A stretch of DNA of 64,000 bases from Thermocrinis minervae (lineage in GTDB: Bacteria > Aquificota > Aquificia > Aquificales > Aquificaceae). A model generated the notes under the pieces. It was not told the DNA's origin and did no database searches. It was given only the letters and a program-made list of their open reading frames with translations. This document shows, one piece after another, positions 1 through 64,000 of the stretch. How positions within the stretch are numbered: the stretch's first letter is position 1; each line of letters starts with the position of its first letter. The translations under genes were made by a program, and so were the position numbers. The stretch is taken from assembly GCF_900142435.1 (NCBI RefSeq), contig NZ_LT670846.1, positions 896,750 to 960,749 on the forward strand. Reading direction: 5' to 3'.

Positions 1-1
1 G

Positions 2-355
2 GTGGGAAGGGGTAACCGCGTAAACGGTCTTATAACCCCTTACAGACCCATGAGCCTAGAAGCGGCGGCTGGTAAAAACCCCATATCCCACATAGGCAAG
101 ATATACAACGCTGTGGCTAACGAAATAGCCAGAAGGGTAGTCCAGGAAGTACCCGAAGTCAAGGAGGCTTATTGCTATATGGTTTCTCAGATAGGCAAAC
201 CTATAAACGAACCACAGGTCTGTGATGTAAAAGTGAGGACTACAAAGCAGGTAAAGGGCCTGGAGGAACCTATAGTCCAGATAGTGAAGGAAGAGCTTGA
301 AAAGATGCCATACATATGGAAGGGTTTTCTAGAAGGTAAGTACACGGTGGCGTAG
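2..355 (+). CDS. S-adenosylmethionine synthetase, archaeal type (C-terminal part)
   Basis: The gene enters from the left edge, so only the last 117 codons are present and the true start lies outside. It makes AdoMet from methionine and ATP in the cytoplasm. The visible part carries the archaeal-type AdoMet synthetase signature [17 protein letters not shown] followed by [17 protein letters not shown] and [10 protein letters not shown], which are not found in the classical bacterial MetK. Aquificales are known to use the archaeal type. A small hypothetical gene starts 2 nt after the stop, so the two are probably co-transcribed. The methionine-salvage genes mtnB and mtnD lie about 6 kb downstream and recycle the methylthio group of AdoMet-derived by-products. 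Confidence 0.93.
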
Positions 356-357
356 CC

Positions 358-774
358 ATGCCAATACAGGAAGAGTTTAGGAAGGAAGCACAGGATAAGC
401 TAAAAAAGCTGGGTGAAGTTCTCCGAGAAAGACTAAGGGAAAGCTTGCAGGATATAGACCCTGAAGATCTGGAGTTTGGCGTGAGCTTTGAGCTTACCTG
501 TGATCAGTGCCAGGAGCTCTGGAAAGAAGCCGTTGAAGAGAACGTCTACATGGAAGTCTCCTACACGGAGATAATGGAGCACCACGATGGGGCATACCTA
601 AAGAGTATTTTTAAAAACTCTACGGATGGCCTATGGGCCGAAAGGTACGTGAACATCAGAAGTTCAGGAAGGGTAGAGATATCCCATGCCCTCTTTTTGG
701 AGGAGGAAGGTACACTCCTTAGGGTGGAAAGACAACCAAACGGTACCTTTAAGGTGTTTGCTAAATCTTTATGA
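358..774 (+). CDS. conserved-looking hypothetical protein with one CxxC
   Basis: This 138-residue, strongly acidic and soluble protein is not one I recognise. The N-terminal 35 residues are rich in Lys, Glu and Arg and look helical. The only notable motif is C48-D-Q-C51. No signal peptide or membrane segment is visible. It starts 2 nt after the AdoMet synthetase stop and its own stop overlaps the lpxB start by 4 nt (ATGA), so it is translated as part of the same operon. Length, codon use and tight coupling to both neighbours argue that it is a real gene. No function can be inferred. Confidence 0.75.
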   Translation: MPIQEEFRKEAQDKLKKLGEVLRERLRESLQDIDPEDLEFGVSFELTCDQCQELWKEAVEENVYMEVSYTEIMEHHDGAYLKSIFKNSTDGLWAERYVNIRSSGRVEISHALFLEEEGTLLRVERQPNGTFKVFAKSL

Positions 775-1883
775 AGGTTTTCATATCACTGGCAGACAGG
801 TCAGCCTCTAACTACGTGTATCACATCTTCAAGGACATAAAAGGTCTAGACCTTTGGGGGATAGTAGACGAACGCCTTCTCAGCATAGGTATAAAAGGCA
901 ATTGGAGGGTAGAGGACTTTTCCGTTGTAGGCTTCTGGGAAGCCCTATGGAAGGTACCAAAGGTGTTTAAATTTTTTAGGGAGTTTGAAGATCTCATAGA
1001 TAGAGTAGATGTTCTCATTCTCTGTGACGCTCCAGCCTTGAACATACCCCTGCTCAAAAAGGCCAAAGGCAGAGCAAAGAAGATCATCTACTTTATATCA
1101 CCCCAGGTCTGGGCTTGGAAGGAAGAAAGGGCAAGGATCATAAGCGAACTTTCTGACCACCTTATAGTCATCCTACCCTTTGAGGTGGATTTCTACAAAA
1201 GATACAGCAGGGATGGCTTTAACGTTCACTACGTGGGACATCCATTGGTAGACATAGCAAAGCCATCCCTTGACGAGGGAAGGGTCAAAGCCTTCTTGGG
1301 TTTTGAAAGATACCTATGCCTTATGCCTGGGAGTCGGTGGAGCGAGGTAAAAAGACATGCACCTTACCTAAGGAAGGTATACGAGTATCTTCTTAAGACC
1401 TTTGACCTTTCCGCTGCTATTCCCACCTTTGAACCCTTCCTAGATTACTTAAAAGATGTCTTTAAGGGTCTTCCTGTTAGGATAGTATCGCCGAAGGACA
1501 TGGAGCAACCTTCTTACAACATCCTGGCCTATTCGGAGTTTTCCATAGTAGCCAGTGGTACGGCAGAGCTAGAGGCTAGCCTTCTATTAAACCCCCACGC
1601 GGTCTTTTACAGGGTAAATCCCATTAGCTTTTTCATAGCTAAAAGGCTCGTCAAGGTAAGAAACATAGCCCTTACTAACCTAATACTCTCCTCACAGATA
1701 GTACCCGAGGTAGTACAAAAAGACTACAGAGAGCTGGCCTATGTATGCGAGGAGATCTTAAAAGACGACGGAATAAGAAAAAGGATGAAGGAAGATTTCC
1801 TGAGGCTTAGGCAGGTACTTGGACCAGAAGGGACCCTGGATAGGTTAAGGTCCTTGTTTGTTTCCCTCCTTGAGGAGGTCTAG
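771..1883 (+). CDS. lpxB: lipid-A-disaccharide synthase
   Basis: Glycosyltransferase (family GT19) joining lipid X and UDP-2,3-diacylglucosamine in lipid A synthesis at the inner face of the cytoplasmic membrane. The 370-residue length is normal for LpxB. The N-terminal Rossmann half contains YFISPQVWAWKEERA, a clear LpxB signature. The hinge region has the LMPGSRWSEV motif near residue 185, and the C-terminal half has the SGTAELEASLLLNPHAVFYR stretch. The start overlaps the preceding gene by 4 nt. The last 39 bp overlap the convergent rluD-like gene. It shows that the cell makes lipid A, in line with gmhA elsewhere in the window. Confidence 0.95.
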   Translation: MKVFISLADRSASNYVYHIFKDIKGLDLWGIVDERLLSIGIKGNWRVEDFSVVGFWEALWKVPKVFKFFREFEDLIDRVDVLILCDAPALNIPLLKKAKGRAKKIIYFISPQVWAWKEERARIISELSDHLIVILPFEVDFYKRYSRDGFNVHYVGHPLVDIAKPSLDEGRVKAFLGFERYLCLMPGSRWSEVKRHAPYLRKVYEYLLKTFDLSAAIPTFEPFLDYLKDVFKGLPVRIVSPKDMEQPSYNILAYSEFSIVASGTAELEASLLLNPHAVFYRVNPISFFIAKRLVKVRNIALTNLILSSQIVPEVVQKDYRELAYVCEEILKDDGIRKRMKEDFLRLRQVLGPEGTLDRLRSLFVSLLEEV

Positions 1884-2810
1884 AAGGTTTTTGAAGGGCT
1901 CTGGGAGCTCTGGAAGGCTTACATCCATCCACCTTTCTTTAGTTGGATGATTAAAGGCAAGTCTGTAGCTTATGAGCATATGACAGTCTCCCATAAGGTC
2001 AATAAACTTCTGAGGAAGATAATTTTTCTTAAAGCCGTAAGTGTAGTCACCTAGTATGGGGTGACCCAGGCTTGAGAGGTGAACCCTTATCTGATGAGTT
2101 CTTCCTGTGTGTATGCGTACATCCAGCAAAGAAACGTCATATTTTTCAAAGTACTCCAGAAGCCAAAACTCGGTTAGTGCTGGCTTTCCGTCGTACCTTA
2201 CGGTGAACTTCAACCTCTGGGTAGGGTGTCTGCCGATGGGTGTGTCTACGATGCCGTATTCCTTCGTCCTTCCCTTCACCAGTGCCTTGTAGAACTTCAT
2301 AACACGCCTTTCTTTAAACTCTTCAGACAGTTTTCTGTGAGCTATGTCCCTTTTGGCCACCACCATAAGACCCATGGTGTTTTTATCAAGCCTATGGACT
2401 ATTCCAGGCCTTATGGCATCTTGAGAGAGCTCTTTAAAATGGTACAACAGAGCGTTCACAAGAGTACCGCTCGTATAACCAGGAGATGGGTGAACCACAA
2501 GTCCGCATGGCTTTACTATGAGGGCTATGTCCTCATCCTCGTAGATCACTTCTATGGGTATGTTCTCCGGTCGTACTTCCAAGGGTTCGGGTTCGGGCAC
2601 GTAAAAGGTTATGGTATCCCCTGGCTTTACCTTCTTTGAAGGCTTTATGATTACTTCACCGTTTATGAGAACAAATCCCTCTTTTATAAGCTCTTGTATG
2701 TAACTCCTTGAGAGGTCAGGACAGGATTCTGCTAGATACCTGTCTAACCTGTCTTCCTTGTAGACCTCAAAGCTGAGAACTTCCTCTATCTTCCTGTTCA
2801 ACCCAGACAT
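1845..2810 (-). CDS. RluD-family 23S rRNA pseudouridine synthase
   Basis: Predicted 321-residue RluA/RluD-family pseudouridine synthase. An S4 RNA-binding domain occupies about residues 17-75 (RLDRYLAE...SRSYIQELIKEGFVLING). The catalytic domain has the conserved HRLDKNTMGLMV motif with the nucleophilic Asp near residue 142, then GRTHQIRVHLSSLGHPILGD. Within the family it is closest in architecture to RluD, which modifies 23S rRNA helix 69, but the exact target cannot be read from sequence. The ATG lies inside the 3' end of the preceding small ORF on the same strand (44-bp overlap). The 3' end overlaps lpxB by 39 bp. Confidence 0.92.
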   Translation of the reverse strand: MSGLNRKIEEVLSFEVYKEDRLDRYLAESCPDLSRSYIQELIKEGFVLINGEVIIKPSKKVKPGDTITFYVPEPEPLEVRPENIPIEVIYEDEDIALIVKPCGLVVHPSPGYTSGTLVNALLYHFKELSQDAIRPGIVHRLDKNTMGLMVVAKRDIAHRKLSEEFKERRVMKFYKALVKGRTKEYGIVDTPIGRHPTQRLKFTVRYDGKPALTEFWLLEYFEKYDVSLLDVRIHTGRTHQIRVHLSSLGHPILGDYTYGFKKNYLPQKFIDLMGDCHMLISYRLAFNHPTKERWMDVSLPELPEPFKNLLDLLKEGNKQGP

Positions 2811-2943
2811 GAAGGGTTATCTCTCTTGGTTCCTCTTCTAGGTTAAGACTCTTTGTAAACCCTAAGACGAGGTTATAGGCTACTCTCTTAGGAAAATCCT
2901 TGAGCTTTACCTCCTTACCGTTTACGATTATTTGGACCTTCAT
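2767..2943 (-). CDS. small hypothetical protein (58 aa)
   Basis: A short ORF encoding about 58 residues (MKVQIIVNGKEVKLKDFPKR...). I chose the ATG at 2943 because it follows a TATAAT box (2957-2952) by 8 nt. The upstream TTG at 2952 falls on that box. The pattern of alternating hydrophobic residues in IIVNGKEVKLKDF and ITLHVWV suggests a small beta-rich fold. Its last 44 bp overlap the start of the RluD-family gene in another frame, which would couple their translation. I do not recognise the family. The long overlap keeps the confidence moderate. Confidence 0.55.
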   Translation of the reverse strand: MKVQIIVNGKEVKLKDFPKRVAYNLVLGFTKSLNLEEEPREITLHVWVEQEDRGSSQL

Positions 2944-2951
2944 AGAGGCCA

Positions 2952-2957
2952 ATTATA
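2952..2957 (-). promoter_or_regulatory. -10 element, near-leaderless
   Basis: A perfect TATAAT on the minus strand ends 8 nt before the ATG at 2943, so transcription would begin at or within a nucleotide or two of the start codon. No convincing -35 is visible. It lies just downstream of the PIN-like gene stop at 2960. Confidence 0.45.
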
Positions 2958-2959
2958 AA

Positions 2960-3301
2960 TCATAGCAACGAACCTATCTTGTTCTCTTCGTACTGAACCT
3001 TCTTTAGAGCTTCCAAGAAGTCGTATCCTTCCAAATATAGCTTTAGTGCTCTTTCGAGTGAGTTCTTCTCCTCCACCTTAAAAAGCCTGTCCTCTAGGAT
3101 GGTCCTCACTATGTCTACCACCTTTTCTTTAGGAAGCCCCAAGACCTCCTGAAGGTAGTATACAAGTTCTAGTATGGTGTAGTTGGACACGTATACCTTC
3201 TGCTTGGATCTTTCTAATTTTCTTAGCTCTTCTTCGACCTTCTGCGCCCTTTCAGAACCGGCAAGGAACTCAAGGAGCGTTCTAAAGGTTATTGCCTTCA
3301 T
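2960..3301 (-). CDS. degenerate PIN-like domain protein
   Basis: 113 residues. The central part resembles the core of VapC-type PIN domains: VYVSNYTILELVYYLQEVLGL (residues 37-56, with E45 at the position of the conserved PIN acidic residue), then a helix like the usual EALLSL segment, then LEGYDFLEAL (residues 91-100). The first catalytic Asp expected in the opening strand is absent (the N-terminus reads MKAITFRTLLEF), and the C-terminal T-x-D strand is missing because the protein stops at residue 113. It is therefore probably not an active RNase. No antitoxin gene is adjacent. It is transcribed divergently from dnaB with a 31-bp spacer. The assignment rests on pattern similarity only. Confidence 0.6.
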   Translation of the reverse strand: MKAITFRTLLEFLAGSERAQKVEEELRKLERSKQKVYVSNYTILELVYYLQEVLGLPKEKVVDIVRTILEDRLFKVEEKNSLERALKLYLEGYDFLEALKKVQYEENKIGSLL

Positions 3302-3315
3302 GTCAACCGGTGAAA

Positions 3316-3323
3316 ATTATAAT
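3316..3323. promoter_or_regulatory. overlapping divergent -10 elements (PIN-like gene / dnaB)
   Basis: The symmetric core ATTATAAT reads TATAAT on both strands: plus 3318-3323, 9 nt before the dnaB ATG at 3333, and minus 3321-3316, 14 nt before the ATG at 3301. The two promoters cannot easily be occupied at once. -35 elements are weak (TTGCCT at 3292-3297 on the plus strand, spacer 20). Confidence 0.5.
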
Positions 3324-3332
3324 TATCCTACC

Positions 3333-4733
3333 ATGGAAGACCTCCTAATAGACCCCCCTAGGGATGAATCGGCCGAGAGGGCCGTGCTTGGTGCTATGAT
3401 AGAAGATCCCGAGACCATCCCCTACGTACTTGAACATCTAACTAGAGACGATTTCTTCATAGAGGAGCACCGTAGGCTCTTTGACGTCCTGTGTAAACTC
3501 TGGGAGGAAAGAGGTCCTGCTTGGGATGATATAGCTCTAAAGCACTACCTACAGAAGGAAGGTCTATCTGAGAGGATAGACCTCTCTTACCTGGAAAAGC
3601 TCCTGGAGGAGGCAACCCATGGGCCCCTTCTAGAGTCTGCAATACACGTGGTAAAGGAAAAAGCAGGTTTGAGGAAGATTTTAGAGATGACCATGGAGGT
3701 ACTGAGGGGGGTAAAAGAAAACAGGGACTTTCCAGACCTCATAGACTACATAACCCAAAAGTCCATAGAGCTCTCCCAGCAGTACGCCAAAGGAGACGTA
3801 CGCCACATATGGAGTGTAGTACAAGAGGTGGTACAGATAATAGAGAGGTTCAGCAGAGAGGAAAGGCTCATCACAGGCCTTCCCTCAGGCTTTACGGACC
3901 TAGACAGGCTTACCACAGGGTTCCACCCATCGGACCTTGTGATAGTAGCAGCTCGTCCAGGTATGGGTAAAAGCTCCTTCATGCTTTCTATGGCCATAAA
4001 CATGGCCCTTGAAGAGAAGGTACCCTCTGTGATCTTCTCTCTTGAGATGAGTGCCCACCAGCTTTGTATGAGAGCCCTTTCCATGCTCTCGGATGTCCCC
4101 CTTCAGAAGATAAGGACAGGCTTTCTATCTGAGGAGGAGCTAAAGAGGATATACGACGCTGCCGAAACACTCTCCAAGTGTGAAATATACATAGATGATA
4201 GCCCGAGTCTTTCCACCATAGATGTGCGCATAAAGGCAAGGAAGTTAAAGAAAGAAAAGGGTGTAAAAGCCGTCTTTGTAGATTACCTTCAACTTCTTAA
4301 ACCTCCGAGTAGAAAGTCCTCGAGACAGGAAGAGGTGGCCGAGATTTCAAGAAGTCTAAAAGCCCTTGCCAAAGAGCTTACCATTCCAGTCATAGCCCTG
4401 GCCCAACTCTCACGTCAGGTAGAACACAGGTCCGACAAAAGACCCCAGCTCGCAGACCTTAGAGAAAGTGGTCAGATAGAACAGGATGCAGACGTCATAA
4501 TCTTCATACACAGGCCGGAGTACTACAAGAAGAATCCACCACCTGAAGAACAGGGAATAGCCGAGCTCATAGTGGCAAAACAGAGACAGGGACCTACTGG
4601 TATAGTCAAAGTTGCTTTCCTAAAAGAGACAGCAAAGTTTAAGTCTCTTAAGTTCCCCACGGAAACCATGCCTTACAAGGAAGAAGAAGAGATAGAAAAG
4701 GAAGACATAGAGGAGCTAGACATAGATTTTTGA
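3333..4733 (+). CDS. dnaB: replicative DNA helicase
   Basis: 466-residue hexameric replicative helicase that unwinds DNA at the fork. The N-terminal domain (about residues 10-110, PRDESAERAVLGAMIEDPE) binds primase. The RecA-like ATPase domain starts at LTTGFHPSDLVIVAARPGMGKSSF, with the Walker A near residue 210, followed by FSLEMSAHQL, the Walker B region AVFVDYLQLL, and LRESGQIEQDADVIIF. No intein interrupts the P-loop. I use the ATG at 3333 rather than the longer upstream extension because the protein then begins with the usual DnaB N-terminus and the extension is antisense to the divergent PIN-like gene. A TATAAT lies 9 nt upstream. Confidence 0.97.
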   Translation: MEDLLIDPPRDESAERAVLGAMIEDPETIPYVLEHLTRDDFFIEEHRRLFDVLCKLWEERGPAWDDIALKHYLQKEGLSERIDLSYLEKLLEEATHGPLLESAIHVVKEKAGLRKILEMTMEVLRGVKENRDFPDLIDYITQKSIELSQQYAKGDVRHIWSVVQEVVQIIERFSREERLITGLPSGFTDLDRLTTGFHPSDLVIVAARPGMGKSSFMLSMAINMALEEKVPSVIFSLEMSAHQLCMRALSMLSDVPLQKIRTGFLSEEELKRIYDAAETLSKCEIYIDDSPSLSTIDVRIKARKLKKEKGVKAVFVDYLQLLKPPSRKSSRQEEVAEISRSLKALAKELTIPVIALAQLSRQVEHRSDKRPQLADLRESGQIEQDADVIIFIHRPEYYKKNPPPEEQGIAELIVAKQRQGPTGIVKVAFLKETAKFKSLKFPTETMPYKEEEEIEKEDIEELDIDF

Positions 4734-4754
4734 GTTAAATTATTTATATTCTTA

Positions 4755-4841
4755 GCGGGTGTGGCGGAATTGGCAGACGCGCGGGACTTAGGATCCCGTG
4801 GCCGTAAGGCCGTGAGGGTTCAACTCCCTCCACCCGCACCA
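4755..4841 (+). tRNA. tRNA-Leu (anticodon TAG)
   Basis: The acceptor stem GCGGGTG pairs with CACCCGC. The anticodon loop CTTAGGA has TAG at 4789-4791. A long variable arm (CCGTGGCCGTAAGGCCGTGA region) is typical of tRNA-Leu. The T-arm is GGGTTCAACTCCC, with discriminator A and an encoded CCA (4839-4841). It sits between dnaB and ymdB, whose ATG begins only 8 nt after the CCA. A TATATT at 4745-4750 may be its -10, 4 nt upstream. Confidence 0.97.
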
Positions 4842-4849
4842 AATAAATC

Positions 4850-5644
4850 ATGAAGTTTTTGATAGTTGGAGACATAATAGGAAGACCAGGAAGAAGGACT
4901 TTAAGGAAAGCCCTGGATATATACAAGGCTGACGTTGTTATAGTCAATGTGGAAAACTCGGCGGGTGGTTTCGGCATAACCCATAAGGTTTACGACGAGC
5001 TAAAGTCTATGGGTGTAGATGTTATGACATCCGGCAACCACATCTGGGACAAGAAAGAAGGTATAGCCCTTCTGGAGCGGAAAGATCTCCTCAGGCCTGC
5101 CAACTATCCAGAGGGAGCACCAGGCAAAGGTTATGGTATTTTTGAGAAGAAGGGTGTAAAGTTTGCCGTTATAAATCTCATGGGAAGGATCTTCCTAGAC
5201 CCTCATCTGGAAAACCCCTTCAAGGTATTTGATCAACTCTACCAGATGCTCTCTTTAGAAACTCCTATACTAATCGTGGACTTTCATGCAGAAGCTACTT
5301 CAGAAAAATGGGCCTTTGGCATATACGCAGACGGAAGGGCTAGCATAGTTTACGGTACTCACACTCACGTACCCACATACGATCAGTTGATACTCAAGCA
5401 TGGCACTGCTTACACTTCCGATGTGGGTATGACAGGATGCTGGTACTCCGCCATAGGTATGGAGCCTGAGGACGCCATAAAGAGGTTCTTGACAGGAATA
5501 CCGCAGAAGTACAAGGTGGAGGAAAAGGAGGATACAGTCTTCAACGCCATACTCGTAGAAGTAAACACAAACACTGGCAAAGCTATTTCCATTGAAAGGA
5601 TACAACACTACTTTAAAAGGGATGAGCTTACCCAAGAAGGTTAA
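4850..5644 (+). CDS. ymdB: YmdB-family metallophosphoesterase
   Basis: 264-residue calcineurin-like phosphoesterase of the TIGR00282/YmdB family. Characterised members hydrolyse 2',3'-cyclic AMP and influence biofilm and colony development. Metal-ligand motifs are visible in order: FLIVGDIIGRPGR at the N-terminus, VNVENSAGG near residue 36, MTSGNHIWDKKE near residue 60, IVDFHAEATSEK, and VYGTHTHVPT with the last histidines. The ATG lies 8 nt after the CCA of tRNA-Leu, too close for an independent promoter with a leader. The mRNA may therefore be released by tRNA 3' processing or be leaderless. It overlaps the next gene by 23 nt. Confidence 0.9.
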   Translation: MKFLIVGDIIGRPGRRTLRKALDIYKADVVIVNVENSAGGFGITHKVYDELKSMGVDVMTSGNHIWDKKEGIALLERKDLLRPANYPEGAPGKGYGIFEKKGVKFAVINLMGRIFLDPHLENPFKVFDQLYQMLSLETPILIVDFHAEATSEKWAFGIYADGRASIVYGTHTHVPTYDQLILKHGTAYTSDVGMTGCWYSAIGMEPEDAIKRFLTGIPQKYKVEEKEDTVFNAILVEVNTNTGKAISIERIQHYFKRDELTQEG

Positions 5645-6497
5645 CATAAGCCTCATACTGGAATCCTTTCAAAACCTGGAAAAGGCCTACGTAGACCTTA
5701 AAAAGAATCTATCCCTACCAAAAGAGGAGTTTGTAAACAACAAGCTCCTGCTGGACAAGGTAAGGGTAGACTTTAACCTGGCCTTTGAGAGCGCTATGAG
5801 ACCATGCCGACACTTGTCCGTGGTATATGACCTTAAAACCACATCAAAGGACTGCCTTGTAAAGCTTGCTCAGTTCATAGGGATGCCAGAGCATGAAAAA
5901 CTCCAGTCCTTCGTGGATTTTTACTTTAAGTACAGGGATCTAAAAGATCAGGTATCTCCTGAAGAGCTGTACGATTTTCTCAGGGAGAACCTCCACCTGT
6001 TTAAAGAGTACGCCAGACATGTGATAGAGTACATAAAGAAGTCTACAGGCAACTACCTACTCATAGACTTTGACCTCCTTAACGAGAAAGCCAAGTACAT
6101 AAAGGACTCCATAAACAAGATAGAGTTTGTACTCTCTCAGGGGCTCGAGGAGTTCCAAAAGAGGCCCATGTACTACGACAGGGTCAAGTACTTCTACCAG
6201 GTGGCCTATGACTCTCTGTTTGATATATGCAAGCATCTGGCTCCCAAGTTTGGCGTGAAGAAGTTTGGAGACGACTGTCTTTCTAAGCTTGTGGAAGTAG
6301 GAGTGATACCTGAGGATTACTACATGGACATACTCAAGATGACTCAGCTAAAGAACAAGCTTATAAGCACCTGGGAAGTTTCTCCCGAAGAGCTCTACCA
6401 GAGTCTTACTCAGATAAAGGACAAAATATTGCCCGTGTTAAGGTCAATCTCTTCAGCCTTGCAAAGCCTGTTGAAAGAGAAAAGTAAGGGTGTATAA
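5622..6497 (+). CDS. tandem HepT-like (DUF86-like) protein lacking the RNase motif
   Basis: 291 residues from the ATG at 5622 (a longer start at 5592 is possible). It contains two copies of one helical domain. Copy 1 is about residues 35-145 (KVRVDFNLAFESAMRPCRHL...SPEELYDFLRENL). Copy 2 is about residues 185-288 (RVKYFYQVAYDSLFDICKHL...SPEELYQSLTQI). Both match the HepT/DUF86 pattern of a long helix ending in C-x-H, a KLxxxGxxPE segment and a helix before S-P-E-E-L-Y. The RX4HXY motif that gives HepT toxins RNase or AMPylated-tyrosine activity is replaced (YRDLKDQV and LKNKLISTW), so this is probably a binding protein. No MntA nucleotidyltransferase is adjacent. The TAA stop lies inside the tRNA-His -10 box. 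Confidence 0.7.
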   Translation: MSLPKKVNISLILESFQNLEKAYVDLKKNLSLPKEEFVNNKLLLDKVRVDFNLAFESAMRPCRHLSVVYDLKTTSKDCLVKLAQFIGMPEHEKLQSFVDFYFKYRDLKDQVSPEELYDFLRENLHLFKEYARHVIEYIKKSTGNYLLIDFDLLNEKAKYIKDSINKIEFVLSQGLEEFQKRPMYYDRVKYFYQVAYDSLFDICKHLAPKFGVKKFGDDCLSKLVEVGVIPEDYYMDILKMTQLKNKLISTWEVSPEELYQSLTQIKDKILPVLRSISSALQSLLKEKSKGV

Positions 6498-6498
6498 T
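6471..6498 (+). promoter_or_regulatory. promoter of the tRNA-His/tRNA-Arg unit
   Basis: -35 TTGAAA at 6471-6476 and -10 TATAAT at 6493-6498 with a 16-nt spacer. The mature tRNA-His starts 12 nt after the -10. The stop codon TAA (6495-6497) of the upstream gene is inside the -10 hexamer. This is one of the best sigma-70-like promoters in the window. Confidence 0.75.
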
Positions 6499-6509
6499 AT
6501 TAGTTTTGA

Positions 6510-6586
6510 GGAGGGTGTAGCTCAGCTGGTAGAGCAGTGGACTGTGGATCCACGGGTCGCGGGTTCGAGTCCCGTCACCCTCCCCA
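6510..6586 (+). tRNA. tRNA-His (anticodon GTG)
   Basis: Acceptor GAGGGTG (6511-6517) pairs with CACCCTC (6576-6582). G at 6510 is the encoded extra G(-1) facing discriminator C73, the bacterial tRNA-His identity pair. Anticodon GTG is at 6544-6546, the T-arm is GCGGGTTCGAGTCCCGT, and CCA is encoded at 6584-6586. Confidence 0.97.
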
Positions 6587-6589
6587 ACA

Positions 6590-6663
6590 GTCCCCGTAGC
6601 TCAGGAGGATAGAGCGCGAGATTCCTAATCTCGAGGTCGGAGGTTCGACTCCTCCCGGGGACG
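6590..6663 (+). tRNA. tRNA-Arg (anticodon CCT), CCA not encoded
   Basis: Acceptor GTCCCCG pairs with CGGGGAC. Anticodon CCT is at 6624-6626 and the T-arm is GGAGGTTCGACTCCTCC. After discriminator G (6663) the sequence is CTTTTTT, so the CCA end must be added by enzyme, unlike the two neighbouring tRNAs. It lies 3 nt after tRNA-His and reads AGG, a very common Arg codon here. Confidence 0.96.
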
Positions 6664-6687
6664 CTTTTTTATAACCAGGAGGACCCC

Positions 6688-7284
6688 ATGAACCTGATAG
6701 ACAAGCTAATAGAGATAGGAAAGGAGGTCCATTCTAGGAATTGGGTACCAGCTACCGGTGGAAACCTCTCGGCCAAAATCAACGAGGAGAGAATAATAAT
6801 AACCCGGTCAGGTTCTCACAAGGGCTACCTAACGGTTAAGGACTTTGTAGTGGTGGACATGAATGGCAACCTTGTAGAAGGAGATGGCAAGCCTTCTGCA
6901 GAGACCCTTCTGCATGCTACCGTATACAAGCTTTTCCCCTGGGTGGGTTCCGTGCTCCACATTCACTCTCTTAACTCCACCCTTATATCTCGCCTTACAG
7001 ACGGTCAAATAGTCCTAGAAGATTACGAGCTTATAAAAGCCTTCGGCTACAAAACTCATAGAGAGAGGATACATGTGCCCGTGCTTGAAAACTCACAGGA
7101 CATGGAAGAACTCTCAAGACTCGTCAGAGATGTCCTTACAGGCACCGACAAAGTTGTAGGTTTTATCCTTAGGTCCCATGGAGTGTATGTATGGGGGAAG
7201 GATCCATGGGATGCCTTTGTGCGCCTTGAGGCGTTAGATTTTCTTCTTGAATGTGAGTTAAAGCTCATGGGGGTTAGATCATGA
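6688..7284 (+). CDS. mtnB: methylthioribulose-1-phosphate dehydratase
   Basis: 198-residue class II aldolase-fold enzyme of the methionine salvage pathway, removing water from 5-methylthioribulose-1-phosphate. Visible features are WVPATGGNLSAK (phosphate-binding loop, residues 19-30), KPSAETLLHATVY with the catalytic Glu, VLHIHSLNS with two zinc-binding His, and LRSHGVYVWG with the third. A strong ribosome binding site (CAGGAGGACC) precedes the ATG. The stop overlaps the mtnD start by 4 nt. The gene follows the two tRNAs without a clear terminator apart from a T6 tract. L-fuculose-phosphate aldolase is the main alternative, but the mtnD partner settles the role. Confidence 0.92.
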   Translation: MNLIDKLIEIGKEVHSRNWVPATGGNLSAKINEERIIITRSGSHKGYLTVKDFVVVDMNGNLVEGDGKPSAETLLHATVYKLFPWVGSVLHIHSLNSTLISRLTDGQIVLEDYELIKAFGYKTHRERIHVPVLENSQDMEELSRLVRDVLTGTDKVVGFILRSHGVYVWGKDPWDAFVRLEALDFLLECELKLMGVRS

Positions 7285-7847
7285 GCCTACTTGCCGTGTT
7301 TGACGAACAAGGGAACCTCCTCGAAAGCACAAGCTCTTACGAAGAGATACAAAAAAGGCTTTCAAGCATAGGGGTCATGTTTGAAAAGTGGCCCATAAAA
7401 GAGCTAGACAGGTCTGCAGGTCAGGAGGAGGTAATAGACGCCTACAAGGATCAGATAGAGAGGATAAACAGCATCTTTAACTTTAAGTCCATGGACGTGG
7501 CAGCAGTCAGTCCAGACCATCCCAAGAAGGATGAGCTAAGAAGGATGTTCCTAAGGGAACACACTCACTCAGACTTTGAAGTCAGATACTTTGTGTACGG
7601 GTGCGGTACCTTCTACCTACATGTAGGAGACAAAGTATACGCTGTACTCTGCGAAGATGGGGACTTTATAAGCGTTCCTGCAAACACCAAACATTGGTTT
7701 GACATGGGAAGAAATCCAGACTTTAAGGCTATAAGGTTCTTTTCCATACCAGACGGTTGGGTGGCTAACTTCACAGGAAGCGACATATCAGAAAGGATAC
7801 CCGATCACGACAGCCTTCTACTTTACGTACAGGGAAAAGGGCTTTAG
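7281..7847 (+). CDS. mtnD: acireductone dioxygenase
   Basis: 188-residue cupin enzyme that oxidises acireductone to the keto acid precursor of methionine (Fe form) or to an off-pathway product (Ni form). The metal ligands of the ARD family are present: REHTHSDFEVRYFVYG supplies two His and a Glu, and VPANTKHWFDMG supplies the third His. Length is normal. It overlaps mtnB by 4 nt, forming a two-gene salvage unit. No other salvage genes (mtnA, mtnK, mtnC) are in the window. The last 30 bp overlap the convergent hypothetical gene. Confidence 0.95.
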   Translation: MSLLAVFDEQGNLLESTSSYEEIQKRLSSIGVMFEKWPIKELDRSAGQEEVIDAYKDQIERINSIFNFKSMDVAAVSPDHPKKDELRRMFLREHTHSDFEVRYFVYGCGTFYLHVGDKVYAVLCEDGDFISVPANTKHWFDMGRNPDFKAIRFFSIPDGWVANFTGSDISERIPDHDSLLLYVQGKGL

Positions 7848-8366
7848 CCCAAACCTCCTTAACACTTCTTGCTTTACAAGTAGCCTGTAAAGTTCTTGGT
7901 TGTTCTTCCAAGAAGAAAACTTTTTTAGTATTGCTTTCTTCTCCTCATCTGAAAGCTTTTCCCATAGCTCTTTGACGAGCTTAGACTCTAAACTTTGAAG
8001 TATCTCCTGAGCCTGACTCTCATCTTTTGGCTCTGGTACGCTTTCCATCTTTAGGAAGCCTTCCACCTGTTTGATCTTTTGGTAGAAGACCTCACGCCAA
8101 GATTCATACCCTTTCTCTTTAGTGTCCTTCTTACTAGCTAACCTTTTAAGGATATGAAAAGACGCGTACAGTGGGCTTTTACTTCTTTCTTCCTGGGGTA
8201 AACTCATGTAATGTTTGCTTATAGCAGCCTTTACTATCTCAAGAGGGTACCCCTCTCTTTCTAGCAGCTGGAGGTAAAGTTTCTCCTTTGGTGATAAAAA
8301 AGGCACACCCTTTAAGGACAGTACGTACTCCTTAAGTTCCTTATAATAGCTTTTATAGGAAGCCAT
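7818..8366 (-). CDS. hypothetical helical protein
   Basis: 182 residues, highly charged (many Lys/Glu) and predicted all-helical, with no signal peptide or membrane segment. The first 75 residues (GVPFLSPKEKLYLQLLEREGYPLEIVKAAI) look like a helix-turn-helix-type bundle. The tail (residues 115-175) is a Lys/Glu-rich helical region ending in GLKPFSLYVK. I do not recognise a family. It is divergent from the GGDEF-EAL gene, sharing a compact 34-bp spacer, and convergent with mtnD (30-bp overlap). A regulatory link to the cyclic-di-GMP protein is possible but not shown. Confidence 0.7.
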   Translation of the reverse strand: MASYKSYYKELKEYVLSLKGVPFLSPKEKLYLQLLEREGYPLEIVKAAISKHYMSLPQEERSKSPLYASFHILKRLASKKDTKEKGYESWREVFYQKIKQVEGFLKMESVPEPKDESQAQEILQSLESKLVKELWEKLSDEEKKAILKKFSSWKNNQELYRLLVKQEVLRRFGLKPFSLYVK

Positions 8367-8379
8367 ACTTAAAGAGTTA

Positions 8380-8387
8380 AGTATAAC
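8380..8387. promoter_or_regulatory. overlapping divergent -10 elements
   Basis: The near-palindrome GTTAAGTATAAC holds a minus-strand TATACT (8385-8380), 13 nt before the ATG at 8366, and a plus-strand TATAAC (8382-8387), 13 nt before the ATG at 8401. The spacer is 34 bp in all, so the two genes must share or compete for this site. Confidence 0.4.
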
Positions 8388-8400
8388 TTGGGCGGTGGTT

Positions 8401-11271
8401 ATGAAAAAAGTTATTACGCTGCTCTCCTTGCCTATAGCTATATTCTTAATCTCTCTAGCTTTACACGATCATCTCCTTATGGAAAGTACACACTTTGCCC
8501 ACGTTATGGTAAGCGTTAAAATAACAGGCCTTTTTCTTGCTTTTTACTTAACTTTTCTTCTTATTATTTTGAAACCTTTTGTAGGATCACAGCTTTATAC
8601 ATTTGGTCTTCTTAATACATCTTCTCTATTCCCTGAGCTTATCTACATACTTTACTCTGTTTTCTCCCCAGACTTTATAACACCAAGCGCCAGGGATAAA
8701 ATGGTATACCTTTATATACTCAATAGGATTTTCTTCTTACTTGCAATCTATCTTGTAAGCTTTAAGGAAAGGATAAGGGCTTTTTTATTAACTGTACTGA
8801 CGTCTCTTCTATCCATACTTTTCTCCTTTTGGATAGTGCTCTACTATGAACACCTTCCTGAGTTACATTTACATACAGCGGATCTCCTATCATTAAGGAA
8901 TACTATAGAGCTTTTTCTTTTCTTTGCCTTCCTGTTGATTGCTTATTACATACATAGGAAGAAATCCTTTGGAGAAGAAAAAAGCCCTTACATCTCTTAC
9001 GGTCTATACCTGCATGCTATGTACTCTCCCTTTGTCATTTTCTACACAGAGTTCTACGATGGCCTTATAGTGGTGGCTACAACCATGGCATACATAGGAA
9101 AGTTCCTGATAAAGTGGGGTGTGTTTAAAGTAGGCCTTTTAGACATAGCTGTAAGAATATTTAAGGATGCATGGAACATTGCAAATTACTTCAGGAATGC
9201 AAAACCCGTTAGAATCGATAATATATTCTATATACCTTTAGGTGAATACCTCAACAACCACTACTTTATAGAAGATATTACCGTTTACTCAACCAAGCAT
9301 AAAGAACCTATAGCTTACATTTTTGGGAATCTCACACATCCCTTTCCAGAGATAAATCTCGATATAGTGATTAACACACTAAAAGCGTACTCACAAAAGG
9401 AGATGATACTACAACATATGTGTTTTTACATGGAAGGAAATTACATAATGGTTATAAGGTTAAAAAGAAGCGTCAGCGATCCAATTAGCAAGCTTCACCT
9501 TATGAACGTGCAAAATCTCCTCTTGAACTTTTTACTGGTTTACATAAGGAGTGAAGAACTTCTGGAGCAAAAGTCCAGAGAACTAGAAAGGCTTTATCTC
9601 CTTCTGGAAGCCTCTGAGTATGTCCTGGAAGCCCAAAACAATATAGATACCTTTTCGAAGCAGGTTATAGATAGAATAGACTACATACTAAAAGCAGATG
9701 GCTCCATATTCTTTATGTGGAACAAAAATACAGATCTGGTAGAAAAGCTGGTATTTTCCGATATTTTCTTAAAGAACTTTTCAGATTATAACTACCGTAA
9801 TTTAGTAGAATATGTCCTTAAAGCTAAAGATAATTTTGGTAAGCTTAAAGAGTGCATTTACTCAAAGTTTGAATATGAAAACTATGTGGTTTGTTTAATA
9901 ACATGTAAAAAGGAAGGAGATTTTAATGAAGGTGAGTTTTTGTTTTTAAAGAGCGTGGGAAATCAGTTATTCCATGTAGTAAAACTTATGAAGGTGATAG
10001 AAGATCTAAAACGGGAAAAAGAAAAGGTAATATTCCTCACGGAATATGATTCACTTACCTTAACTCTCAACAGAAGCTCTATCTTAAAACGGCTAAAAAG
10101 CTTACTGCTCCATTACAATAAAAACGGAAATCTCGTATCTCTTATTCTTGCAGAGTTATATAACCTTGACTCTATCAACAGTATGTACGGATATATGGCG
10201 GGAAACATGCTTATAAAACATGTTGCAAATTTACTCAAAAAACATTTAGAGCATCGTAGTTTGTTAGGTAGATACTCAGGAGATGAGTTTTTGATAATCC
10301 TTCCAAACACCACTAAAGAAGAGGCGTTCTATATAGCAGAAAAGTTGAAATCTCTTATAGAAGAATCTCCCATATTTATTCAGAATAGTGTAATAAGGGC
10401 GGCAATTAAACAAGTAGTAGCCACTTTGCCTGAAGATGGCACAGATGTAGATGATGTGCTATCTACTATGGAATGGATTATTAAGAATTCTAAAGAGTTT
10501 GCCAAAGGTACAGTAGTTAAGATACAAGATAAAGACCAGGAGGAATACAAAAAGGCAAAAGCTTTTGAGAGGGCTATCTTTGAAAGTATACATAATCTAG
10601 AGGTATATCCTTATCTTCAGGAAATAGTAAGCGTAAAAGATGGTACTCTTCTAGGTTACGAAGTTCTTATGAGGTTGAAGGTTGGTGATAAGCTTTTACC
10701 AGCCAGTGAGTTTATAGCTTTTGCAGAAAAACACGGATATTTAGGAAAATTGGACTTAGAACTTGTAAGAAAGACAATTCAAAGCATAAAGGGAGATGTT
10801 CTTCTATTCTTCAACTTATCTCCACTTGATATAAATCGAGAGCATGTAAATGCACTTATTACCTTAGTAAATGGAAAGAGAGTGGTCTTTGAACTAACAG
10901 AAAGAGAAGCTGTACTAAACATGGTAGAGCTTATAGAGCTTATAAAACGTATGAAGGAAAAAGGAATAATGTTTGCCATAGATGACCTCGGATCAGGTTT
11001 TTCTTCCTTCCTCTACCTTAAACACATACCATGTGACTTTATCAAGATAGACGGTGAGTTTGTAAAAAGTATCCTTAACTCTGACGTAGACAGGCTATTT
11101 GTGGAAAGTGTGGTGAAGATAGCCAAGGCTATAGGTGTGAAGACCATAGCTGAGTTTGTTGAAAACGAAGAGATTTTAAAAGTCCTTAGGGAAATAGGTG
11201 TGGATTACGCTCAGGGTTACTACATCGGGAAACCAGCTCCAATAGAGGAAAAGATAAAATATTCAGAGTGA
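8401..11271 (+). CDS. membrane GGDEF-EAL protein, probable c-di-GMP phosphodiesterase
   Basis: 956 residues (a GTG at 8395 is an alternative start). Residues 1-250 form seven or eight membrane helices. A soluble region, a short coiled coil (about 380-410) and a GAF-like segment follow. The GGDEF domain (about 545-705) has SGDEF near residue 625 but is eroded: the DxD strand reads AELYNL and the GD loop reads GYMAGN, so cyclase activity is doubtful. The EAL domain (about 730-950) keeps its metal and catalytic residues: GYEVLMRL, FFNLSP, FELTE, AIDDLGSGFSS, FIKIDGEFV, TIAEFVEN. It should cleave c-di-GMP. The gene looks AT-richer than its neighbours. It overlaps the SDR start by 4 nt. Confidence 0.9.
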   Translation: MKKVITLLSLPIAIFLISLALHDHLLMESTHFAHVMVSVKITGLFLAFYLTFLLIILKPFVGSQLYTFGLLNTSSLFPELIYILYSVFSPDFITPSARDKMVYLYILNRIFFLLAIYLVSFKERIRAFLLTVLTSLLSILFSFWIVLYYEHLPELHLHTADLLSLRNTIELFLFFAFLLIAYYIHRKKSFGEEKSPYISYGLYLHAMYSPFVIFYTEFYDGLIVVATTMAYIGKFLIKWGVFKVGLLDIAVRIFKDAWNIANYFRNAKPVRIDNIFYIPLGEYLNNHYFIEDITVYSTKHKEPIAYIFGNLTHPFPEINLDIVINTLKAYSQKEMILQHMCFYMEGNYIMVIRLKRSVSDPISKLHLMNVQNLLLNFLLVYIRSEELLEQKSRELERLYLLLEASEYVLEAQNNIDTFSKQVIDRIDYILKADGSIFFMWNKNTDLVEKLVFSDIFLKNFSDYNYRNLVEYVLKAKDNFGKLKECIYSKFEYENYVVCLITCKKEGDFNEGEFLFLKSVGNQLFHVVKLMKVIEDLKREKEKVIFLTEYDSLTLTLNRSSILKRLKSLLLHYNKNGNLVSLILAELYNLDSINSMYGYMAGNMLIKHVANLLKKHLEHRSLLGRYSGDEFLIILPNTTKEEAFYIAEKLKSLIEESPIFIQNSVIRAAIKQVVATLPEDGTDVDDVLSTMEWIIKNSKEFAKGTVVKIQDKDQEEYKKAKAFERAIFESIHNLEVYPYLQEIVSVKDGTLLGYEVLMRLKVGDKLLPASEFIAFAEKHGYLGKLDLELVRKTIQSIKGDVLLFFNLSPLDINREHVNALITLVNGKRVVFELTEREAVLNMVELIELIKRMKEKGIMFAIDDLGSGFSSFLYLKHIPCDFIKIDGEFVKSILNSDVDRLFVESVVKIAKAIGVKTIAEFVENEEILKVLREIGVDYAQGYYIGKPAPIEEKIKYSE

Positions 11272-11927
11272 AGGCTCTAGTAACTGGGGGTACAAGGGGA
11301 ATAGGGAAGGCTTTAGTCTTGGAGCTTTTGAACTCAGGCTGGGAGGTCTGTACCTGTGCCAGGAATATACCAGATGACATGCCTAAAGATGAAAGGCTAT
11401 TGGTAGTGGAGTGCGACATATCCAAAAGGGATCAGGTCAAAAGGTTCGTAAACCTATGCGTAGAAAAGGTAGGTTACTTGGACCTTTTGGTAAACAACGC
11501 TTCAATACTTGGAGAGAGAAAGGCTATAGAAGACTATCCTGAGAACGTCTGGGAAGAGGTTCTGCAGATAAACGTAAATGGAACTTTTTACGTGACCAAA
11601 TACACCATACCGTACCTGAAGTATGGTGCCATAGTGATAAACATCTCTTCAGGGGCCGGCAAGAGACCAGCACCCTACTGGGGAGCCTATGCTGTCTCCA
11701 AGTTTGCTATAGAGGGTTTCTCTTTGTTACTCAACGAGGAGCTAAAGGATAGAAACATAAGGGTCTATGCCTTCAACCCAGGGGCCACCAGGACGCAGAT
11801 GAGGGCAAAAGCATACCCAGAGGAAGATCCTATGGCCTTAAAGCCGCCCGAGGATGTAGCTAAGGCCATCCTGAGACTTATCCAAAAAAGGCCTGAAAAA
11901 GTATCAATAGACTACTCGGAGGTTTAA
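11268..11927 (+). CDS. short-chain dehydrogenase/reductase
   Basis: 219-residue classical SDR. It has the nucleotide-binding TGGTRGIG motif (residues 6-13), the NNAS motif near residue 76, catalytic Ser in INISSGAG and Y-x-x-x-K in AYAVSKFAIEG, followed by FNPGATRTQMR. The substrate cannot be predicted. A fairly short form with no basic cofactor-loop signature makes the NAD/NADP choice unclear. It starts with GTG overlapping the stop of the GGDEF-EAL gene (GTGA), so the two are co-translated. yvcK begins 9 nt after its stop, and the stop TAA is part of a TAAAAT box before yvcK. Confidence 0.9.
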   Translation: MKALVTGGTRGIGKALVLELLNSGWEVCTCARNIPDDMPKDERLLVVECDISKRDQVKRFVNLCVEKVGYLDLLVNNASILGERKAIEDYPENVWEEVLQINVNGTFYVTKYTIPYLKYGAIVINISSGAGKRPAPYWGAYAVSKFAIEGFSLLLNEELKDRNIRVYAFNPGATRTQMRAKAYPEEDPMALKPPEDVAKAILRLIQKRPEKVSIDYSEV

Positions 11928-11936
11928 AATAGAATC

Positions 11937-12920
11937 ATGTTTGTGGTAGCAATAGGGGGTGGAACGGGCCTTTCTACACTCTTGAGAGGTCTGAAGAACC
12001 ACGTGGATAAGGAAATCAAGGGATTAACCGCCATAGTGACCGTTGCCGACAGCGGGGGAAGCACGGGTAGGTTAAGAAAGATATATCAAATACCTGCCCC
12101 CGGTGATATAAGGAACTGTATAGTGGCCCTGGCAGAAAGCGAAGATATACTTAGGAGTCTCTTCCAGTACAGGTTCAAAGGCGGAGAGCTTGAGGGGCAT
12201 GCTTTTGGAAACCTGTTTCTAGTAGCACTTACTGAGATAACAGGGAGCTTTCTTACAGCCATAAGGATAAGCTCTCAGGTCCTAAGGACTAAGGGTGAGA
12301 TACTACCCGCTACCCTTTCTCCTGTGGATCTTTGTGCCGAGTTCACAGATGGTAACGTAGTGTATGGAGAGGAGGAGATAACCAACTACGGAAGGGTCCA
12401 CAAGGGTCAAAGGATAGTAAGCATATGGTTAGAGCCTAAGGATGTGACGGCTCCACCAGAAGCTACAGACAGGATAAACGCAGCAAACCTTATCGTGATA
12501 GGCCCCGGAAGCCTCTACACGAGCATAATACCTAACCTCTTGGTAAAGGACATAAGGGATGCCGTGGCCAACTCTAAAGCCCTCAAGGTCTTTGTAGTTA
12601 ACGCCATGACCCAGCCAGGAGAAACAGATGGCTTTTCGGCTTACGACCACGTGCAGACCTTTGCAAAACACACGGGCATAAGGCCAGACGCTGTGGTTTT
12701 AAACACGAAGATACCCTCAGACAAGCTCCTAAAAAAGTACCTAGAACAAGGACAGGAGCCTGTATTGGCTGATGCATCCAAGATAGCAAGGGAAGGCTAC
12801 TTGGTTTATGCGGATGACCTCATAGGTGAGAAAGAGGACTTTGTAAGACACGACCCAGAGAGGTTGGCAAGTCTTCTCATAAAAGTCTACGAAGAGAATG
12901 CAACCTTTTCTGAAGTTTGA
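11937..12920 (+). CDS. yvcK: YvcK/GlmR-family gluconeogenesis factor
   Basis: 327-residue protein of the CofD/YvcK family. In Firmicutes YvcK (GlmR) binds UDP-GlcNAc and supports cell wall precursor synthesis under gluconeogenic growth. The signatures are VVAIGGGTGLSTLLRGLK at the N-terminus, TVADSGGSTGRLR near residue 38, APGDIRNC, EGHAFGNLFL and IGPGSLYTSIIPNLL. The last motif and the lack of an F420 context separate it from CofD. For an autotroph that runs gluconeogenesis continuously the gene makes sense, though this is inference. The 3' end overlaps nadB by 23 bp. Confidence 0.93.
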   Translation: MFVVAIGGGTGLSTLLRGLKNHVDKEIKGLTAIVTVADSGGSTGRLRKIYQIPAPGDIRNCIVALAESEDILRSLFQYRFKGGELEGHAFGNLFLVALTEITGSFLTAIRISSQVLRTKGEILPATLSPVDLCAEFTDGNVVYGEEEITNYGRVHKGQRIVSIWLEPKDVTAPPEATDRINAANLIVIGPGSLYTSIIPNLLVKDIRDAVANSKALKVFVVNAMTQPGETDGFSAYDHVQTFAKHTGIRPDAVVLNTKIPSDKLLKKYLEQGQEPVLADASKIAREGYLVYADDLIGEKEDFVRHDPERLASLLIKVYEENATFSEV

Positions 12921-14400
12921 AACTCCCCCACCCGAGGAGGAGGTAGACATACTCGTATGTGGCAGCGGCATAGCTGGGCTTACATGTTCCATAGTCCTTA
13001 AAGAGTTAGGCTTTGATCCTCTCATCGTAACCAGAGGATGGGGAAACACTTACTACTCCCAAGGAGGCATAGCGTGTGCATCCCTACCACAGGATAGCCC
13101 ATATCTACACTTCTTGGACACGCAGAGAGCCGGGAGAGGACTGTGCGATGAGAAAAACCTCTGGATACTCGTGGATGAAGGTGTTCAAAGGCTCTACGAC
13201 CTTAGAAGGTGGGGTGTGATCTTCGATCCAGACACCACATTAGAAGGTGGTCACTCTTTCCCGAGGGTTTTCAAGGTAAAGGACTACACGGGAAGGGCCA
13301 TAAACGAGGCGCTACTAAGAAGGGCAAAGGCCTTAGGTGTAAAGATCGTTGAGGGGGTTCTTGAAGAACTTCTAGTAGAGGAAGGAAGGCTATGGGGTGC
13401 CATAGTCAAAGATGGGGAGAGCTATAGACTCGTCTCTGTTAAAGTTTTGGTGCTTTCCACAGGTGGTGCTTCAAGCATGTTCCTCCACACGTCAAACCCT
13501 CAAAAGGTTAGGGGTGATTCTATGGGCACGGCCTTAAGGATTGGAGCTCACATGAGAAACTTAGAGTTTATCCAGTTTCATCCTACGGTGGTAAAAGGAA
13601 CAAACCTTCTGATATCTGAAGCTGTGAGGGGTGAAGGTGCTATCCTAGTGGATGAAAGAGGAGAGAGGTTTGTAGACGAGCTCCAACCCAGGGATTTGGT
13701 ATCGCGCGCCATATACAAAAAGCTAAAGGAAGGGCACCAGGTTTACATAGACTTAAGACCCTTGATAAGGAAGGGTATCCAGCTGGAGGAGAGGTTTCCT
13801 ACCATACTCTCGGAGCTTAGAAAGCTAGGCTATGATCCCTATTCTGAACCCATACCCGTAGTACCAGCCGCCCACTACTTTATAGGTGGCATTTACACAG
13901 ACAGCTATGGAAGGACTACGGTAGAAAACCTATACGCCGTGGGTGAATGTGCCTCCACAGGTGTGCATGGTGCCAACAGACTAGCCTCTAACTCGCTCCT
14001 GGAGGGTGTAGTGTTCGGCTATAGAACGGCCTATGCTATAGCAAACAACTTGCAGCATGTAAAGAGAAGAAAGTTTAGGCTACAGAACTCAAGAGAAGAA
14101 AAGTTTGATCCACCCTTTAACTTTACAGATCTAAAGAAACTCATGTGGGAATCCTGCGGTATGGAAAGAGACGAAGGGAGCCTAAAGGAGGGGATAAGGC
14201 AACTAAGCCTTTGGCTCGAGGGGTACCACCTCTGGAAGTCCACGCCGGAGAACAGATCCCTGCTCGATATAGGCCTTCTAGCCCTGGCAACTTTAAAATG
14301 TGCCCTTGAAAGGAGAGAAAGCAGGGGAGTCCACTACAGAAGGGATTTCCCACAGGAGAGAGAGGAGTTTAGAAAAGACACTTTCTACAGTTTGAGTTAG
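12898..14400 (+). CDS. nadB: L-aspartate oxidase
   Basis: 500-residue FAD enzyme that oxidises aspartate to iminoaspartate, the first step of de novo NAD synthesis with NadA. The FAD motif CGSGIAGLTCSIVL is near residue 20. NTYYSQGGIACA, the conserved HPTVV/SEAVRGEGAILVDERGERF block, PAAHYFIGGIYTD and GECASTGVHGANRLASNSLLEG are all present. The C-terminal helical domain (about 390-500) is that of NadB rather than the shorter fumarate reductase pattern. The ATG lies within the yvcK 3' end (23-bp overlap). The stop is 67 bp before the peroxiredoxin, which has its own promoter. Confidence 0.96.
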   Translation: MQPFLKFETPPPEEEVDILVCGSGIAGLTCSIVLKELGFDPLIVTRGWGNTYYSQGGIACASLPQDSPYLHFLDTQRAGRGLCDEKNLWILVDEGVQRLYDLRRWGVIFDPDTTLEGGHSFPRVFKVKDYTGRAINEALLRRAKALGVKIVEGVLEELLVEEGRLWGAIVKDGESYRLVSVKVLVLSTGGASSMFLHTSNPQKVRGDSMGTALRIGAHMRNLEFIQFHPTVVKGTNLLISEAVRGEGAILVDERGERFVDELQPRDLVSRAIYKKLKEGHQVYIDLRPLIRKGIQLEERFPTILSELRKLGYDPYSEPIPVVPAAHYFIGGIYTDSYGRTTVENLYAVGECASTGVHGANRLASNSLLEGVVFGYRTAYAIANNLQHVKRRKFRLQNSREEKFDPPFNFTDLKKLMWESCGMERDEGSLKEGIRQLSLWLEGYHLWKSTPENRSLLDIGLLALATLKCALERRESRGVHYRRDFPQEREEFRKDTFYSLS

Positions 14401-14406
14401 ATCATA

Positions 14407-14434
14407 TTGCAAATTATTTGCAAAAAGATATAAT
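14407..14434 (+). promoter_or_regulatory. peroxiredoxin promoter with Fur-family-like operator
   Basis: -35 TTGCAA (14407-14412) and -10 TATAAT (14429-14434) with a 16-nt spacer. The -35 is also the first half of the dyad TTGCAA-N5-TTGCAA (14407-14423). This equals the consensus reported for the Fur-family nickel regulator Nur of Streptomyces and resembles PerR/Fur-type boxes. A bound repressor would cover the -35 and spacer. Confidence 0.65.
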
Positions 14435-14467
14435 ACTTATTATCAAAATACTGAAAGGAGGTAGGCC

Positions 14468-15061
14468 ATGATAAGAGTGGGACAAAAGGTTCCAAACTTT
14501 GAGATGGAAGTTTACAACCCAGCCACAAATAGCTTCGGCAAAATATCCCTTGAGGACATCCTCAAGGAAAGAAGATGGCTTGTGCTGTTCTTTTACCCAG
14601 CCGACTTTACCTTTGTATGTCCTACAGAGCTTGCAGATCTGGCTGAGCATTACGAAGAGCTCAAGAAGATGGGCGTGGAGGTGGTCTCCGTATCCACTGA
14701 CACCAAGTACGTCCACCTGGCCTGGCGTAATACGGAGAAACTCCTCGAAAAGGTGATGTTTCCCATGGGAGCAGACCCTACAGGAAAGATAAGCAGGATG
14801 TTCGGAGTGTACGACGAAGAAACAGGGCTTGCACTGAGAGGCACCTTCATCATAAATCCAGATGGCGTTCTGGTAGGCTCGGAGGTAAACTTCTACAACG
14901 TGGGTAGGAACGCAGAAGAACTAGTCAGGAAGATGAAGGCCAACATATACCTCATGAGCCATCCAGATGAGGCATGCCCGGCCAAGTGGCAGGAAGGACA
15001 GAAAACCCTAAAACCTTCAGAGGAGCTCGTAGGTAGGGTCTACGAGGCTTTAAGCAAATAG
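14468..15061 (+). CDS. typical 2-Cys peroxiredoxin (AhpC/Prx1 type)
   Basis: 197-residue thiol peroxidase reducing H2O2 and organic peroxides in the cytoplasm. Peroxidatic Cys51 is in ADFTFVCPTE and resolving Cys170 is in DEACPAKW. The 2-Cys arrangement and the GTFIINPDG motif are those of AhpC/Prx1. The ribosome binding site AAGGAGGT ends 5 nt before the ATG. An upstream promoter carries a Fur-family-like dyad, suggesting induction by peroxide or metal status. The thioredoxin-reductase-like gene begins 31 nt downstream and is probably its electron source, through thioredoxin or directly. Confidence 0.95.
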   Translation: MIRVGQKVPNFEMEVYNPATNSFGKISLEDILKERRWLVLFFYPADFTFVCPTELADLAEHYEELKKMGVEVVSVSTDTKYVHLAWRNTEKLLEKVMFPMGADPTGKISRMFGVYDEETGLALRGTFIINPDGVLVGSEVNFYNVGRNAEELVRKMKANIYLMSHPDEACPAKWQEGQKTLKPSEELVGRVYEALSK

Positions 15062-15092
15062 GCATATATTTAAGATTCTGTGGAGGTAAAGG

Positions 15093-16064
15093 ATGGAGCT
15101 CACTTTAGACTTCAAGACGGATGAGATCTACGACGTGATAATAATAGGGGCCGGTCCTGCCGGCTCCTCTGCAGCTATATACACGGCAAGAGCTGGCCTC
15201 TCCACCTTGGTACTATACAGGGCAGAGTCTGATGGTGCTTTAGGTGTAACCCAGCAGATAGAGAACTATCCTGGCATAAGAGGACCCATATCGGGCTATG
15301 AACTTCTAAAGTTAATAAGGGAACATGCCAAAGCCTTCGGTGCTAAGTTTGTAAGAGGTAAGGTCATAGCCACAGATCTGCTGGGAGATATAAAGAAGGT
15401 CTACACCATAGACGGCAGAGAGTTCAAGGGTAGGGCTGTGATAATAGCTTCAGGTGCTATGGAAAGAACACATAAGTATAAGGGGGAAGAGGAGTTTTTA
15501 GGTAAGGGAGTCTCTTACTGTGGTGTGTGTGATGCTGCTTTCTTCAAGAACAGACCAGTAGCTGTTGTGGGTGAGGATGACTATGCTCTAGAGGAGACAG
15601 AGTTCATAAGCAGGTTTGCCAGCAAGATATACCTTATAGTTCCATCAAGCAAGATAAAAGCTCCACCAGAGGCCATAAAGGAGATAGAGGAAAACCCAAA
15701 GGTAGAAGTACTCTTACATCACAGAGTAGTGGAGATAGTGGGTACCTCTTTGGTGGAAGGTATAAAGGTAAAGAAGGTGGGCACAGACCAGGAGATACTT
15801 TTACCTGTAGACGGTGTCTTCATCTTCATGGGCGGGAACAAACCTTCCGTGGACTTCCTGATGAACCAGGTAGAGATGACAGAAGAGGGCTGCATAGTGG
15901 TAAACGAGGAAAACATGACTTCCGTACCTGGTGTATTCGCCTGCGGTGATGTTCTCTGCAACAACATAAAGCAAGCTGTAATAGCTGCAGCGGATGGAGT
16001 TAAGGCAGCTTTGGCTGTGGATAAGTACTTAAACAAGAAGTCTAAGATTAGTGCTCAGTGGTAG
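15093..16064 (+). CDS. thioredoxin-reductase-like flavoprotein with atypical cofactor site
   Basis: 323 residues. The FAD motif IIGAGPAG is at residues 18-24, the redox-active disulfide C143-G-V-C146 is in SYCGVCDAAFF, and the second FAD motif VFACGDV is near the C-terminus. The NADPH-binding loop, normally GGGxSA followed by HRRxxxR, reads VVGEDDYALEE and LIVPSSKIKA here, so neither the glycine-rich turn nor the 2'-phosphate arginines are present. Related flavoproteins without these motifs use ferredoxin or have unknown donors (FFTR/DTR types). Paired with the peroxiredoxin just upstream. The 3' end overlaps trpC by 17 bp. Confidence 0.88.
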   Translation: MELTLDFKTDEIYDVIIIGAGPAGSSAAIYTARAGLSTLVLYRAESDGALGVTQQIENYPGIRGPISGYELLKLIREHAKAFGAKFVRGKVIATDLLGDIKKVYTIDGREFKGRAVIIASGAMERTHKYKGEEEFLGKGVSYCGVCDAAFFKNRPVAVVGEDDYALEETEFISRFASKIYLIVPSSKIKAPPEAIKEIEENPKVEVLLHHRVVEIVGTSLVEGIKVKKVGTDQEILLPVDGVFIFMGGNKPSVDFLMNQVEMTEEGCIVVNEENMTSVPGVFACGDVLCNNIKQAVIAAADGVKAALAVDKYLNKKSKISAQW

Positions 16065-16836
16065 GAAAGCCTAAAAGCTCCCTGAGCTTTGAATAAGGAT
16101 CTTTACTTTTCATGAGCGTAGTGCCTATTAGAAAGGCATCCACTCCGTGACCTTCAAGTTCCACCACCTCCTCCCTGCTTTTTATGCCACTCTCCGCTAC
16201 AACAAACCTGGCACCCAACTCTTTTACCTTAGGAGCAAGTTCTTTTGATAAGTTTATGTCTACCTTGAGGGTATCCAGGTCCCTGTTGTTTATGCCTATA
16301 ATCTTTGCACCTGCGTCTATTGCCCTTTTTGCTTCCTCTAGGTTGAAGACCTCCACAAGGCTCTCCATACCGAGCTCTTGAGAAAACTCTATGAGTTCCT
16401 TTAGTTGTCTTTGGGTAAGGATCCTGACTATTAGGAGTACCACGTCAGCACCGTAGGCCTTGGCTTCCAGAACCTGCACCTGATCTATGATAAAGTCCTT
16501 CCTTAGCAAGGGTAAGTTTACAGCCTGTCTTACCTCAAACAGATCTTGTAAGGAGCCGTTGAAAAACTCTCTGTCCGTCAACACAGATATACCTACGGCG
16601 CCGGCAGATTCATAGAGCCTTGCCTGCTGTGAAGCGCTCACATCCCTTATCCTTCCTTCGGAGGGGGAGGCCTTTTTAACTTCTGCTATTATCCTTGTCC
16701 TACAGCTAGTTAAAAAATTTTCAAGCCTGTAAAACTTATCACGCCTGCTTATGAGATCTTCCAGATGTTTTACGTACTCTTTATCCTTCTTTATCTCTGA
16801 CCTCTTTACGCTGAGGATCCTCTCTAAAACCGCCAT
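16048..16836 (-). CDS. trpC: indole-3-glycerol phosphate synthase
   Basis: 262-residue TIM-barrel enzyme of tryptophan synthesis, cyclising CdRP to indole-3-glycerol phosphate. Catalytic and binding motifs are present: IIAEVKKASPSEG (Lys), LTDREFFNG, LLRKDFIID (Lys), GINNRDLDT and VVAESGIKS, ending in the phosphate-binding GTTLMKS. It is monofunctional, without a fused TrpF. It is last in a minus-strand run behind the TusA-DUF3343 gene, whose stop shares one base with its start. No other trp genes are in the window, consistent with scattered pathway genes in Aquificales. Confidence 0.96.
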   Translation of the reverse strand: MAVLERILSVKRSEIKKDKEYVKHLEDLISRRDKFYRLENFLTSCRTRIIAEVKKASPSEGRIRDVSASQQARLYESAGAVGISVLTDREFFNGSLQDLFEVRQAVNLPLLRKDFIIDQVQVLEAKAYGADVVLLIVRILTQRQLKELIEFSQELGMESLVEVFNLEEAKRAIDAGAKIIGINNRDLDTLKVDINLSKELAPKVKELGARFVVAESGIKSREEVVELEGHGVDAFLIGTTLMKSKDPYSKLRELLGFPTTEH

Positions 16837-17441
16837 CAGGGATACACTCTTGTGTAGTTCTTACCCTCCTTCTTGTAGATGGCCTCTACAGCTACACCCT
16901 CCTCCTGGAGTCTCTGGAATATGTCCTTTGCCTTCTTCTCTCCCTTTACAGCCATCACCACACCACAGTGGGGATCTATCTCATCGGGTATGGGTATAAG
17001 CTTGGCCTCACCCTTTAGCATCTTTTCGGCCTTGATGCCTTCAGAGAGAGCGCTGAAGGTTATAAAGTGGTCAGGTTTAGCGGAGAAGGGGTTTAGCATC
17101 ATCAGGAAATGCCTTATATGAAGCTTTACACCTAGAGCATGAAACTTTATCCAGTAGATGAGAGAGGGTTCCACGGCCTGTAAAGACTTTTGCAGGACAG
17201 CTATTACTTTGCCGTCTTCTCTTCTCAACTCCAGGAGTCTGTTGCCCGACTGTTGGCACCAGTTGTATATGTCTTTCTCAAAACCTGGATCTGTGGAGAC
17301 TACCCTAAGAATCTGACCCTCTTTTAGCCTCCTCATCTTCTCCGATGTGATCACTATAGGCAGAGGGCACATAAGACCAGTTAAGTCAAGAATTTCTTCC
17401 CTTTGTTCTTTTTGTTCATACAGCAACTCTGACCTTCTCAT
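16836..17441 (-). CDS. TusA-like domain fused to DUF3343-like domain
   Basis: 201 residues from the ATG at 17441, preceded by a GAGGAAGG ribosome binding site. The upstream TTG is unlikely. Residues 15-80 are a TusA/SirA/YedF domain with the sulfur-carrying Cys25 in LTGLMCPLPIV and VVSTDPGFEKDIYNWC. Residues 120-200 look like DUF3343 (putative Se/S carrier): FITFSALSEGIKAEKML...IPIPDEIDPHCGVVMAV, with a conserved Cys after the PxPxE segment. A linker with LHIRHFLMML joins them. This suggests persulfide or selenium handling. It overlaps the upstream membrane gene by 26 bp and abuts trpC, so the three may be co-expressed. Confidence 0.78.
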   Translation of the reverse strand: MRRSELLYEQKEQREEILDLTGLMCPLPIVITSEKMRRLKEGQILRVVSTDPGFEKDIYNWCQQSGNRLLELRREDGKVIAVLQKSLQAVEPSLIYWIKFHALGVKLHIRHFLMMLNPFSAKPDHFITFSALSEGIKAEKMLKGEAKLIPIPDEIDPHCGVVMAVKGEKKAKDIFQRLQEEGVAVEAIYKKEGKNYTRVYP

Positions 17442-18264
17442 GGTTGCCTTCCTCAAAGCCTAACACAAATAAATTAATAAGCTTTGCAGATTTTTCAAGC
17501 AGGTTGAGAAGCTCCAGATCATGTAGTTCAAAGGGGCTGTTAAAGTAGAAAACTACGTGGGCATAGCCTTCCTCCAGGACTACGGGCACTACGAGGGCAT
17601 TCCTAGATGTATCTATCTGCTTTTTCAAACTACTTAGACTCTTGACGGGGATGATGTGTATGGCACGCAAGGAAAACTCTTCTTTGATGGCAGTAAGGTA
17701 TTCCACAAGGTCTTTACTCTCAAAAGCCTTATCCATAAGATCATAGAACTTCTTGTAGAGAACCCTTTCCTTTTCAAGCCTTCCTAGCTGTTTGGTCAGC
17801 TCAGAGTAAGCTTTTTTTAATTCAACGATATAATGCCTTTCCTTTCTTATGCTCTGTATGAGGTCTGGTGATAGGCTGGCTATATACATGGCAAGGAAGG
17901 GGAGAAGGATAATAAGACTTGCACCGGTAAACAAGCCTATACCAACAGAGGACCAGAAAAGGATCAGGGAAACAAACACGTTTCTGTTGGAGAAGAAGAT
18001 AGACAGGCTAAGTGGAGCAAGGAATGAATATGGATTGTGGCTTGTAAGAGAAAGATACGGCAAGAATAAAGCGTCTACATACTTGCTTAAGAGCTTAAAC
18101 CTACCAGGACGAAGGAAATCATAGGCAAATATCCAAAAGTAAAGAGCAGATGGTACGAGTATAAGGGCTTTTTGGGTGTTATTCTTACCTATGGCCAGCA
18201 GGCAGAAAAACAGAAATATAAGCATCCTTACAGAAAGTAGTAGCAGCTTCCTGTCCTTAAGCAC
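17416..18264 (-). CDS. membrane protein with coiled coil and GAF-like tail, sensor-like
   Basis: 282 residues with a GTG start. Four to five hydrophobic segments fill residues 5-135 (LLSVRMLIFLFFCLLAIG, ALILVPSALYFWIFAY, FLAPLSLSIFF, VSLILFWSSVGIGLF, ASLIILLPFLAMYIAS). A coiled coil of about 40 residues (145-185) and a GAF-like alpha/beta domain (about 190-275) follow. That is the input half of a histidine kinase or GGDEF protein, but no output domain follows. It could act with a partner or be a degenerate sensor. A TATAAT lies 6 nt before the GTG, so the mRNA may be leaderless. Confidence 0.7.
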   Translation of the reverse strand: MLKDRKLLLLSVRMLIFLFFCLLAIGKNNTQKALILVPSALYFWIFAYDFLRPGRFKLLSKYVDALFLPYLSLTSHNPYSFLAPLSLSIFFSNRNVFVSLILFWSSVGIGLFTGASLIILLPFLAMYIASLSPDLIQSIRKERHYIVELKKAYSELTKQLGRLEKERVLYKKFYDLMDKAFESKDLVEYLTAIKEEFSLRAIHIIPVKSLSSLKKQIDTSRNALVVPVVLEEGYAHVVFYFNSPFELHDLELLNLLEKSAKLINLFVLGFEEGNHEKVRVAV

Positions 18265-18270
18265 AGAGAT

Positions 18271-18276
18271 ATTATA
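18271..18276 (-). promoter_or_regulatory. -10 element before the membrane sensor-like gene
   Basis: A perfect minus-strand TATAAT ends 6 nt before the GTG at 18264 and begins right after the stop of the HTH coiled-coil gene (18278-18280). No clear -35 is visible. Confidence 0.4.
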
Positions 18277-18277
18277 C

Positions 18278-18877
18278 CTACAGGTTTCCTTTCAATTTCT
18301 CTATGACTAGGTCCTTCTGCATAATTTCCTTGTCCTTTTCAAGGAGGATCTTTTGGAACTGCAGCTCTTTCTGGAGCATCTCCGTATCCTTTTCCCTCAG
18401 TAGGTTTTCAAGCCTTCTTACCTCTTTCTCCAGAGTTTTCAACCTTTCTTTTAACTCTGAAATCTCGGCTTCTCTCTCCTTTAAAAGATCCTTTAATCTT
18501 TGGAGTTCCATCTGAAGGAGTTCTACTTCTTTCTCCTTCACAGCAAGAAGAGTCTGTACGCTTGAAAGTTCATGCAGGAGTTTTTCCTTCTGGAGGTCCT
18601 TTAATACCTGGAGCTCTATGTATGTGGCTATTAGACTACCCTCTAGACCTGTCTTTAGCTTTTCCAGGTTTTCCTTTAGTTGAAGGTCCACACCTTGCTG
18701 GGCTTCCTTCTGCTTTAAAAGATGCTCGTACTCATCCCTCTGGAGGTAGACGTACCAAACACCATCCTCCTCCTTACCACCTCTGATGACACCGGCCCTG
18801 ATCCTGTTCTTGACAGTGTTTAAAGATACGTTCACAAGCTCTGCATACTCTGATGCTTTTATTTTGATATCATCCAT
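18278..18877 (-). CDS. HTH coiled-coil DNA-binding protein (RacA/KfrA-like architecture)
   Basis: 199 residues from the ATG at 18877, which has a strong GGAGGTGAT ribosome binding site (an upstream start at 18934 does not). Residues 3-55 form an excisionase/MerR-like helix-turn-helix: IKASEYAELVNVSLNTVKNRIRAG, then a wing GVWYVYLQRDEYEHLL. Residues 60-198 are almost pure heptad-repeat coiled coil (LLQMELQRLKDLLKEREAEI). This layout is shared by RacA (chromosome anchoring) and KfrA (plasmid partition, autoregulated), but sequence homology to either is not claimed. Palindromes sharing a TGTYAACATA unit overlap its promoter, suggesting autoregulation or a nearby binding array. Confidence 0.8.
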   Translation of the reverse strand: MDDIKIKASEYAELVNVSLNTVKNRIRAGVIRGGKEEDGVWYVYLQRDEYEHLLKQKEAQQGVDLQLKENLEKLKTGLEGSLIATYIELQVLKDLQKEKLLHELSSVQTLLAVKEKEVELLQMELQRLKDLLKEREAEISELKERLKTLEKEVRRLENLLREKDTEMLQKELQFQKILLEKDKEIMQKDLVIEKLKGNL

Positions 18878-18897
18878 GATATCACCTCCAATATCCA

Positions 18898-18927
18898 ATT
18901 TTAAATAGTTTTTATCATTGCTGTCAA
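18898..18927 (-). promoter_or_regulatory. promoter of the HTH coiled-coil gene
   Basis: Minus-strand -35 TTGACA (18927-18922, perfect) and -10 TAAAAT (18903-18898), spacer 18 nt, about 20 nt before the ATG at 18877. The -35 lies within TGTCAACATA, a copy of the half-site found in the palindrome at 18975-19002. Confidence 0.7.
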
Positions 18928-18937
18928 CATACATTTA

Positions 18938-18958
18938 TTGATGTCATCAAACATCAAG
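18938..18958. repeat. TGATG/CATCA half-site cluster
   Basis: TTGATG-T-CATCAA (18938-18950) is a perfect 13-bp dyad, followed immediately by a third half-site in CATCAAG (18952-18958) with 7-bp spacing. It lies directly upstream of the -35 of the HTH coiled-coil gene and is a plausible operator. Confidence 0.6.
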
Positions 18959-18974
18959 CTATAGGAGGCTAGTG

Positions 18975-19002
18975 TGTTAACATAATTGCTCTTATGTTAA
19001 CA
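18975..19002. repeat. perfect 11-bp inverted repeat
   Basis: TGTTAACATAA (18975-18985), six-base spacer TTGCTC, TTATGTTAACA (18992-19002). No U-tract follows, so this is more likely a protein-binding site than a terminator. The unit TGTTAACATA recurs as TGTCAACATA at 18922-18931 over the promoter. Confidence 0.7.
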
Positions 19003-19119
19003 ATCCTTACAAAACTAGAAGTAAAGGGACTGTGAGGCTTACTGTTATATCGATAACCATAAAAAGTGGAACAGCTTGTACGACGACTAGAAGATTTCCA
19101 GAATGCAGAATATTACCTA

Positions 19120-19157
19120 CCCTTCAGGCTCGAAAAGGTATAAGCCTGAAGGGTTTT
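19120..19157 (+). terminator. hairpin with T-rich tail on the plus strand
   Basis: CCCTTCAGGCT (19120-19130), a 12-nt loop and AGCCTGAAGGG (19143-19153) form an 11-bp perfect stem followed by TTTTATGTTT. The T-rich side faces the plus strand although no plus-strand gene precedes it. It either ends an unannotated plus-strand RNA or shields serA from antisense transcription. On the minus strand it sits just after the serA stop but lacks a U-tract. Confidence 0.55.
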
Positions 19158-19161
19158 ATGT

Positions 19162-20754
19162 TTAGACTACTATCTGTTTTACGAAGATTATGTTGGGGAG
19201 TTTCCTTAACTCTTCCAGGATTTCCTCGGGGACCATATCATCCAGGTTTAGTATGCCAAGGGCTATACCACCCTTCTTCTCCCTTCCTAACCTAAAGCCT
19301 GCTATGTTTACGTTGGCGTTTCCTAGTATGGTGCCTATCCTTCCTATAACTCCAGGAACGTCCTTATTTTCAAAAACGAGCATTATGCCCTCTGGCTCTA
19401 CATCAACCCTGTAGGAATCTATCTGGAAGATGCGCGGTATGTAACCTTCCAAAACTGTACCGGCAACTATCCTCTCGGATCCATTAGACTTTACCATCAC
19501 CTTTATGTAGTGTTTGTAATCTGCACTTTCCTCAGAGGTTAGCTCTTCAACGGCTATACCCCTGTCTTTAGCCACGTAGCTGGCGTTTATTATGTTTACG
19601 GGAAAGTCTACCATTTCCTTTAGTATGCCCATGAGGACTGCAGAGGCTATGGGATGGAAGTGTTGGCTTATGTCACCTCTGACTTCTATATGGACACTCT
19701 TTATTCCCTCTCCTGCCCACTGGACTATGAACCTTCCCATCTTCTCGGCAAGATCAAGATGCGGCTTTATGAGGGTGAGCACAGAAAGGTCTGGGAAGGG
19801 AGCGTTGACCACGTACTCTACTGTTTGACCCCTTAGGGCCTTTATCACCTGCTGGGCAACTATGACGGCTACGTTCTCCTGAGATTCATAGGTGTTTGCT
19901 CCTATGTGTGGGGATAGGGAGACGTTGGGAAACTTCTTGAGCTTTTCTATGAGCTCATAGGGTGGGGGTTCAACGGAATAAACGTCAAGACCTACCCCGG
20001 CGAGCTTTCCACTCTCCAAAGCTTCTATGAGATCATCCTCCTTGACTATGCCTCCACGTGCGCAGTTGATAAGGATACTGCCCTTTTTCATTATGTCAAA
20101 CTCTCTTTTGGTTATCATGTGCTTTGTCTCGTGAGTGAGGGGCGCGTGTATGGTGAGGATGTCTATCTCCTTTAGCATATCGTGGAGGTTGTCCATGAGC
20201 TTAACACCAAGCCTGTCTGCCTTCTCCCGTGGTATGTATGGGTCATAGGCTAGGACCTTCATGCCAAAAGCCTTTGCCCTTATGGCTACCTGTGACCCTA
20301 TGTTTCCTAAGCCTATTATGCCGAGGGTCTTCCCATAGAGCTCTGTTCCCATGAAGTGTTTTCTGTCCCATCTTCCTTCAAGCATGGAGTTGTGAGCTAC
20401 GTGAGCATTTCTCACTACGTTGAGCATGTGGCATATGGTGAGTTCTGTAGCTCCTATGGTGTTAGCTCCTGGAGTGTTTACTACGAGGATCCCACGCATG
20501 GAGGCTGCTTCTATATCCACGTTGTCCACACCTACACCAGCCCTGCCTATGACCTTGAGTCTTTCTCCCTTCTCTATGAGTTCCTTGGTTACGGGTGTCC
20601 TACTCCTGGTGATGATGCAGTCGTAGTCCTTTACCACCTTGAGAAGATCCTCGTAGCTTATGTCTGGCTCGTAGTCTACCTGAAAGTCTGGCTCTCTTCT
20701 TAAAAGCTCAATACCTTTTTCCGAAATAGGATCTGTGATGAGTATCCGATACAT
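19162..20754 (-). CDS. serA: D-3-phosphoglycerate dehydrogenase (long form with ACT)
   Basis: 530-residue enzyme making 3-phosphohydroxypyruvate, the entry to serine synthesis. The NAD-binding fold has GIIGLGNIGSQVA, catalytic Arg is in NCARGGIVKEDDL, and the catalytic His is in LSPHIGANTYESQ. An intervening domain (about 320-450) is followed by a C-terminal ACT domain (about 455-530, VFENKDVPGVIGRIGTILG), the usual serine-feedback or regulatory module of the long type. Start at ATG 20754, 7 nt after a TATAAT on the minus strand. The vWA gene ends 8 bp upstream. Confidence 0.96.
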   Translation of the reverse strand: MYRILITDPISEKGIELLRREPDFQVDYEPDISYEDLLKVVKDYDCIITRSRTPVTKELIEKGERLKVIGRAGVGVDNVDIEAASMRGILVVNTPGANTIGATELTICHMLNVVRNAHVAHNSMLEGRWDRKHFMGTELYGKTLGIIGLGNIGSQVAIRAKAFGMKVLAYDPYIPREKADRLGVKLMDNLHDMLKEIDILTIHAPLTHETKHMITKREFDIMKKGSILINCARGGIVKEDDLIEALESGKLAGVGLDVYSVEPPPYELIEKLKKFPNVSLSPHIGANTYESQENVAVIVAQQVIKALRGQTVEYVVNAPFPDLSVLTLIKPHLDLAEKMGRFIVQWAGEGIKSVHIEVRGDISQHFHPIASAVLMGILKEMVDFPVNIINASYVAKDRGIAVEELTSEESADYKHYIKVMVKSNGSERIVAGTVLEGYIPRIFQIDSYRVDVEPEGIMLVFENKDVPGVIGRIGTILGNANVNIAGFRLGREKKGGIALGILNLDDMVPEEILEELRKLPNIIFVKQIVV

Positions 20755-20761
20755 TTCTCTA

Positions 20762-20767
20762 ATTATA
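20762..20767 (-). promoter_or_regulatory. -10 element of serA containing the upstream stop codon
   Basis: Minus-strand TATAAT (20767-20762). The TAA at its centre (20765-20763) is the stop of the vWA gene. The distance to the serA ATG is 7 nt, predicting a leaderless mRNA. No clear -35 is seen. Confidence 0.45.
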
Positions 20768-22637
20768 GCACCTGCGGGCTGTGCTCTTGGAGCCTTCTTA
20801 GGTATGTATCAAGGACAAACATAAAGGCAGATGGTAACTTTTCAACACTCTTTACCTTTATGCCCGTCTTTTCAAAGTACTCATCCACATAGTTCTTGAG
20901 CTCTCCAAAGCCTAAGCCTACTACTCCGTACCTTCCCTTTATGTGAGAGATTATCCTCTTTAGTTCCTCACCCTTTGCTCCACGCGTAGGCTCTCCATCG
21001 GTAAAGACTACTACAACACCTTTCAGCCCCTTCTCCTTGGTGTAAACCTCTAGGTCCTCCACGGCGAAGTAGAGAGCCTTTTCCAAGTTTGTACCACCGC
21101 CTATTACTCTAAAGAGCTCCACAAGCCTTCCTCTTACAGCCTTGTAGTCTTCATCAAAGGATTTGAGCCTTAGAGTTTTGTCGCTGAATATGTCTATGGA
21201 AAAGGGTATTCCAAGGGCATCAAGGGCTTCGCTTACTAGTATGAGGGATCTTATGGCGTTTATGCTCTTGTCTTCCTTCCTCATGGAAGAAGATACGTCT
21301 ATGAGAAGCTTGAAAGCCAAGCTACCTTTTGATGGAGAGTGTCTCCTTTGAAAGATCTTACCCCTCTTTATGGGCACCTCTACTCCAAGGCTTTTAGGGT
21401 TTAGTTTCCTTCCGTAGAAGTGTCCACCCTCCCATTCCTTTTCGGACCTGGGTAGTAGCTTTTCAAAGCGCCTCTTTATGCTTTCCACATAAGCCAAGAC
21501 GCTTTTAAGATGCATGCTGTACTGTTTGTACTCTTCTTGGGTCATGCCCGTTTGCTTTTGGTAGAGCCTGTCCTTCTCGGAGAGCTCCTTGCTCGTTGTC
21601 AGGGTAAAGGATTGTCCCAAGGACTCCTCCACCCAAGGCTTGGGCAGGAAGGCTATAAATCCCCTATGCTCCACATCCCTCTCTATGGTCTTAGGCAAGA
21701 AGTGCTCCAGGAACTGTATGTCCTTTTCCAATATGGATATGTAGGACATCTGCTTAAGGTAGTCCCTCATCCACTCGGGCATAGCCCTAAGGCTCGCATG
21801 AAGGCTGTTTATCTCCTCTTTGGTGAAGCTGAGAGCAGTCTTCTGGCTTTTTGAAGTTACAAGCTCCTGTAGTTCTGTGGGTAGTTTTCTCAGTATGTCC
21901 GTCATTATCCTTCCTTTGTGTCCGTCCTGCCTTTTTTTACCCCTTGCCTCTTCAAGAAGCAGATCTATGTAGTTGAGCTCCTGAGACTCTTCTATGCTTG
22001 TTATGTACCTTCCTAGTACTTCCTCCATTAGTATGTCGTAGGCTTGCCTGTTGTCCGAAGATAGATACTCGTAAAGGCTACGTTCCAAGGGTTTTACCCT
22101 TTGGTATGTCCAGACAGGAAGAGACAGATCTTCACCCAGCCAGAGGCTTACAAAGGCCAGGGCAAAGGCATGGTGTGGATAGAGCTCCTCCAGACCAGCG
22201 ATCTTTTTCTTGTATAACTCCTTTATGACCTGTATAGAAAAGGGATGTCTTTGGAGTACCCGCTGGCTTGCCTTTATGGATTCAAGGACTGCATAGAGGA
22301 CCACAAAGGTGGAAGGTGGATAGCCAAACCTGAAAAACTCCCTCTGGCCCAATCTCCAGAGGTATAGGTCTGTGTTGGTTATGTACTCTATCTCGTGTCT
22401 TATAGTTGTCAGCGTTGAATCCTCAGAAGACTTGGTAAACTCCTGAACATCGTAGATGATGCCCTTTGGCTTTCTTGCTACCTCGGGTATGACTTCCTGC
22501 TCTCCTCTTGCCCAGAGCTCTACGAGGGGCAGGTATACAGGGTCGTAACCTGAGCCCCAACCCTCGTAGCTTGCCTTAACCACTATATCGTACTCATCCT
22601 CAAGCAAGGACGAGATAATCTTCCACCTTTCCTTCAT
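20763..22637 (-). CDS. von Willebrand factor A domain protein, NorD/CbbO-like
   Basis: 624 residues. The first 400 are a helical region of unknown fold with no signal peptide. The C-terminal vWA domain (about 435-620) has an intact MIDAS: LLIDVSSSM (DxSxS), GGGTNLEKAL (Thr) and VVFTDGEPTRG (Asp). This resembles NorD, CbbO and CoxE-type proteins, which work with MoxR/NorQ/CbbQ AAA+ ATPases to insert metals or activate enzymes. No such ATPase is in the window, so the partner must be elsewhere. It overlaps pgsA by 4 nt and ends 8 bp before serA. Confidence 0.8.
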   Translation of the reverse strand: MKERWKIISSLLEDEYDIVVKASYEGWGSGYDPVYLPLVELWARGEQEVIPEVARKPKGIIYDVQEFTKSSEDSTLTTIRHEIEYITNTDLYLWRLGQREFFRFGYPPSTFVVLYAVLESIKASQRVLQRHPFSIQVIKELYKKKIAGLEELYPHHAFALAFVSLWLGEDLSLPVWTYQRVKPLERSLYEYLSSDNRQAYDILMEEVLGRYITSIEESQELNYIDLLLEEARGKKRQDGHKGRIMTDILRKLPTELQELVTSKSQKTALSFTKEEINSLHASLRAMPEWMRDYLKQMSYISILEKDIQFLEHFLPKTIERDVEHRGFIAFLPKPWVEESLGQSFTLTTSKELSEKDRLYQKQTGMTQEEYKQYSMHLKSVLAYVESIKRRFEKLLPRSEKEWEGGHFYGRKLNPKSLGVEVPIKRGKIFQRRHSPSKGSLAFKLLIDVSSSMRKEDKSINAIRSLILVSEALDALGIPFSIDIFSDKTLRLKSFDEDYKAVRGRLVELFRVIGGGTNLEKALYFAVEDLEVYTKEKGLKGVVVVFTDGEPTRGAKGEELKRIISHIKGRYGVVGLGFGELKNYVDEYFEKTGIKVKSVEKLPSAFMFVLDTYLRRLQEHSPQVL

Positions 22638-23131
22638 GTTTGCAGGTACTTAGAAAGGTAATCCAGGGCAGAGATGTAGGCAAGGAGGACAGAAATCCAA
22701 AGAAGGACATCACCAAGAGAAAGATCAAGGGCCAGAGTCACGAGAGTAGTAAACTCAAAAAAGGTCTTCGCCTTGCCAAGGGAAGATGCGCTCATGATGT
22801 AGCCCTTTTCTACTGCCAAGCTTCTCAGGAAGGATATGGAAAGCTCTCTCACCATCAGAAGTACGAAAGGTACTGGATGGACCTTCTGCAGGTAAACGAA
22901 CACAGAGATGGTGGAAAGAACAAAAACCTTGTCCATCAAAGGGTCTAGCAGAGCTCCCAGCCTGGCAGAAGCGTTTGTTTTCCTGGCGAAGGAGCCGTCA
23001 AACCAGTCGGAGAGGGCTCCAAGGATTATAAGCAGGAGCGAGAAAAACGTCTTACCTTCTAGAAGGGTATAAACCAACGGGATTACAAGAAATCCCCTAA
23101 GGAGGGTCAAGTAGAGGGGGAGGTTAGCCAC
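22634..23131 (-). CDS. pgsA: CDP-alcohol phosphatidyltransferase, probable phosphatidylglycerophosphate synthase
   Basis: 165-residue integral membrane enzyme that makes phosphatidylglycerophosphate from CDP-diacylglycerol and glycerol-3-phosphate. The family signature DG-x2-AR-x8-G-x3-D-x3-D is complete (DGSFARKTNASARLGALLDPLMDK, split over residues 46-68). Four to five hydrophobic segments surround it. The length fits PgsA. Phosphatidylserine or phosphatidylinositol-phosphate synthases share the motif, so substrate choice is inferred. Its start overlaps the preceding small gene by 8 bp and its stop overlaps the vWA gene by 4 nt. Confidence 0.85.
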   Translation of the reverse strand: MANLPLYLTLLRGFLVIPLVYTLLEGKTFFSLLLIILGALSDWFDGSFARKTNASARLGALLDPLMDKVFVLSTISVFVYLQKVHPVPFVLLMVRELSISFLRSLAVEKGYIMSASSLGKAKTFFEFTTLVTLALDLSLGDVLLWISVLLAYISALDYLSKYLQT

Positions 23132-23435
23132 CGCCGTATTCTGAATGCTCTATCTCCATAGCGAACTCTTCCGCCATACTCGTTATCTTAGAGATTAGAT
23201 CCTTGAGGTCCTCCTGAAGGTAGTACTCAAAGAGTTCTATCTTCCTCTTATGACAAACGTTCTCCTTTGTGTAGTAGCAAAGTAGTATGTAGGGAACTTT
23301 GGCGTCTTTCTCGGCACCTTCTTCGCCAGGGAGGTAGAGCTTAGCCTCAACCTCTGGGCTTAGAGCATCCGCTTTTTCTAGGAACTCCCTAAGGGCTTTG
23401 AGCTTGTCTTCGTACTTCTTCCAGTCGTACTGCAT
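23124..23435 (-). CDS. hypothetical protein (103 aa)
   Basis: 103 residues from the ATG at 23435 (MQYDWKKYEDKLKALREFLEKA...). Longer versions would run into the divergent acetyltransferase. The protein is acidic, with KLYLPGEEGAEKDAKVPYILLCYYTKE in the middle, a VCHKRKIELFEYYLQEDL segment and a C-terminal helix ending in SEYGGG. I do not recognise a family. It is first in a minus-strand run with pgsA and the vWA gene (overlaps of 8 and 4 nt), and shares a 22-bp divergent promoter region with the argA-like gene. Confidence 0.7.
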   Translation of the reverse strand: MQYDWKKYEDKLKALREFLEKADALSPEVEAKLYLPGEEGAEKDAKVPYILLCYYTKENVCHKRKIELFEYYLQEDLKDLISKITSMAEEFAMEIEHSEYGGG

Positions 23436-23440
23436 AGGTT

Positions 23441-23449
23441 TATATTTTA
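23441..23449. promoter_or_regulatory. overlapping divergent -10-like elements
   Basis: The 22-bp spacer between the two starts contains TATATT on the plus strand (23441-23446, 11 nt before the ATG at 23458) and TAAAAT on the minus strand (23449-23444, 8 nt before the ATG at 23435). Both messages would be leaderless or nearly so. Confidence 0.4.
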
Positions 23450-23457
23450 AAGTAACC

Positions 23458-23931
23458 ATGGTAAGAAAAGCCCTTCTGAAAGATGTCATAGACATATACA
23501 CTTTGGTCAACTCCTACTCAAAGGACGGGATTCTCCTCCCGAGAAGTTTAAACTCCATATATGAACATATAAGAGACTTTTGGGTCTACGAAAAGGATGG
23601 TAGAGTGGTAGGATGCTGCGCCCTACATATAGTGTGGGAGGACCTTGCAGAGATAAAAAGCCTTGCCGTAGATAGAGAACAGAAAGGTATGGGAATAGGT
23701 TCTGCTCTTGTTAATGCATGCATAGAAGAAGCTAGAAGTCTTGGTATAAAGAGAGTATTTGTGCTTACCTACGCTACTGAGTTCTTTGAAAAATTTGGCT
23801 TCTCGATCATAGACAAAAGCTCGCTGCCACATAAGGTTTGGGGAGAATGCATCAACTGCGTCAAATTCCCATCTTGTGACGAAGTGGCCATGAGTCTCGA
23901 AGTTTCTGTGCCTTATGGGTCTAAGGTTTGA
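23458..23931 (+). CDS. argA: GNAT acetyltransferase, short-form N-acetylglutamate synthase
   Basis: 157 residues, a single GNAT domain. The acetyl-CoA-binding loop is REQKGMGIGSALV near residue 80. The segments LLPRSLNSIYEHIRDFWV, WEDLAEIKSLAV, FVLTYATEFFEKFGF and LPHKVWGECINCVKFPSCDE match the short N-acetylglutamate synthase family of the arginine pathway. Cysteines in ECINCVKFPSC are typical of that family. Start at ATG 23458, since the upstream extension is antisense to the divergent gene. It overlaps polA by 17 bp. argG is also in the window. Confidence 0.85.
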   Translation: MVRKALLKDVIDIYTLVNSYSKDGILLPRSLNSIYEHIRDFWVYEKDGRVVGCCALHIVWEDLAEIKSLAVDREQKGMGIGSALVNACIEEARSLGIKRVFVLTYATEFFEKFGFSIIDKSSLPHKVWGECINCVKFPSCDEVAMSLEVSVPYGSKV

Positions 23932-25645
23932 ATACATAACCTCAAGGGAGGAACTTTTAAAGGGTCTTGAAAAGCTAGAAAAAGATTCCTTCGTGTTCTT
24001 GGACACGGAAACCGTATCGGACAGGATAAGGCTTGTACAGATTGGCAACAGTGACCACATATTCGTTGTTGACATGTACTACGTAGGTCCAGTAGGGATG
24101 GAATACCTAAAAAGCTTTCTATCGGAAAGGGGTATAGTGGGTCACAACCTCAAGTTTGACCTCAAGTACCTATTGAAGTACTCTGTAGAACCTTATGCGG
24201 TGTTTGACACTATGATAGCAAGCCAGTTGCTGGGTGAAGCTGACAGACACTCCTTGCAGCATGTGAGCATGCATTACCTAGGGCTAGTGTTGGATAAGAG
24301 TCTTCAGCTTTCCAACTGGGGAAGCCCAAAGCTCAGCAAGGAACAGCTCGAGTATGCAGCCCTGGACGTGAAGGTAGTCAGAGACCTTTTCCTCCTACTG
24401 AGGGACAAGCTCAACGAAACGGCTTATGAAGAACCTACATTGCTCAAGACAAGGACGGCCAAGGTTTTTGGCCTTAGGAACCCTGTGGCCATAATAGAGA
24501 TGGCCTTTGTGATGGAGGTGGCAAAGCTTGAGCTGAACGGCCTCCCAGTGGATGAAGAGACTCTAAATAAAAGGCTTGAAGAGCTAAAGAAAGATCTACA
24601 GAATAGGGTAATGGATTTTTATATAAAACATAGAGTAGACCCTATGTCTCCAAAGCAGCTAGGTGAGTACCTTCTAAAACGCGGCGTCGATCTCCCAAGG
24701 ACAGAAAAGGGGAACGTATCTACTGACGATAAGGTCCTCTCTGAGTATGCAGATCATCCAGTGGTCAGCCAAGTGCTCAGCATAAGAAGTACAAAGAAGC
24801 TCGTTGAAAGGCTTGAAGACGTAAAGAAGCATATTATCAACTGCAGGGTGTACCCAGAGTTCAAGCAGATAGGAGCCGTGACGGGAAGGATGGCAAGCCT
24901 GTCCCCCAACGTGCAGAACATACCAAGAAGTCTAAGGGACATATTCAAAGCAGAGGAAGGTCACACCTTTGTAATAGGTGACTTCTCTCAGATAGAGCTG
25001 AGGATAGCCTCGGAGTATGTGGGTGATGAGAGGATGATAAGAGCCTTTATGGAGGGTAAAGACCTACACAAGTACACGGCAAGTCTTCTGCTAGGAAAGA
25101 AGGAAGAAGATGTAACCAAGGAGGAGAGACAGCTCGCGAAAGCTGTAAACTTTGGGCTCATATACGGTATATCTGCCAAGGGCCTGTCTGAGTACGCAAA
25201 GAGCTACGGTATAGACCTTCCTGTGGACAGAGCGCAGGAGATAAGGAAGATGTTCTTCGAGTATTATACGGGCTTTAGAGAATGGCACGAAAGGGTAAAA
25301 AGGGAACTGAAGGCTAAGGAGTACTCGGAAGGAACTACCCTTCTAGGAAGGAAGTACATAGCTCGTACCTTTCCAGACGCTGTCAACTATCCCATACAGG
25401 GTTCTGGTGCTGACCTCCTAAAGCTGGCTGTACTCATGTTTATGGCAGGCTCCAGAAGGCTGCACCTCTCTGCGAGACTGGTGAACCTCGTACACGACGA
25501 GATAGTGGTAGAGTGCAAAGAAGAAGAGGCCCAGAGAGTGAAAGAATTGCTAGAAGAAGAAATGAAAAGGGCCGGAAGTATTGTACTCAAAAGGGTTCCT
25601 GTGGAGGTGGAAACTGCTATAAATCAGAGATGGGTCAAGGACTAA
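23915..25645 (+). CDS. polA: DNA polymerase I, Aquificales type (no 5' nuclease domain)
   Basis: 576 residues. The 3'-5' exonuclease domain occupies residues 1-180: FLDTETV, GHNLKFDLKYLL and YAALDVKVV carry the acidic residues. The polymerase domain follows with motif A DFSQIELRIASEY, motif B RQLAKAVNFGLIYGIS and motif C LVHDEIV. There is no 5'-3' nuclease domain, so primer removal needs a separate enzyme. Published work places this polymerase type with thermophilic viruses and apicoplast Prex polymerases, implying viral replacement of bacterial PolA in Aquificae. The start overlaps the acetyltransferase gene by 17 bp, and the last 4 bp overlap the JAMM gene. Confidence 0.95.
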   Translation: MGLRFEYITSREELLKGLEKLEKDSFVFLDTETVSDRIRLVQIGNSDHIFVVDMYYVGPVGMEYLKSFLSERGIVGHNLKFDLKYLLKYSVEPYAVFDTMIASQLLGEADRHSLQHVSMHYLGLVLDKSLQLSNWGSPKLSKEQLEYAALDVKVVRDLFLLLRDKLNETAYEEPTLLKTRTAKVFGLRNPVAIIEMAFVMEVAKLELNGLPVDEETLNKRLEELKKDLQNRVMDFYIKHRVDPMSPKQLGEYLLKRGVDLPRTEKGNVSTDDKVLSEYADHPVVSQVLSIRSTKKLVERLEDVKKHIINCRVYPEFKQIGAVTGRMASLSPNVQNIPRSLRDIFKAEEGHTFVIGDFSQIELRIASEYVGDERMIRAFMEGKDLHKYTASLLLGKKEEDVTKEERQLAKAVNFGLIYGISAKGLSEYAKSYGIDLPVDRAQEIRKMFFEYYTGFREWHERVKRELKAKEYSEGTTLLGRKYIARTFPDAVNYPIQGSGADLLKLAVLMFMAGSRRLHLSARLVNLVHDEIVVECKEEEAQRVKELLEEEMKRAGSIVLKRVPVEVETAINQRWVKD

Positions 25646-26058
25646 CCAAAGATGTCTATGGGCTCTTCTACAAACTTTCCATCCTTCAGTTCCCAACTTC
25701 TGTAAGATACCACCTTCCCCTTGCTTACAGAGACAATAATGTAAGAAAAGCCTTCAAAAGCCCTTTCTTCATCCGTCTGGGATGGCCTGTCGGGATGGTC
25801 GGGATGGGAATGGTAGACACCCACTATCTCAAGACCAAACTGCTTAGCCTTTTCCTCAGCCTTCATGTAGTCCTTGGGGTCTATCTCGTACCTGTCGTGC
25901 TTTCTGTCCTTGTTGGCGTTGGGAGTCTCGTAAGCTCCAAAGGCTATGCGTACATCCTCATAGGCTTTTCCTAAGAGAAGACCACACGTTTCGTAAGGGT
26001 AATCCCTCTCTGCCTGAGCGATAATTTTCTGAAGCGCAGAAGCCTTTATCCTAAGCAT
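25642..26058 (-). CDS. JAMM/MPN-domain metalloprotease
   Basis: 138-residue single-domain JAMM+ protein. The zinc signature is complete: Glu in the PYETCGLLLG segment (residues 21-30), then VYHSHPDHPDRPSQTDEE (HxH-x7-S-x2-D) near residues 81-98. Small bacterial JAMM proteins of this type trim or release the C-terminus of ubiquitin-like sulfur carriers (ThiS/MoaD-like) in cysteine or thiocarboxylate pathways. No carrier gene is adjacent, but asd (aspartate family amino acids) begins 2 bp upstream. The substrate is not known. It overlaps polA by 4 bp at the 3' end. Confidence 0.88.
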   Translation of the reverse strand: MLRIKASALQKIIAQAERDYPYETCGLLLGKAYEDVRIAFGAYETPNANKDRKHDRYEIDPKDYMKAEEKAKQFGLEIVGVYHSHPDHPDRPSQTDEERAFEGFSYIIVSVSKGKVVSYRSWELKDGKFVEEPIDIFG

Positions 26059-26060
26059 CT

Positions 26061-27077
26061 TTATACTAAAGCAAACTCACACAGAAGCTCGGCTATCTGG
26101 ACTGCGTTGGTAGCGGCACCCTTGCGTATGTTATCAGCCACTATCCACATGGATAGTCCAGGTTCAAAGACTAAGTCCTTCCTTATCCTTCCTACAAACA
26201 CTTCATCCTTACCTGCCACATCTATGGCCATGGGGTACTCTCCTTTCTCTGGGTTGTCCACCACTACCACACCCTTGGCACTTTTCAGTATTTGCCTAGC
26301 CTCTTCCGGAGAAAGTTCTTTTTTGAGCTTTATGCATACAGCTTCCGAGTGTCCATAGAAAACTGGAACCCTTACCGTAGTAGCAGACACCTTTATGTAA
26401 GGATCGTGAAGGATCTTTCTAGTCTCGTTTAACATCTTCATCTCTTCCTTGGTGTACCCATTCTCGGTAAAAACATCTATCTGGGGTATCACGTTGAAGG
26501 CTATCCTCTTAGGTAGCGCCTTGGGTTCTGGTATGCAGTCATCCCTACACCATGCTCTTGTCTGTTCCTCTAGCTCCCTTATGGCTTTTGCACCAGCGCC
26601 AGACACAGATTGATATGTGGAAACCACTATAGCCTCTATGCCAGCCACATCGTATATGGGTTTTAGTGCTACTAGCATCTGTATGGTGGAACAGTTGGGG
26701 TTGGCTATTATACCCTTGTGTTCCTTAACATCCTCTGGGTTTACTTCCGGTACCACTAGAGGGACTTCTGGGTCCAACCTCCATGCGGAGGAGTTATCTA
26801 TCACCACAGCACCATCCTTGGCAAACTTGGGCGCATAATCCTTGCTCACGGAGCTTCCTGCTGAGAACAGAGCTATGTCTATTCCTTTAAAGCTATGCTG
26901 TTTGTTCAGAGCCTTTACCTTTATCCTCTCTCCCTTGAAGGTAAGTTCCTGGCCTTCAGATCTCTCAGAAGCAAAGAGTTCAAGCTCATCTACTGGAAAG
27001 TTTCTTTCTTCTAGTACCTTCAGGAAGGTCCTTCCGACTTCTCCTGTTGCTCCTACTATGGCTACTCGATAGCCCAT
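26061..27077 (-). CDS. asd: aspartate-semialdehyde dehydrogenase
   Basis: 338-residue NADPH enzyme converting aspartyl phosphate to aspartate semialdehyde for lysine/DAP, threonine and methionine. The N-terminal VAIVGATGEVGRTFL motif, the catalytic Cys in ANPNCSTIQM (near residue 130), STYQSVSGAGAKA and the His in RVPVFYGHSEAV are present. Length is normal. A minus-strand TATAAT lies 10 nt before the ATG, and an AAAGGAACC sequence could serve as a ribosome binding site. The JAMM gene follows after 2 bp in the same direction. Confidence 0.96.
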   Translation of the reverse strand: MGYRVAIVGATGEVGRTFLKVLEERNFPVDELELFASERSEGQELTFKGERIKVKALNKQHSFKGIDIALFSAGSSVSKDYAPKFAKDGAVVIDNSSAWRLDPEVPLVVPEVNPEDVKEHKGIIANPNCSTIQMLVALKPIYDVAGIEAIVVSTYQSVSGAGAKAIRELEEQTRAWCRDDCIPEPKALPKRIAFNVIPQIDVFTENGYTKEEMKMLNETRKILHDPYIKVSATTVRVPVFYGHSEAVCIKLKKELSPEEARQILKSAKGVVVVDNPEKGEYPMAIDVAGKDEVFVGRIRKDLVFEPGLSMWIVADNIRKGAATNAVQIAELLCEFALV

Positions 27078-27087
27078 GGTTCCTTTA

Positions 27088-27093
27088 ATTATA
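27088..27093 (-). promoter_or_regulatory. -10 element of asd containing the upstream stop codon
   Basis: Minus-strand TATAAT (27093-27088). Its central TAA (27091-27089) is the stop of the RNA methyltransferase gene. It lies 10 nt before the asd ATG at 27077. The -35 region is not convincing. Confidence 0.45.
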
Positions 27094-28387
27094 AACTAGT
27101 CAGTAGGCCAAAGACCTCCACATGGGGAGTATGGGGGAACATATCCAAGGGTTGAACCTTTAGCAGCTTAAACTTCCTTGAAAGGTAGGCAACATCGCTC
27201 GCAAAGGTAGAAGGGTTACAGCTAAAGTAGAGGATCTGCCCCACATCAGCTCTGAGTATGGCATCCTTTACCTTCTTAGATAGCCCTGCCCTCGGCGGGT
27301 CCACCACCAAAGTATCTATAGGTACTTTTATTTTACTTAACCTTTCCTCGGCGCTTTCCTGAAGGACCGTCACGTGATCCGCTTTTAGTTCCTCCTTTAT
27401 ACGCTTTGAGCTCAGGACTGCATTAGGATCTATCTCCACAGATATTACCCTGCTGTACTTGTCCATAAGGTGGTAAGTAAAAAGCCCCACTCCCGCATAC
27501 AGATCTACGAGAGTATGACCTCCAGAAGCATGTTCTTTGGCGAGCTTGACCATGTTTACAGCCTGGAAGGAGTTAGTCTGAAAGAAGGCGTTGGGGTGCA
27601 CGTAAAAGGTTATGCCCTCTATGTTTTCTGTAAGGTGGTCTTTCCCATAAACGCTTTGTACCTTTGTACCCACGGACACATCAGCTACAGAGTCGTTTAT
27701 ACTCCAAACTATGCTCGTGCTGAGGTGCTTGAGCTCCTCTACAAGTTTTTCAAGAACCGCAAAGCTTCCGCTCCTTGTAACTAGGCTTATGAGCCTCTCA
27801 CCTGTGAACTTACCTTCTCTTATGACCACGTACCTAAAGAAGCCTTCCCTCTTTACGTTGTCGTAGGGTTCTACTCCACTTTCCAGGAGAAACTTCCTGA
27901 CTATGTCTATTATCTTGACAACCTCCTCTGACATGAGGTAGCATTCCTGGAGATCCACTGTATAATCCCACCTTCCGAGCTTCCTTAGACCCACCTTTGG
28001 ACCTGGACTCACTACGTAGTCCATCCTGTTCCTGTAGAACCACACCCTGGGACTTGGAATGGTATCTTCCACCTGTACGTCTAAGCCGTTTAGCCTGAGG
28101 GCATCCTCCACTATACTTTTCTTTATCCTGAGTTGCTCTCCGTAGTCCACATGCTGGAACCTACACCCACCGCATTCACCAAAGTGTTTACACCTAGGTT
28201 CAATCCTACTGCTTGAAAGCCTTATGATCTCCTTAACAATACCAAAGGGCTCACTTTTAAATCTTTTGAGTTCTACTCTTACAAGGTCACCAGGAATGCC
28301 ATCGCTCAAGTAAACCCTTTTACCATCCACATAAGAGTAAGGTCTTGCCTTACTATCAATCCCGAAAACTTCCAACTCCAGCCTCAT
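27089..28387 (-). CDS. RlmD/TrmA-family RNA uracil-5 methyltransferase
   Basis: 432 residues from the ATG at 28387 (the TTG at 28390 is an alternative). An N-terminal TRAM domain (about 1-60) is followed by the iron-sulfur cluster cysteines in RCKHFGECGGCRFQHVDY and the SAM-dependent methyltransferase core: NAFFQTNSFQA, LVDLYAGVGLF, VVDPPRAGLS, and the catalytic Cys in LYFSCNPSTFASDV. This is the RumA/RlmD layout, methylating m5U in 23S rRNA, though some relatives act on tRNA. The target is inferred. Divergent from the ferritin-like gene with overlapping -10 boxes. Confidence 0.92.
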   Translation of the reverse strand: MRLELEVFGIDSKARPYSYVDGKRVYLSDGIPGDLVRVELKRFKSEPFGIVKEIIRLSSSRIEPRCKHFGECGGCRFQHVDYGEQLRIKKSIVEDALRLNGLDVQVEDTIPSPRVWFYRNRMDYVVSPGPKVGLRKLGRWDYTVDLQECYLMSEEVVKIIDIVRKFLLESGVEPYDNVKREGFFRYVVIREGKFTGERLISLVTRSGSFAVLEKLVEELKHLSTSIVWSINDSVADVSVGTKVQSVYGKDHLTENIEGITFYVHPNAFFQTNSFQAVNMVKLAKEHASGGHTLVDLYAGVGLFTYHLMDKYSRVISVEIDPNAVLSSKRIKEELKADHVTVLQESAEERLSKIKVPIDTLVVDPPRAGLSKKVKDAILRADVGQILYFSCNPSTFASDVAYLSRKFKLLKVQPLDMFPHTPHVEVFGLLTSL

Positions 28388-28403
28388 CAATATAAACTTA
28401 AAG

Positions 28404-28411
28404 ATTATACT
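28404..28411. promoter_or_regulatory. overlapping divergent -10 elements (RNA methyltransferase / ferritin-like)
   Basis: Minus-strand TATAAT (28409-28404) is 16 nt before the ATG at 28387. Plus-strand TATACT (28406-28411) is 20 nt before the ATG at 28432. The two share four bases, so the divergent genes probably compete for polymerase. Confidence 0.45.
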
Positions 28412-28431
28412 TTTAGAGCCTGGAGGGTGTC

Positions 28432-29322
28432 ATGAACAAAAGAGAACTCATAAACATGCTTTTGTACGACGTTGCTTTGGAACATTCTGCCATAGTCCAG
28501 TACCTGTATCACATCTTCCTCATACAGAACGCGGAGATAACCTCTGAGATAGAGGAGATAGCAAGACAGGAAATGAGACATCTCAAATGGTTTGCCCAGA
28601 AGGTAGTCCAGCTGGGTGGCCAGGTAGAGCTAAAGAGAATAGAGGAAGCCATAGAGATAGGCGGCCCTGAATGGGTTGACATGCTAAGCAAAGATGTCAA
28701 AGCGGAGGAGATGGCCATAGAGATTTATACCAAGCAGCTGGAGATGGTAAAGGACGACTCAGTAAAGAGACTCTTAGAGAGAGTTATAGGAGATGAAAAT
28801 CACCACAGACTTGAGTTTTCGGAACTAGCCCAAAAAGCCGCGGAACTTATACCAGAAGAAACCATGGAGAGCTCAAAGAACTCTGTGGATCCAAAGACCC
28901 TTGAAGTACTAAACAACTTCCTAAGGGAGGAGTACCAGAGCATAATAAACTACCTTTACCAGTTTTTCCACACCAAAGACTGTAACTACAAAGACCTTAT
29001 GCTGGACCTGGCAATAGAGAGCATGTTCCACATGGGTAAGATAGGTGAAAGGATAGGAGAGCTTGGGGGTATGCCAGACATAAGGGCAGACCTGCAGAAG
29101 AAACCAGACAAAAGTTTAGAAGAGTCGGTAAGGTCTGAGATAGCCTTTGAAGAATCTGCGGGTGAAGACTACGAGAAGGAACTGAAAGAAGCGCAAGATC
29201 CGAAAACCAAAGAGCTTTTTGAGTTTATAGAGCATCAGGAGAAGTATCACAAGCACAGGCTTACAGAGTTCCTAAGAAAGCTAAACAGGTTTACCATAGG
29301 AGGACTCAGAGAAGATGATTGA
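28432..29322 (+). CDS. tandem ferritin-like di-iron protein
   Basis: 296 residues with two four-helix-bundle ferritin-like domains. Domain 1 (about 1-140) has [31 protein letters not shown] and DENHHRLEF, the E...ExxH...E...ExxH pattern of a di-iron site. Domain 2 (about 155-285) has [43 protein letters not shown] and [10 protein letters not shown]. It resembles bacterioferritin/rubrerythrin-type proteins but no rubredoxin domain is present. It may store iron or remove peroxide. It has its own promoter and a GGAGGGTG ribosome binding site, and overlaps gmhA by 8 bp. Confidence 0.82.
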
Positions 29323-29878
29323 CCTTGTGGTGAAGGCCTTCAGGGAAAGCGCCGAGGTAAAGCTGGCCTTCTTAGAGCTTTACAAGGAGAAGATAGTAGA
29401 AGTGGGAAGTATAATAGCCAGGGCTTTGAAGGATGGGAACAAGCTCATACTCTTTGGCAACGGCGGAAGCGCTGCCGATGCACAGCACATAGCTGCGGAG
29501 ATAGTAGGAAGGTTTAAAAAGGAAAGAAAAGGGCTTCCTGCCATAGCCCTTACCACGGATACCTCGGTGCTCACAGCCTTGGGGAATGACTACGGCTTTG
29601 AAACCATCTTTGAAAGGCAGGTGGAAGCTCTCTGTATGCCGGGAGATGTGGTCATAGGCATATCCACCTCTGGAGAGTCTGAGAATGTGATAAGGGGCTT
29701 GAGGAAAGCCCATGACCTTGGGGCCACCACCATAGCCCTGACAGGCAAGACAGGAGGTAGGCTGGTGGAGATAGCTCATTATTCTTTCGTGGTACCCTCT
29801 TACGACACAGCCAGAATACAAGAATGTCACATAACCTTCGGACACGTCATATGTCAGATAGTAGATGAGCTTGTATGA
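29315..29878 (+). CDS. gmhA: phosphoheptose isomerase
   Basis: 187-residue SIS-domain enzyme converting sedoheptulose-7-phosphate to D-glycero-D-manno-heptose-7-phosphate for the LPS inner core. It has the GmhA motifs [44 protein letters not shown] and [13 protein letters not shown] with the catalytic Glu/His. Length is normal. It starts inside the ferritin-like gene end (8-bp overlap) and its stop overlaps nadK by 4 nt. With lpxB it supports a heptose-containing LPS. Confidence 0.95.
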
Positions 29879-30693
29879 ACAGGGTTTTACTATATGTAAA
29901 GGACTCGCCTTCGGCCAGGGAGACGGCCCAAGAGCTAGCTTCTTTCCTTAAGAGCTTAGGTAAACAAGTAGAAATCTACATAAACAGAAGGGACTCGAAG
30001 GAAAAACCAAAGAAGGCTGACCTTGTAGTGGTTGTAGGTGGCGATGGCACCTTTCTTTCTGCTGCCAGAAGTATGGCAAGATACTCCATACCCATCGTGG
30101 GTATCAACGAGGGAAGGTTTGGCTTCCTTACCGAGGTAGGAAAGCAAGAGTACAAAGAAGTACTCATAGGTATATTTGAAGGTAGGCTTGTTCCACAGAG
30201 AAGAAAGATGCTTGCCGCCTACATGATAAGAAGAGATAAAAGAAAACTAATAGGCTACTGTCTTAACGACGCTGTGGTCTCCAAGGGCACCATAGCCAGG
30301 ATGGTAGAGCTGGACGTGTATGCAGAGGATGACTACATGCTAAGGCTTTACGGAGATGGACTTATAGTTTCCACGCCTACAGGTTCTACGGCCTATGCCC
30401 TGTCGGCAGGGGGACCCATAGTGTATCCGCTCTCCGAGGTTATACTCCTCGTACCCATATGTCCGCATACCCTCTCCAACAGACCTTTGGTCATACCTTC
30501 CCACTTCTCCGTCAGGGTAGTATGCCTCTCCCCCAAGAGGATGGCTTACCTTACTTTGGATGGACAGAGGGTGCTAGCCCTCCAAAAATATGATGTAGTG
30601 GAGATAAAGAACGCTCCTTACGAGTGTCTTATGTACACAAGCCCGCATAGGGGATACTTTGAAATACTAAAGGAGAAGCTCCGATGGGGATGA
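29875..30693 (+). CDS. nadK: NAD kinase
   Basis: 272-residue enzyme phosphorylating NAD to NADP. The catalytic [14 protein letters not shown] motif is near residue 56, followed by [15 protein letters not shown] and the second diagnostic region [20 protein letters not shown], then TLDGQ. It overlaps gmhA by 4 nt and the DUF815 gene by 10 nt, so it belongs to the same translationally coupled run. Confidence 0.95.
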
Positions 30694-31457
30694 TAGACTT
30701 TAAAAACTACCTGGCCTTTAGGCTCAAGGAAGGAAAGCTCTACCCTGTAAAGCATCCACACATACCACCCATAGACCTGCTTTTAAACGTAGAAAGGCAG
30801 AAGGAGGTACTCTTGAGGAACACTCTTCAGTTTGTCAAAGGCTATCCTGCCAACGACGTACTTCTGTGGGGAGACAGAGGAACGGGCAAGTCCTCACTGG
30901 TAAAGTCCCTCCTTGGAGTCTTCGGAGAAAATGGACTCAGGATAATCCAGGTCTACAAGATGGACATAATACACCTTTCGGATCTGTACGAAACCGTAAG
31001 GGATCAACCCTACTGGTTTATCCTCTTCTTTGATGATCTTTCCTTTGAGCCCGGTGAGGAGTCCTTTAAGACTCTCAAGTCCTTCATGGAAGGAGACATA
31101 GAAGAAAGGCCTAGGAACATCCTCGTGTATGCCACATCCAACAGGAGAAACCTAGTACCCCAACTGGAAAGGGATGAGAAGTTCCCAGAAGAGAGCCAGC
31201 TAGAGGTCATATCTCTAGTGGAACGCTTTGGGATAAAGCTTGGCTTTTTCGCCTTTGGTAAAGAGGAGTACCTAAAGATAGTAAAAACTTACGCGAAGGA
31301 GAGAAAGCTCGATGTGGAAGAGCCGTTTCTTGAAAAGCTAGCCCTTGAATGGGCCACATACAGGGGGAGCTTTTCAGGTAGAACTGCCTTCCAGTTTATC
31401 AAAGATCTAGAGGGCAGGCTAAGATGCGGAACATCCTTATCCTTTTATTCCTCTTAA
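30684..31457 (+). CDS. DUF815-type AAA+ ATPase
   Basis: 257-residue P-loop ATPase. Walker A GDRGTGKSS is at residues 63-71, the Walker B-like FILFFDDLSFEPGE near residue 112, and sensor 1 region ILVYATSNRRNLVP near 150, followed by a C-terminal lid. This matches DUF815, a small AAA+ family of unknown function. It overlaps nadK by 10 nt and the following membrane coiled-coil gene by 34 nt. It might act on that protein, which would be an inference from the close pairing only. Confidence 0.85.
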   Translation: MGMIDFKNYLAFRLKEGKLYPVKHPHIPPIDLLLNVERQKEVLLRNTLQFVKGYPANDVLLWGDRGTGKSSLVKSLLGVFGENGLRIIQVYKMDIIHLSDLYETVRDQPYWFILFFDDLSFEPGEESFKTLKSFMEGDIEERPRNILVYATSNRRNLVPQLERDEKFPEESQLEVISLVERFGIKLGFFAFGKEEYLKIVKTYAKERKLDVEEPFLEKLALEWATYRGSFSGRTAFQFIKDLEGRLRCGTSLSFYSS

Positions 31458-32629
31458 CTGCCTACAACTTTATACTGTACGAAGTTTCAAAGTACTCTGG
31501 TCTACCTCTGTTTCCGTCGGAGCTATGGAAGCTTGTAATACTGTTCTCCTTAGACTCTGTCCTGTTTCTTTCTTGGCTCTTTGGCTACAAGGAAAGGACC
31601 CTCGTGTGGATCTCCTATGTGTCCCTGGTCCAAATACTTGGTCTCGGCATAGCTCTTTGGGACTACCGCATAGTACCAGAGCTGACACCTTCCTTCCTTG
31701 TAACCCTGGGAATCATATGGCTCTTTGAATCACCCACCGAAAGGTCTTACAAAAGGCTCCTTGAAGAAAGAAGACTTCTCGAAGAAAAGCTCTTTGAAAA
31801 CTCAAGGCAGAGGTTAGAGCTTCTGGAAAAGCTAAACGTCTATCAGGAGCTTATCCAAAGGCTTAGTGAGGAAAAGGAAAGGATAGAGAAGGAGATAGCC
31901 CAATTAGATCCTATCCGTGAAGATTACCAGAAGTTGTTAAAGGAGAAAGAGAGACTCACTCAAAAGATAAACGAGGCAGAGGATAGGCTAAAAGAGTACA
32001 GGGAGAGGATAGAGAGGCTTACAGAGTCTAACAAAAGGCTCTTTGAAAGTCTAGAGACTTTGTACCTTAGTCAAAAATCAGAAGACACCCACTCGGAGCT
32101 GAGTAAGTTAAGGAAAGAACGGAAAAAACTAATAAAGGAAATCCTAGAGCTTCAAAAGCTTCTCGAAGATGTGTACAAAGAAAAAGAGCTGTATCAACAG
32201 GAAGTTGCAGAGTTAAAAAAGGAAAGGGCGAACCTAAAGGAACAGATAGATCTTTTAAGGCTCCAGCTAGAAGAATATACAGCTAAAGCAGAAAATAAAG
32301 TTGATATATACAGAGAAATACTTACCTCAGTCCTTGAAAACATAGAGTTTGAAAGGGAAGTAATAAGGGATTTTGCTCGCCTGCCTGCTGATAAAAAAAG
32401 GGAGTTCTTTAAGGAACTCCTACTTTTGAACATGAAGGACACGAAAGAACCTCTGGAAAGCATGAAAGGATACAGGAACGTCTTCAAGCTGAAGCCAGCC
32501 GGTGGCCGCATATACTTCACCTTTGGAGAGACAAAGAGATGGAGGGTAATAGGAATATTAGAAGGAGAGGACGATAAAGAAAAAGAACTATACGCAGAGA
32601 CCTTTCTGCTAAAATATAGAAAAAGGTAA
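31424..32629 (+). CDS. membrane-anchored coiled-coil protein with RelE-like tail
   Basis: 401 residues. Four hydrophobic segments lie in the first 100 (LILLFLLTAYNFIL, LVILFSLDSVLFLSWLF, WISYVSLVQILGLGIAL, FLVTLGIIWLF). A long Lys/Glu-rich coiled coil runs from about 105 to 300. The last 75 residues (KGYRNVFKLKPAGGRIYFTFGET then WRVIGILEGE) are patterned like RelE/ParE-fold proteins, without obvious toxin catalytic residues being certain. The protein should sit in the inner membrane with a cytoplasmic rod. Start at 31424 overlaps the DUF815 gene by 34 nt. Function unknown. Confidence 0.7.
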   Translation: MRNILILLFLLTAYNFILYEVSKYSGLPLFPSELWKLVILFSLDSVLFLSWLFGYKERTLVWISYVSLVQILGLGIALWDYRIVPELTPSFLVTLGIIWLFESPTERSYKRLLEERRLLEEKLFENSRQRLELLEKLNVYQELIQRLSEEKERIEKEIAQLDPIREDYQKLLKEKERLTQKINEAEDRLKEYRERIERLTESNKRLFESLETLYLSQKSEDTHSELSKLRKERKKLIKEILELQKLLEDVYKEKELYQQEVAELKKERANLKEQIDLLRLQLEEYTAKAENKVDIYREILTSVLENIEFEREVIRDFARLPADKKREFFKELLLLNMKDTKEPLESMKGYRNVFKLKPAGGRIYFTFGETKRWRVIGILEGEDDKEKELYAETFLLKYRKR

Positions 32630-32645
32630 ACGCAAGGAGGTACAT

Positions 32646-33824
32646 ATGGGCTTAAAGGAAGTGCTTGATAAACTGACCTCTTACCAGCCTGATGAAAACC
32701 CTATTGTAAGCCTTTACTTAAGGCTTATGCCAGAAGACAGGGTGGATAAGAAGTATATAAGGGTGTTTAAAGACCTTGTTAAAGCTAAGGGTAACGTCCC
32801 AGAGGAGGATGTTAAAAGAATAGGGGAATTCTTGGAAAATCCGGAAAATCTAAAAGGATGCAGGGGAATAGCCGTGTTCTCCTGCCATAAGAAGGATCTT
32901 TTTGAGGTAGTAAAGTTACCCTACGTCTATAGGAACAGGATAGTGGTGAACTATATACCAAGTCTTGTAGAGATAGCAGCTATAGATGAAGAGTTTGGTA
33001 AAGTAGGTATAGTCCTTGTAGACAGAAAACACGTACGCTTCTTCGTGATGGATATAGAAACCATAAGTGAAGATGTAGACTTTACAGAGCCGCTTGCTAC
33101 AAGAGCCCATAGGTTTCACAGTGGTGGAGATGCCCTTAGGGGTGCCCAGGGTATGATGAGGTACTCCATGCCTGCAAGGTTTGCGGCTGCAAACGTGGTA
33201 CAGCACGGTGTGGGTGAGTACAGGTTTCACACAAGGCTCATGGAGGAAAAACAAAGGCTATTCAAACTCACAAACGATGCCCTTATGGAAGCCCTAAAGC
33301 TACATAAGTTTGACAAGCTAGTGATAGGTAGCATAAGGGAAGATATAAGGGAGATAGAAAACCATCTTCATACCTACTTAAAGCAAAGGCTAGTAGGATA
33401 CATACGTATAAACCCTTCTGAGTTTACAGAGGAAGAACTAAGAGACAAGGTCCTAGACCTCCTGTGGCAAAAGGACAGAGAACAGGAAGAAGAGTTATAC
33501 AGAGAGTTGGTTGAGCTCGAGGGTAAGGGGCTTGCCGTCAACGGTACCTCAAAAGTGTTAGAACAGCTAAACATAGGCAACGTAAGGACCCTCTTGGTGC
33601 CGGAGAACTTTAAAAAGGAAGGATACTTCTGTCCTCAGTCAAAGATCCTGATGCTAAAGCCTGAGTGTCCCATAGAAGGAGAGAACGCTGTCTACCTTGA
33701 TGACCTTGTAGACGAAGCTATAGACATGGCACTTGAAGAAAGAGCTCAGGTAGAGGTAATAATACGGGAGGATGTAGCTAAGAGGATAGACGGGCTAGCC
33801 GCCTTCCTCAGATACAGAATATGA
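32646..33824 (+). CDS. bacterial eRF1-like (baeRF-type) protein with GAQ loop
   Basis: 392 residues. The middle (about 110-250) resembles domain 2 of archaeo-eukaryotic release factors: VGIVLVDRKHVRFFVMD, then R165-G166-A167-Q168-GMMRYSMPARF, which lines up with the eRF1 loop RGGQSALRF, with GAQ instead of GGQ. Then KFDKLVIGS. The C-terminal part (about 300-390) looks like the eRF1/L7Ae-like domain. Bacterial relatives (baeRF families) are proposed peptidyl-tRNA hydrolases or ribosome-rescue factors. It has a clear ribosome binding site (AAGGAGGT) and its stop overlaps the NYN nuclease start by 4 nt. Confidence 0.65.
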   Translation: MGLKEVLDKLTSYQPDENPIVSLYLRLMPEDRVDKKYIRVFKDLVKAKGNVPEEDVKRIGEFLENPENLKGCRGIAVFSCHKKDLFEVVKLPYVYRNRIVVNYIPSLVEIAAIDEEFGKVGIVLVDRKHVRFFVMDIETISEDVDFTEPLATRAHRFHSGGDALRGAQGMMRYSMPARFAAANVVQHGVGEYRFHTRLMEEKQRLFKLTNDALMEALKLHKFDKLVIGSIREDIREIENHLHTYLKQRLVGYIRINPSEFTEEELRDKVLDLLWQKDREQEEELYRELVELEGKGLAVNGTSKVLEQLNIGNVRTLLVPENFKKEGYFCPQSKILMLKPECPIEGENAVYLDDLVDEAIDMALEERAQVEVIIREDVAKRIDGLAAFLRYRI

Positions 33825-34420
33825 AAGATGAAAGGGTGGCCATTTTCATAGATGGATCCAACATCTTCCATGCCATAAGGTACCTAAACGTACGCATTGA
33901 CTACAAGAGACTGATAGATTTCCTTAGGGAGGACAGGTTTCTAGTAAGAGCTTACTTCTACGGCGCCGTTCCAGATGAAAAAAACCTAAAGAAGAACTCT
34001 CCAGAGTGGGAAAGCTACCTCAGACAGAGGAGGTTCTTAGAGGAACTCTCTCTTCAGGGTATAAAGGTAAAGGTAGCTACCCTTAAGAGACTTCCGTCTG
34101 GTGAGTACGTGGAGAAGGAAGTAGACATCATGTTAGCCACAGACATGCTCAGCATGGCTTACATGGACACCTATGACACAGCCATACTCGTGAGCGGAGA
34201 CAGCGACTTTTACTACACAGTGGAAGATGTGCAACGCATAGGTAAGAGGGTAGAGAACGCCTCCTTTAAAAGGACAAGCTCCTACAAGCTCAGAAAAACA
34301 TGCGACAGGTTTATACTTTTGGATGACTACCTAGACAGGTTCATCATAGAGGAAAAGCTAGAGGTAAGCCAAGAGAAAAGCTTTTGGGACAGGATAAAAT
34401 CCCTCTGGATGAGAAGATGA
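33821..34420 (+). CDS. NYN-domain (LabA/DUF88) ribonuclease-like protein
   Basis: 199 residues. The PIN-like NYN fold has all expected acidic residues: D11-G-S-N in AIFIDGSNIFH, D102 and D108 in EVDIMLATDML, D127 and D129 in LVSGDSDF. This is the LabA/DUF88 family of putative metal-dependent RNases. It overlaps the eRF1-like gene by 4 nt, suggesting the two act together, perhaps on stalled ribosomes (inference). The following ribF start overlaps its stop (ATGA). Confidence 0.87.
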   Translation: MKDERVAIFIDGSNIFHAIRYLNVRIDYKRLIDFLREDRFLVRAYFYGAVPDEKNLKKNSPEWESYLRQRRFLEELSLQGIKVKVATLKRLPSGEYVEKEVDIMLATDMLSMAYMDTYDTAILVSGDSDFYYTVEDVQRIGKRVENASFKRTSSYKLRKTCDRFILLDDYLDRFIIEEKLEVSQEKSFWDRIKSLWMRR

Positions 34421-35358
34421 AGACCTTTTGTCTTGACCTTTCGAGGGGATGTCCAAAGGGCTTTGAAGCTCTCCAAGCCCTACAGGAAAACACAGCTATA
34501 ACAGTGGGCAACTTTGATGGAGTGCACTTGGGGCATGTTCAGCTCATAAGAAGGTTGGTGGAAGAGGCTTCTAAGAGGAAGCTAAAGAGCTTGGTGCTTT
34601 CCTTCCATCCACATCCTCTACACGTACTTTCACCCGCGCAAGCTCCTTGCGAGCTAAGCAATCCCTCAGAGAAGGCAAAGCTCATGGAGACATTAGGTGT
34701 AGACTACTTGGTGTTTATAAAGTTTGACAGGGAGTTTTCCAAGATAAGGGCGGTTGAGTTCCTAGAAGAAATACTCTTTAAAAAGCTTGGTATGAGATTC
34801 TTGTTTGTGGGCTACGACTGGAGGTTTGGCTACAGGAGGGAAGGTGAGATAGAGCTGGCCAAGGAGGTAGGAGAAAAGCTCGGCTTTGAAGTGAAGTCCT
34901 TTGAACCTTACAGGATAGATGGACACATAGTGAGCAGTACCCTCGTGAGGAGACTCCTCCGGGAGGGAAGACTCGAAGAAGCCAAGAGGTTCTTAGGAAG
35001 AGACTACTGGATAGAGAGGAAGGTGGTGAAAGGTGACGGAAGAGGCTCAAAGCTAGGTTTTCCCACGGCGAACCTTTCAGACACCCATAACCTATGTCTA
35101 AAGGAAGGGGTCTACAAGGTCAGGATAAACGGCGAGCTTTTAGGCGTGGCCAACTACGGCCTTAGGCCCACCTTTGGAGGCAAGAGGAAGGTCCTAGAGG
35201 TACACATCCTTAACTTCTCGGGAAACCTAGTGGGAAAAACTCTCAGGGTGGAGTTCCTTTCCTTCATAAGGGAAGAAAGAAAGTTCTCCTCCGTGGATGA
35301 ACTAAAGAGGCAGATAGAAGAAGACATACGGATGGCCACACATGAAGGAAGCGGCTGA
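34417..35358 (+). CDS. ribF: bifunctional riboflavin kinase/FAD synthetase
   Basis: 313 residues from ATG 34417, which overlaps the NYN stop by 4 nt (a longer start at 34384 is less likely). The FMN adenylyltransferase half has TVGNFDGVHLGHVQLI and FVGYDWRFGYRREG, with ISSTLVRRLL-type text (VSSTLVRRLLREG). The C-terminal riboflavin kinase half has GDGRGSKLGFPTANL and GVYKVRI. It makes FMN and FAD. Several FAD or FMN proteins are in the window (nadB, the thioredoxin-reductase-like protein, the flavoredoxin-like protein 700 bp downstream). It overlaps the sirtuin gene by 17 bp. Confidence 0.95.
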   Translation: MKTFCLDLSRGCPKGFEALQALQENTAITVGNFDGVHLGHVQLIRRLVEEASKRKLKSLVLSFHPHPLHVLSPAQAPCELSNPSEKAKLMETLGVDYLVFIKFDREFSKIRAVEFLEEILFKKLGMRFLFVGYDWRFGYRREGEIELAKEVGEKLGFEVKSFEPYRIDGHIVSSTLVRRLLREGRLEEAKRFLGRDYWIERKVVKGDGRGSKLGFPTANLSDTHNLCLKEGVYKVRINGELLGVANYGLRPTFGGKRKVLEVHILNFSGNLVGKTLRVEFLSFIREERKFSSVDELKRQIEEDIRMATHEGSG

Positions 35359-36061
35359 GCTTCTAAAGAAGTCTAAACATGCGGTAGTTTTCACAGGTGC
35401 CGGCATATCTGCAGAAAGCGGAGTGCCCACCTTTAGGGGTTTTGGCGGGCTTTGGAAGAACTACAAGCCTGAAGAGCTTGCCACTCCCGAAGCCTTCTCC
35501 AGGGACCCTATCCTGGTGTGGCAGTTCTACAGATGGAGGCAGGAGATAGCTTACAAGGCTAACCCAAACCCTGGTCATCTAGCCATAGCCAAAATGGAAA
35601 GCATGGGCGTTGTAAAGGCTGTGATAACCCAAAATGTAGACGGTCTTCACCAAAGAGCAGGAAACAAACACGTTATAGAACTTCATGGTTCTCTTTGGAG
35701 GTTAAGATGTGTAGGCTGTGGAGCAGTCTTCCAGATTGAAAAGCCCGTAGATGAAGTACCACCCAGATGTGAAAGCTGTGGCTCTTTACTTAGACCAGGT
35801 GTAGTATGGTTCGGAGAGCCCTTACCCCAAAGGGAGTACAGCATAGCTATAGAGTTAATGGAGAAGTCTGATGTAGTGCTAGTAGTGGGAACTTCTGGCC
35901 TAGTCTATCCAGCTGCCTACCTACCTCAGTTGGCAAAGGAGAAGGGAGCCAAGCTCATAGAGGTTAACGTGGAGGAGAGTGCTCTCACTCCTTTGGTGGA
36001 CATTTTTCTAAAGGGTCCTGCTGGAGAAGTACTCCCAAAGCTAGTGGAAGAGCTTCCATGA
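35342..36061 (+). CDS. cobB: NAD-dependent protein deacylase, sirtuin family
   Basis: 239-residue Sir2 enzyme. GAGISAESGVPTFRG binds NAD, TQNVDGLHQRAG and ELHGSLW carry the catalytic Asn, Asp and His, and four zinc cysteines appear as CVGC and CESC. The end has VVGTSGLVYPAAYLP. The Y-R pair RFYRWR-type (QFYRWRQE) near residue 60 is compatible with a class III desuccinylase-type pocket, so acyl specificity is open. It overlaps ribF by 17 bp and the next gene by 4 nt. Confidence 0.93.
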   Translation: MKEAAELLKKSKHAVVFTGAGISAESGVPTFRGFGGLWKNYKPEELATPEAFSRDPILVWQFYRWRQEIAYKANPNPGHLAIAKMESMGVVKAVITQNVDGLHQRAGNKHVIELHGSLWRLRCVGCGAVFQIEKPVDEVPPRCESCGSLLRPGVVWFGEPLPQREYSIAIELMEKSDVVLVVGTSGLVYPAAYLPQLAKEKGAKLIEVNVEESALTPLVDIFLKGPAGEVLPKLVEELP

Positions 36062-36609
36062 TTGAGCTTGAAGTACAGAAAGCTTCATCTGAGGAGGTTT
36101 ATGAGATTTTAACCACCTTAGTGGTACCAAGACCCATAGCTTGGGTTTCAAGCATCAGCGAAGAAGGTGTTTTTAACCTTGCTCCCTTTAGCTTTTTCAA
36201 CCTAGTGTGCGATGATCCACCCATACTTATAATCTCCATATCAAACAGAGATGATGGATCTCTAAAGGATACTGTAAGAAACATTCTTAACACCAAAGAG
36301 TTTATAGTAAACATACCCTCCGAAGATCTTATACATGAGCTTCTTATGAGCTCTGAAGACTTTCCACCGCATGTGAACGAGTTTGAGATAACAGGCCTTG
36401 ATTGGGAGCTAGGAAGGATGGTAAAGGTACCCAGGGTAAAGAGAGCAAAGGCCTGGCTTGAGTGCATACTTTTCAAACATGAAGAACTCTTTGACTACCA
36501 TCTTATATTTGGCAGGGTACTATTCATTGGGGCTTTCTCCCTAGACTACTCGGAGCTAAGACCTATAGGCAGGGTGAAGGGTGGCTTTTGCAAAGTTTTC
36601 AAGGAGTGA
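36058..36609 (+). CDS. flavoredoxin-like flavin reductase domain protein
   Basis: 183 residues of the DIM6/NTAB FMN-binding split-barrel family. The family pattern VVPRPIAWVSSISEEGVFNLAPFSFFN and PPILIISISNR is clear, followed by TKEFIVNIPSED and a C-terminal RVKGGFCKVFKE. Such proteins bind FMN and act as flavin reductases or electron carriers. The electron partner is unknown. It starts 4 nt inside the sirtuin gene. The bioB ATG is 16 nt after its stop. Confidence 0.87.
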   Translation: MIELEVQKASSEEVYEILTTLVVPRPIAWVSSISEEGVFNLAPFSFFNLVCDDPPILIISISNRDDGSLKDTVRNILNTKEFIVNIPSEDLIHELLMSSEDFPPHVNEFEITGLDWELGRMVKVPRVKRAKAWLECILFKHEELFDYHLIFGRVLFIGAFSLDYSELRPIGRVKGGFCKVFKE

Positions 36610-36625
36610 TATCTTTATTACCACT

Positions 36626-37630
36626 ATGGACAGATGGGAAAGCTTTCTCTTTGATCTTACAGATAGAGTCTTAGAAGGATACAAGATAAGCAAAGAGGAG
36701 GCCCTGAAACTCCTGGAAACACCAGACAACTACGTGGCCTTACTCGTTTACTGTGCTCAGAAGATAAAGGAACATTTTCACAAGCCCGATGAGATAGAGT
36801 TCTGCTCCATAATAAACGCCAAGAGTGGAGCGTGCACCGAGGATTGCAAGTTTTGCGCTCAATCTAAGCACTACAAAACTCCCATAAACATCTACAACCT
36901 AGTCCCTGAAGAAGAGATAGTGGAAGGAGCTTACAGAGGAGTAGAGTTTGGAGCCAACAGGTATTGCGTAGTTCTAAGCGGAAAGAAGGCCTCTCCTGAG
37001 GAAGTAAACAGGATAGCAAAGGGTGTAAGCAGGATAAAGCAAGAAGGTATTCCCATAAACGTGTGTGTATCTGCTGGCACCCTTTCGGAAGAAGACCTCA
37101 TAAAGCTAAAAGAGGCGGGAGTCAAAAGGGTAAACCACAACTTGGAGAGCTCCAAAAGGTTCTTCCCGAACATAGTAAGCACCCATTCCTGGGAAGAGAG
37201 GTATGAGACCATAAAGAGGATAAAAAAGGTAGGTCTTTCCGCATGCTGTGGGGGTATCTTTGGCATGGGAGAGACCAACGAAGACAGGGTGGATCTGGCC
37301 CTTACCTACAGGGATCTTGAGGTAGACTCCATACCCTTAAACTTCCTCATGCCCATAGAGGGTACACCCCTCTACGGTCAGGCCCCAGGTATATCACCCC
37401 TTGAGGCCCTCAAGGTCATAGCTATGTTCAGGTTTACCAACCCAAGAGCGGAGCTTAGGTTGTGTGGAGGCAGGGAGCAGAACCTTAGAGACTTCCACGG
37501 CATGGCCGTGCTAATGACCAACGCCATGATGGTGGGTGGATACCTAACGCGCGCCGGTAGAGACATAAAGAAGGACTACCAGCTTCTACAAGACCTGAAG
37601 GCTAAAAGAAAGCTAAGTCAGGAGGTATGA
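36626..37630 (+). CDS. bioB: biotin synthase
   Basis: 334-residue radical SAM enzyme inserting sulfur into dethiobiotin. The [4Fe-4S]-SAM motif is CTEDCKFCAQS. ICCSAG-like text appears as INVCVSAGTL, with NHNLESSKRFFPN, ACCGGIFGMGE and the C-terminal second-cluster region LRLCGGREQNLRD. I use the ATG at 36626 because MDRWESFLF... fits the family N-terminus. A GTG at 36581 would overlap the preceding gene. Its stop TGA directly precedes the TATAAT of rplT. No other biotin genes are in the window. Confidence 0.95.
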   Translation: MDRWESFLFDLTDRVLEGYKISKEEALKLLETPDNYVALLVYCAQKIKEHFHKPDEIEFCSIINAKSGACTEDCKFCAQSKHYKTPINIYNLVPEEEIVEGAYRGVEFGANRYCVVLSGKKASPEEVNRIAKGVSRIKQEGIPINVCVSAGTLSEEDLIKLKEAGVKRVNHNLESSKRFFPNIVSTHSWEERYETIKRIKKVGLSACCGGIFGMGETNEDRVDLALTYRDLEVDSIPLNFLMPIEGTPLYGQAPGISPLEALKVIAMFRFTNPRAELRLCGGREQNLRDFHGMAVLMTNAMMVGGYLTRAGRDIKKDYQLLQDLKAKRKLSQEV

Positions 37631-37636
37631 TATAAT
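37631..37636 (+). promoter_or_regulatory. -10 element and leader of rplT-pheS
   Basis: TATAAT at 37631-37636 directly after the bioB stop, 25 nt before the rplT ATG. The leader TTTCCTCTTGAGGAGGAAA can fold so that the GAGGAAAGG ribosome binding site pairs with upstream TTTCC, which might allow L20 autoregulation (inference). Confidence 0.45.
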
Positions 37637-37661
37637 CTTTTCCTCTTGAGGAGGAAAGGTT

Positions 37662-38021
37662 ATGAGAGTAAAAGGTCCATCTTCTAGAAAGTTCAAGAAG
37701 AAGATACTCAAGCTTGCAAAGGGTTTTAGAGGTCAGAGGAAGAACGTCTACAGAAGGGCAAAGGAGTACGTATTTAGAGCGCTCCAGTACCAGTACAGGG
37801 ACAGAAGACAGAGAAAGAGAGAATTCAGAAGGTTATGGATAGCAAGGATAAACGCAGCGGTAAGAGCCTACGGGCTCTCTTACAGCAAGTTCATGCATGG
37901 AGTAAAGCTTGCAGGCATACCCCTAAACAGGAAGATGCTTGCCCAGATGGCCGTTCTTGATCCGGAGGGCTTCTCCCAGGTGGTTGAAAGGGTCAAAGAA
38001 GCTCTCCAGGTAAAGGCCTGA
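37662..38021 (+). CDS. rplT: 50S ribosomal protein L20
   Basis: 119-residue, very basic protein needed for early 50S assembly. The N-terminal tail is rich in Lys and Arg ([19 protein letters not shown]), followed by the [20 protein letters not shown] signature and [11 protein letters not shown]. Usually it forms infC-rpmI-rplT. Here neither infC nor rpmI is adjacent, and it is followed directly by pheS with a 1-nt overlap (TGATG), so it has separated from its usual partners but kept the link to pheS. Confidence 0.98.
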
Positions 38022-39034
38022 TGGAAGACAAACTGCTAGAGTCTGAGTTCCTACGAGAGCTAGGGCAGGTATCTGATCTAAGATCTCTTCAGGAGCTAAA
38101 AGCTCATTATTTAGGAAAAAAAGGCATAATAACTCAAAAGCTAAAGGCCATAAAGGATGTCCCACCTGAGGAAAGGAAGGAGTACGGCCAAAGAGTAAAC
38201 AAGCTAAAGGAGTTTATAGAGGCTAAGATAAGGGAAAAAGAGGAGGAGATAAGAGCCCATCTTCTTGATCAGGAACTCAGGTCCGGGTGGGTGGATCTTT
38301 CCGTTCCTCTTGAGCCTACTTTAGGAGCCCTCCACCCTGTGGAACAGACCCTAAGAAGGATACTGGATATATTCATAAGCATGGGCTTTCAGGTAATGGA
38401 AGGTCCAGAGATAGAGAGAGAAGATTACAACTTTGACCTTCTTAACATACCAAAAGAACATCCAGCCAGGGACATGCAAGACACTTTCTATGTGGATAAA
38501 GAGGGCTACCTACTGAGGACCCACACCTCACCAGTGCAGATAAGGACTATGCTATCTCAAAAACCACCCATAGCCATGGTAGCTCCCGGTAAGGTCTACA
38601 GAAGGGACGACGACCCTACCCATTCTCCTATGTTCCACCAGGTAGAGGGTTTAGTCGTGGACAAGAGCGTAAACTTCAAACACATGAAGTACACCATAGA
38701 GACCTTTCTTAAAGCCTTCTTTGAGAAAGATGTTCCAGTAAGGTTTAGGGTATCCTACTTTCCTTTCACGGAGCCGTCGGCGGAGGTGGACATAGGGTGC
38801 GTCATATGCGGTGGTAAGGGATGTAGGGTCTGTAAGGAGAGCGGGTGGCTCGAAGTGATGGGGTGCGGTATGGTACACCCTCAGGTGCTTAGAAACTGTA
38901 AGATAGACCCTGATGTCTACCAAGGCTTTGCCTTCGGCATGGGTGTAGAGAGGTTATCCATGCTCTACTTTGGCATAGACAACATAAAACTCTTCTATGA
39001 GAACGACCTTAGGTTTTTAAAACAGTTTATGTAG
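38021..39034 (+). CDS. pheS: phenylalanyl-tRNA synthetase alpha subunit
   Basis: 337-residue class II synthetase subunit. The N-terminal coiled-coil arm (about 1-90) binds tRNA-Phe. Motif 2 region is seen in LLRTHTSPVQIRTM and VYRRDDDPTHSPMFHQVEGL, and motif 3 in GFAFGMGVERLSML. Cysteines in VICGGKGCRVCKESGWLEVMGCG match a zinc-like insertion known in some PheS. pheT is not downstream, so the beta subunit is encoded elsewhere. Start overlaps the rplT stop by one base. Confidence 0.97.
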   Translation: MEDKLLESEFLRELGQVSDLRSLQELKAHYLGKKGIITQKLKAIKDVPPEERKEYGQRVNKLKEFIEAKIREKEEEIRAHLLDQELRSGWVDLSVPLEPTLGALHPVEQTLRRILDIFISMGFQVMEGPEIEREDYNFDLLNIPKEHPARDMQDTFYVDKEGYLLRTHTSPVQIRTMLSQKPPIAMVAPGKVYRRDDDPTHSPMFHQVEGLVVDKSVNFKHMKYTIETFLKAFFEKDVPVRFRVSYFPFTEPSAEVDIGCVICGGKGCRVCKESGWLEVMGCGMVHPQVLRNCKIDPDVYQGFAFGMGVERLSMLYFGIDNIKLFYENDLRFLKQFM

Positions 39035-39044
39035 AGGTGACATC

Positions 39045-40247
39045 ATGCTAAAAGAATTCACACCAGAAGAAAGGAAGGTAGTCCTTGGGATTACCTTTGC
39101 CGTTTCTGTACGCATGCTTGGCCTTTTTCTTCTTCTTCCCGTTCTCTCTCCTTATCTTAGGACTCTAGAGAACTCTACCCCGATGCTCATAGGCCTCGCC
39201 GTTGGCATATACGGCTTTGCCCAGGCCTTCTTGCAGATACCCTTTGGGTACCTCTCTGACAAGTATGGAAGGAAGCCCATAATCATCTTCGGTATGCTCA
39301 CGTACCTGGTGGGCAGTCTCATGGGTGGATGGGTAAAGGACATATACCTTATGGTGGTAGCAAGGTTTATACAAGGCTTTGGAGCAGTCTCTTCTGCCAT
39401 GATAGCCTTGAGCGCAGATCTCACAAGGGAAGAGGTAAGGACAAGAGCCTTTGCCCATATAGGAGCTTCTATAGGCTTGGTGTTTGCCTTTAGCATAGTC
39501 TTTGCTCCAGTACTGGCAGGCAAGTTTGGAGTACCCTTTCTTTTCTACCTTACAGCCTTCCTGACCTTTTTGTCTATACTCTACCTTTGGCTTTTCATAC
39601 CAGAGCCAAAGGTCCACGCCAAAGACAGGGAGATAAATCCTTCCCTAAAGAACTTTCTCCTTATCCTAAAGGATAAGAACCAGCTTATGCTCAACTTCTC
39701 TATTGGTGTGCTCCACGCTTACCTTGTGTCCATATTCACCTTCTTACCCTACGAACTTGTCTACACTTATCAAATTCCTAAGATAGAGCACTGGAAGTTT
39801 TACCTACCGGCTGTAGTCCTCTCCCTAGCCATAATGGTACCCTCCACCATAGTAGCTGAAAAGAAGGGCAAGTTCAAGGAGGTTTTCTTGCTAGGTGTGC
39901 TCTTTTCCTTCCTAGGCTTTCTATTTCACGTGCTCTTTAAAAATCTCCTTGGGGCGTTAGCTATGCTCTTCATGTTCTTCATAGGGTTTCACCTCCTTGA
40001 ACCTATCGTTCCTTCTCTGCTTACCAAGTTTACACATAGGGACATAAGGGGGCTATCCCTTGGCTTTTTCAACACCACCCAGTTCTTGGGTTCATTCCTT
40101 GGTGGTTTGGTGGGTGGACTTTCTATAAAGTTTGGCCCTTCTTATCTCTTTGGCTTTGGTATAGTATCCTCTTTGCTCTGGCTAGCGATTACCTACCTAT
40201 GGTTTGAAAGGGAAGAGGTTCAAGCTAAGCTAGTACCAAAGGGATGA
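39045..40247 (+). CDS. MFS transporter, drug-efflux type
   Basis: 400 residues with about 12 membrane helices. The loop 2-3 signature of the major facilitator superfamily is visible as GYLSDKYGRKPII, and the motif-C-like ALSADLTREEVRTRAFAHIGASIG follows, typical of drug:H+ antiporters of the Bcr/EmrD/YajR type. Substrate unknown. It begins 10 nt after pheS and overlaps murD by 4 nt. Confidence 0.9.
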   Translation: MLKEFTPEERKVVLGITFAVSVRMLGLFLLLPVLSPYLRTLENSTPMLIGLAVGIYGFAQAFLQIPFGYLSDKYGRKPIIIFGMLTYLVGSLMGGWVKDIYLMVVARFIQGFGAVSSAMIALSADLTREEVRTRAFAHIGASIGLVFAFSIVFAPVLAGKFGVPFLFYLTAFLTFLSILYLWLFIPEPKVHAKDREINPSLKNFLLILKDKNQLMLNFSIGVLHAYLVSIFTFLPYELVYTYQIPKIEHWKFYLPAVVLSLAIMVPSTIVAEKKGKFKEVFLLGVLFSFLGFLFHVLFKNLLGALAMLFMFFIGFHLLEPIVPSLLTKFTHRDIRGLSLGFFNTTQFLGSFLGGLVGGLSIKFGPSYLFGFGIVSSLLWLAITYLWFEREEVQAKLVPKG

Positions 40248-41488
40248 AGTTTTTAGTCTGGGGGCTTGGAGTCAGCGGCAGGGCCGCCGTAGAGCTCTTA
40301 AGGTCAAAGGGCTTTGAAGTCTTTGCAGGTGACGATAAGGATGGTACAGACTTTAGGGAGATACTCCCTTACGTGGATACGGTGGTTCTGTCTCCTGGTG
40401 TACCACCCTCTCACCCCCTTTGGAAAGAAGCCTTAAGGTTAGGTAAGGAGGTCATAGGGGAGCTCGAGCTCGCATGGAGGTTCTTCAAAGGTAAAGCCAT
40501 CGCCATAACAGGTACAGACGGAAAGTCCACCACCACGAGGCTCACCTACCTTATGCTAAAGGAGGCTTATGCCAACGTGGAGGAGGGTGGAAACATAGGA
40601 ACGCCCTTCTCCAAAATAGCCCTTGAAAACCCAAACTGCCTAGCTGTTCTCGAAGTTTCCTCCTTTCAGGGTAAGACTCTTAAAACCTTCAGACCGGTAG
40701 GCGGTGCCTTTCTCAACTTCTCGGAGGACCACCTTGACTGGCATCCTGACCTTGAGGACTACCTTAGGAGCAAGTACAACATATTCGCAAACCAACAAGA
40801 AGAAGACTTTCTCCTCCTAAACGGCGAGCAACCTGCAGTAAGGGATACACCCACAAAGGCAAGAAAAATCTTCTTTGGGAATGGTTTTTCTGCACGGATA
40901 GAAAGGGGCAGAGGAGTTTTTGAAGGCGTAGAGCTCTTCCAAGTGGAAAAACTAAAGATACCAGGAAAGCATAACGCGTACAATGCCTTAGTAGCTTCTT
41001 GCATAGCTTACATTATGGGAGTAGACCTCGGGGTGATAAAAGATATACTGTATAGCTTCAAAGGTCTTCCCTACAGGCTTGAATACCTTGGGGAGATAAA
41101 GGGCGCTAAAGTTTACAACGACTCTAAGTCTACTACACCCAATTCACTGAGGGCTGCCCTTGAAAGCTTTGATAATGTAATTCTAATAGCTGGCGGAAAG
41201 GACAAAGGTGCCGATTTTTCCTCCCTTAAGGACCTAGTAAAGAAGAAGGTAAAGAAGGCCATCCTCATAGGCCAAGCTAAGGAGAAGATAGCCTCTGCTT
41301 GGGATAGTGCCACTCAAGTGGAGCTCTCTAGGAACTTAGAAGAAGCCTTTGAGAAGGCCCTTTCGGCAGCCCAAAGGGGAGACGTGATCCTCTTTTCACC
41401 AGGATGTGCATCCTTTGATATGTTTACAGACTACAAGGAAAGGGGAGAGGTCTTCAAAAAGATCTTTCAAAAGTATACCGTGGTATAA
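40244..41488 (+). CDS. murD: UDP-N-acetylmuramoylalanine--D-glutamate ligase
   Basis: 414-residue cytoplasmic Mur ligase adding D-Glu to UDP-MurNAc-L-Ala. The N-terminal Rossmann-like domain begins KFLVWGLGVSGRAAVELL. The ATP-binding motif is AITGTDGKSTTTRL (near residue 86), then EVSSFQ, NFSEDHLDWHPDLEDY and the C-terminal NDSKSTTPNSLRAAL and GGKDKGADF. It overlaps the MFS gene by 4 nt. Other division/cell-wall genes are not adjacent. Its TAA stop is inside the TATAAT before the M23 peptidase gene. Confidence 0.97.
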   Translation: MKFLVWGLGVSGRAAVELLRSKGFEVFAGDDKDGTDFREILPYVDTVVLSPGVPPSHPLWKEALRLGKEVIGELELAWRFFKGKAIAITGTDGKSTTTRLTYLMLKEAYANVEEGGNIGTPFSKIALENPNCLAVLEVSSFQGKTLKTFRPVGGAFLNFSEDHLDWHPDLEDYLRSKYNIFANQQEEDFLLLNGEQPAVRDTPTKARKIFFGNGFSARIERGRGVFEGVELFQVEKLKIPGKHNAYNALVASCIAYIMGVDLGVIKDILYSFKGLPYRLEYLGEIKGAKVYNDSKSTTPNSLRAALESFDNVILIAGGKDKGADFSSLKDLVKKKVKKAILIGQAKEKIASAWDSATQVELSRNLEEAFEKALSAAQRGDVILFSPGCASFDMFTDYKERGEVFKKIFQKYTVV

Positions 41489-41489
41489 T
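41484..41489 (+). promoter_or_regulatory. -10 element of the M23-bactofilin unit containing the murD stop
   Basis: TATAAT at 41484-41489. The central TAA (41486-41488) is the murD stop. The M23 gene ATG is 27 nt downstream and has a good GGGGGTGAG ribosome binding site, so this one is not leaderless. No strong -35. Confidence 0.45.
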
Positions 41490-41516
41490 TGCCCTAACAA
41501 CCTCTGGGGGTGAGCC

Positions 41517-42344
41517 ATGAGTAACCGCATAACCCTCGTAGTAGTCTTTCACGAAGGAAGGGAACCAAAGAGGATAAGCGTAAAGAAATCACACATAAAG
41601 ATACTCCTTTTAGCTTTGGCATTTTTAGGAACACTCTCCGTAGCTTTATACGCGTATGGGATTTTTAAATCTGTAGAGAACGAGCTACTAAAAGATAAAG
41701 TTACCAGTCTCGAGAGAAAACTCAAGCAAAGAGAATACGAGCTTTCTACACTTACTCAGAACAAAGATCAGCTCATTGACAAGGTCAGAATCTTAGAAAG
41801 TAAGATACAGAACCTGGAAGCTTACCTGCAACAAAGGGGCATTCTAAAGAAGCCTTCAGTGGGTGGTCCCTCAAGACCTGTTAGCCTTTCAAACCTCCAA
41901 GCCCTTGACTACCTCGTAGAAAGAGCGGGCTTAATAGAGAGGCACATAAAGGGAACCCCATTAGGCTATCCCACTCATGGTAATATAACTTCGCTCATGG
42001 GTGTCAGAAGAAATCCCTTCGGAAAAGGCTACGAGTTCCACTCAGGCATAGACATAGAGGCTCCCTACGGTGCTCCAGTTGTAGCTACAGCAGAGGGTAT
42101 AGTCAGACATGCAGGATGGTTAGGTCAATACGGCAAAGCCGTCATCATAGACCATCCTACTGGCTACTCTACCCTCTACGGACATCTTTCGGAAGTTTTA
42201 GTAAAAGTCGGTCAGAGGGTTAAAGGAGGAGAAGAGATAGGCAGAGTTGGTTCCACGGGAAGAAGTACTGGTCCTCACCTACACTACGAAGTAACAAGGA
42301 ATGGGAAGTACTTAGATCCTCTCGACTTTGTCTCGATGAGGTAA
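41517..42344 (+). CDS. membrane-anchored M23 family peptidoglycan endopeptidase
   Basis: 275 residues. A short cytoplasmic tail precedes one membrane segment (about 25-46, KILLLALAFLGTLSVALYAYGIF) listed here in part. A coiled coil follows (about 50-105), then the LytM/M23 domain (about 150-272) with zinc ligands in FHSGIDIEAPYGAPV (His/Asp) and GPHLHYEV (His-x-His), and the catalytic region STLYGHLSE. It should cut peptidoglycan cross-links in the periplasm. The bactofilin gene follows 4 bp later. M23-bactofilin pairs control cell shape in several bacteria (CcmA-Csd1 type), so a shape role is likely here. Confidence 0.92.
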   Translation: MSNRITLVVVFHEGREPKRISVKKSHIKILLLALAFLGTLSVALYAYGIFKSVENELLKDKVTSLERKLKQREYELSTLTQNKDQLIDKVRILESKIQNLEAYLQQRGILKKPSVGGPSRPVSLSNLQALDYLVERAGLIERHIKGTPLGYPTHGNITSLMGVRRNPFGKGYEFHSGIDIEAPYGAPVVATAEGIVRHAGWLGQYGKAVIIDHPTGYSTLYGHLSEVLVKVGQRVKGGEEIGRVGSTGRSTGPHLHYEVTRNGKYLDPLDFVSMR

Positions 42345-42348
42345 TGCC

Positions 42349-42738
42349 ATGTTCGGTAAGAAAGCTCAGGAGATTAGTAAAGAAGAGATCTTAAACCTCA
42401 TAGCTCCAGGAACTGTGATAGAGGGTAACCTAAACGTAGAGTCGGAAGGTATAAACAGGATAGACGGCCGGCTTGTGGGTAACGTAAAGGGGAAGGGTAG
42501 CCTCATAATAGGGGAGAAGGGTAGTGTTAAGGGTGATGTGCAGGTGGCTCATGTGATAGTGTATGGAACCGTGGAAGGTAACATAGTGGCCAAGACTTTG
42601 GAGATAAAGGCTACAGGAAAGGTTACAGGAAATCTCCAGGTAGAAGAACTGACGATTGAAAGAGGAGCGCTCTTTAACGGCGAGTGTAGGATGAATAGGG
42701 CTACATCCTCAGAACTATCTCCTGAGCAAAGTCCATAG
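42349..42738 (+). CDS. bactofilin
   Basis: 129-residue bactofilin (DUF583), a polymer-forming beta-helical cytoskeletal protein. The core (about 20-110) shows repeating short beta-strand units: GTVIEGNLNVES, RIDGRLVGNVKG, LIIGEKGSVKGDV, VIVYGTVEGNI, LEIKATGKVTGNL, with a polar C-terminal tail. The N-terminal MFGKKAQEISKEE tail may contact membrane or partner. It starts 4 bp after the M23 peptidase and is probably co-expressed with it. The last 38 bp overlap the convergent icd gene. Confidence 0.93.
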   Translation: MFGKKAQEISKEEILNLIAPGTVIEGNLNVESEGINRIDGRLVGNVKGKGSLIIGEKGSVKGDVQVAHVIVYGTVEGNIVAKTLEIKATGKVTGNLQVEELTIERGALFNGECRMNRATSSELSPEQSP

Positions 42739-43960
42739 TAGACAGGCTCTTGGCTTCTATACCCATCTTCTTGAATCCGTTGGCTATGTCTGGCGTTCCT
42801 ACCCTGTCCTCTATGGCCCTCTTTATTGCGCTGTAGATGAGCTGTGCCGCTTCTTTCCATCCTAAGTACTCAAGCATCATAGCTCCGGAGAGAGTCAGGG
42901 ACAGTGGGTTGGCTATTCCTTTACCTGCTATGTCGTAGGCTGTGCCATGTGTGCTCTCAAAGAGGGCGTATCCATCCCCTATGTTTCCACTAGGGACAAA
43001 GCCAGGGCCACCTACCAAAGCAGCAGCAAGGTCAGATATGTAGTCTCCGTTTAGATTCTGGGTGATTATCACATCATAAGCTTCAGGCTTTAGAACAAGC
43101 TGCATGAGCATCTGATCTGTTATCACCTTCGTCAAGAGTACCTGTCCTTCCTTTGGCTCACCCTCCGTTATAACCCTGTCCTTAAACTCTTCCTCCTTGG
43201 CTACCTCAAAGGCCCAGTTCATAAAGGCTCCTTCCGTAGCCTTCATTATGTTCCCCTTTCCTACTACGGCAACTACCTTTTTGCCGTTTTCCAAAGCCCA
43301 ACGTAAAGCCTTCCTTACATGCCTTTTGGTTTTGAACTCACTCATAGGTTTTACTGTGATGCCACAATCTTCTGGAAGCGCAAATTCATCTACTCCCATC
43401 TCCTTCACAAAAAACTCCCTTACTTTCTTTGTATCTTCAGCCTTAGGCATGTACTCTATGCCCATGTAAACGTCGTCTGAGTTTTCCCTAAAGACAGCTA
43501 CGTTTACCCTCTCGGGGTTTGGTATGGGTGCAGGTTGTCCGAGCCAGTATACAGGCCTTATGGCCGAATAGAAATCCATAGACTGCCTTAGTATGGCGTT
43601 AAGGGATTTGCCCCCCTTGCCTACGGGCGTTCCAAGTGGCCCTTTTATTCCAACTATAGCTTCTTTCAGGAACTCTAATGTCTCCTCAGGCATCCTCTTA
43701 CCCGTCTTAGCCTCTGCTTTGTCTCCTGCAAGAAGTTCCACCCAGTAGATGAGCTTAGAGCCTTTGTAAACTTTTTCTATGGCCTTGTTGACCACTAGTA
43801 TCATGGCTGGTGTTATCTCTGGACCTATGCCATCTCCCTCTATGTAGGGTATGATGACTCTGTCGGGTACCTCTATGCTCCTATCCTCCTTCAGCTTTAT
43901 AAAACTACCTTCCTGTGGGACTTGTACTCCACCTTCCCAAGCGTACACCCTTTCCAACAT
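42701..43960 (-). CDS. icd: isocitrate dehydrogenase, NADP type
   Basis: 419-residue enzyme of the Escherichia coli type. Motifs: VIPYIEGDGIGPEITP, SLNAILRQSMDFYSAIRPV with the phosphorylatable Ser region and Arg residues, VFRENSDDVYMGIE, GKGNIMKATEGAF, TQNLNGDYISDLAAALVGG and STHGTAYDIAGKG. In Aquificales growing by the reductive TCA cycle this enzyme can work in the carboxylating or oxalosuccinate-reducing direction (family knowledge). Direction is not readable here. It overlaps bactofilin by 38 bp. A TATGAT 12 nt before the ATG may be its -10. Confidence 0.96.
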   Translation of the reverse strand: MLERVYAWEGGVQVPQEGSFIKLKEDRSIEVPDRVIIPYIEGDGIGPEITPAMILVVNKAIEKVYKGSKLIYWVELLAGDKAEAKTGKRMPEETLEFLKEAIVGIKGPLGTPVGKGGKSLNAILRQSMDFYSAIRPVYWLGQPAPIPNPERVNVAVFRENSDDVYMGIEYMPKAEDTKKVREFFVKEMGVDEFALPEDCGITVKPMSEFKTKRHVRKALRWALENGKKVVAVVGKGNIMKATEGAFMNWAFEVAKEEEFKDRVITEGEPKEGQVLLTKVITDQMLMQLVLKPEAYDVIITQNLNGDYISDLAAALVGGPGFVPSGNIGDGYALFESTHGTAYDIAGKGIANPLSLTLSGAMMLEYLGWKEAAQLIYSAIKRAIEDRVGTPDIANGFKKMGIEAKSLSTMDFAQEIVLRM

Positions 43961-43973
43961 GCTATGAATTTTA

Positions 43974-44627
43974 TCATAAGCTTTTACTCTTATAGTACTC
44001 GCATAGATCTCTTACTGGACACTCTTCACACTTAGGCTTCGTAGGTTTACATATGGTCTGACCGAAAGCTACAAGCAGTTTGTTAAAATCTCTCCAGTAC
44101 TCCACTGGCAGGACCTTCATAAGCTCTATCTCTGTTTGGTAAGGATCCTTAGTCTTGACTATGCCCAACCTGTTGGATATCCTATGCACGTGCGTGTCTA
44201 CGCATATGGCTGGCCTTTGATAACCCTCTGCTAACACTAGGTTTGCCACCTTTCTTCCCACTCCCTTGAGCTTAAGGAGTTCCTCAAGGCTGTCTGGGAC
44301 TTTCCCTGAGTAATTATCTATAAGCTGCCTTGCAAGCTCCTTAAGCTGCCTTGCCTTGTTCCTATAAAAGCCCACGGGATATATAAGCCTTTCAAGCTCT
44401 TCAAGGGGCATATTCAAAATATCCTGCGGCGACTTGACCTTCTGGGTAAACTTTTCACACACCTGGGCAGTAGTTTCGTCCCTAGTCCTAGTTGAGAGAA
44501 GAGCACACACCAAGGTGCAGAAGGGGCTTTTCGTCTTATACGCCAGAAGGCTCACTATAGGAGCCTTCCACTTGGGAAATTCTTCTTTGAGTATCTCAAC
44601 CAGCTTGTGTATCTCCTCTTTCCTCAT
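43974..44627 (-). CDS. nth: endonuclease III
   Basis: 217-residue DNA glycosylase/AP lyase removing oxidised pyrimidines. The helix-hairpin-helix is LLKLKGVGRKVANLVL, the catalytic Asp is in ICVDTHVHRISNRLG, and the [4Fe-4S] cysteines are in C-x6-C-x2-C-x5-C form (CKPTKPKCEECPVRDLC). The catalytic Lys is expected in LKGVGRK. It starts inside the 3' end of the preceding aminotransferase gene (32-bp overlap) and ends 13 bp before the icd start. Confidence 0.95.
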   Translation of the reverse strand: MRKEEIHKLVEILKEEFPKWKAPIVSLLAYKTKSPFCTLVCALLSTRTRDETTAQVCEKFTQKVKSPQDILNMPLEELERLIYPVGFYRNKARQLKELARQLIDNYSGKVPDSLEELLKLKGVGRKVANLVLAEGYQRPAICVDTHVHRISNRLGIVKTKDPYQTEIELMKVLPVEYWRDFNKLLVAFGQTICKPTKPKCEECPVRDLCEYYKSKSL

Positions 44628-45348
44628 CCCTTATAACCTTTAGCATCTCTTGGATAACATCCTCGACCTCTGAAAAACTAAGGTTTTCTATATTTAATAC
44701 GTGAAGGCTGTCCACTAGAGCGTTTACCACAAAGACGGCGCAGTATTTCTCAAGGTCCTTCACTTTTATCCTCTCTTCTTTTATTGGAAGTTTCTCTTTG
44801 AGAAGTTTCAGGGTAGTGCCCTCAAGTAGCCCACAGTGAGTAGAAGGTGTATACAGAGTGTCTCCCTTTAGAAGTATAAGGTTTGACGAGGAGCATTCAC
44901 ACACTTCGTCCTTTTCGTTAAGGATTATACTGTCGTAATATCCTCTTTCAAGGGCGTACCTTTTGGCAAGGATGTTAAACAGATAACTGGTGGTTTTGTG
45001 CTTGCATACGGGGTCTTGGGAGTGTCTCCTGTATGGATACACACAGAGGTTTACTTCTTTGGGCTTTCTTGGAAGGTCTTTGACTAGGAGCATGTTCCTG
45101 TAAGCAACAGGTCTTTCCCAAAAGTTGTCTGGACCTTCAGAAAGGAGTACGTACTTCACGTATACGTTTGTCTTTCCATGAGTATGTTCTACTATATGTT
45201 GCAGAAACTCTTCGTAGCTAGGGTAGGGCATCCCAAGGAACTCTGCCGAACTCCTGAGCCTTTGGTAATGCCTCTTTAAGCGCTTGTTTGGACCTAAAAA
45301 CTTTATGGTTTCAAAGAGACCTTCTCCATACTGAAGGGTTCGGTTCAT
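44596..45348 (-). CDS. pabC: class IV aminotransferase, probable aminodeoxychorismate lyase
   Basis: 250-residue fold-type IV PLP enzyme. The N-terminus LQYGEGLFETIKFL is typical, and the PLP lysine is in CKHKTTSYLFNILAKRYA. CECSSSNLILLKGDTLYTPS and GLLEGTTLKLL complete the pattern. The short length and the GxLEGTT form favour aminodeoxychorismate lyase (p-aminobenzoate/folate) over branched-chain or D-amino acid transaminases, but this is not certain. It overlaps aroD by 4 nt, and aroD supplies chorismate precursors, which fits the assignment. It overlaps nth by 32 bp. Confidence 0.75.
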   Translation of the reverse strand: MNRTLQYGEGLFETIKFLGPNKRLKRHYQRLRSSAEFLGMPYPSYEEFLQHIVEHTHGKTNVYVKYVLLSEGPDNFWERPVAYRNMLLVKDLPRKPKEVNLCVYPYRRHSQDPVCKHKTTSYLFNILAKRYALERGYYDSIILNEKDEVCECSSSNLILLKGDTLYTPSTHCGLLEGTTLKLLKEKLPIKEERIKVKDLEKYCAVFVVNALVDSLHVLNIENLSFSEVEDVIQEMLKVIRDEERGDTQAG

Positions 45349-46001
45349 AGGAGTATCTTTTTGAGTTCTACCATCTGATCTAAGGAAAGCTGCCCCTCGG
45401 CCGTCTTTTCACCGAGAAAGGCATAGGTTATCACTGATCCAAAGACAAAGCCTCCTATCCGTGAAAGGATGCCATACTTTCCCATGGCTATGAGTATCTT
45501 TTTGCCTTCCTCCTGTCTTCCGAGACATAAAAGCCTTGCTGTGTCTTCGTAAGACCTTGCCATTACTGCTACCTTGATCACATCAGCTCCGAACCTTCTT
45601 GCTTCTCTGAAGACCTCCCTGAGTATGTAGTCAGCCGGTGTAAGATCAAAGTTGTGGTAGGAGATTATAAGAGTCCTACCTGCAGACTTTACTATCTTCC
45701 TGACTTCTGGGAGTATATCTAAGGAGGAAAGTTCTATGTCCGTGTAGTCGCTGTAGGGAGATACTTCCCGGAATATCTCAAGCCTGTTTGGTACCTCTCT
45801 TCCACCTTCCTTGGGGCTCCTTACTGTTAGAATGGTACCAAGGCCAAGCTCCCTGGCTGTGTTTACTATGTGGAGCACATGCTTTGGATCTTTGTTTTCA
45901 AACAGGTCTACTCTTAACTCTACCAGGTCGGCACCCTTGCTTTTGCACTCTTGGAGCTTCTTCTGGAAGTCTACGTCACTTATGGGAACCGCCACCAGCA
46001 T
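45345..46001 (-). CDS. aroD: 3-dehydroquinate dehydratase, type I
   Basis: 218-residue TIM-barrel enzyme of the shikimate pathway. The family motifs are GADLVELRVDLF near the N-terminus, ILTVRSPKEGG, the catalytic His in ISYHNFDLTP, and the Schiff-base Lys in ADVIKVAVMAR. The end has MGKYGILSRIGG and SVITYAFLGEKTAEGQLS. Between argG (26-bp overlap) and the pabC-like gene (4-nt overlap) it forms part of a minus-strand amino acid/vitamin operon. Confidence 0.96.
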   Translation of the reverse strand: MLVAVPISDVDFQKKLQECKSKGADLVELRVDLFENKDPKHVLHIVNTARELGLGTILTVRSPKEGGREVPNRLEIFREVSPYSDYTDIELSSLDILPEVRKIVKSAGRTLIISYHNFDLTPADYILREVFREARRFGADVIKVAVMARSYEDTARLLCLGRQEEGKKILIAMGKYGILSRIGGFVFGSVITYAFLGEKTAEGQLSLDQMVELKKILL

Positions 46002-47193
46002 TCTTAACCCTCCCGTAGACTTTTAGGGGAAGGCCAAAGACCTTGGTAAAGTTTGCACCAGCCCTATGGTCAAAAGCATCCTTCTCCGAATAGGTAGCAA
46101 GGTCTTCAACGTAAAGGGAGTTGGGTGACTTTCTTCCTACTACCTGTACATGCCCTTTGTAGAGCTTTAGCCTCACCTTACCGTTTACTAACTTAGCCAC
46201 TTCTGAGGTAAAGGCATCTAAAGCTTCCCTTAGCTTGCTAAACCAGAGACCTTCGTAGACTACCTTTGCATACTCGTGTGGTATGTGGGTTATAAAGTAG
46301 TGGAAGGTAAACCTATCTGTGGTGAGCGAGAGGAGATCTCTGTATGCTGTGTATAAGACCATGGCTCCTGGAGCTTCGTACACCTCTCTGCTTTTTATAC
46401 CCACAAGCCTGTTTTCTACCATGTCGATCCTTCCCACTCCATGTCTGCCGGCTATCCCGTTTAGGTCCAGGATAAGCTCGCTAAGCCTTTCATATCTTCT
46501 GCCATCTATGGCTACTGGAATACCGCTTTCAAACTCTATCTCCACGTACTGAGGTTCGTCGGGTGCCTTCTTTGGATCTACGGTCCACTCAAAGGCATCT
46601 TCTGGTGGCTCTGTCCAAGGGTCTTCCAGCGGTCCACATTCTATGGATATACCCCACAGGTTCTTATCTATGGAATAGGGCCTATCCTTGGTAGCCTTCA
46701 CAGGTATGCGGTGCTTTAAAGCATACTCAACCTCTTCCTCTCTTGACTTAAACTCCCATTCTCTTACCGGTGCTAGAACTTCTATGTCTGGATCAAGGGC
46801 CCACACGGAGAGTTCAAACCTTACCTGGTCGTTTCCTTTACCCGTGGAGCCATGGGCTACGTAGCTGGCCTTTAGTTTTTTTGCATACTCTACCAGCTTT
46901 TTGGCTATCAGAGGTCTTGAAAGGGATGCCGTGAGAGGATACTGTCCTTCATAAAGGGCGAGGGCTCTAAGAGTAGGAAGGCAGTACTCTCTTGCAAACT
47001 CCTCTTTGAGATCTTCAACTATGGCATCAACGGCACCTGAGGCTTTTGCCTTCTGAGGGATCTCTGTAAGCTCCTCTCCCTGACCAACGTCTGCTGTATA
47101 GGTGATTACCTCGTAGCCCCTGTCTGTAAGCCACCTTACTATGACAGAGGTATCAAGACCGCCCGAGTAGGCCAATATTACCCTTTTCAACAT
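45976..47193 (-). CDS. argG: argininosuccinate synthase
   Basis: 405-residue enzyme joining citrulline and aspartate with ATP in arginine synthesis. The ATP pyrophosphatase loop is VILAYSGGLDTSVIVRWL at the N-terminus, then ASYVAHGSTGKGNDQVRFE, DKNLWGISIECG and RHGVGRIDMVENR. Length is normal. It is first in the run argG-aroD-pabC-nth-icd. A minus-strand TATAAT lies 8 nt before its ATG, sharing a 35-bp divergent spacer with secG. Confidence 0.97.
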   Translation of the reverse strand: MLKRVILAYSGGLDTSVIVRWLTDRGYEVITYTADVGQGEELTEIPQKAKASGAVDAIVEDLKEEFAREYCLPTLRALALYEGQYPLTASLSRPLIAKKLVEYAKKLKASYVAHGSTGKGNDQVRFELSVWALDPDIEVLAPVREWEFKSREEEVEYALKHRIPVKATKDRPYSIDKNLWGISIECGPLEDPWTEPPEDAFEWTVDPKKAPDEPQYVEIEFESGIPVAIDGRRYERLSELILDLNGIAGRHGVGRIDMVENRLVGIKSREVYEAPGAMVLYTAYRDLLSLTTDRFTFHYFITHIPHEYAKVVYEGLWFSKLREALDAFTSEVAKLVNGKVRLKLYKGHVQVVGRKSPNSLYVEDLATYSEKDAFDHRAGANFTKVFGLPLKVYGRVKNAGGGSHK

Positions 47194-47201
47194 AAGGCAA
47201 G

Positions 47202-47221
47202 ATTATAAATCAAGATATAAT
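47202..47221. promoter_or_regulatory. adjacent divergent -10 elements (argG / secG)
   Basis: Minus-strand TATAAT (47207-47202) is 8 nt before the argG ATG (47193). Plus-strand TATAAT (47216-47221) is 7 nt before the secG ATG (47229). Both imply transcription starting at or next to the start codon. The -10 boxes are perfect, the -35 regions poor. Confidence 0.5.
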
Positions 47222-47228
47222 CATACCC

Positions 47229-47561
47229 ATGTACTACTTTTTGCTTGTGCTCTTTATAATATCGTGCCTATTTTTAATACTGGTGGTGTTGGTACAAAGG
47301 GGTGGGTCGGACGTAGGGACTGCCTTCGGAGGTATGGGACAAGGAGCCTTCGGACCTGGAGGTGTAGACACTATACTGACCAAGATGACCCTGTGGCTTG
47401 GCCTTTTTATAGTGGCCCTGGCCATACTATTGAACCTCCTTTATCCCTCCAAGAAGTCTGTGTTTGAGAATGAAGGTAAAGGACCTGTTAAGTCTGAACA
47501 AGGGCTCCCAAAGGGACAGACAGCTCCTGCTGGCACACCTTCTGAGCAAAAGACCCGCTGA
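47229..47561 (+). CDS. secG: preprotein translocase subunit SecG
   Basis: 110-residue inner membrane protein of the SecYEG channel. The first helix is FLLVLFIISCLFLILVVLVQ (residues 4-23), followed by the SecG signature RGGSDVGTAFGGMGQGAFGPGG and a second helix WLGLFIVALAILLNLLY. The last 30 residues are a polar tail (PVKSEQGLPKGQTAP...) encoded by DNA that also encodes the PrmC N-terminus in another frame, an overlap of 92 bp. Confidence 0.95.
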   Translation: MYYFLLVLFIISCLFLILVVLVQRGGSDVGTAFGGMGQGAFGPGGVDTILTKMTLWLGLFIVALAILLNLLYPSKKSVFENEGKGPVKSEQGLPKGQTAPAGTPSEQKTR

Positions 47562-48276
47562 TGTCTACCTTCTTATGGAAGAAGAGGTCCCGCAGGAAAT
47601 AGTCCAAAAGTACATGAGTATGCTCGAAGCCCTAGAAGAGTTGCCCTTACAGTACCTTATAGGCGAGTGGGACTTTATGGGAAGAACCTTCAAAGTGGAA
47701 GAGGGAATCCTAATACCAAGGCCTGAAACAGAACTCCTCGTGGAGAAGGTCCTTTCCCTTCTTGAAAAGGACAAGGATCTCCTGGGCTTTGAAATAGGTG
47801 TGGGGACAGGATGCATAAGCATATCTTTACTGTTGGAAAGGCCAAGGCTTAGGATGTACGCAAGCGATGTGCAACAGAAGGCTATAGAGCTTGCTAGGAA
47901 GAACGCTCAAAGGTACGGAGTCCAAGACAGACTCTTTTTGGTGCTCGGAGATATGTTTGAGCCGGTAAAGGATATGGTATTTGACTTTGTAGTTTCCAAC
48001 CCTCCATACATACCAAAACGCATGTGGGAAAAGCTGGATCCTAAAGTAAGAAAAGAGGGCTATCTTTCTCTGATAGGTGGAGAGAAGGGCACGGAGTTCT
48101 ACGAGAGGTTTTCCAAAGAGGTAGGTAAGCATCTGAAGGAAGGAGGATTCTTTGCCCTTGAGATAGGACATGATCAGGGTAAGGTAGTTAGGAAGCTCTT
48201 TGAGAAGGAAGGCTTTAGAGTAGAGGTCTACAAGGACCTTTCAGGTCAGGATAGGTTGGTGGTAGGATGGAAGTAG
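47470..48276 (+). CDS. prmC: peptide chain release factor glutamine methyltransferase
   Basis: 268 residues from the ATG at 47470 (MKVKDLLSLNKGSQRD...). PrmC methylates the Gln of the GGQ motif in RF1/RF2. The N-terminal helical domain binds the release factor. The SAM domain has GRTFKVEEGILIPRPETELLVEKV, FEIGVGTGCISISLLL, and the catalytic FVVSNPPYIPKRM. The first 31 codons overlap secG out of frame. A start after the secG stop would remove part of the helical domain, so the overlap seems genuine. It overlaps the CNNM gene by 10 bp. Confidence 0.94.
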   Translation: MKVKDLLSLNKGSQRDRQLLLAHLLSKRPADVYLLMEEEVPQEIVQKYMSMLEALEELPLQYLIGEWDFMGRTFKVEEGILIPRPETELLVEKVLSLLEKDKDLLGFEIGVGTGCISISLLLERPRLRMYASDVQQKAIELARKNAQRYGVQDRLFLVLGDMFEPVKDMVFDFVVSNPPYIPKRMWEKLDPKVRKEGYLSLIGGEKGTEFYERFSKEVGKHLKEGGFFALEIGHDQGKVVRKLFEKEGFRVEVYKDLSGQDRLVVGWK

Positions 48277-49511
48277 TTGGTTTTCTCCTTGGCGTACTAT
48301 TCTTCATACTCTTGGAGGCTTTCTTTGCTGGGTCTGAGATAGCCTTGGTGAGCGTAGACAGAGGCAGAGTTCAGGCCATGTACAAAAAACTTGGTTATAA
48401 CTTCCTTAGAGATTTTCACGAAAACCCAGAGGACTACATAACCCTGACCATGCTAGGTTACACAGTCAGTATAGTTTTCGCCTCAACCTTCTACACGCTT
48501 GTCGTTCTATCCCTGTCGGATCTTATACCCTTTATAAAAGGTCTAGAGGTGGTCTTCTCCTTAAGCCTTGTGGTCTTTACCCTTACCTTTGGGGAGATAA
48601 TACCCAAAAGCCTCTTCCAGAGGTATGCAGATAGGCTTCTCGTTCCAAGTCTATTCATCCTGTACAGGCTAAAAAAGATTCTAGCTCCTGTGCTCACCTT
48701 GTCGAGGTTAGTAAGCAGGAGGGTTTCCGATCTTCTTGGTAAGTTCTTCAAGGAAAGTATAAACAGAAGGCAAATCTTGGAGATGCTTAAAAACCTGGAA
48801 GATAGGGAAAGATTTAACCTGGCCATCAAGCTCCTTGAAACTAAGGACGCCATGGTTTCAGAGATAGCCAGACCCATATTCTCTACAGTCCTACTGGAAG
48901 AAGAAACCACTGTAGAGCAGGCCATAAGGAAGATGAAAGAGAGCGGATGTAAAAGGCTCCCTGTATACAAAGGAAGGGTTGACGAGCTTATAGGCTATGT
49001 GGAAATATACGACCTTCTGGGAAGGGATCCACACGAAATAATAAAAAGGTACATAAGACCCATAGAATACTTCGTGGAGTTCTTAAGTATAAGAGATGTG
49101 CTCTTTAAGTTCTACAGCTCTCACGTAAAGATGGGAGCTGTGGTAGATGAGAGGGGAAACCTCATAGGGATAGTCACATTGGACCACATAGTCAGAAAGC
49201 TCTTTGAAGGCTTTGCAGAGTACGAAGAGGAAGTAGAGATCCAGGAGGTAGAAAAGGACAAATGGGTAATGAACGCCTCTGTAGACCTAGACACGTTTAT
49301 GAGGGTGGTGGGCGTCAGGCTAAAAGACGGCCCGTACGACACTCTAGGTGGGTACATCCTGTACCACCTCAAGAGGATTCCAAAAAAGTGGGAGGAGGTA
49401 CGCATAGGTGAGCTAAGCTTTAAAATACTCCAGGTAGACAGCAGGAGGATAGTAAAAGTAATGGTAAGCAGACATGTACAGAAGACTGAAGAAACTCAGG
49501 GAGCTTCCTGA
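48267..49511 (+). CDS. CNNM/CorC-type membrane protein with CBS pair
   Basis: 414 residues. The N-terminal DUF21 (CNNM) domain (about 1-185) has several membrane helices, beginning VGFLLGVLFFILLEAFFAGSEIAL with the FAGSE motif typical of the family and FGEIIPKSL. Two CBS domains (about 200-320) follow, IARPIFSTVLLEEETTVEQAI and MGAVVDERGNLIGIVTL, then a CorC_HlyC transporter-associated domain (about 335-410). These proteins are implicated in Mg2+/Co2+ export. The ATG lies in the prmC 3' end, and the 3' end overlaps radC by 38 bp. Confidence 0.93.
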   Translation: MEVVGFLLGVLFFILLEAFFAGSEIALVSVDRGRVQAMYKKLGYNFLRDFHENPEDYITLTMLGYTVSIVFASTFYTLVVLSLSDLIPFIKGLEVVFSLSLVVFTLTFGEIIPKSLFQRYADRLLVPSLFILYRLKKILAPVLTLSRLVSRRVSDLLGKFFKESINRRQILEMLKNLEDRERFNLAIKLLETKDAMVSEIARPIFSTVLLEEETTVEQAIRKMKESGCKRLPVYKGRVDELIGYVEIYDLLGRDPHEIIKRYIRPIEYFVEFLSIRDVLFKFYSSHVKMGAVVDERGNLIGIVTLDHIVRKLFEGFAEYEEEVEIQEVEKDKWVMNASVDLDTFMRVVGVRLKDGPYDTLGGYILYHLKRIPKKWEEVRIGELSFKILQVDSRRIVKVMVSRHVQKTEETQGAS

Positions 49512-50157
49512 GGAGCAAAGACCGAGGGAGAGGCTTATAAACCACGGATCGCAGGCCCTTGAAGAAGCAGAGCTCTTAGCTATCATCTTGGTGTCTGGCA
49601 CCAAGGATCTGGATGTTCTTTCCCTCGCCGAGAGGATTTTAGAGCTAGGCTGGGAAAACATAGCCTCCATGAGTGTACAAGAGCTCTCTCAGAGGATAAA
49701 GGGTCTTGGTCTAGCAAAGGCCTGCCAAGTGAAAGCCATAGCCGAGCTCCTAAAGAGGTCAAAAGATCCCTACAACGGTGTAAAGATACGGAGTCCGGAG
49801 GACGTCTACAGATTTGTAAAAGACAAGGTGGACGACAGAAGAGAACACTTGATAGCCATACACCTTACTCCAACTCATAGGGTGATAGGTTATGACCTTG
49901 TAGCCATAGGAAGGATGAACACCCTACACGCCGAGCCTAAAGACATACTCTACGGAGCTATAAAGAGGGGCGCTTACGCTATAATCTTGGTACACAACCA
50001 CCCAAAGGGCGAGGCAAGACCCTCAAGGGAGGATATAGAGTTTACAAAAAGGGTAAAGAAAGCTTGCGACATCATGGGCTTTGTCCTTCTGGATCATATA
50101 ATAGTCACAGAGGAAGGCTACTGCTCCATAAGAGGCTTCCTCGGAGAGGATCTGTGA
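49474..50157 (+). CDS. radC: RadC-family JAMM-domain protein
   Basis: 227 residues. An N-terminal helix-hairpin-helix-like region (about 1-95: RERLINHGSQALEEAELLAI, RIKGLGLAKACQVKAI) precedes the MPN/JAMM domain (about 105-225) with LIAIHLTPTHRVIGYD and the metal site VHNHPKGEARPSREDIEF, ending LLDHIIVTEEGYCS. Named DNA repair protein RadC, but the actual biochemical role is unsettled. It overlaps the CNNM gene by 38 bp. tgt starts 3 nt after its stop. Confidence 0.94.
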   Translation: MYRRLKKLRELPEEQRPRERLINHGSQALEEAELLAIILVSGTKDLDVLSLAERILELGWENIASMSVQELSQRIKGLGLAKACQVKAIAELLKRSKDPYNGVKIRSPEDVYRFVKDKVDDRREHLIAIHLTPTHRVIGYDLVAIGRMNTLHAEPKDILYGAIKRGAYAIILVHNHPKGEARPSREDIEFTKRVKKACDIMGFVLLDHIIVTEEGYCSIRGFLGEDL

Positions 50158-53032
<2,875 letters not shown>

Positions 53033-53034
53033 GG

Positions 53035-53406
53035 ATGGATATCTTCGATGGAATAGAAAAGCTTAAGCCTTACCTAGATTATACATGGACGAGGCATAAG
53101 GTGATCCTCAGCAACATAGCAAACGCAGACACGCCCAACTACAGGGCAAAGGATGTCGTGTTTAATGTAGACAAAGATACACTTCCTCTGAAGGTTACAA
53201 GACCTCTTCACATGGAGGGTCAGAGCGGTAAGAGCTTTAGAGTCTTCGAAATCCAAAGGACCCTCGTAGGCAACGACTTTAACAATGTAAGCATAGAAGA
53301 GGAAATGGCCAAGCTTACTCAAAACCGAATAGCCTACGAAGTCTACATGCGTATGGCCAGCTCTTCAGCCCAAGAACTCCTCAGTATAATAAGGGAGGGC
53401 AGATGA
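53035..53406 (+). CDS. flgB: flagellar proximal rod protein FlgB
   Basis: 123 residues from ATG 53035, with GGGGGTAAGG upstream (a GTG at 53023 is an alternative). The rod-protein N-terminal motif is HKVILSNIANADTPNYRAKDVVF, and the C-terminal part is MAKLTQNRIAYEVYMRM. FlgB is the first rod subunit on the FliE adaptor above the MS ring. It opens the cluster flgB-flgC-fliE-fliF-fliM-fliN and its 3' end overlaps flgC by 4 nt. Confidence 0.93.
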   Translation: MDIFDGIEKLKPYLDYTWTRHKVILSNIANADTPNYRAKDVVFNVDKDTLPLKVTRPLHMEGQSGKSFRVFEIQRTLVGNDFNNVSIEEEMAKLTQNRIAYEVYMRMASSSAQELLSIIREGR

Positions 53407-53819
53407 TGGTAGATCTCTTTAGAGCCTTTGAAGTTTCGGCTTCAGGTATGTACGCCCAAAGGATAAGGATGAACGTGATAGCCTCCAACATAGCAAACTT
53501 TGAATCTTATCTTCCTGGAAACCGTCCCTTCAGAAAGCTTGAAGTGGTATTTGAGGCACAAGAGGATCCTTACCTGCTTCAGAAGGGCTACGTGCCTGTA
53601 AAGGTTGTCCAGATAAGAGAGTCAAACCAACCTTTAAGACTCATTTATGACCCGCAGAACCCTAGGGCGGATCAGAAGGGATACGTAGCCATGCCAGACG
53701 TGGAAGTGGTAAAGGAGATGGTAGACATGATCTCAGCCATGAGAAGCTATGAAGCAAACCTAAATGCATTCTCTACAACTAAAGACATAGCACAGAGGAC
53801 TATAGAGTTATGGAAATAA
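53403..53819 (+). CDS. flgC: flagellar proximal rod protein FlgC
   Basis: 138 residues. The conserved rod-family N-terminus FEVSASGMYAQRIRMNVIASNIANFES and C-terminus DMISAMRSYEANLNAFSTTKDIAQRTIEL are both clear, with GYVAMPDVEVVKEM before the latter. FlgC is a rod subunit. Overlaps flgB by 4 nt and fliE by 10 bp. Confidence 0.95.
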   Translation: MMVDLFRAFEVSASGMYAQRIRMNVIASNIANFESYLPGNRPFRKLEVVFEAQEDPYLLQKGYVPVKVVQIRESNQPLRLIYDPQNPRADQKGYVAMPDVEVVKEMVDMISAMRSYEANLNAFSTTKDIAQRTIELWK

Positions 53820-54088
53820 AACCCTTAAACGGCTTTTCACCTGTGTATGATAAGCAAAAGACCAATGATGGGGGACCATTAGAAAGCTTTAAGGACTTTC
53901 TACTCTGGGTAGACGCTCAACAGAAAAAAGCCGAGAGTATAAAGGAGGCTGTACTGAAGGGAGAGGATGTGCCCCTACATACTATGGTCCTGGAGTTTGA
54001 AAAGGCAAACGTAGCCCTACAGTTACTCATTCAGGTCAGGAATAAGCTGCTGGATGCCTTTCAAGAGCTAAGCAGAATGCAAATATAA
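53810..54088 (+). CDS. fliE: flagellar hook-basal body adaptor FliE
   Basis: 92 residues, a small helical protein joining the MS ring to the rod. SFKDFLLWVDAQQKKAESIKEAVLKGED and the C-terminal FEKANVALQLLIQVRNKLLDAFQELSRMQ match FliE. The ATG lies in the flgC 3' end and fliF starts 3 nt after its stop. Confidence 0.93.
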   Translation: MEIKPLNGFSPVYDKQKTNDGGPLESFKDFLLWVDAQQKKAESIKEAVLKGEDVPLHTMVLEFEKANVALQLLIQVRNKLLDAFQELSRMQI

Positions 54089-54091
54089 ACC

Positions 54092-55591
54092 ATGCCTTTA
54101 AAGGAGCAGCTAGAGCAGCTGAAGGAAAGGTTTTTACAGCTGTCTCTCCGCCAGAAGATTCTTGTTGTAGGAGTTCCATTAGTAGCTTTAGGTCTATTGC
54201 TCAGTATTATCCTCTACACTGCCTCTCCAAGCTATAGCCTTTTGTACTCAGGACTTTCAGAAGAAGATATGAAGGCCATCCTCCTGGAGCTGGATAAGGA
54301 AGGTATAAAGTACCAGATAGGGAAGGATGGAAGAAGCGTCTACATCCCAGAGGATAAGGTCAAAGATGTAAGGCTAAAGCTGGCCGCGAAGGGTATACCC
54401 AACAAAGGTATAGTGGGTTATGAACTCTTTGACCAGAAGGACCTCTTTCTTTCGGATTTCCAGCAAAGAATAAACTTCAAAAGGGCCGTAGAGGGGGAGC
54501 TTGCTAGAACCATAATGGGTATATCTGCTGTTGACAGTGCTAAGGTGAACATAGCTCTACCGGAAAAGTCCATATTTGCGAGGGAGGAAGAAGAACCTTC
54601 GGCAAGCGTTTTTGTTAAGTTAAAGCCTGGCTATGAGCTAACGCCAGAGCAAGTCAAGGCCATAAGGAACCTGGTAGCGGCGAGTGTACCCAATCTAAAA
54701 TCCAAAAATGTTGTAGTGATAGACGACAGGGGTAACGACCTTACGGCTATGGTAGAGGAAGACAAGCTAAATAATCTCACTGATAAGGAGCTTAAAATAA
54801 AGCTTGAGTTTGAAAAAAGCTTAGAGAAAAAAGTCCAAAATGCTTTAGAAGAAGCGTTGGGACCTGGATCCGTAAAGGTAAAAGTCTCTGCAGACTTAGA
54901 TCTTAGCCAAACGCAGACAAAGGAGGAGATATACGACCCTGATATGACCGCCGTTGTAAGTCAGCAGAAAAAGAAGGAAAGGGTGATAAGTGGTGGAGTA
55001 GGGGGTGTTCCAGGTGCCCAATCTAACATACCACCCGGGACTGGAGCTATAACTGGACAAGGACAGGTATTGTCAGAAAAGAGTGATACTATTACCAATT
55101 ATGAAGTTAGCAAGAAGGAAGTGTATACACAAGGTCCCTCTTTGAAGATTAAAAGGCTAAGCGTAGGTGTTATAGTTAACTCTGATATAAAGAATATAGA
55201 TGTAAACAAGATAAAGAATATAGTATCTGCAGCAGTAGGTCTTGATCCAAACAGGGGGGACGTGATAACCGTAGAGGCATGGCCTTTTAGGAAGCCTGAA
55301 GTATCTCAGGTATCGTTAGAAGAAAGAATGAAGAACTTAATACCAATCTTACTGTTGTCCTTGTTCTCTTTTATTGTCCTTGTGGTAGTTTTTACAGCTT
55401 TGAAGAGATTAAGGAAAGCTCCTAAAGAAACACCTGTTAGTGTACCACCCTTAGAAGAGGTCAAAGGAGTAGAAGAGCTTAGGTACAAAGCTAAAGAGAT
55501 AGAAGTTATCGAAATAGTGGCCAAAGCAGTTAAAGATAATCCAGAAGCTACAACCAAGCTTATAAAAAGCTGGTTAAGGAGTAACACATAA
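54092..55591 (+). CDS. fliF: flagellar MS-ring protein FliF
   Basis: 499 residues. Membrane helix 1 is at about 24-43 and helix 2 at about 411-431. Between them lie the ring-building motifs of the YscJ/FliF family (YSLLYSGLSEEDMKAIL, IPNKGIVGYELFD, and AVEGELARTIMGISAVDSAKVNIALPE in part), and a glycine-rich insertion (GGVGGVPGAQSNIPPGTG). The cytoplasmic tail ends in a helix (KAVKDNPEATTKLIKSWLR) of the kind that binds FliG. fliG does not follow. fliM comes directly after 1 nt. The region looks somewhat AT-richer than the metabolic genes. Confidence 0.96.
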   Translation: MPLKEQLEQLKERFLQLSLRQKILVVGVPLVALGLLLSIILYTASPSYSLLYSGLSEEDMKAILLELDKEGIKYQIGKDGRSVYIPEDKVKDVRLKLAAKGIPNKGIVGYELFDQKDLFLSDFQQRINFKRAVEGELARTIMGISAVDSAKVNIALPEKSIFAREEEEPSASVFVKLKPGYELTPEQVKAIRNLVAASVPNLKSKNVVVIDDRGNDLTAMVEEDKLNNLTDKELKIKLEFEKSLEKKVQNALEEALGPGSVKVKVSADLDLSQTQTKEEIYDPDMTAVVSQQKKKERVISGGVGGVPGAQSNIPPGTGAITGQGQVLSEKSDTITNYEVSKKEVYTQGPSLKIKRLSVGVIVNSDIKNIDVNKIKNIVSAAVGLDPNRGDVITVEAWPFRKPEVSQVSLEERMKNLIPILLLSLFSFIVLVVVFTALKRLRKAPKETPVSVPPLEEVKGVEELRYKAKEIEVIEIVAKAVKDNPEATTKLIKSWLRSNT

Positions 55592-55592
55592 C

Positions 55593-56543
55593 ATGTCTGA
55601 TCAAATCCTAAGTCAGGAAGAAGTCAACCTCATACTCCAGTCCCTTGGGAAGGAAGTCCACGTAACACCCAAAGAGGTAAAAGGTGTAAGACCCCTTGAC
55701 CTGTCTCTGTTTGAAAAAATAAGCGTTAGTAAGCTTCCAGGTCTTGAGCTTATCGTTGAACGATGGGCAAACAATCTTAGAAGGTCTCTTATGCCCATAA
55801 TAGTAACATTGACAAATGTCTATAAGGAAGATACACAGGTAGTTAAGTTTTTCGACTTCCTAGATAGTCTTCCAACACCTTCCGCTATAGCTGTACTTTC
55901 TGCACATCCTTTAAGAGAGAATCTTTATCTTATATTGGATCCTAAACTGGTTTATATGGTAGTTAGTTTAGTATTTGGTGGCTCTGCAAAACCTTCTAAG
56001 ATAGAAGGGAAAGAGTTTACTCGTGTGGAGCTTAGAATAATACAAAAGCTCTGCAAAATTCTTATAGATGAACTTAAAACAGCTATGAGTTCAATAATAA
56101 AAGTTGATATAGAACTCCTTCGTATAGAATCAGAACCGATACTGCTAATGCCAGCAAAACCAAAGGAGAAAATCTTCCTTTCACGCTTGGTCATTAACGT
56201 AGAAGGAAACGAAAGCTTTGTTTACCTTGCTATACCAAAAGCAGCTATAGAACCTTTCGAAGGGTTGCTCAAGGGTGGACAGCATAAAGATACACAATAT
56301 GAAGACAAGCTTATAAAAAGCTTGGTGAATATACCTGTAAATGTGGAGGTAGTACTTGGAAGCACTAACGTGTCGTTGGAAGATGTTCTTCTCTGGAAAG
56401 CTGGCGATACTATAATAATCTTGGATAATAGTGTAAGATCACCCCTTGAAGCTCGTGTAGAAGGTATCACGAAGATGCTCGTTTTCTTAGGTCAGGTGAG
56501 CAACAAAAAGGCCTTTAAATTCTTAAAGTTTTTGGAGGATTGA
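55593..56543 (+). CDS. fliM: flagellar motor switch protein FliM
   Basis: 316 residues. The N-terminal peptide ILSQEEVNLILQSL resembles the CheY-P-binding segment of FliM. The middle CheC-like domain (about 45-225) includes RWANNLRRSLMPII and LVFGGSAKPSKIEG. The C-terminal SpoA domain (about 230-312) has LVNIPVNVEVVLGSTNVSLEDVLLWKAGD. It interacts with FliN to form the C ring. fliG is missing between fliF and fliM. Starts 1 nt after the fliF stop. Confidence 0.93.
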   Translation: MSDQILSQEEVNLILQSLGKEVHVTPKEVKGVRPLDLSLFEKISVSKLPGLELIVERWANNLRRSLMPIIVTLTNVYKEDTQVVKFFDFLDSLPTPSAIAVLSAHPLRENLYLILDPKLVYMVVSLVFGGSAKPSKIEGKEFTRVELRIIQKLCKILIDELKTAMSSIIKVDIELLRIESEPILLMPAKPKEKIFLSRLVINVEGNESFVYLAIPKAAIEPFEGLLKGGQHKDTQYEDKLIKSLVNIPVNVEVVLGSTNVSLEDVLLWKAGDTIIILDNSVRSPLEARVEGITKMLVFLGQVSNKKAFKFLKFLED

Positions 56544-56544
56544 T

Positions 56545-56919
56545 ATGCTAGAAGAGGAAAAACCAGAAAACCTGGCAAGTACGTGGGAAGAAGCGATAAA
56601 AGAGCAACAGCAAGTACGACAATCACAGAGGGAAGAAAAGGAGAAAAGAGATGTTACTCAAGAACTTAAGAGACTTTTAGACATACCTCTGAAGGTGGAG
56701 GTGGTAATAGGTTCTACTACACTCACCATAGGTGAGCTTTTGAGTCTTGTTCCTGGCTCTGTAGTAGAGCTAAACAGAAATGTGGATGAACCTGTGGATA
56801 TATATGTAAACGGTAAACTTCTAGCAAAAGGAGAGATAGTGATAGTAGAGGAAAGATTTGGCGTTAGAATAACAAGGATTGTAGAAAAAGAAGATAGAAT
56901 TAGGAGTTTGTCTTCATGA
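56545..56919 (+). CDS. fliN: flagellar motor switch protein FliN
   Basis: 124 residues. A charged N-terminal 45-residue region is followed by a SpoA domain: LLDIPLKVEVVIGSTTLTIGE, LVPGSVVELNRNVDEPVDIYVNGK and GEIVIVEERFGVRITRI. FliN forms the lower C ring with FliM. The ATG follows the fliM stop by 1 nt and its end overlaps proC by 4 nt, so the motility cluster runs straight into metabolic genes. Confidence 0.95.
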   Translation: MLEEEKPENLASTWEEAIKEQQQVRQSQREEKEKRDVTQELKRLLDIPLKVEVVIGSTTLTIGELLSLVPGSVVELNRNVDEPVDIYVNGKLLAKGEIVIVEERFGVRITRIVEKEDRIRSLSS

Positions 56920-57686
56920 GGCTAGGTGTTATAGGCTTTGGAAACATGGGCTCTGCCATAGCAAGGGCCGTTAAAAAGCACTTTAGTGATGTGATTGTTT
57001 ACGATGTGTCTCAGGAAAAGAGCATGAAGGCCCTTGAGGAAGGCTTTGGTGTTGCAAAGGATCTTAAGTTCATGCTGGCAAACTCGGACTTCGTGCTGCT
57101 TGCTGTAAAACCAAAGGATGTTCCGAGTGTGCTCACAGACTTAGACCTAGGGGATAGAGTCCTCATCAGTATAGTAGCAGGTCTTACCTTGGATAGGCTG
57201 TACCAGCTAGTAGGCCATGACAAGAAGATAATAAGAACTATGCCCAACATAAACGTGCTTGTGGGAAAAGGAGTTATGGCTTACGTCTTTGGGGAAAACC
57301 TTACAGAGTACGAGAAGGAGTTTTTCCTAAAAAGCTTCTCCTCCTGCGCCAGTCTTTATCCTATAGAAGAAGGCATGATGGACTCTTTTACAGCTATAGC
57401 CGGCTCTGGCCCTGCCTTCGTGTTTAAGTTCATTTCAGCTCTGTCGCTGGCTGGTGTTAGGGAAGGGTTTTCTTACGAGCTTGCCAAGAGTATAGTCATA
57501 GACACCATATTGGGAAGTTGCGAGCTTCTAAAGAGTATGGGTGGACACCCAGAAGAGTGGATAGCAAAGGTGGCTTCTCCCGCCGGTATCACCATAGAAG
57601 GTATAAAGGTCCTTGAGGAGAGGGGTTTTTCTGGGATAGTGATGGAATGCATAGAAAAGACATCACAGAAGGCAAAACGTCTTTGA
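56916..57686 (+). CDS. proC: pyrroline-5-carboxylate reductase
   Basis: 256-residue NAD(P)H enzyme completing proline synthesis. The nucleotide-binding GVIGFGNMGSAIARAV motif is at the N-terminus, LLAVKPKDV follows, and the C-terminal catalytic block FTAIAGSGPAFVFKFISAL with VASPAGITIEGIKVLEERG is typical. Overlaps fliN by 4 nt. Its TGA stop overlaps the ATG at 57686 chosen for pgeF. Confidence 0.95.
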   Translation: MRLGVIGFGNMGSAIARAVKKHFSDVIVYDVSQEKSMKALEEGFGVAKDLKFMLANSDFVLLAVKPKDVPSVLTDLDLGDRVLISIVAGLTLDRLYQLVGHDKKIIRTMPNINVLVGKGVMAYVFGENLTEYEKEFFLKSFSSCASLYPIEEGMMDSFTAIAGSGPAFVFKFISALSLAGVREGFSYELAKSIVIDTILGSCELLKSMGGHPEEWIAKVASPAGITIEGIKVLEERGFSGIVMECIEKTSQKAKRL

Positions 57687-58264
57687 TGTTTTCTCTCCGC
57701 GTGGGAAGAGCCTTAGTAGGTCTTAAGATCCACACACCTGAAGATGAAGTTCAGGTTCCTAAACAAATACATTCAGATAAAGTTCTGGTGCTTGAGAAAG
57801 ATGGAGTAGGCGAAGGGGATGCTATCATAACCCAGAGGCCGGGGATAAAGATAGGGGTAAGGACGGCTGATTGTGTTCCTGTAGTCCTGGTGGGGGAAAA
57901 GACGGTAGGTGTTATCCACGCAGGGTGGAGGGGTCTACACAAAGGTATACTGGAGAAGGCTCACACAATCTTTTCTGAGCTTGAAGGCTCAAAACCAACC
58001 TTTGCCTTTATAGGACCTTCTGCCAAAGCGTGCTGTTACCAGGTTGGTGAAGAGTTTAAGAGTATGTTTGAAAGCATCTTCTACAGAAATTTACACTTCT
58101 ACTTGGACACAGCTCTAGAGGCTAGAAAAAGGCTTATCAAGTTGGGGGTGAAGTCTCTCGTCCACATGGACATCTGCAGCATATGCTCTGAACGTTTTCC
58201 TTCCTACAGGAGGGATAAAACCCAGCAAAGATTGGTAACCTTCGTAGAGCTTATACCTACCTGA
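57686..58264 (+). CDS. pgeF: PgeF/YfiH-family purine nucleosidase or peptidoglycan-editing protein
   Basis: 192 residues from ATG 57686 (overlapping the proC stop), with a longer start at 57647 possible. The copper/zinc oxidase-like family motifs are QIHSDKV, GDAIITQRPG, RTADCVPVVLVGEKTVGVIHAGWRGLHKGIL, FIGPSAKACCYQVGEE and DICSICS, the Cys and His residues forming the metal site. Family members have been described as peptidoglycan editing factor and as purine nucleoside phosphorylase or laccase-like enzymes, so function is uncertain. Its stop lies inside the -35 of the following regulator. Confidence 0.88.
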   Translation: MFSLRVGRALVGLKIHTPEDEVQVPKQIHSDKVLVLEKDGVGEGDAIITQRPGIKIGVRTADCVPVVLVGEKTVGVIHAGWRGLHKGILEKAHTIFSELEGSKPTFAFIGPSAKACCYQVGEEFKSMFESIFYRNLHFYLDTALEARKRLIKLGVKSLVHMDICSICSERFPSYRRDKTQQRLVTFVELIPT

Positions 58265-58297
58265 CAATATTTCGTCAGACTTGTATAATATATCGTC
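58261..58297 (+). promoter_or_regulatory. promoter and phased direct repeats of the molybdate regulator
   Basis: -35 CTGACA (58261-58266) and -10 TATAAT (58284-58289) with a 17-nt spacer; the GTG start is 8 nt after the -10. Two direct repeats AATATTTCGTC (58266-58276) and AATATATCGTC (58287-58297), 10 of 11 identical, are 21 bp apart, two helical turns. The first abuts the -35 and the second overlaps the -10. A small dyad CTGAC/GTCAG is also present. Confidence 0.65.
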
Positions 58298-59278
58298 GTG
58301 AACAGGGTAAAAGAAGTTAGACTGTCCAAAGGCCTTAGCCAGGAGGAGCTTTCTTCCATATGCGGTATACCCAGGACTACTATAAGCGCCATAGAGTCTG
58401 GCAAAGTAAACCCTTCGGTGGAGCATGCCATAAGGATAGCCAGGGCTCTGGGCGTTTCTGTGGAGGACCTTTTTGGTAATGAACCCGTAGTCTCCTTCAC
58501 GGAAGGGCTAAGAGGGCCCTTTGTCAGCGCCAAGGTAGAAGACAGGATCGTATTATACCCCTTGTCCTCCTTACATCACTATGTGGAGCCAGACGGCCAA
58601 GTGGAGGGCGAGAGTGTCTTGTGGAAAGAAAAATCTAAAAGCCTTTTTAGCCTAACTATAGCCACGTGCGACCCTTTTGTATCTTCACTCCATCAGAGTC
58701 TTTACCCTAAGGGGATAAGGTTAATACCCTTGTACTCACACAGTCTAGGGGCTCTTGAGCTTTTAAGGAAGGGCCTGGTTCACATGGCGGGTGTTCATCT
58801 GGGGTCTTTGGAGGAAAACTTCAAGGTTGTAAGGGATCTCCTAGGAAAAGGTTACAGGGTAATGTGTCTTTTTGAGTGGGAGGAGGGCTTAGCTTACACG
58901 GAGGACTTTAGGAAACCTAACCTCGTGTGGCTTGTCAAGGAGAAGGGATCAGGGTCATGGACTACTTTTGAAATTATAGAGAAGCGTCCTGCAAACATAA
59001 AAATAAGGGAGTTCAAGGGTGGTCACAGGGAACTCATAAAGGCCCTTATAAACAACCTTGGCCATGTAGCCATTTCCATAAAACCCCTATCTGTCATGGA
59101 AGGGCTCAGCTTCTACACGATAAGGAGAAAAGACTACTGCATCGTTTACCCTGAAGGTATGGAGAAGGACAGAAGGTTTGCGACCTTTCTCGAGCTGTTA
59201 AGGAGTAAGTCTTACAAACAAAGCGTTGAGCAAATACCAGGCCTCAGATGGAAGAGTTTTAAGGAGGTGTCAACATGA
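58298..59278 (+). CDS. XRE-family regulator with periplasmic-binding-protein-like sensor, likely molybdate/tungstate
   Basis: 326 residues, GTG start. Residues 4-58 are a Cro/cI-type helix-turn-helix: VKEVRLSKGLSQEELSSICG then RTTISAIESGKVNPSVEHAI. The remaining 260 residues look like a PBP-like domain (TIATCDPFVSSLHQSL, AGVHLGSLEENF, LVWLVKEKGSGSW, LGHVAISIKPLSV), as in HTH-PBP one-component regulators tied to molybdate transport. modABC follow directly, overlapping by 4 nt with modA. The inference is autoregulation and control of modABC by oxyanion binding, unlike the ModE-type arrangement of HTH plus MOP domains. Confidence 0.8.
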   Translation: MNRVKEVRLSKGLSQEELSSICGIPRTTISAIESGKVNPSVEHAIRIARALGVSVEDLFGNEPVVSFTEGLRGPFVSAKVEDRIVLYPLSSLHHYVEPDGQVEGESVLWKEKSKSLFSLTIATCDPFVSSLHQSLYPKGIRLIPLYSHSLGALELLRKGLVHMAGVHLGSLEENFKVVRDLLGKGYRVMCLFEWEEGLAYTEDFRKPNLVWLVKEKGSGSWTTFEIIEKRPANIKIREFKGGHRELIKALINNLGHVAISIKPLSVMEGLSFYTIRRKDYCIVYPEGMEKDRRFATFLELLRSKSYKQSVEQIPGLRWKSFKEVST

Positions 59279-60015
59279 AGAAGTTGCTTTTTTTCCTACT
59301 GCTTTTGTCTGCCTTTGCTAAAGCGGAGGTCATAAGGGTGTTCGCAGCTGCAGACCTTCAGTACGCCCTGAAGGAAGTAACCGAGCTGTACGAACAAGCC
59401 AACCCAGAGGACAAGGTAGAGCTTATCTTTGGCTCTTCCGGTAAGGGCACTGCTCAGATAAAGAGTGGGGCACCCTACCATCTTTTCTTCTCCGCCGACA
59501 TGAAGTACGTGGAGGAGCTGTACAGAGAGGGTTACATAGTCACGCGACCAAAACCTTACGCCGTGGGAAGGCTTGTCCTCTGGACCAAAAAGGACTCTGG
59601 ACTCAACCCCTCTGACTTTCCCCAGGTCCTTATGAAGGCCAACAAGATAGCCGTGGCCAACTGGGAGCATGCTCCCTATGGAAGGGCTGCAAAGCAAGTT
59701 ATGGAGAAGCTTGGACTCTTTGAAAGACTTAGGGATAAGCTTGTACTCGGTGAGAACGTCTCTCAAACGGCCAGCTTCGTATACTCGGGAGCTGCAGACA
59801 TAGGCTTTATACCCCTTTCCCTGGCTGTGTCTTCGAATATGCAAAAGGTAGGCGTGTACTACCTAGTTCCAGAAAACCTTCACGAGAGGATAGTCCAAGG
59901 TTACGGAGTGACCAAGTACGGAAGCAGCTCAAAAGCCGCTATGAGGTTCTACAACTTCGTAGCTGAACCCAAAGCAAAGCAGGTACTAAAGAAGTACGGT
60001 TTTGAAACGCCGTAA
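59275..60015 (+). CDS. modA: molybdate ABC transporter substrate-binding protein
   Basis: 246 residues. The signal peptide is KKLLFFLLLLSAFAKAEV (cleavage likely near residue 17), so the mature protein is periplasmic. The ModA pattern is RVFAAADLQYALKEVTELY, IFGSSGKGTAQIKSGAPYHLFFSAD, and AVANWEHAPYGRAAKQVME. Residues around SGKG and SAD match the oxyanion pocket of ModA. Tungstate cannot be excluded. It overlaps the regulator gene by 4 nt. modB begins 7 nt after its stop. Confidence 0.93.
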   Translation: MKKLLFFLLLLSAFAKAEVIRVFAAADLQYALKEVTELYEQANPEDKVELIFGSSGKGTAQIKSGAPYHLFFSADMKYVEELYREGYIVTRPKPYAVGRLVLWTKKDSGLNPSDFPQVLMKANKIAVANWEHAPYGRAAKQVMEKLGLFERLRDKLVLGENVSQTASFVYSGAADIGFIPLSLAVSSNMQKVGVYYLVPENLHERIVQGYGVTKYGSSSKAAMRFYNFVAEPKAKQVLKKYGFETP

Positions 60016-60022
60016 AGAGACC

Positions 60023-60703
60023 ATGGAGTCCTTCTGGGAGCCCTTCTACCTGACTGTAAAACTCTCCCTTCTTACAAGCCTTCTTCTACTTCCTATCTCC
60101 GTACCCATTGCCTACTTTGTAGTCTTTAAGAAGGGCCTTGTATCGCGCATCCTTGAGGTAGTGTGTAACCTTCCGATGGTGCTTCCGCCCACAGTACTCG
60201 GTTTTTACCTTCTCTTACTCATGGGTAAAAGAGGACCTTTTGGGGAACTTTGGGAAAAGCTCTTTGGCCATCAGCTTGCCTTCCACTTCGAAGGACTAGT
60301 CGTAGCCTCCATCATCTTCAGCCTTCCTATGATGGTAAACTCCCTAACGAGCGGGTTTAGGTCTGTGCCTAGAGTTCTCATAGAAGCAAGCCTCACACTT
60401 GGAAAGACACCCCTACAAACCCTCTGGTACGTAATCCTTCCCAACTCTAAGCCGGCCATACTGGCTGGGCTTATACTCTCCTTTGTGCACACCATGGGTG
60501 AGTTTGGTGTAGTGCTCATGGTGGGTGGAAACATACCAGGCCAGACACGCACCCTATCCATAGCTATCTACGATGCGACAGAATCTCTAGACTACAGAAC
60601 AGCCCATCTCTACTCGGCTATACTTATAGCCGTATCCTTTGTTTCACTCCTTGCCTTGCTTTTTATGCTAAACCGAAGGGACCATGATAAAGGCTTACCT
60701 TAA
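60023..60703 (+). CDS. modB: molybdate ABC transporter permease
   Basis: 226 residues from ATG 60023 (the TTG at 60002 is unlikely). About five membrane helices are visible, beginning LTVKLSLLTSLLLLPISVPIAYFVV. The NMPMVLPPTVLGFYLL segment (here LPMVLPPTVLGFYLLLLMG) and the EAA loop IEASLTLGKTPLQTLWYVILP are diagnostic of ModB. Its 3' end overlaps modC by 20 bp. Confidence 0.94.
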   Translation: MESFWEPFYLTVKLSLLTSLLLLPISVPIAYFVVFKKGLVSRILEVVCNLPMVLPPTVLGFYLLLLMGKRGPFGELWEKLFGHQLAFHFEGLVVASIIFSLPMMVNSLTSGFRSVPRVLIEASLTLGKTPLQTLWYVILPNSKPAILAGLILSFVHTMGEFGVVLMVGGNIPGQTRTLSIAIYDATESLDYRTAHLYSAILIAVSFVSLLALLFMLNRRDHDKGLP

Positions 60704-61331
60704 GAAGACAGGACTCCGCGGTTCAGACGGAGATTTTACCTTAGAGGTGGAGCTTGAGGTAAACGACGAGATAGTTGTAATATTCGGGCCTTCTGGCAGT
60801 GGCAAGACCACCATACTCAGACTCATAGCAGGATTAGAAAAAGCCGACGAAGGATACATATACGTAAACGGCGAGGTGTGGTTAGACACAAAGAAGGGTA
60901 TAGACATACCACCTTACAAGAGATCGGTAGGCTTTGTCTTCCAGGAGTATGCCCTCTTTCCAAACATGACCGTGTATGAAAACGTAGCTTACGCCATGAA
61001 GATAAAGGATCCTTCAAGGGTAGAAGAGCTCTTGAAGATGGTAGACCTTTGGAATCTCAGAGATGCTTACCCTAACAGCCTCTCGGGAGGTCAGAAGCAA
61101 AGGATAGCATTGGTAAGGGCACTGGCGCGTCAACCTAAGGTTCTGCTCCTTGACGAACCTTTTTCCTCCCTAGACGAAGACATGACGATCCTTTTAGAGA
61201 AAGAGCTAAAGAACTTCCAGAGATCTTTACATATTCCTACTCTGGTGGTTACACACCTAAAGGACCAAGTACAAAGACTGGCCGACAGAGTTTACCATAT
61301 AAAGAAAGGAAGATTTCTTAACCAAAAATAA
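60684..61331 (+). CDS. modC: molybdate ABC transporter ATPase, short form
   Basis: 215 residues. Walker A is FGPSGSGKTT (near residue 34), the Q-loop is in FVFQEYALFP, signature LSGGQKQRIALVRALARQP, Walker B LLLDEPFSSLD, and the switch His is in VVTHLKDQ. It ends shortly after, so the C-terminal TOBE/MOP molybdate-binding regulatory domain of E. coli ModC is absent. Regulation may therefore rest on the upstream HTH-PBP protein. Overlaps modB by 20 bp. Confidence 0.93.
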   Translation: MIKAYLKKTGLRGSDGDFTLEVELEVNDEIVVIFGPSGSGKTTILRLIAGLEKADEGYIYVNGEVWLDTKKGIDIPPYKRSVGFVFQEYALFPNMTVYENVAYAMKIKDPSRVEELLKMVDLWNLRDAYPNSLSGGQKQRIALVRALARQPKVLLLDEPFSSLDEDMTILLEKELKNFQRSLHIPTLVVTHLKDQVQRLADRVYHIKKGRFLNQK

Positions 61332-61345
61332 ACAGAGTTTTAGTT

Positions 61346-61351
61346 TATATT
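61346..61351 (+). promoter_or_regulatory. -10 element of phoU, near-leaderless
   Basis: TATATT at 61346-61351, 7 nt before the phoU ATG at 61359, in the 27-bp gap after modC. No ribosome binding site of strength is present between them, in line with a leaderless mRNA. No clear -35. Confidence 0.35.
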
Positions 61352-61358
61352 AATTAGC

Positions 61359-62027
61359 ATGAAGCTTTTGGAAGAGCTTGAAGAAGTAAAGGCTATGACC
61401 ATACGGATGGCGGGCTTGGCCAGGTCTGCACTTGAAAAGGCCATGCAGTCCCTGAACACTCAAGATGTTGACAAAGCCCAGGAGGTGATAAAGGGGGATG
61501 ACGAAATAGACAAGATGGAAGTAGAGATAGAGAAAAGGTGCATAAGGATGGTAGCCTTATACCAACCGGAGGCCAGTGACCTTAGGCTCATAATGGGTAT
61601 ATACAAGATAGTCTCAGACCTTGAGAGGATAGGGGACGAGGCTGAAAACATAGCCGAGAGATCCATAGTGTTGGCCCAGGAACCACCTTTAAAACCTTAC
61701 GTAAACCTAAACCTAATGGCGGAGCACGTGAAGACCATGATAGAGGATGCCGTCATAAGCTTCTTCCAGAAGGATGTAGAACTGGCAAAGAAGGTCATTG
61801 AGAGAGATGACCTGGTAGACGAGCTCTACCACCAGCTAGAGAGAGAGCTTATCACCTACGTGATGGAAGATCCAAGGAACATAAAGAGGGCCATAAACCT
61901 TTCCTTTGTAGCCAGACACCTAGAAAGGATGGCAGACCATGCGGAAAACATAGCTGAGATGAGCATATACTACACAGAAGGTGAGATGATAAAGCATCAA
62001 CATATAAAGGATAAGGGAATGGCTTGA
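61359..62027 (+). CDS. phoU: phosphate signalling protein PhoU
   Basis: 222-residue helical protein of two repeated three-helix bundles. The metal-binding pattern of PhoU repeats is visible as DDEIDKMEVEIEKRCIRMVAL and ISDLERIGDEAENIAERS (first repeat) and RDDLVDELYHQLERELITYV with ARHLERMADHAENIAEMSIY (second). It links the Pst transporter and PhoR kinase. No pst genes are in the window. The next gene, a sensor kinase, overlaps by 4 nt. Confidence 0.95.
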   Translation: MKLLEELEEVKAMTIRMAGLARSALEKAMQSLNTQDVDKAQEVIKGDDEIDKMEVEIEKRCIRMVALYQPEASDLRLIMGIYKIVSDLERIGDEAENIAERSIVLAQEPPLKPYVNLNLMAEHVKTMIEDAVISFFQKDVELAKKVIERDDLVDELYHQLERELITYVMEDPRNIKRAINLSFVARHLERMADHAENIAEMSIYYTEGEMIKHQHIKDKGMA

Positions 62028-63787
62028 AACTCTACCTCCTTTTCTTTCTTTTCCTGGTCATCTTCGTAGCTGCGAACGTAGCCCTTCTTGACAACCTCAG
62101 AAGAATCTGGACAGTAGGTTATCCTCTCATACTCCTGATAATAAACCTGGATCTTCTTATCCTCTTTGTCTTCTTCTTCATGTTCTTCAGAAAGCTAATA
62201 AGAACTTACTTTCAGAAGGAAGAGAAAAGCCTAAAGAAAAAGGTATCCAACTTACTCTTCTTGTACGTGTCACTGCCTGTGCTCTTTTTAAACTTTGCCA
62301 CGGCCGTTATCCTTATACAGTCCACGAAGACCTTTATAACCTCAAGCCTCAAAGCAATGGCCAAAGATTCGGAGAGTATACTTTACTACCTAAAACAGAA
62401 GGAGGAGAAGAAGCTTCAGAGCTATAGGGTGTTTTTTGAGGACGCTATAAACAGAGGAGAGACTCCAGAAGGGTACAGATCTCTGTTTGAAGACATACAA
62501 GGAATAAGCAAGGTTAAAACCTGTCAAGATAGAGAAGACACTGAATCCTATACACTGTGTGTAAAAGACTATGCTCTAGTAATAAAGAAGGACAGACATC
62601 TCATAGAGCTGGCAAGCAGATTATCCAAGTACTCGAAGGACCTTAGAGACCTCGCTAAATCAAGGGATGTGATAAACGGCGTTTACGTCTTCTTCTTGGT
62701 GCTTGCTACCTTCCTTAGCCTTCTCGCTTCTGTTTGGCTTGGGGAGATGATAGCTAGGTACATAAGCTCCCCCCTAGAGAGAATATCAAGAAAGGCTCAG
62801 TCCCTAGCCTCGGGAGACTTCTCGGTAAGCTTTAGTGAAGTATCACCTTACGAGGAGATGGCAGTACTCTCAAGGTCCTTAGAGAAGATGAAGGAAGAGT
62901 TAAAAAAGCTCTATCAGAAGCTTGACAACGAAAGGCAAACCCTTCAAGAACTTATAAACTCTCTTCCAGTTGCTGTAATCTACTTTGACCAGGAAGGAAG
63001 AAAAATACTTTCAAACAGGTACTTTTTAAAACTCTTTGGAGAAAATATAGATAGGGAAGATCAGCTAAAAAATCTATCATTGGAGGAACACATACGTATG
63101 GAAAAGCTTCAACTAGCCACGGGAAGCATATACATCTTTTACGATGTAAGCCCCTATATACTTTCAGAGCGTTTTAAAACTTGGCAGTACGCTGTCAAAA
63201 GGATAGCTCACGAAATAAAGAATCCCCTTACCCCCATAACCCTAAGTTTAGAAAGGATACTAAGGCTTTTAGAGAGTGGCAAAGTAGACGTTCAAAAGCT
63301 TAAAGAGATCATAGGAATGATGATGGAAGAAATATACAGAATAAAGGAGCTTGTAGACAGATTCAGAGAGATGTCCGTAGAGGTGAAACCACAAGTAGAA
63401 AAGCTAAACATAGCAGAGGTAATAAGGGATGTAGCCAGGTTCTATCCTAACCTGGAGGTAGAGATAGAAGGTACTAAAGAAGTTTACGCCGACAAGAACC
63501 TCCTTAGGGACTTCCTTTTTAACCTGTTTAACAACAGCTTAGAATGGGGAGCTAAGAGAGTATGGATAAGAATCTCTCAAGACAGGATGGAATACTTGGA
63601 CGATGGACCTGGCATTGAAGAAGGGAAAGAGGAGGTTATCTTTATACCCTTCCATTCAGAAAACCCAAAGGGTATGGGCATAGGTCTTTCTGTGGTGAAG
63701 AACATAGCACAGCTTCACGGATGGGATGTAAGGGCTGTTCCAAAAAAGGACGGCTTTCAGTTACTAGTGGAATTCAAGTCCAGGTAA
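62024..63787 (+). CDS. NtrY-like sensor histidine kinase
   Basis: 587 residues, TTG start overlapping the phoU stop (TTGA). Two or three membrane helices (about 3-22, 33-57, 76-98), a soluble extracytoplasmic-like segment, another helix near 222-243, a HAMP domain (about 244-296), a PAS-like segment (about 305-370), HisKA with His396 in RIAHEIKNPLTPITLSLERI, then HATPase (NLFNNSLEWG, DDGPGIEEGKEE, GMGIGLSVVKNIA). The H-box and layout are NtrY-type, but coupling to phoU suggests a PhoR-like role. No response regulator is adjacent. The 3' end overlaps the minus-strand gene by 31 bp. Confidence 0.88.
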   Translation: MKLYLLFFLFLVIFVAANVALLDNLRRIWTVGYPLILLIINLDLLILFVFFFMFFRKLIRTYFQKEEKSLKKKVSNLLFLYVSLPVLFLNFATAVILIQSTKTFITSSLKAMAKDSESILYYLKQKEEKKLQSYRVFFEDAINRGETPEGYRSLFEDIQGISKVKTCQDREDTESYTLCVKDYALVIKKDRHLIELASRLSKYSKDLRDLAKSRDVINGVYVFFLVLATFLSLLASVWLGEMIARYISSPLERISRKAQSLASGDFSVSFSEVSPYEEMAVLSRSLEKMKEELKKLYQKLDNERQTLQELINSLPVAVIYFDQEGRKILSNRYFLKLFGENIDREDQLKNLSLEEHIRMEKLQLATGSIYIFYDVSPYILSERFKTWQYAVKRIAHEIKNPLTPITLSLERILRLLESGKVDVQKLKEIIGMMMEEIYRIKELVDRFREMSVEVKPQVEKLNIAEVIRDVARFYPNLEVEIEGTKEVYADKNLLRDFLFNLFNNSLEWGAKRVWIRISQDRMEYLDDGPGIEEGKEEVIFIPFHSENPKGMGIGLSVVKNIAQLHGWDVRAVPKKDGFQLLVEFKSR

Positions 63788-64000
63788 GGCAGAATCTGAA
63801 GTACTCTTATAAGGTGGTTTTCCCATATGACGTCAAGCTCGTCCATGACGGCCTTCTCCTGGTCTTCCTTGGATAGCCTCTTGAAGCTTTCTGACTTTAC
63901 GCCCCTCTCATGTAATAGCAAGGGTACAAAGATCTTACCTATGGCGTAGAAGACAAAGGCAAGCTCTAGATCTGACAGATGAGGGAATGAGTTAAAAGTT
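63757..64000 (-). CDS. hypothetical protein, C-terminal part (gene continues past the window)
   Basis: An open frame on the minus strand runs from the right edge to a TGA at 63759-63757, giving about 81 C-terminal residues (LSDLELAFVFYAIGKIFVP, then KRLSKEDQEKAVMDELDVIW and NHLIRVLQILPYLDL). It is helical and charged, with no recognised motif. Codon use matches the rest of the window and the convergent 3' overlap with the kinase (31 bp) follows the local rule, so it is probably real. The start lies outside the window. Confidence 0.6.
   Translation of the reverse strand, partial: TFNSFPHLSDLELAFVFYAIGKIFVPLLLHERGVKSESFKRLSKEDQEKAVMDELDVIWENHLIRVLQILPYLDLNSTSN

Follow-up and report, generated by a model that had tools for sequence, protein, structure and literature searches.

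A three-gene cassette in the chromosome of Thermocrinis minervae encodes a predicted membrane protein with a RelE-fold domain, a translation factor-like protein with the eRF1 fold, of the Balon/baeRF12 type, and an RNase of the NYN family. We put at about 0.5 the probability that the cassette is a membrane-tethered ribosome-silencing and mRNA-clearing set, with a Balon-type, non-hydrolytic A-site factor at its core. Taken by itself, the factor adds a member to a known kind of protein, and the cassette with the membrane-borne RelE-fold protein is absent from the literature searched: no paper was found that treats baeRF together with NYN, and a search combining RelE, transmembrane, coiled-coil, and Aquifex returned nothing relevant. 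The paper that founded the baeRF families mentions no NYN or RelE-fold partner in its main text (0 mentions of NYN; PMC6514570). If our reading is true, this operon would connect ribosome hibernation with both mRNA cleavage and the membrane, and the RelE-type domain would serve as a permanent component of the translation machinery, not as a toxin. The genes are present in complete genomes of thermophiles, the proteins of which tend to be robust in biochemical and cryo-EM work.

The window analyzed here is a 64-kb stretch of the single-contig, 1,367,821-bp chromosome of this member of the Aquificaceae; the named relatives in the genome comparison are Hydrogenobacter, Thermocrinis, and Aquifex. 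The features of the cassette, in which the baeRF-type factor gene is the single copy in the chromosome, are collected in Table 1. A gene for a DUF815-type AAA ATPase (30684-31457) runs at its end into the start of the RelE-like gene; in the relatives examined, this ATPase does not belong to the conserved set.

Table 1. Features of the cassette, with coordinates in the 64-kb window
Feature	Position	Strand	Description and evidence
Gene for the predicted RelE-fold membrane protein, cassette gene 1	31424..32629	+	401 aa; orthologues in 60/136 Aquificota genomes
Four predicted membrane helices (residues 4-22, 37-55, 60-78, 83-101)	31433..31726	+	Kyte-Doolittle scan
RelE-fold C-terminal domain (predicted)	32300..32626	+	Model, PDB fold search, profile, hhalign, residue matches
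Ribosome-binding site AAGGAGG of the baeRF gene	32634..32640	+	Read from the sequence
baeRF family 12/Balon-like eRF1-fold factor, 392 aa	32646..33824	+	Pfam, NCBIfam, model, Foldseek
Extended loop at the catalytic-loop position, residues 149-181	33090..33188	+	Model, homologue alignment
GAQ, residues 166-168	33141..33149	+	Homologue alignment, tree
eRF1 domain 3 with hairpin insert	33492..33821	+	Pfam, model, alignment
ATGA, 4-nt stop/start overlap of baeRF and NYN	33821..33824	+	Sequence; same -4 overlap in most relatives
NYN/LabA-type RNase gene, 199 aa	33821..34420	+	Pfam, alignment, nearest solved structure 2qip

The factor matches the Pfam family baeRF_family12 (PF18856) with 92 bits and an E-value of 6.5e-26, well above the curated cut-off of 27.7 bits, with weaker matches to baeRF10 and baeRF3 and a match of 30.7 bits to eRF1_3, the model of eRF1 domain 3. 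Its relatives likewise exceed the PF18856 cut-off, and members of the family were also detected in the control genomes of Bacillus subtilis, Thermus, Caulobacter, and Deinobacterium. A Balon model of NCBIfam aligns with residues 75-390 (E-value 1.2e-12), and the scores against the Balon models fall far below the equivalog cut-offs (48 versus 330, 45.4 versus 480, and 29.4 versus 320 bits); on these profile scores, the factor is a homologue, not an orthologue, of the named Balon proteins.

The AlphaFold model of the factor, built from 30 relatives, adopts the three-domain eRF1/Balon (aeRF1) fold with a mean pLDDT of 84.5, and the sole segment below 50 comprises residues 149-176. A single-sequence phmmer search of the PDB with the factor gave no match, a profile being required. 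In the Foldseek search of the PDB with the model, Msmeg1130 (Balon) came out on top (E-value 3e-21, TM-score 0.61-0.65), followed by archaeal aRF1 (3.5e-18) and then by P. urativorans Balon and Rv2629; Pelota chains appear at rank 29 and below, with E-values of about 1e-7 or worse. The eRF1-like fold recognized in an earlier note on this DNA is borne out by the Pfam and Foldseek matches, and of the kinship proposed there, the baeRF part stands, specifically for family 12, and the Vms1 part does not, the closest structures being those of Balon. A Vms1-like identity was accordingly dropped, and we classify the factor as a Balon/baeRF12-type protein, not Vms1. The hibernation factors Balon, Msmeg1130, and Rv2629 share the three-domain aeRF1 fold with it and, like it, have no NIKS and no GGQ, as reported for Balon (PMC10901736).

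In the helix that follows the loop, R193 is invariant and R197 nearly invariant among the homologues, at the place where the rRNA-binding arginines of the fold lie (PMC6514570). In domain 3 of the model, a hairpin insert sits at the place of the zinc ribbon or EF-Tu hairpin and carries two cysteines, C329 (33630-33632) and C341 (33666-33668), that are invariant in the 46 homologues and could form half of a zinc ribbon, a disulfide, or a shared metal site.

Residues 165-173 of the factor read RGAQGMMRY, as previously noted, and the predicted structure puts GAQ on an exposed loop where aeRF1 proteins have their catalytic loop, after strand three of the middle domain (140-143) and before a long helix (182-220). 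The expected conservation of the glutamine failed to materialize. Across 46 homologues (47 rows with one N-terminally cut copy, which was set aside), position 168 is occupied by Glu in 32 and by Gln in 14, with no other residue; Ala167 is invariant, Gly166 is present in 45, and GGQ and NIKS are both absent from all 46. On a tree computed without that column, the state of position 168 changed at least 8 times. The family shares fold and loop position with eRF1/aRF1 and Vms1/ANKZF1 but differs from them in having no conserved catalytic Gln, GGQ, or NIKS. Because of the variable Gln, we gave up an active release factor as the main reading.

A peptidyl-tRNA hydrolase, in which the GAQ/GAE loop still frees nascent chains, appears improbable. 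Such an activity would agree with the correct placement and strong conservation of the loop and with the limitation of position 168 to Glu or Gln in every sequence, and the VLRF1 clade releases without the di-glycine, through a G-x-small-Q motif (PMC6514570). However, replacement of Gln by Glu in the majority of homologues, with repeated changes on the tree, argues against hydrolysis, as do the catalytic deficiency of engineered GAQ (G-to-A) mutants of RF1 and RF2 (PMC5995542), the lack of NIKS, and the lack of GGQ in the closest structures, those of Balon. On the same grounds of Gln variation and deficient GAQ release factors, the release or peptidyl-tRNA hydrolysis proposed in the earlier note is unsupported.

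The loop itself is highly conserved. Its consensus reads PLATRAHKFHSGGxxLKGA(E/Q)G, and a 17-residue window at position 153 ranks second in conservation among 376 across the factor. In 44 of the 46 homologues, the stretch E148 to G190 has a length of 43 residues. The segment 149-181 is predicted to be disordered yet contains the best conserved stretch; disorder in the prediction, fixed length, and high conservation together suggest that the loop becomes ordered upon binding a partner, most simply the peptidyl-transferase center, where the lasso loop of Balon docks (PMC10901736). Compared with Balon, the factor is distinguished by the conserved HKFHSGGxxLKGA(E/Q)G loop. In inactive baeRFs, loops are poorly conserved and unconstrained in length (Burroughs and Aravind, PMC6514570); the loop of this factor is far better conserved than those of most such proteins, so the GAQ/GAE loop may have a chemistry or function of its own.

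A non-hydrolytic factor of this fold could also act in the manner of Pelota/Dom34, binding stalled ribosomes and promoting their disassembly while the mRNA is cut by the NYN protein and possibly also by the RelE-like domain; this would be no-go decay in a bacterial form. The common fold superfamily, the missing catalytic Gln, and the RNase in the operon are compatible with such rescue, and a Dom34-like role has been proposed for inactive baeRFs by Burroughs and Aravind (PMC6514570). Nevertheless, we regard it as unlikely: in E-value, Balon lies many orders of magnitude ahead of Pelota, the NYN gene persists in genomes without baeRF, and SmpB is already encoded in the genome. Along with SmpB, the genome carries two RF1/RF2-type factors, with no third RF-1-domain protein found, and HPF, the gene for which is located at 521.6 kb, compared with 929.4 kb for the factor on the same chromosome, so that they are not neighbors; ordinary rescue and hibernation thus coexist with the cassette. 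Dom34 together with Cue2-type no-go decay provides a functional analogy, an RNase working with an eRF1-fold factor; here the nuclease fold differs, and the coupling to NYN is putative.

The protein encoded directly downstream of the factor belongs to the NYN family (PF01936, E-value 9.7e-33), whose members are RNases, and its nearest solved structure is VPA0982 (2qip). The five acidic residues described as intact in the earlier note (D11, D102, D108, D127, and D129) show no variation among 39 homologues, and the overlap of the baeRF stop with the NYN start is likewise as described. Of the 47 Aquificaceae genomes in which baeRF was matched, 46 have NYN immediately 3' of it by contig coordinates, the exception (G056) being a fragment. 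The conserved NYN neighborhood sets the factor apart from Balon, which typically, though not always, has RaiA/HPF as a neighbor. In family f3, baeRF and NYN are on different contigs in all five baeRF-bearing genomes. Treating the baeRF-NYN pair as a unit is therefore justified by conserved adjacency and is incomplete, given that the RelE-fold membrane protein belongs to it too. A joint role of the pair in translation or RNA metabolism, as first suggested, is likely, considering the conserved, usually overlapping genes and the intact NYN domain; the part of that suggestion that involves release is not retained. A second NYN protein in the same genome (G000, 568390-568884) is 34% identical and has a stop codon in frame within the region of the match, and paralogues similar to it are present throughout the phylum.

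The upstream protein of 401 amino acids consists of four hydrophobic segments, a predicted coiled coil of about 190 residues, and a RelE-fold C-terminal domain. The even number of helices and the loop charges suggest that the C-terminus is cytoplasmic. Searched alone against Pfam, the C-terminal ~100 residues gave no match. The AlphaFold model of this domain has a pLDDT of 90, and in a fold search of the PDB, the first 23 matches all belong to toxins (RelE, ParE, and HigB) or to toxin-antitoxin modules related to them, the best being Escherichia coli RelE (E-value 1.2e-3, probability 1.00). A profile of 14 sequences also retrieved E. coli RelE chains at the top of the PDB matches (E-value 0.003), and hhalign of the domain against ParE-family proteins of Aquificota yielded 87% over 96 columns, with at most 0.6% for five column-shuffled controls. 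The orthologue in one genome, G109, exceeds the Pfam ParE_toxin cut-off by itself. From the model and these comparisons, we assign the C-terminal domain to the RelE/ParE superfamily fold.

The basic residues of the RelE active site, K52, K54, and R61, have basic counterparts in an alignment of the domain (68 rows, some partial or near-identical). In the HMMER alignment, K63 corresponds to K52 and is present in 67 of the 68 rows, with R in one; position 65, corresponding to K54, is K or R in every row, and R70, corresponding to R61, is present in every row. Tyr87 of RelE is required for catalysis (PMC3507626), and at its counterpart in a manual register, Y98, there is Y in 56 rows, F in 10, H in 1, and V in 1. 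Fold and basic active-site residues are thus common to this domain and the RelE/ParE toxins; unlike those toxins, it forms part of a larger protein with four predicted membrane helices and a long coiled coil, and its gene is kept in nearly all genera of Aquificaceae, in a housekeeping-like manner. No antitoxin gene was found beside the upstream gene among the neighbors examined. A type II toxin-antitoxin system was dropped as an explanation on account of this missing adjacent antitoxin and the fusion to membrane helices and coiled coil.

Among 136 Aquificota genomes, the RelE-like gene is present in 60 and baeRF in 53; both occur in 49 genomes and neither in 72, with baeRF alone in 4 and the RelE-like gene alone in 11, counts that span related genomes and include few independent shared absences, mainly in family f2 and genus g5; given this relatedness, the Fisher value computed from them does not serve as a probability. 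By coordinates, the RelE-like gene is directly beside baeRF in 33 genomes. The two genes co-occur though unlinked in most Thermocrinis, in genera g10 and g11, and in family f3; the gene order differs in f3 and part of Thermocrinis. In six genomes (G012, G014, G019, G035, G044, and G048), NYN comes immediately after the RelE-like gene and a search of the genome for baeRF gave no match; baeRF is therefore the loosest and most dispensable member of the cassette. In another genome (G055; L112, 6865-7113), an 82-residue remnant of baeRF is located directly 5' of an intact NYN gene.

These distributions are pertinent to the possibility that the three genes share only an operon, with NYN engaged in routine processing or decay of tRNA or rRNA, the RelE-fold domain non-catalytic, and the Balon-like protein acting alone. 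The NYN gene is far more widespread than the other two, occurring without baeRF or the RelE-like gene in most f2 genomes and in genus g5, and in three f2 genomes examined (L113, L114, and L118), it is next to or near tgt; together with the different order in f3 and part of Thermocrinis, this would fit mere operon sharing. Yet baeRF and NYN are adjacent, and mostly overlapping, in 46 genomes from several genera, the RelE-like gene and baeRF follow the same distribution in the phylum even when unlinked, and all three proteins point to the ribosome or RNA, so we hold this explanation to be rather unlikely. In the window, tgt (queuine tRNA-ribosyltransferase) is found at 50161-51291, about 16 kb from NYN.

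The reading we prefer, a membrane-tethered set around a Balon-type factor, builds on the folds, families, residue conservation, gene order, and co-occurrence obtained here, from which we infer ribosome binding, RNA cleavage, cooperation of the proteins, membrane location, and a stress trigger. The factor would plug the ribosomal A site without peptidyl-tRNA hydrolysis, with its middle-domain loop docking at the peptidyl-transferase center, and would occupy the site regardless of mRNA while the nascent chain stays unreleased; Balon blocks the A site whether mRNA is present or not and leaves the peptide unreleased (PMC10901736). The membrane-anchored coiled-coil stalk would carry the RelE-fold domain, which would engage the A site, the place where RelE itself cuts mRNA (PMC3507626), and the NYN enzyme would clear freed or damaged RNA. 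As a whole, the cassette would act under stress, silencing ribosomes close to the membrane that are stalled or idle. Roughly one-fifth of bacteria have a Balon-type factor, encoded mainly beside stress genes and RaiA (PMC10901736).

Against this reading, RelE and Balon would compete for one A site, so the two would have to act in sequence or on different ribosomes. Further points against it are the small number of independent events behind the co-occurrence, the six genomes that have the RelE-like and NYN genes but not baeRF, the presence of NYN alone in most of f2 and in g5, the Phe at the counterpart of Tyr87 in 10 of 68 rows, and the unusual conservation of the loop. A more elaborate version, which we consider doubtful, has a stalk-borne RelE-type A-site nuclease with no need for an antitoxin, a Balon-type factor whose loop has a function of its own at the peptidyl-transferase center, and NYN all acting in sequence on the same ribosomes.

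A defense system is not favored: PADLOC lacks a model for the factor, matches the RNase only through NYN models (HEC-09 and NYN), and gave only coiled-coil noise for the upstream gene, and the distribution is housekeeping-like. A tblastn search in plasmids produced no match. One baeRF copy, on a 3.8-kb contig (L003, 1-3793; NZ_ABZS01000166.1) of the draft genome of Sulfurihydrogenibium yellowstonense, nests within the Thermocrinis group on the tree and is absent from all other genomes of the family of Sulfurihydrogenibium; it is a contamination or a very recent transfer. In several Thermocrinis (L057, 8758-9657; L065, 8776-9687), a gene similar to class II lysyl-tRNA synthetase overlaps the start of baeRF, and the RelE-like gene is elsewhere in those genomes. 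The encoded protein of about 300 amino acids (PF00152) is probably EpmA, the modifier of EF-P.
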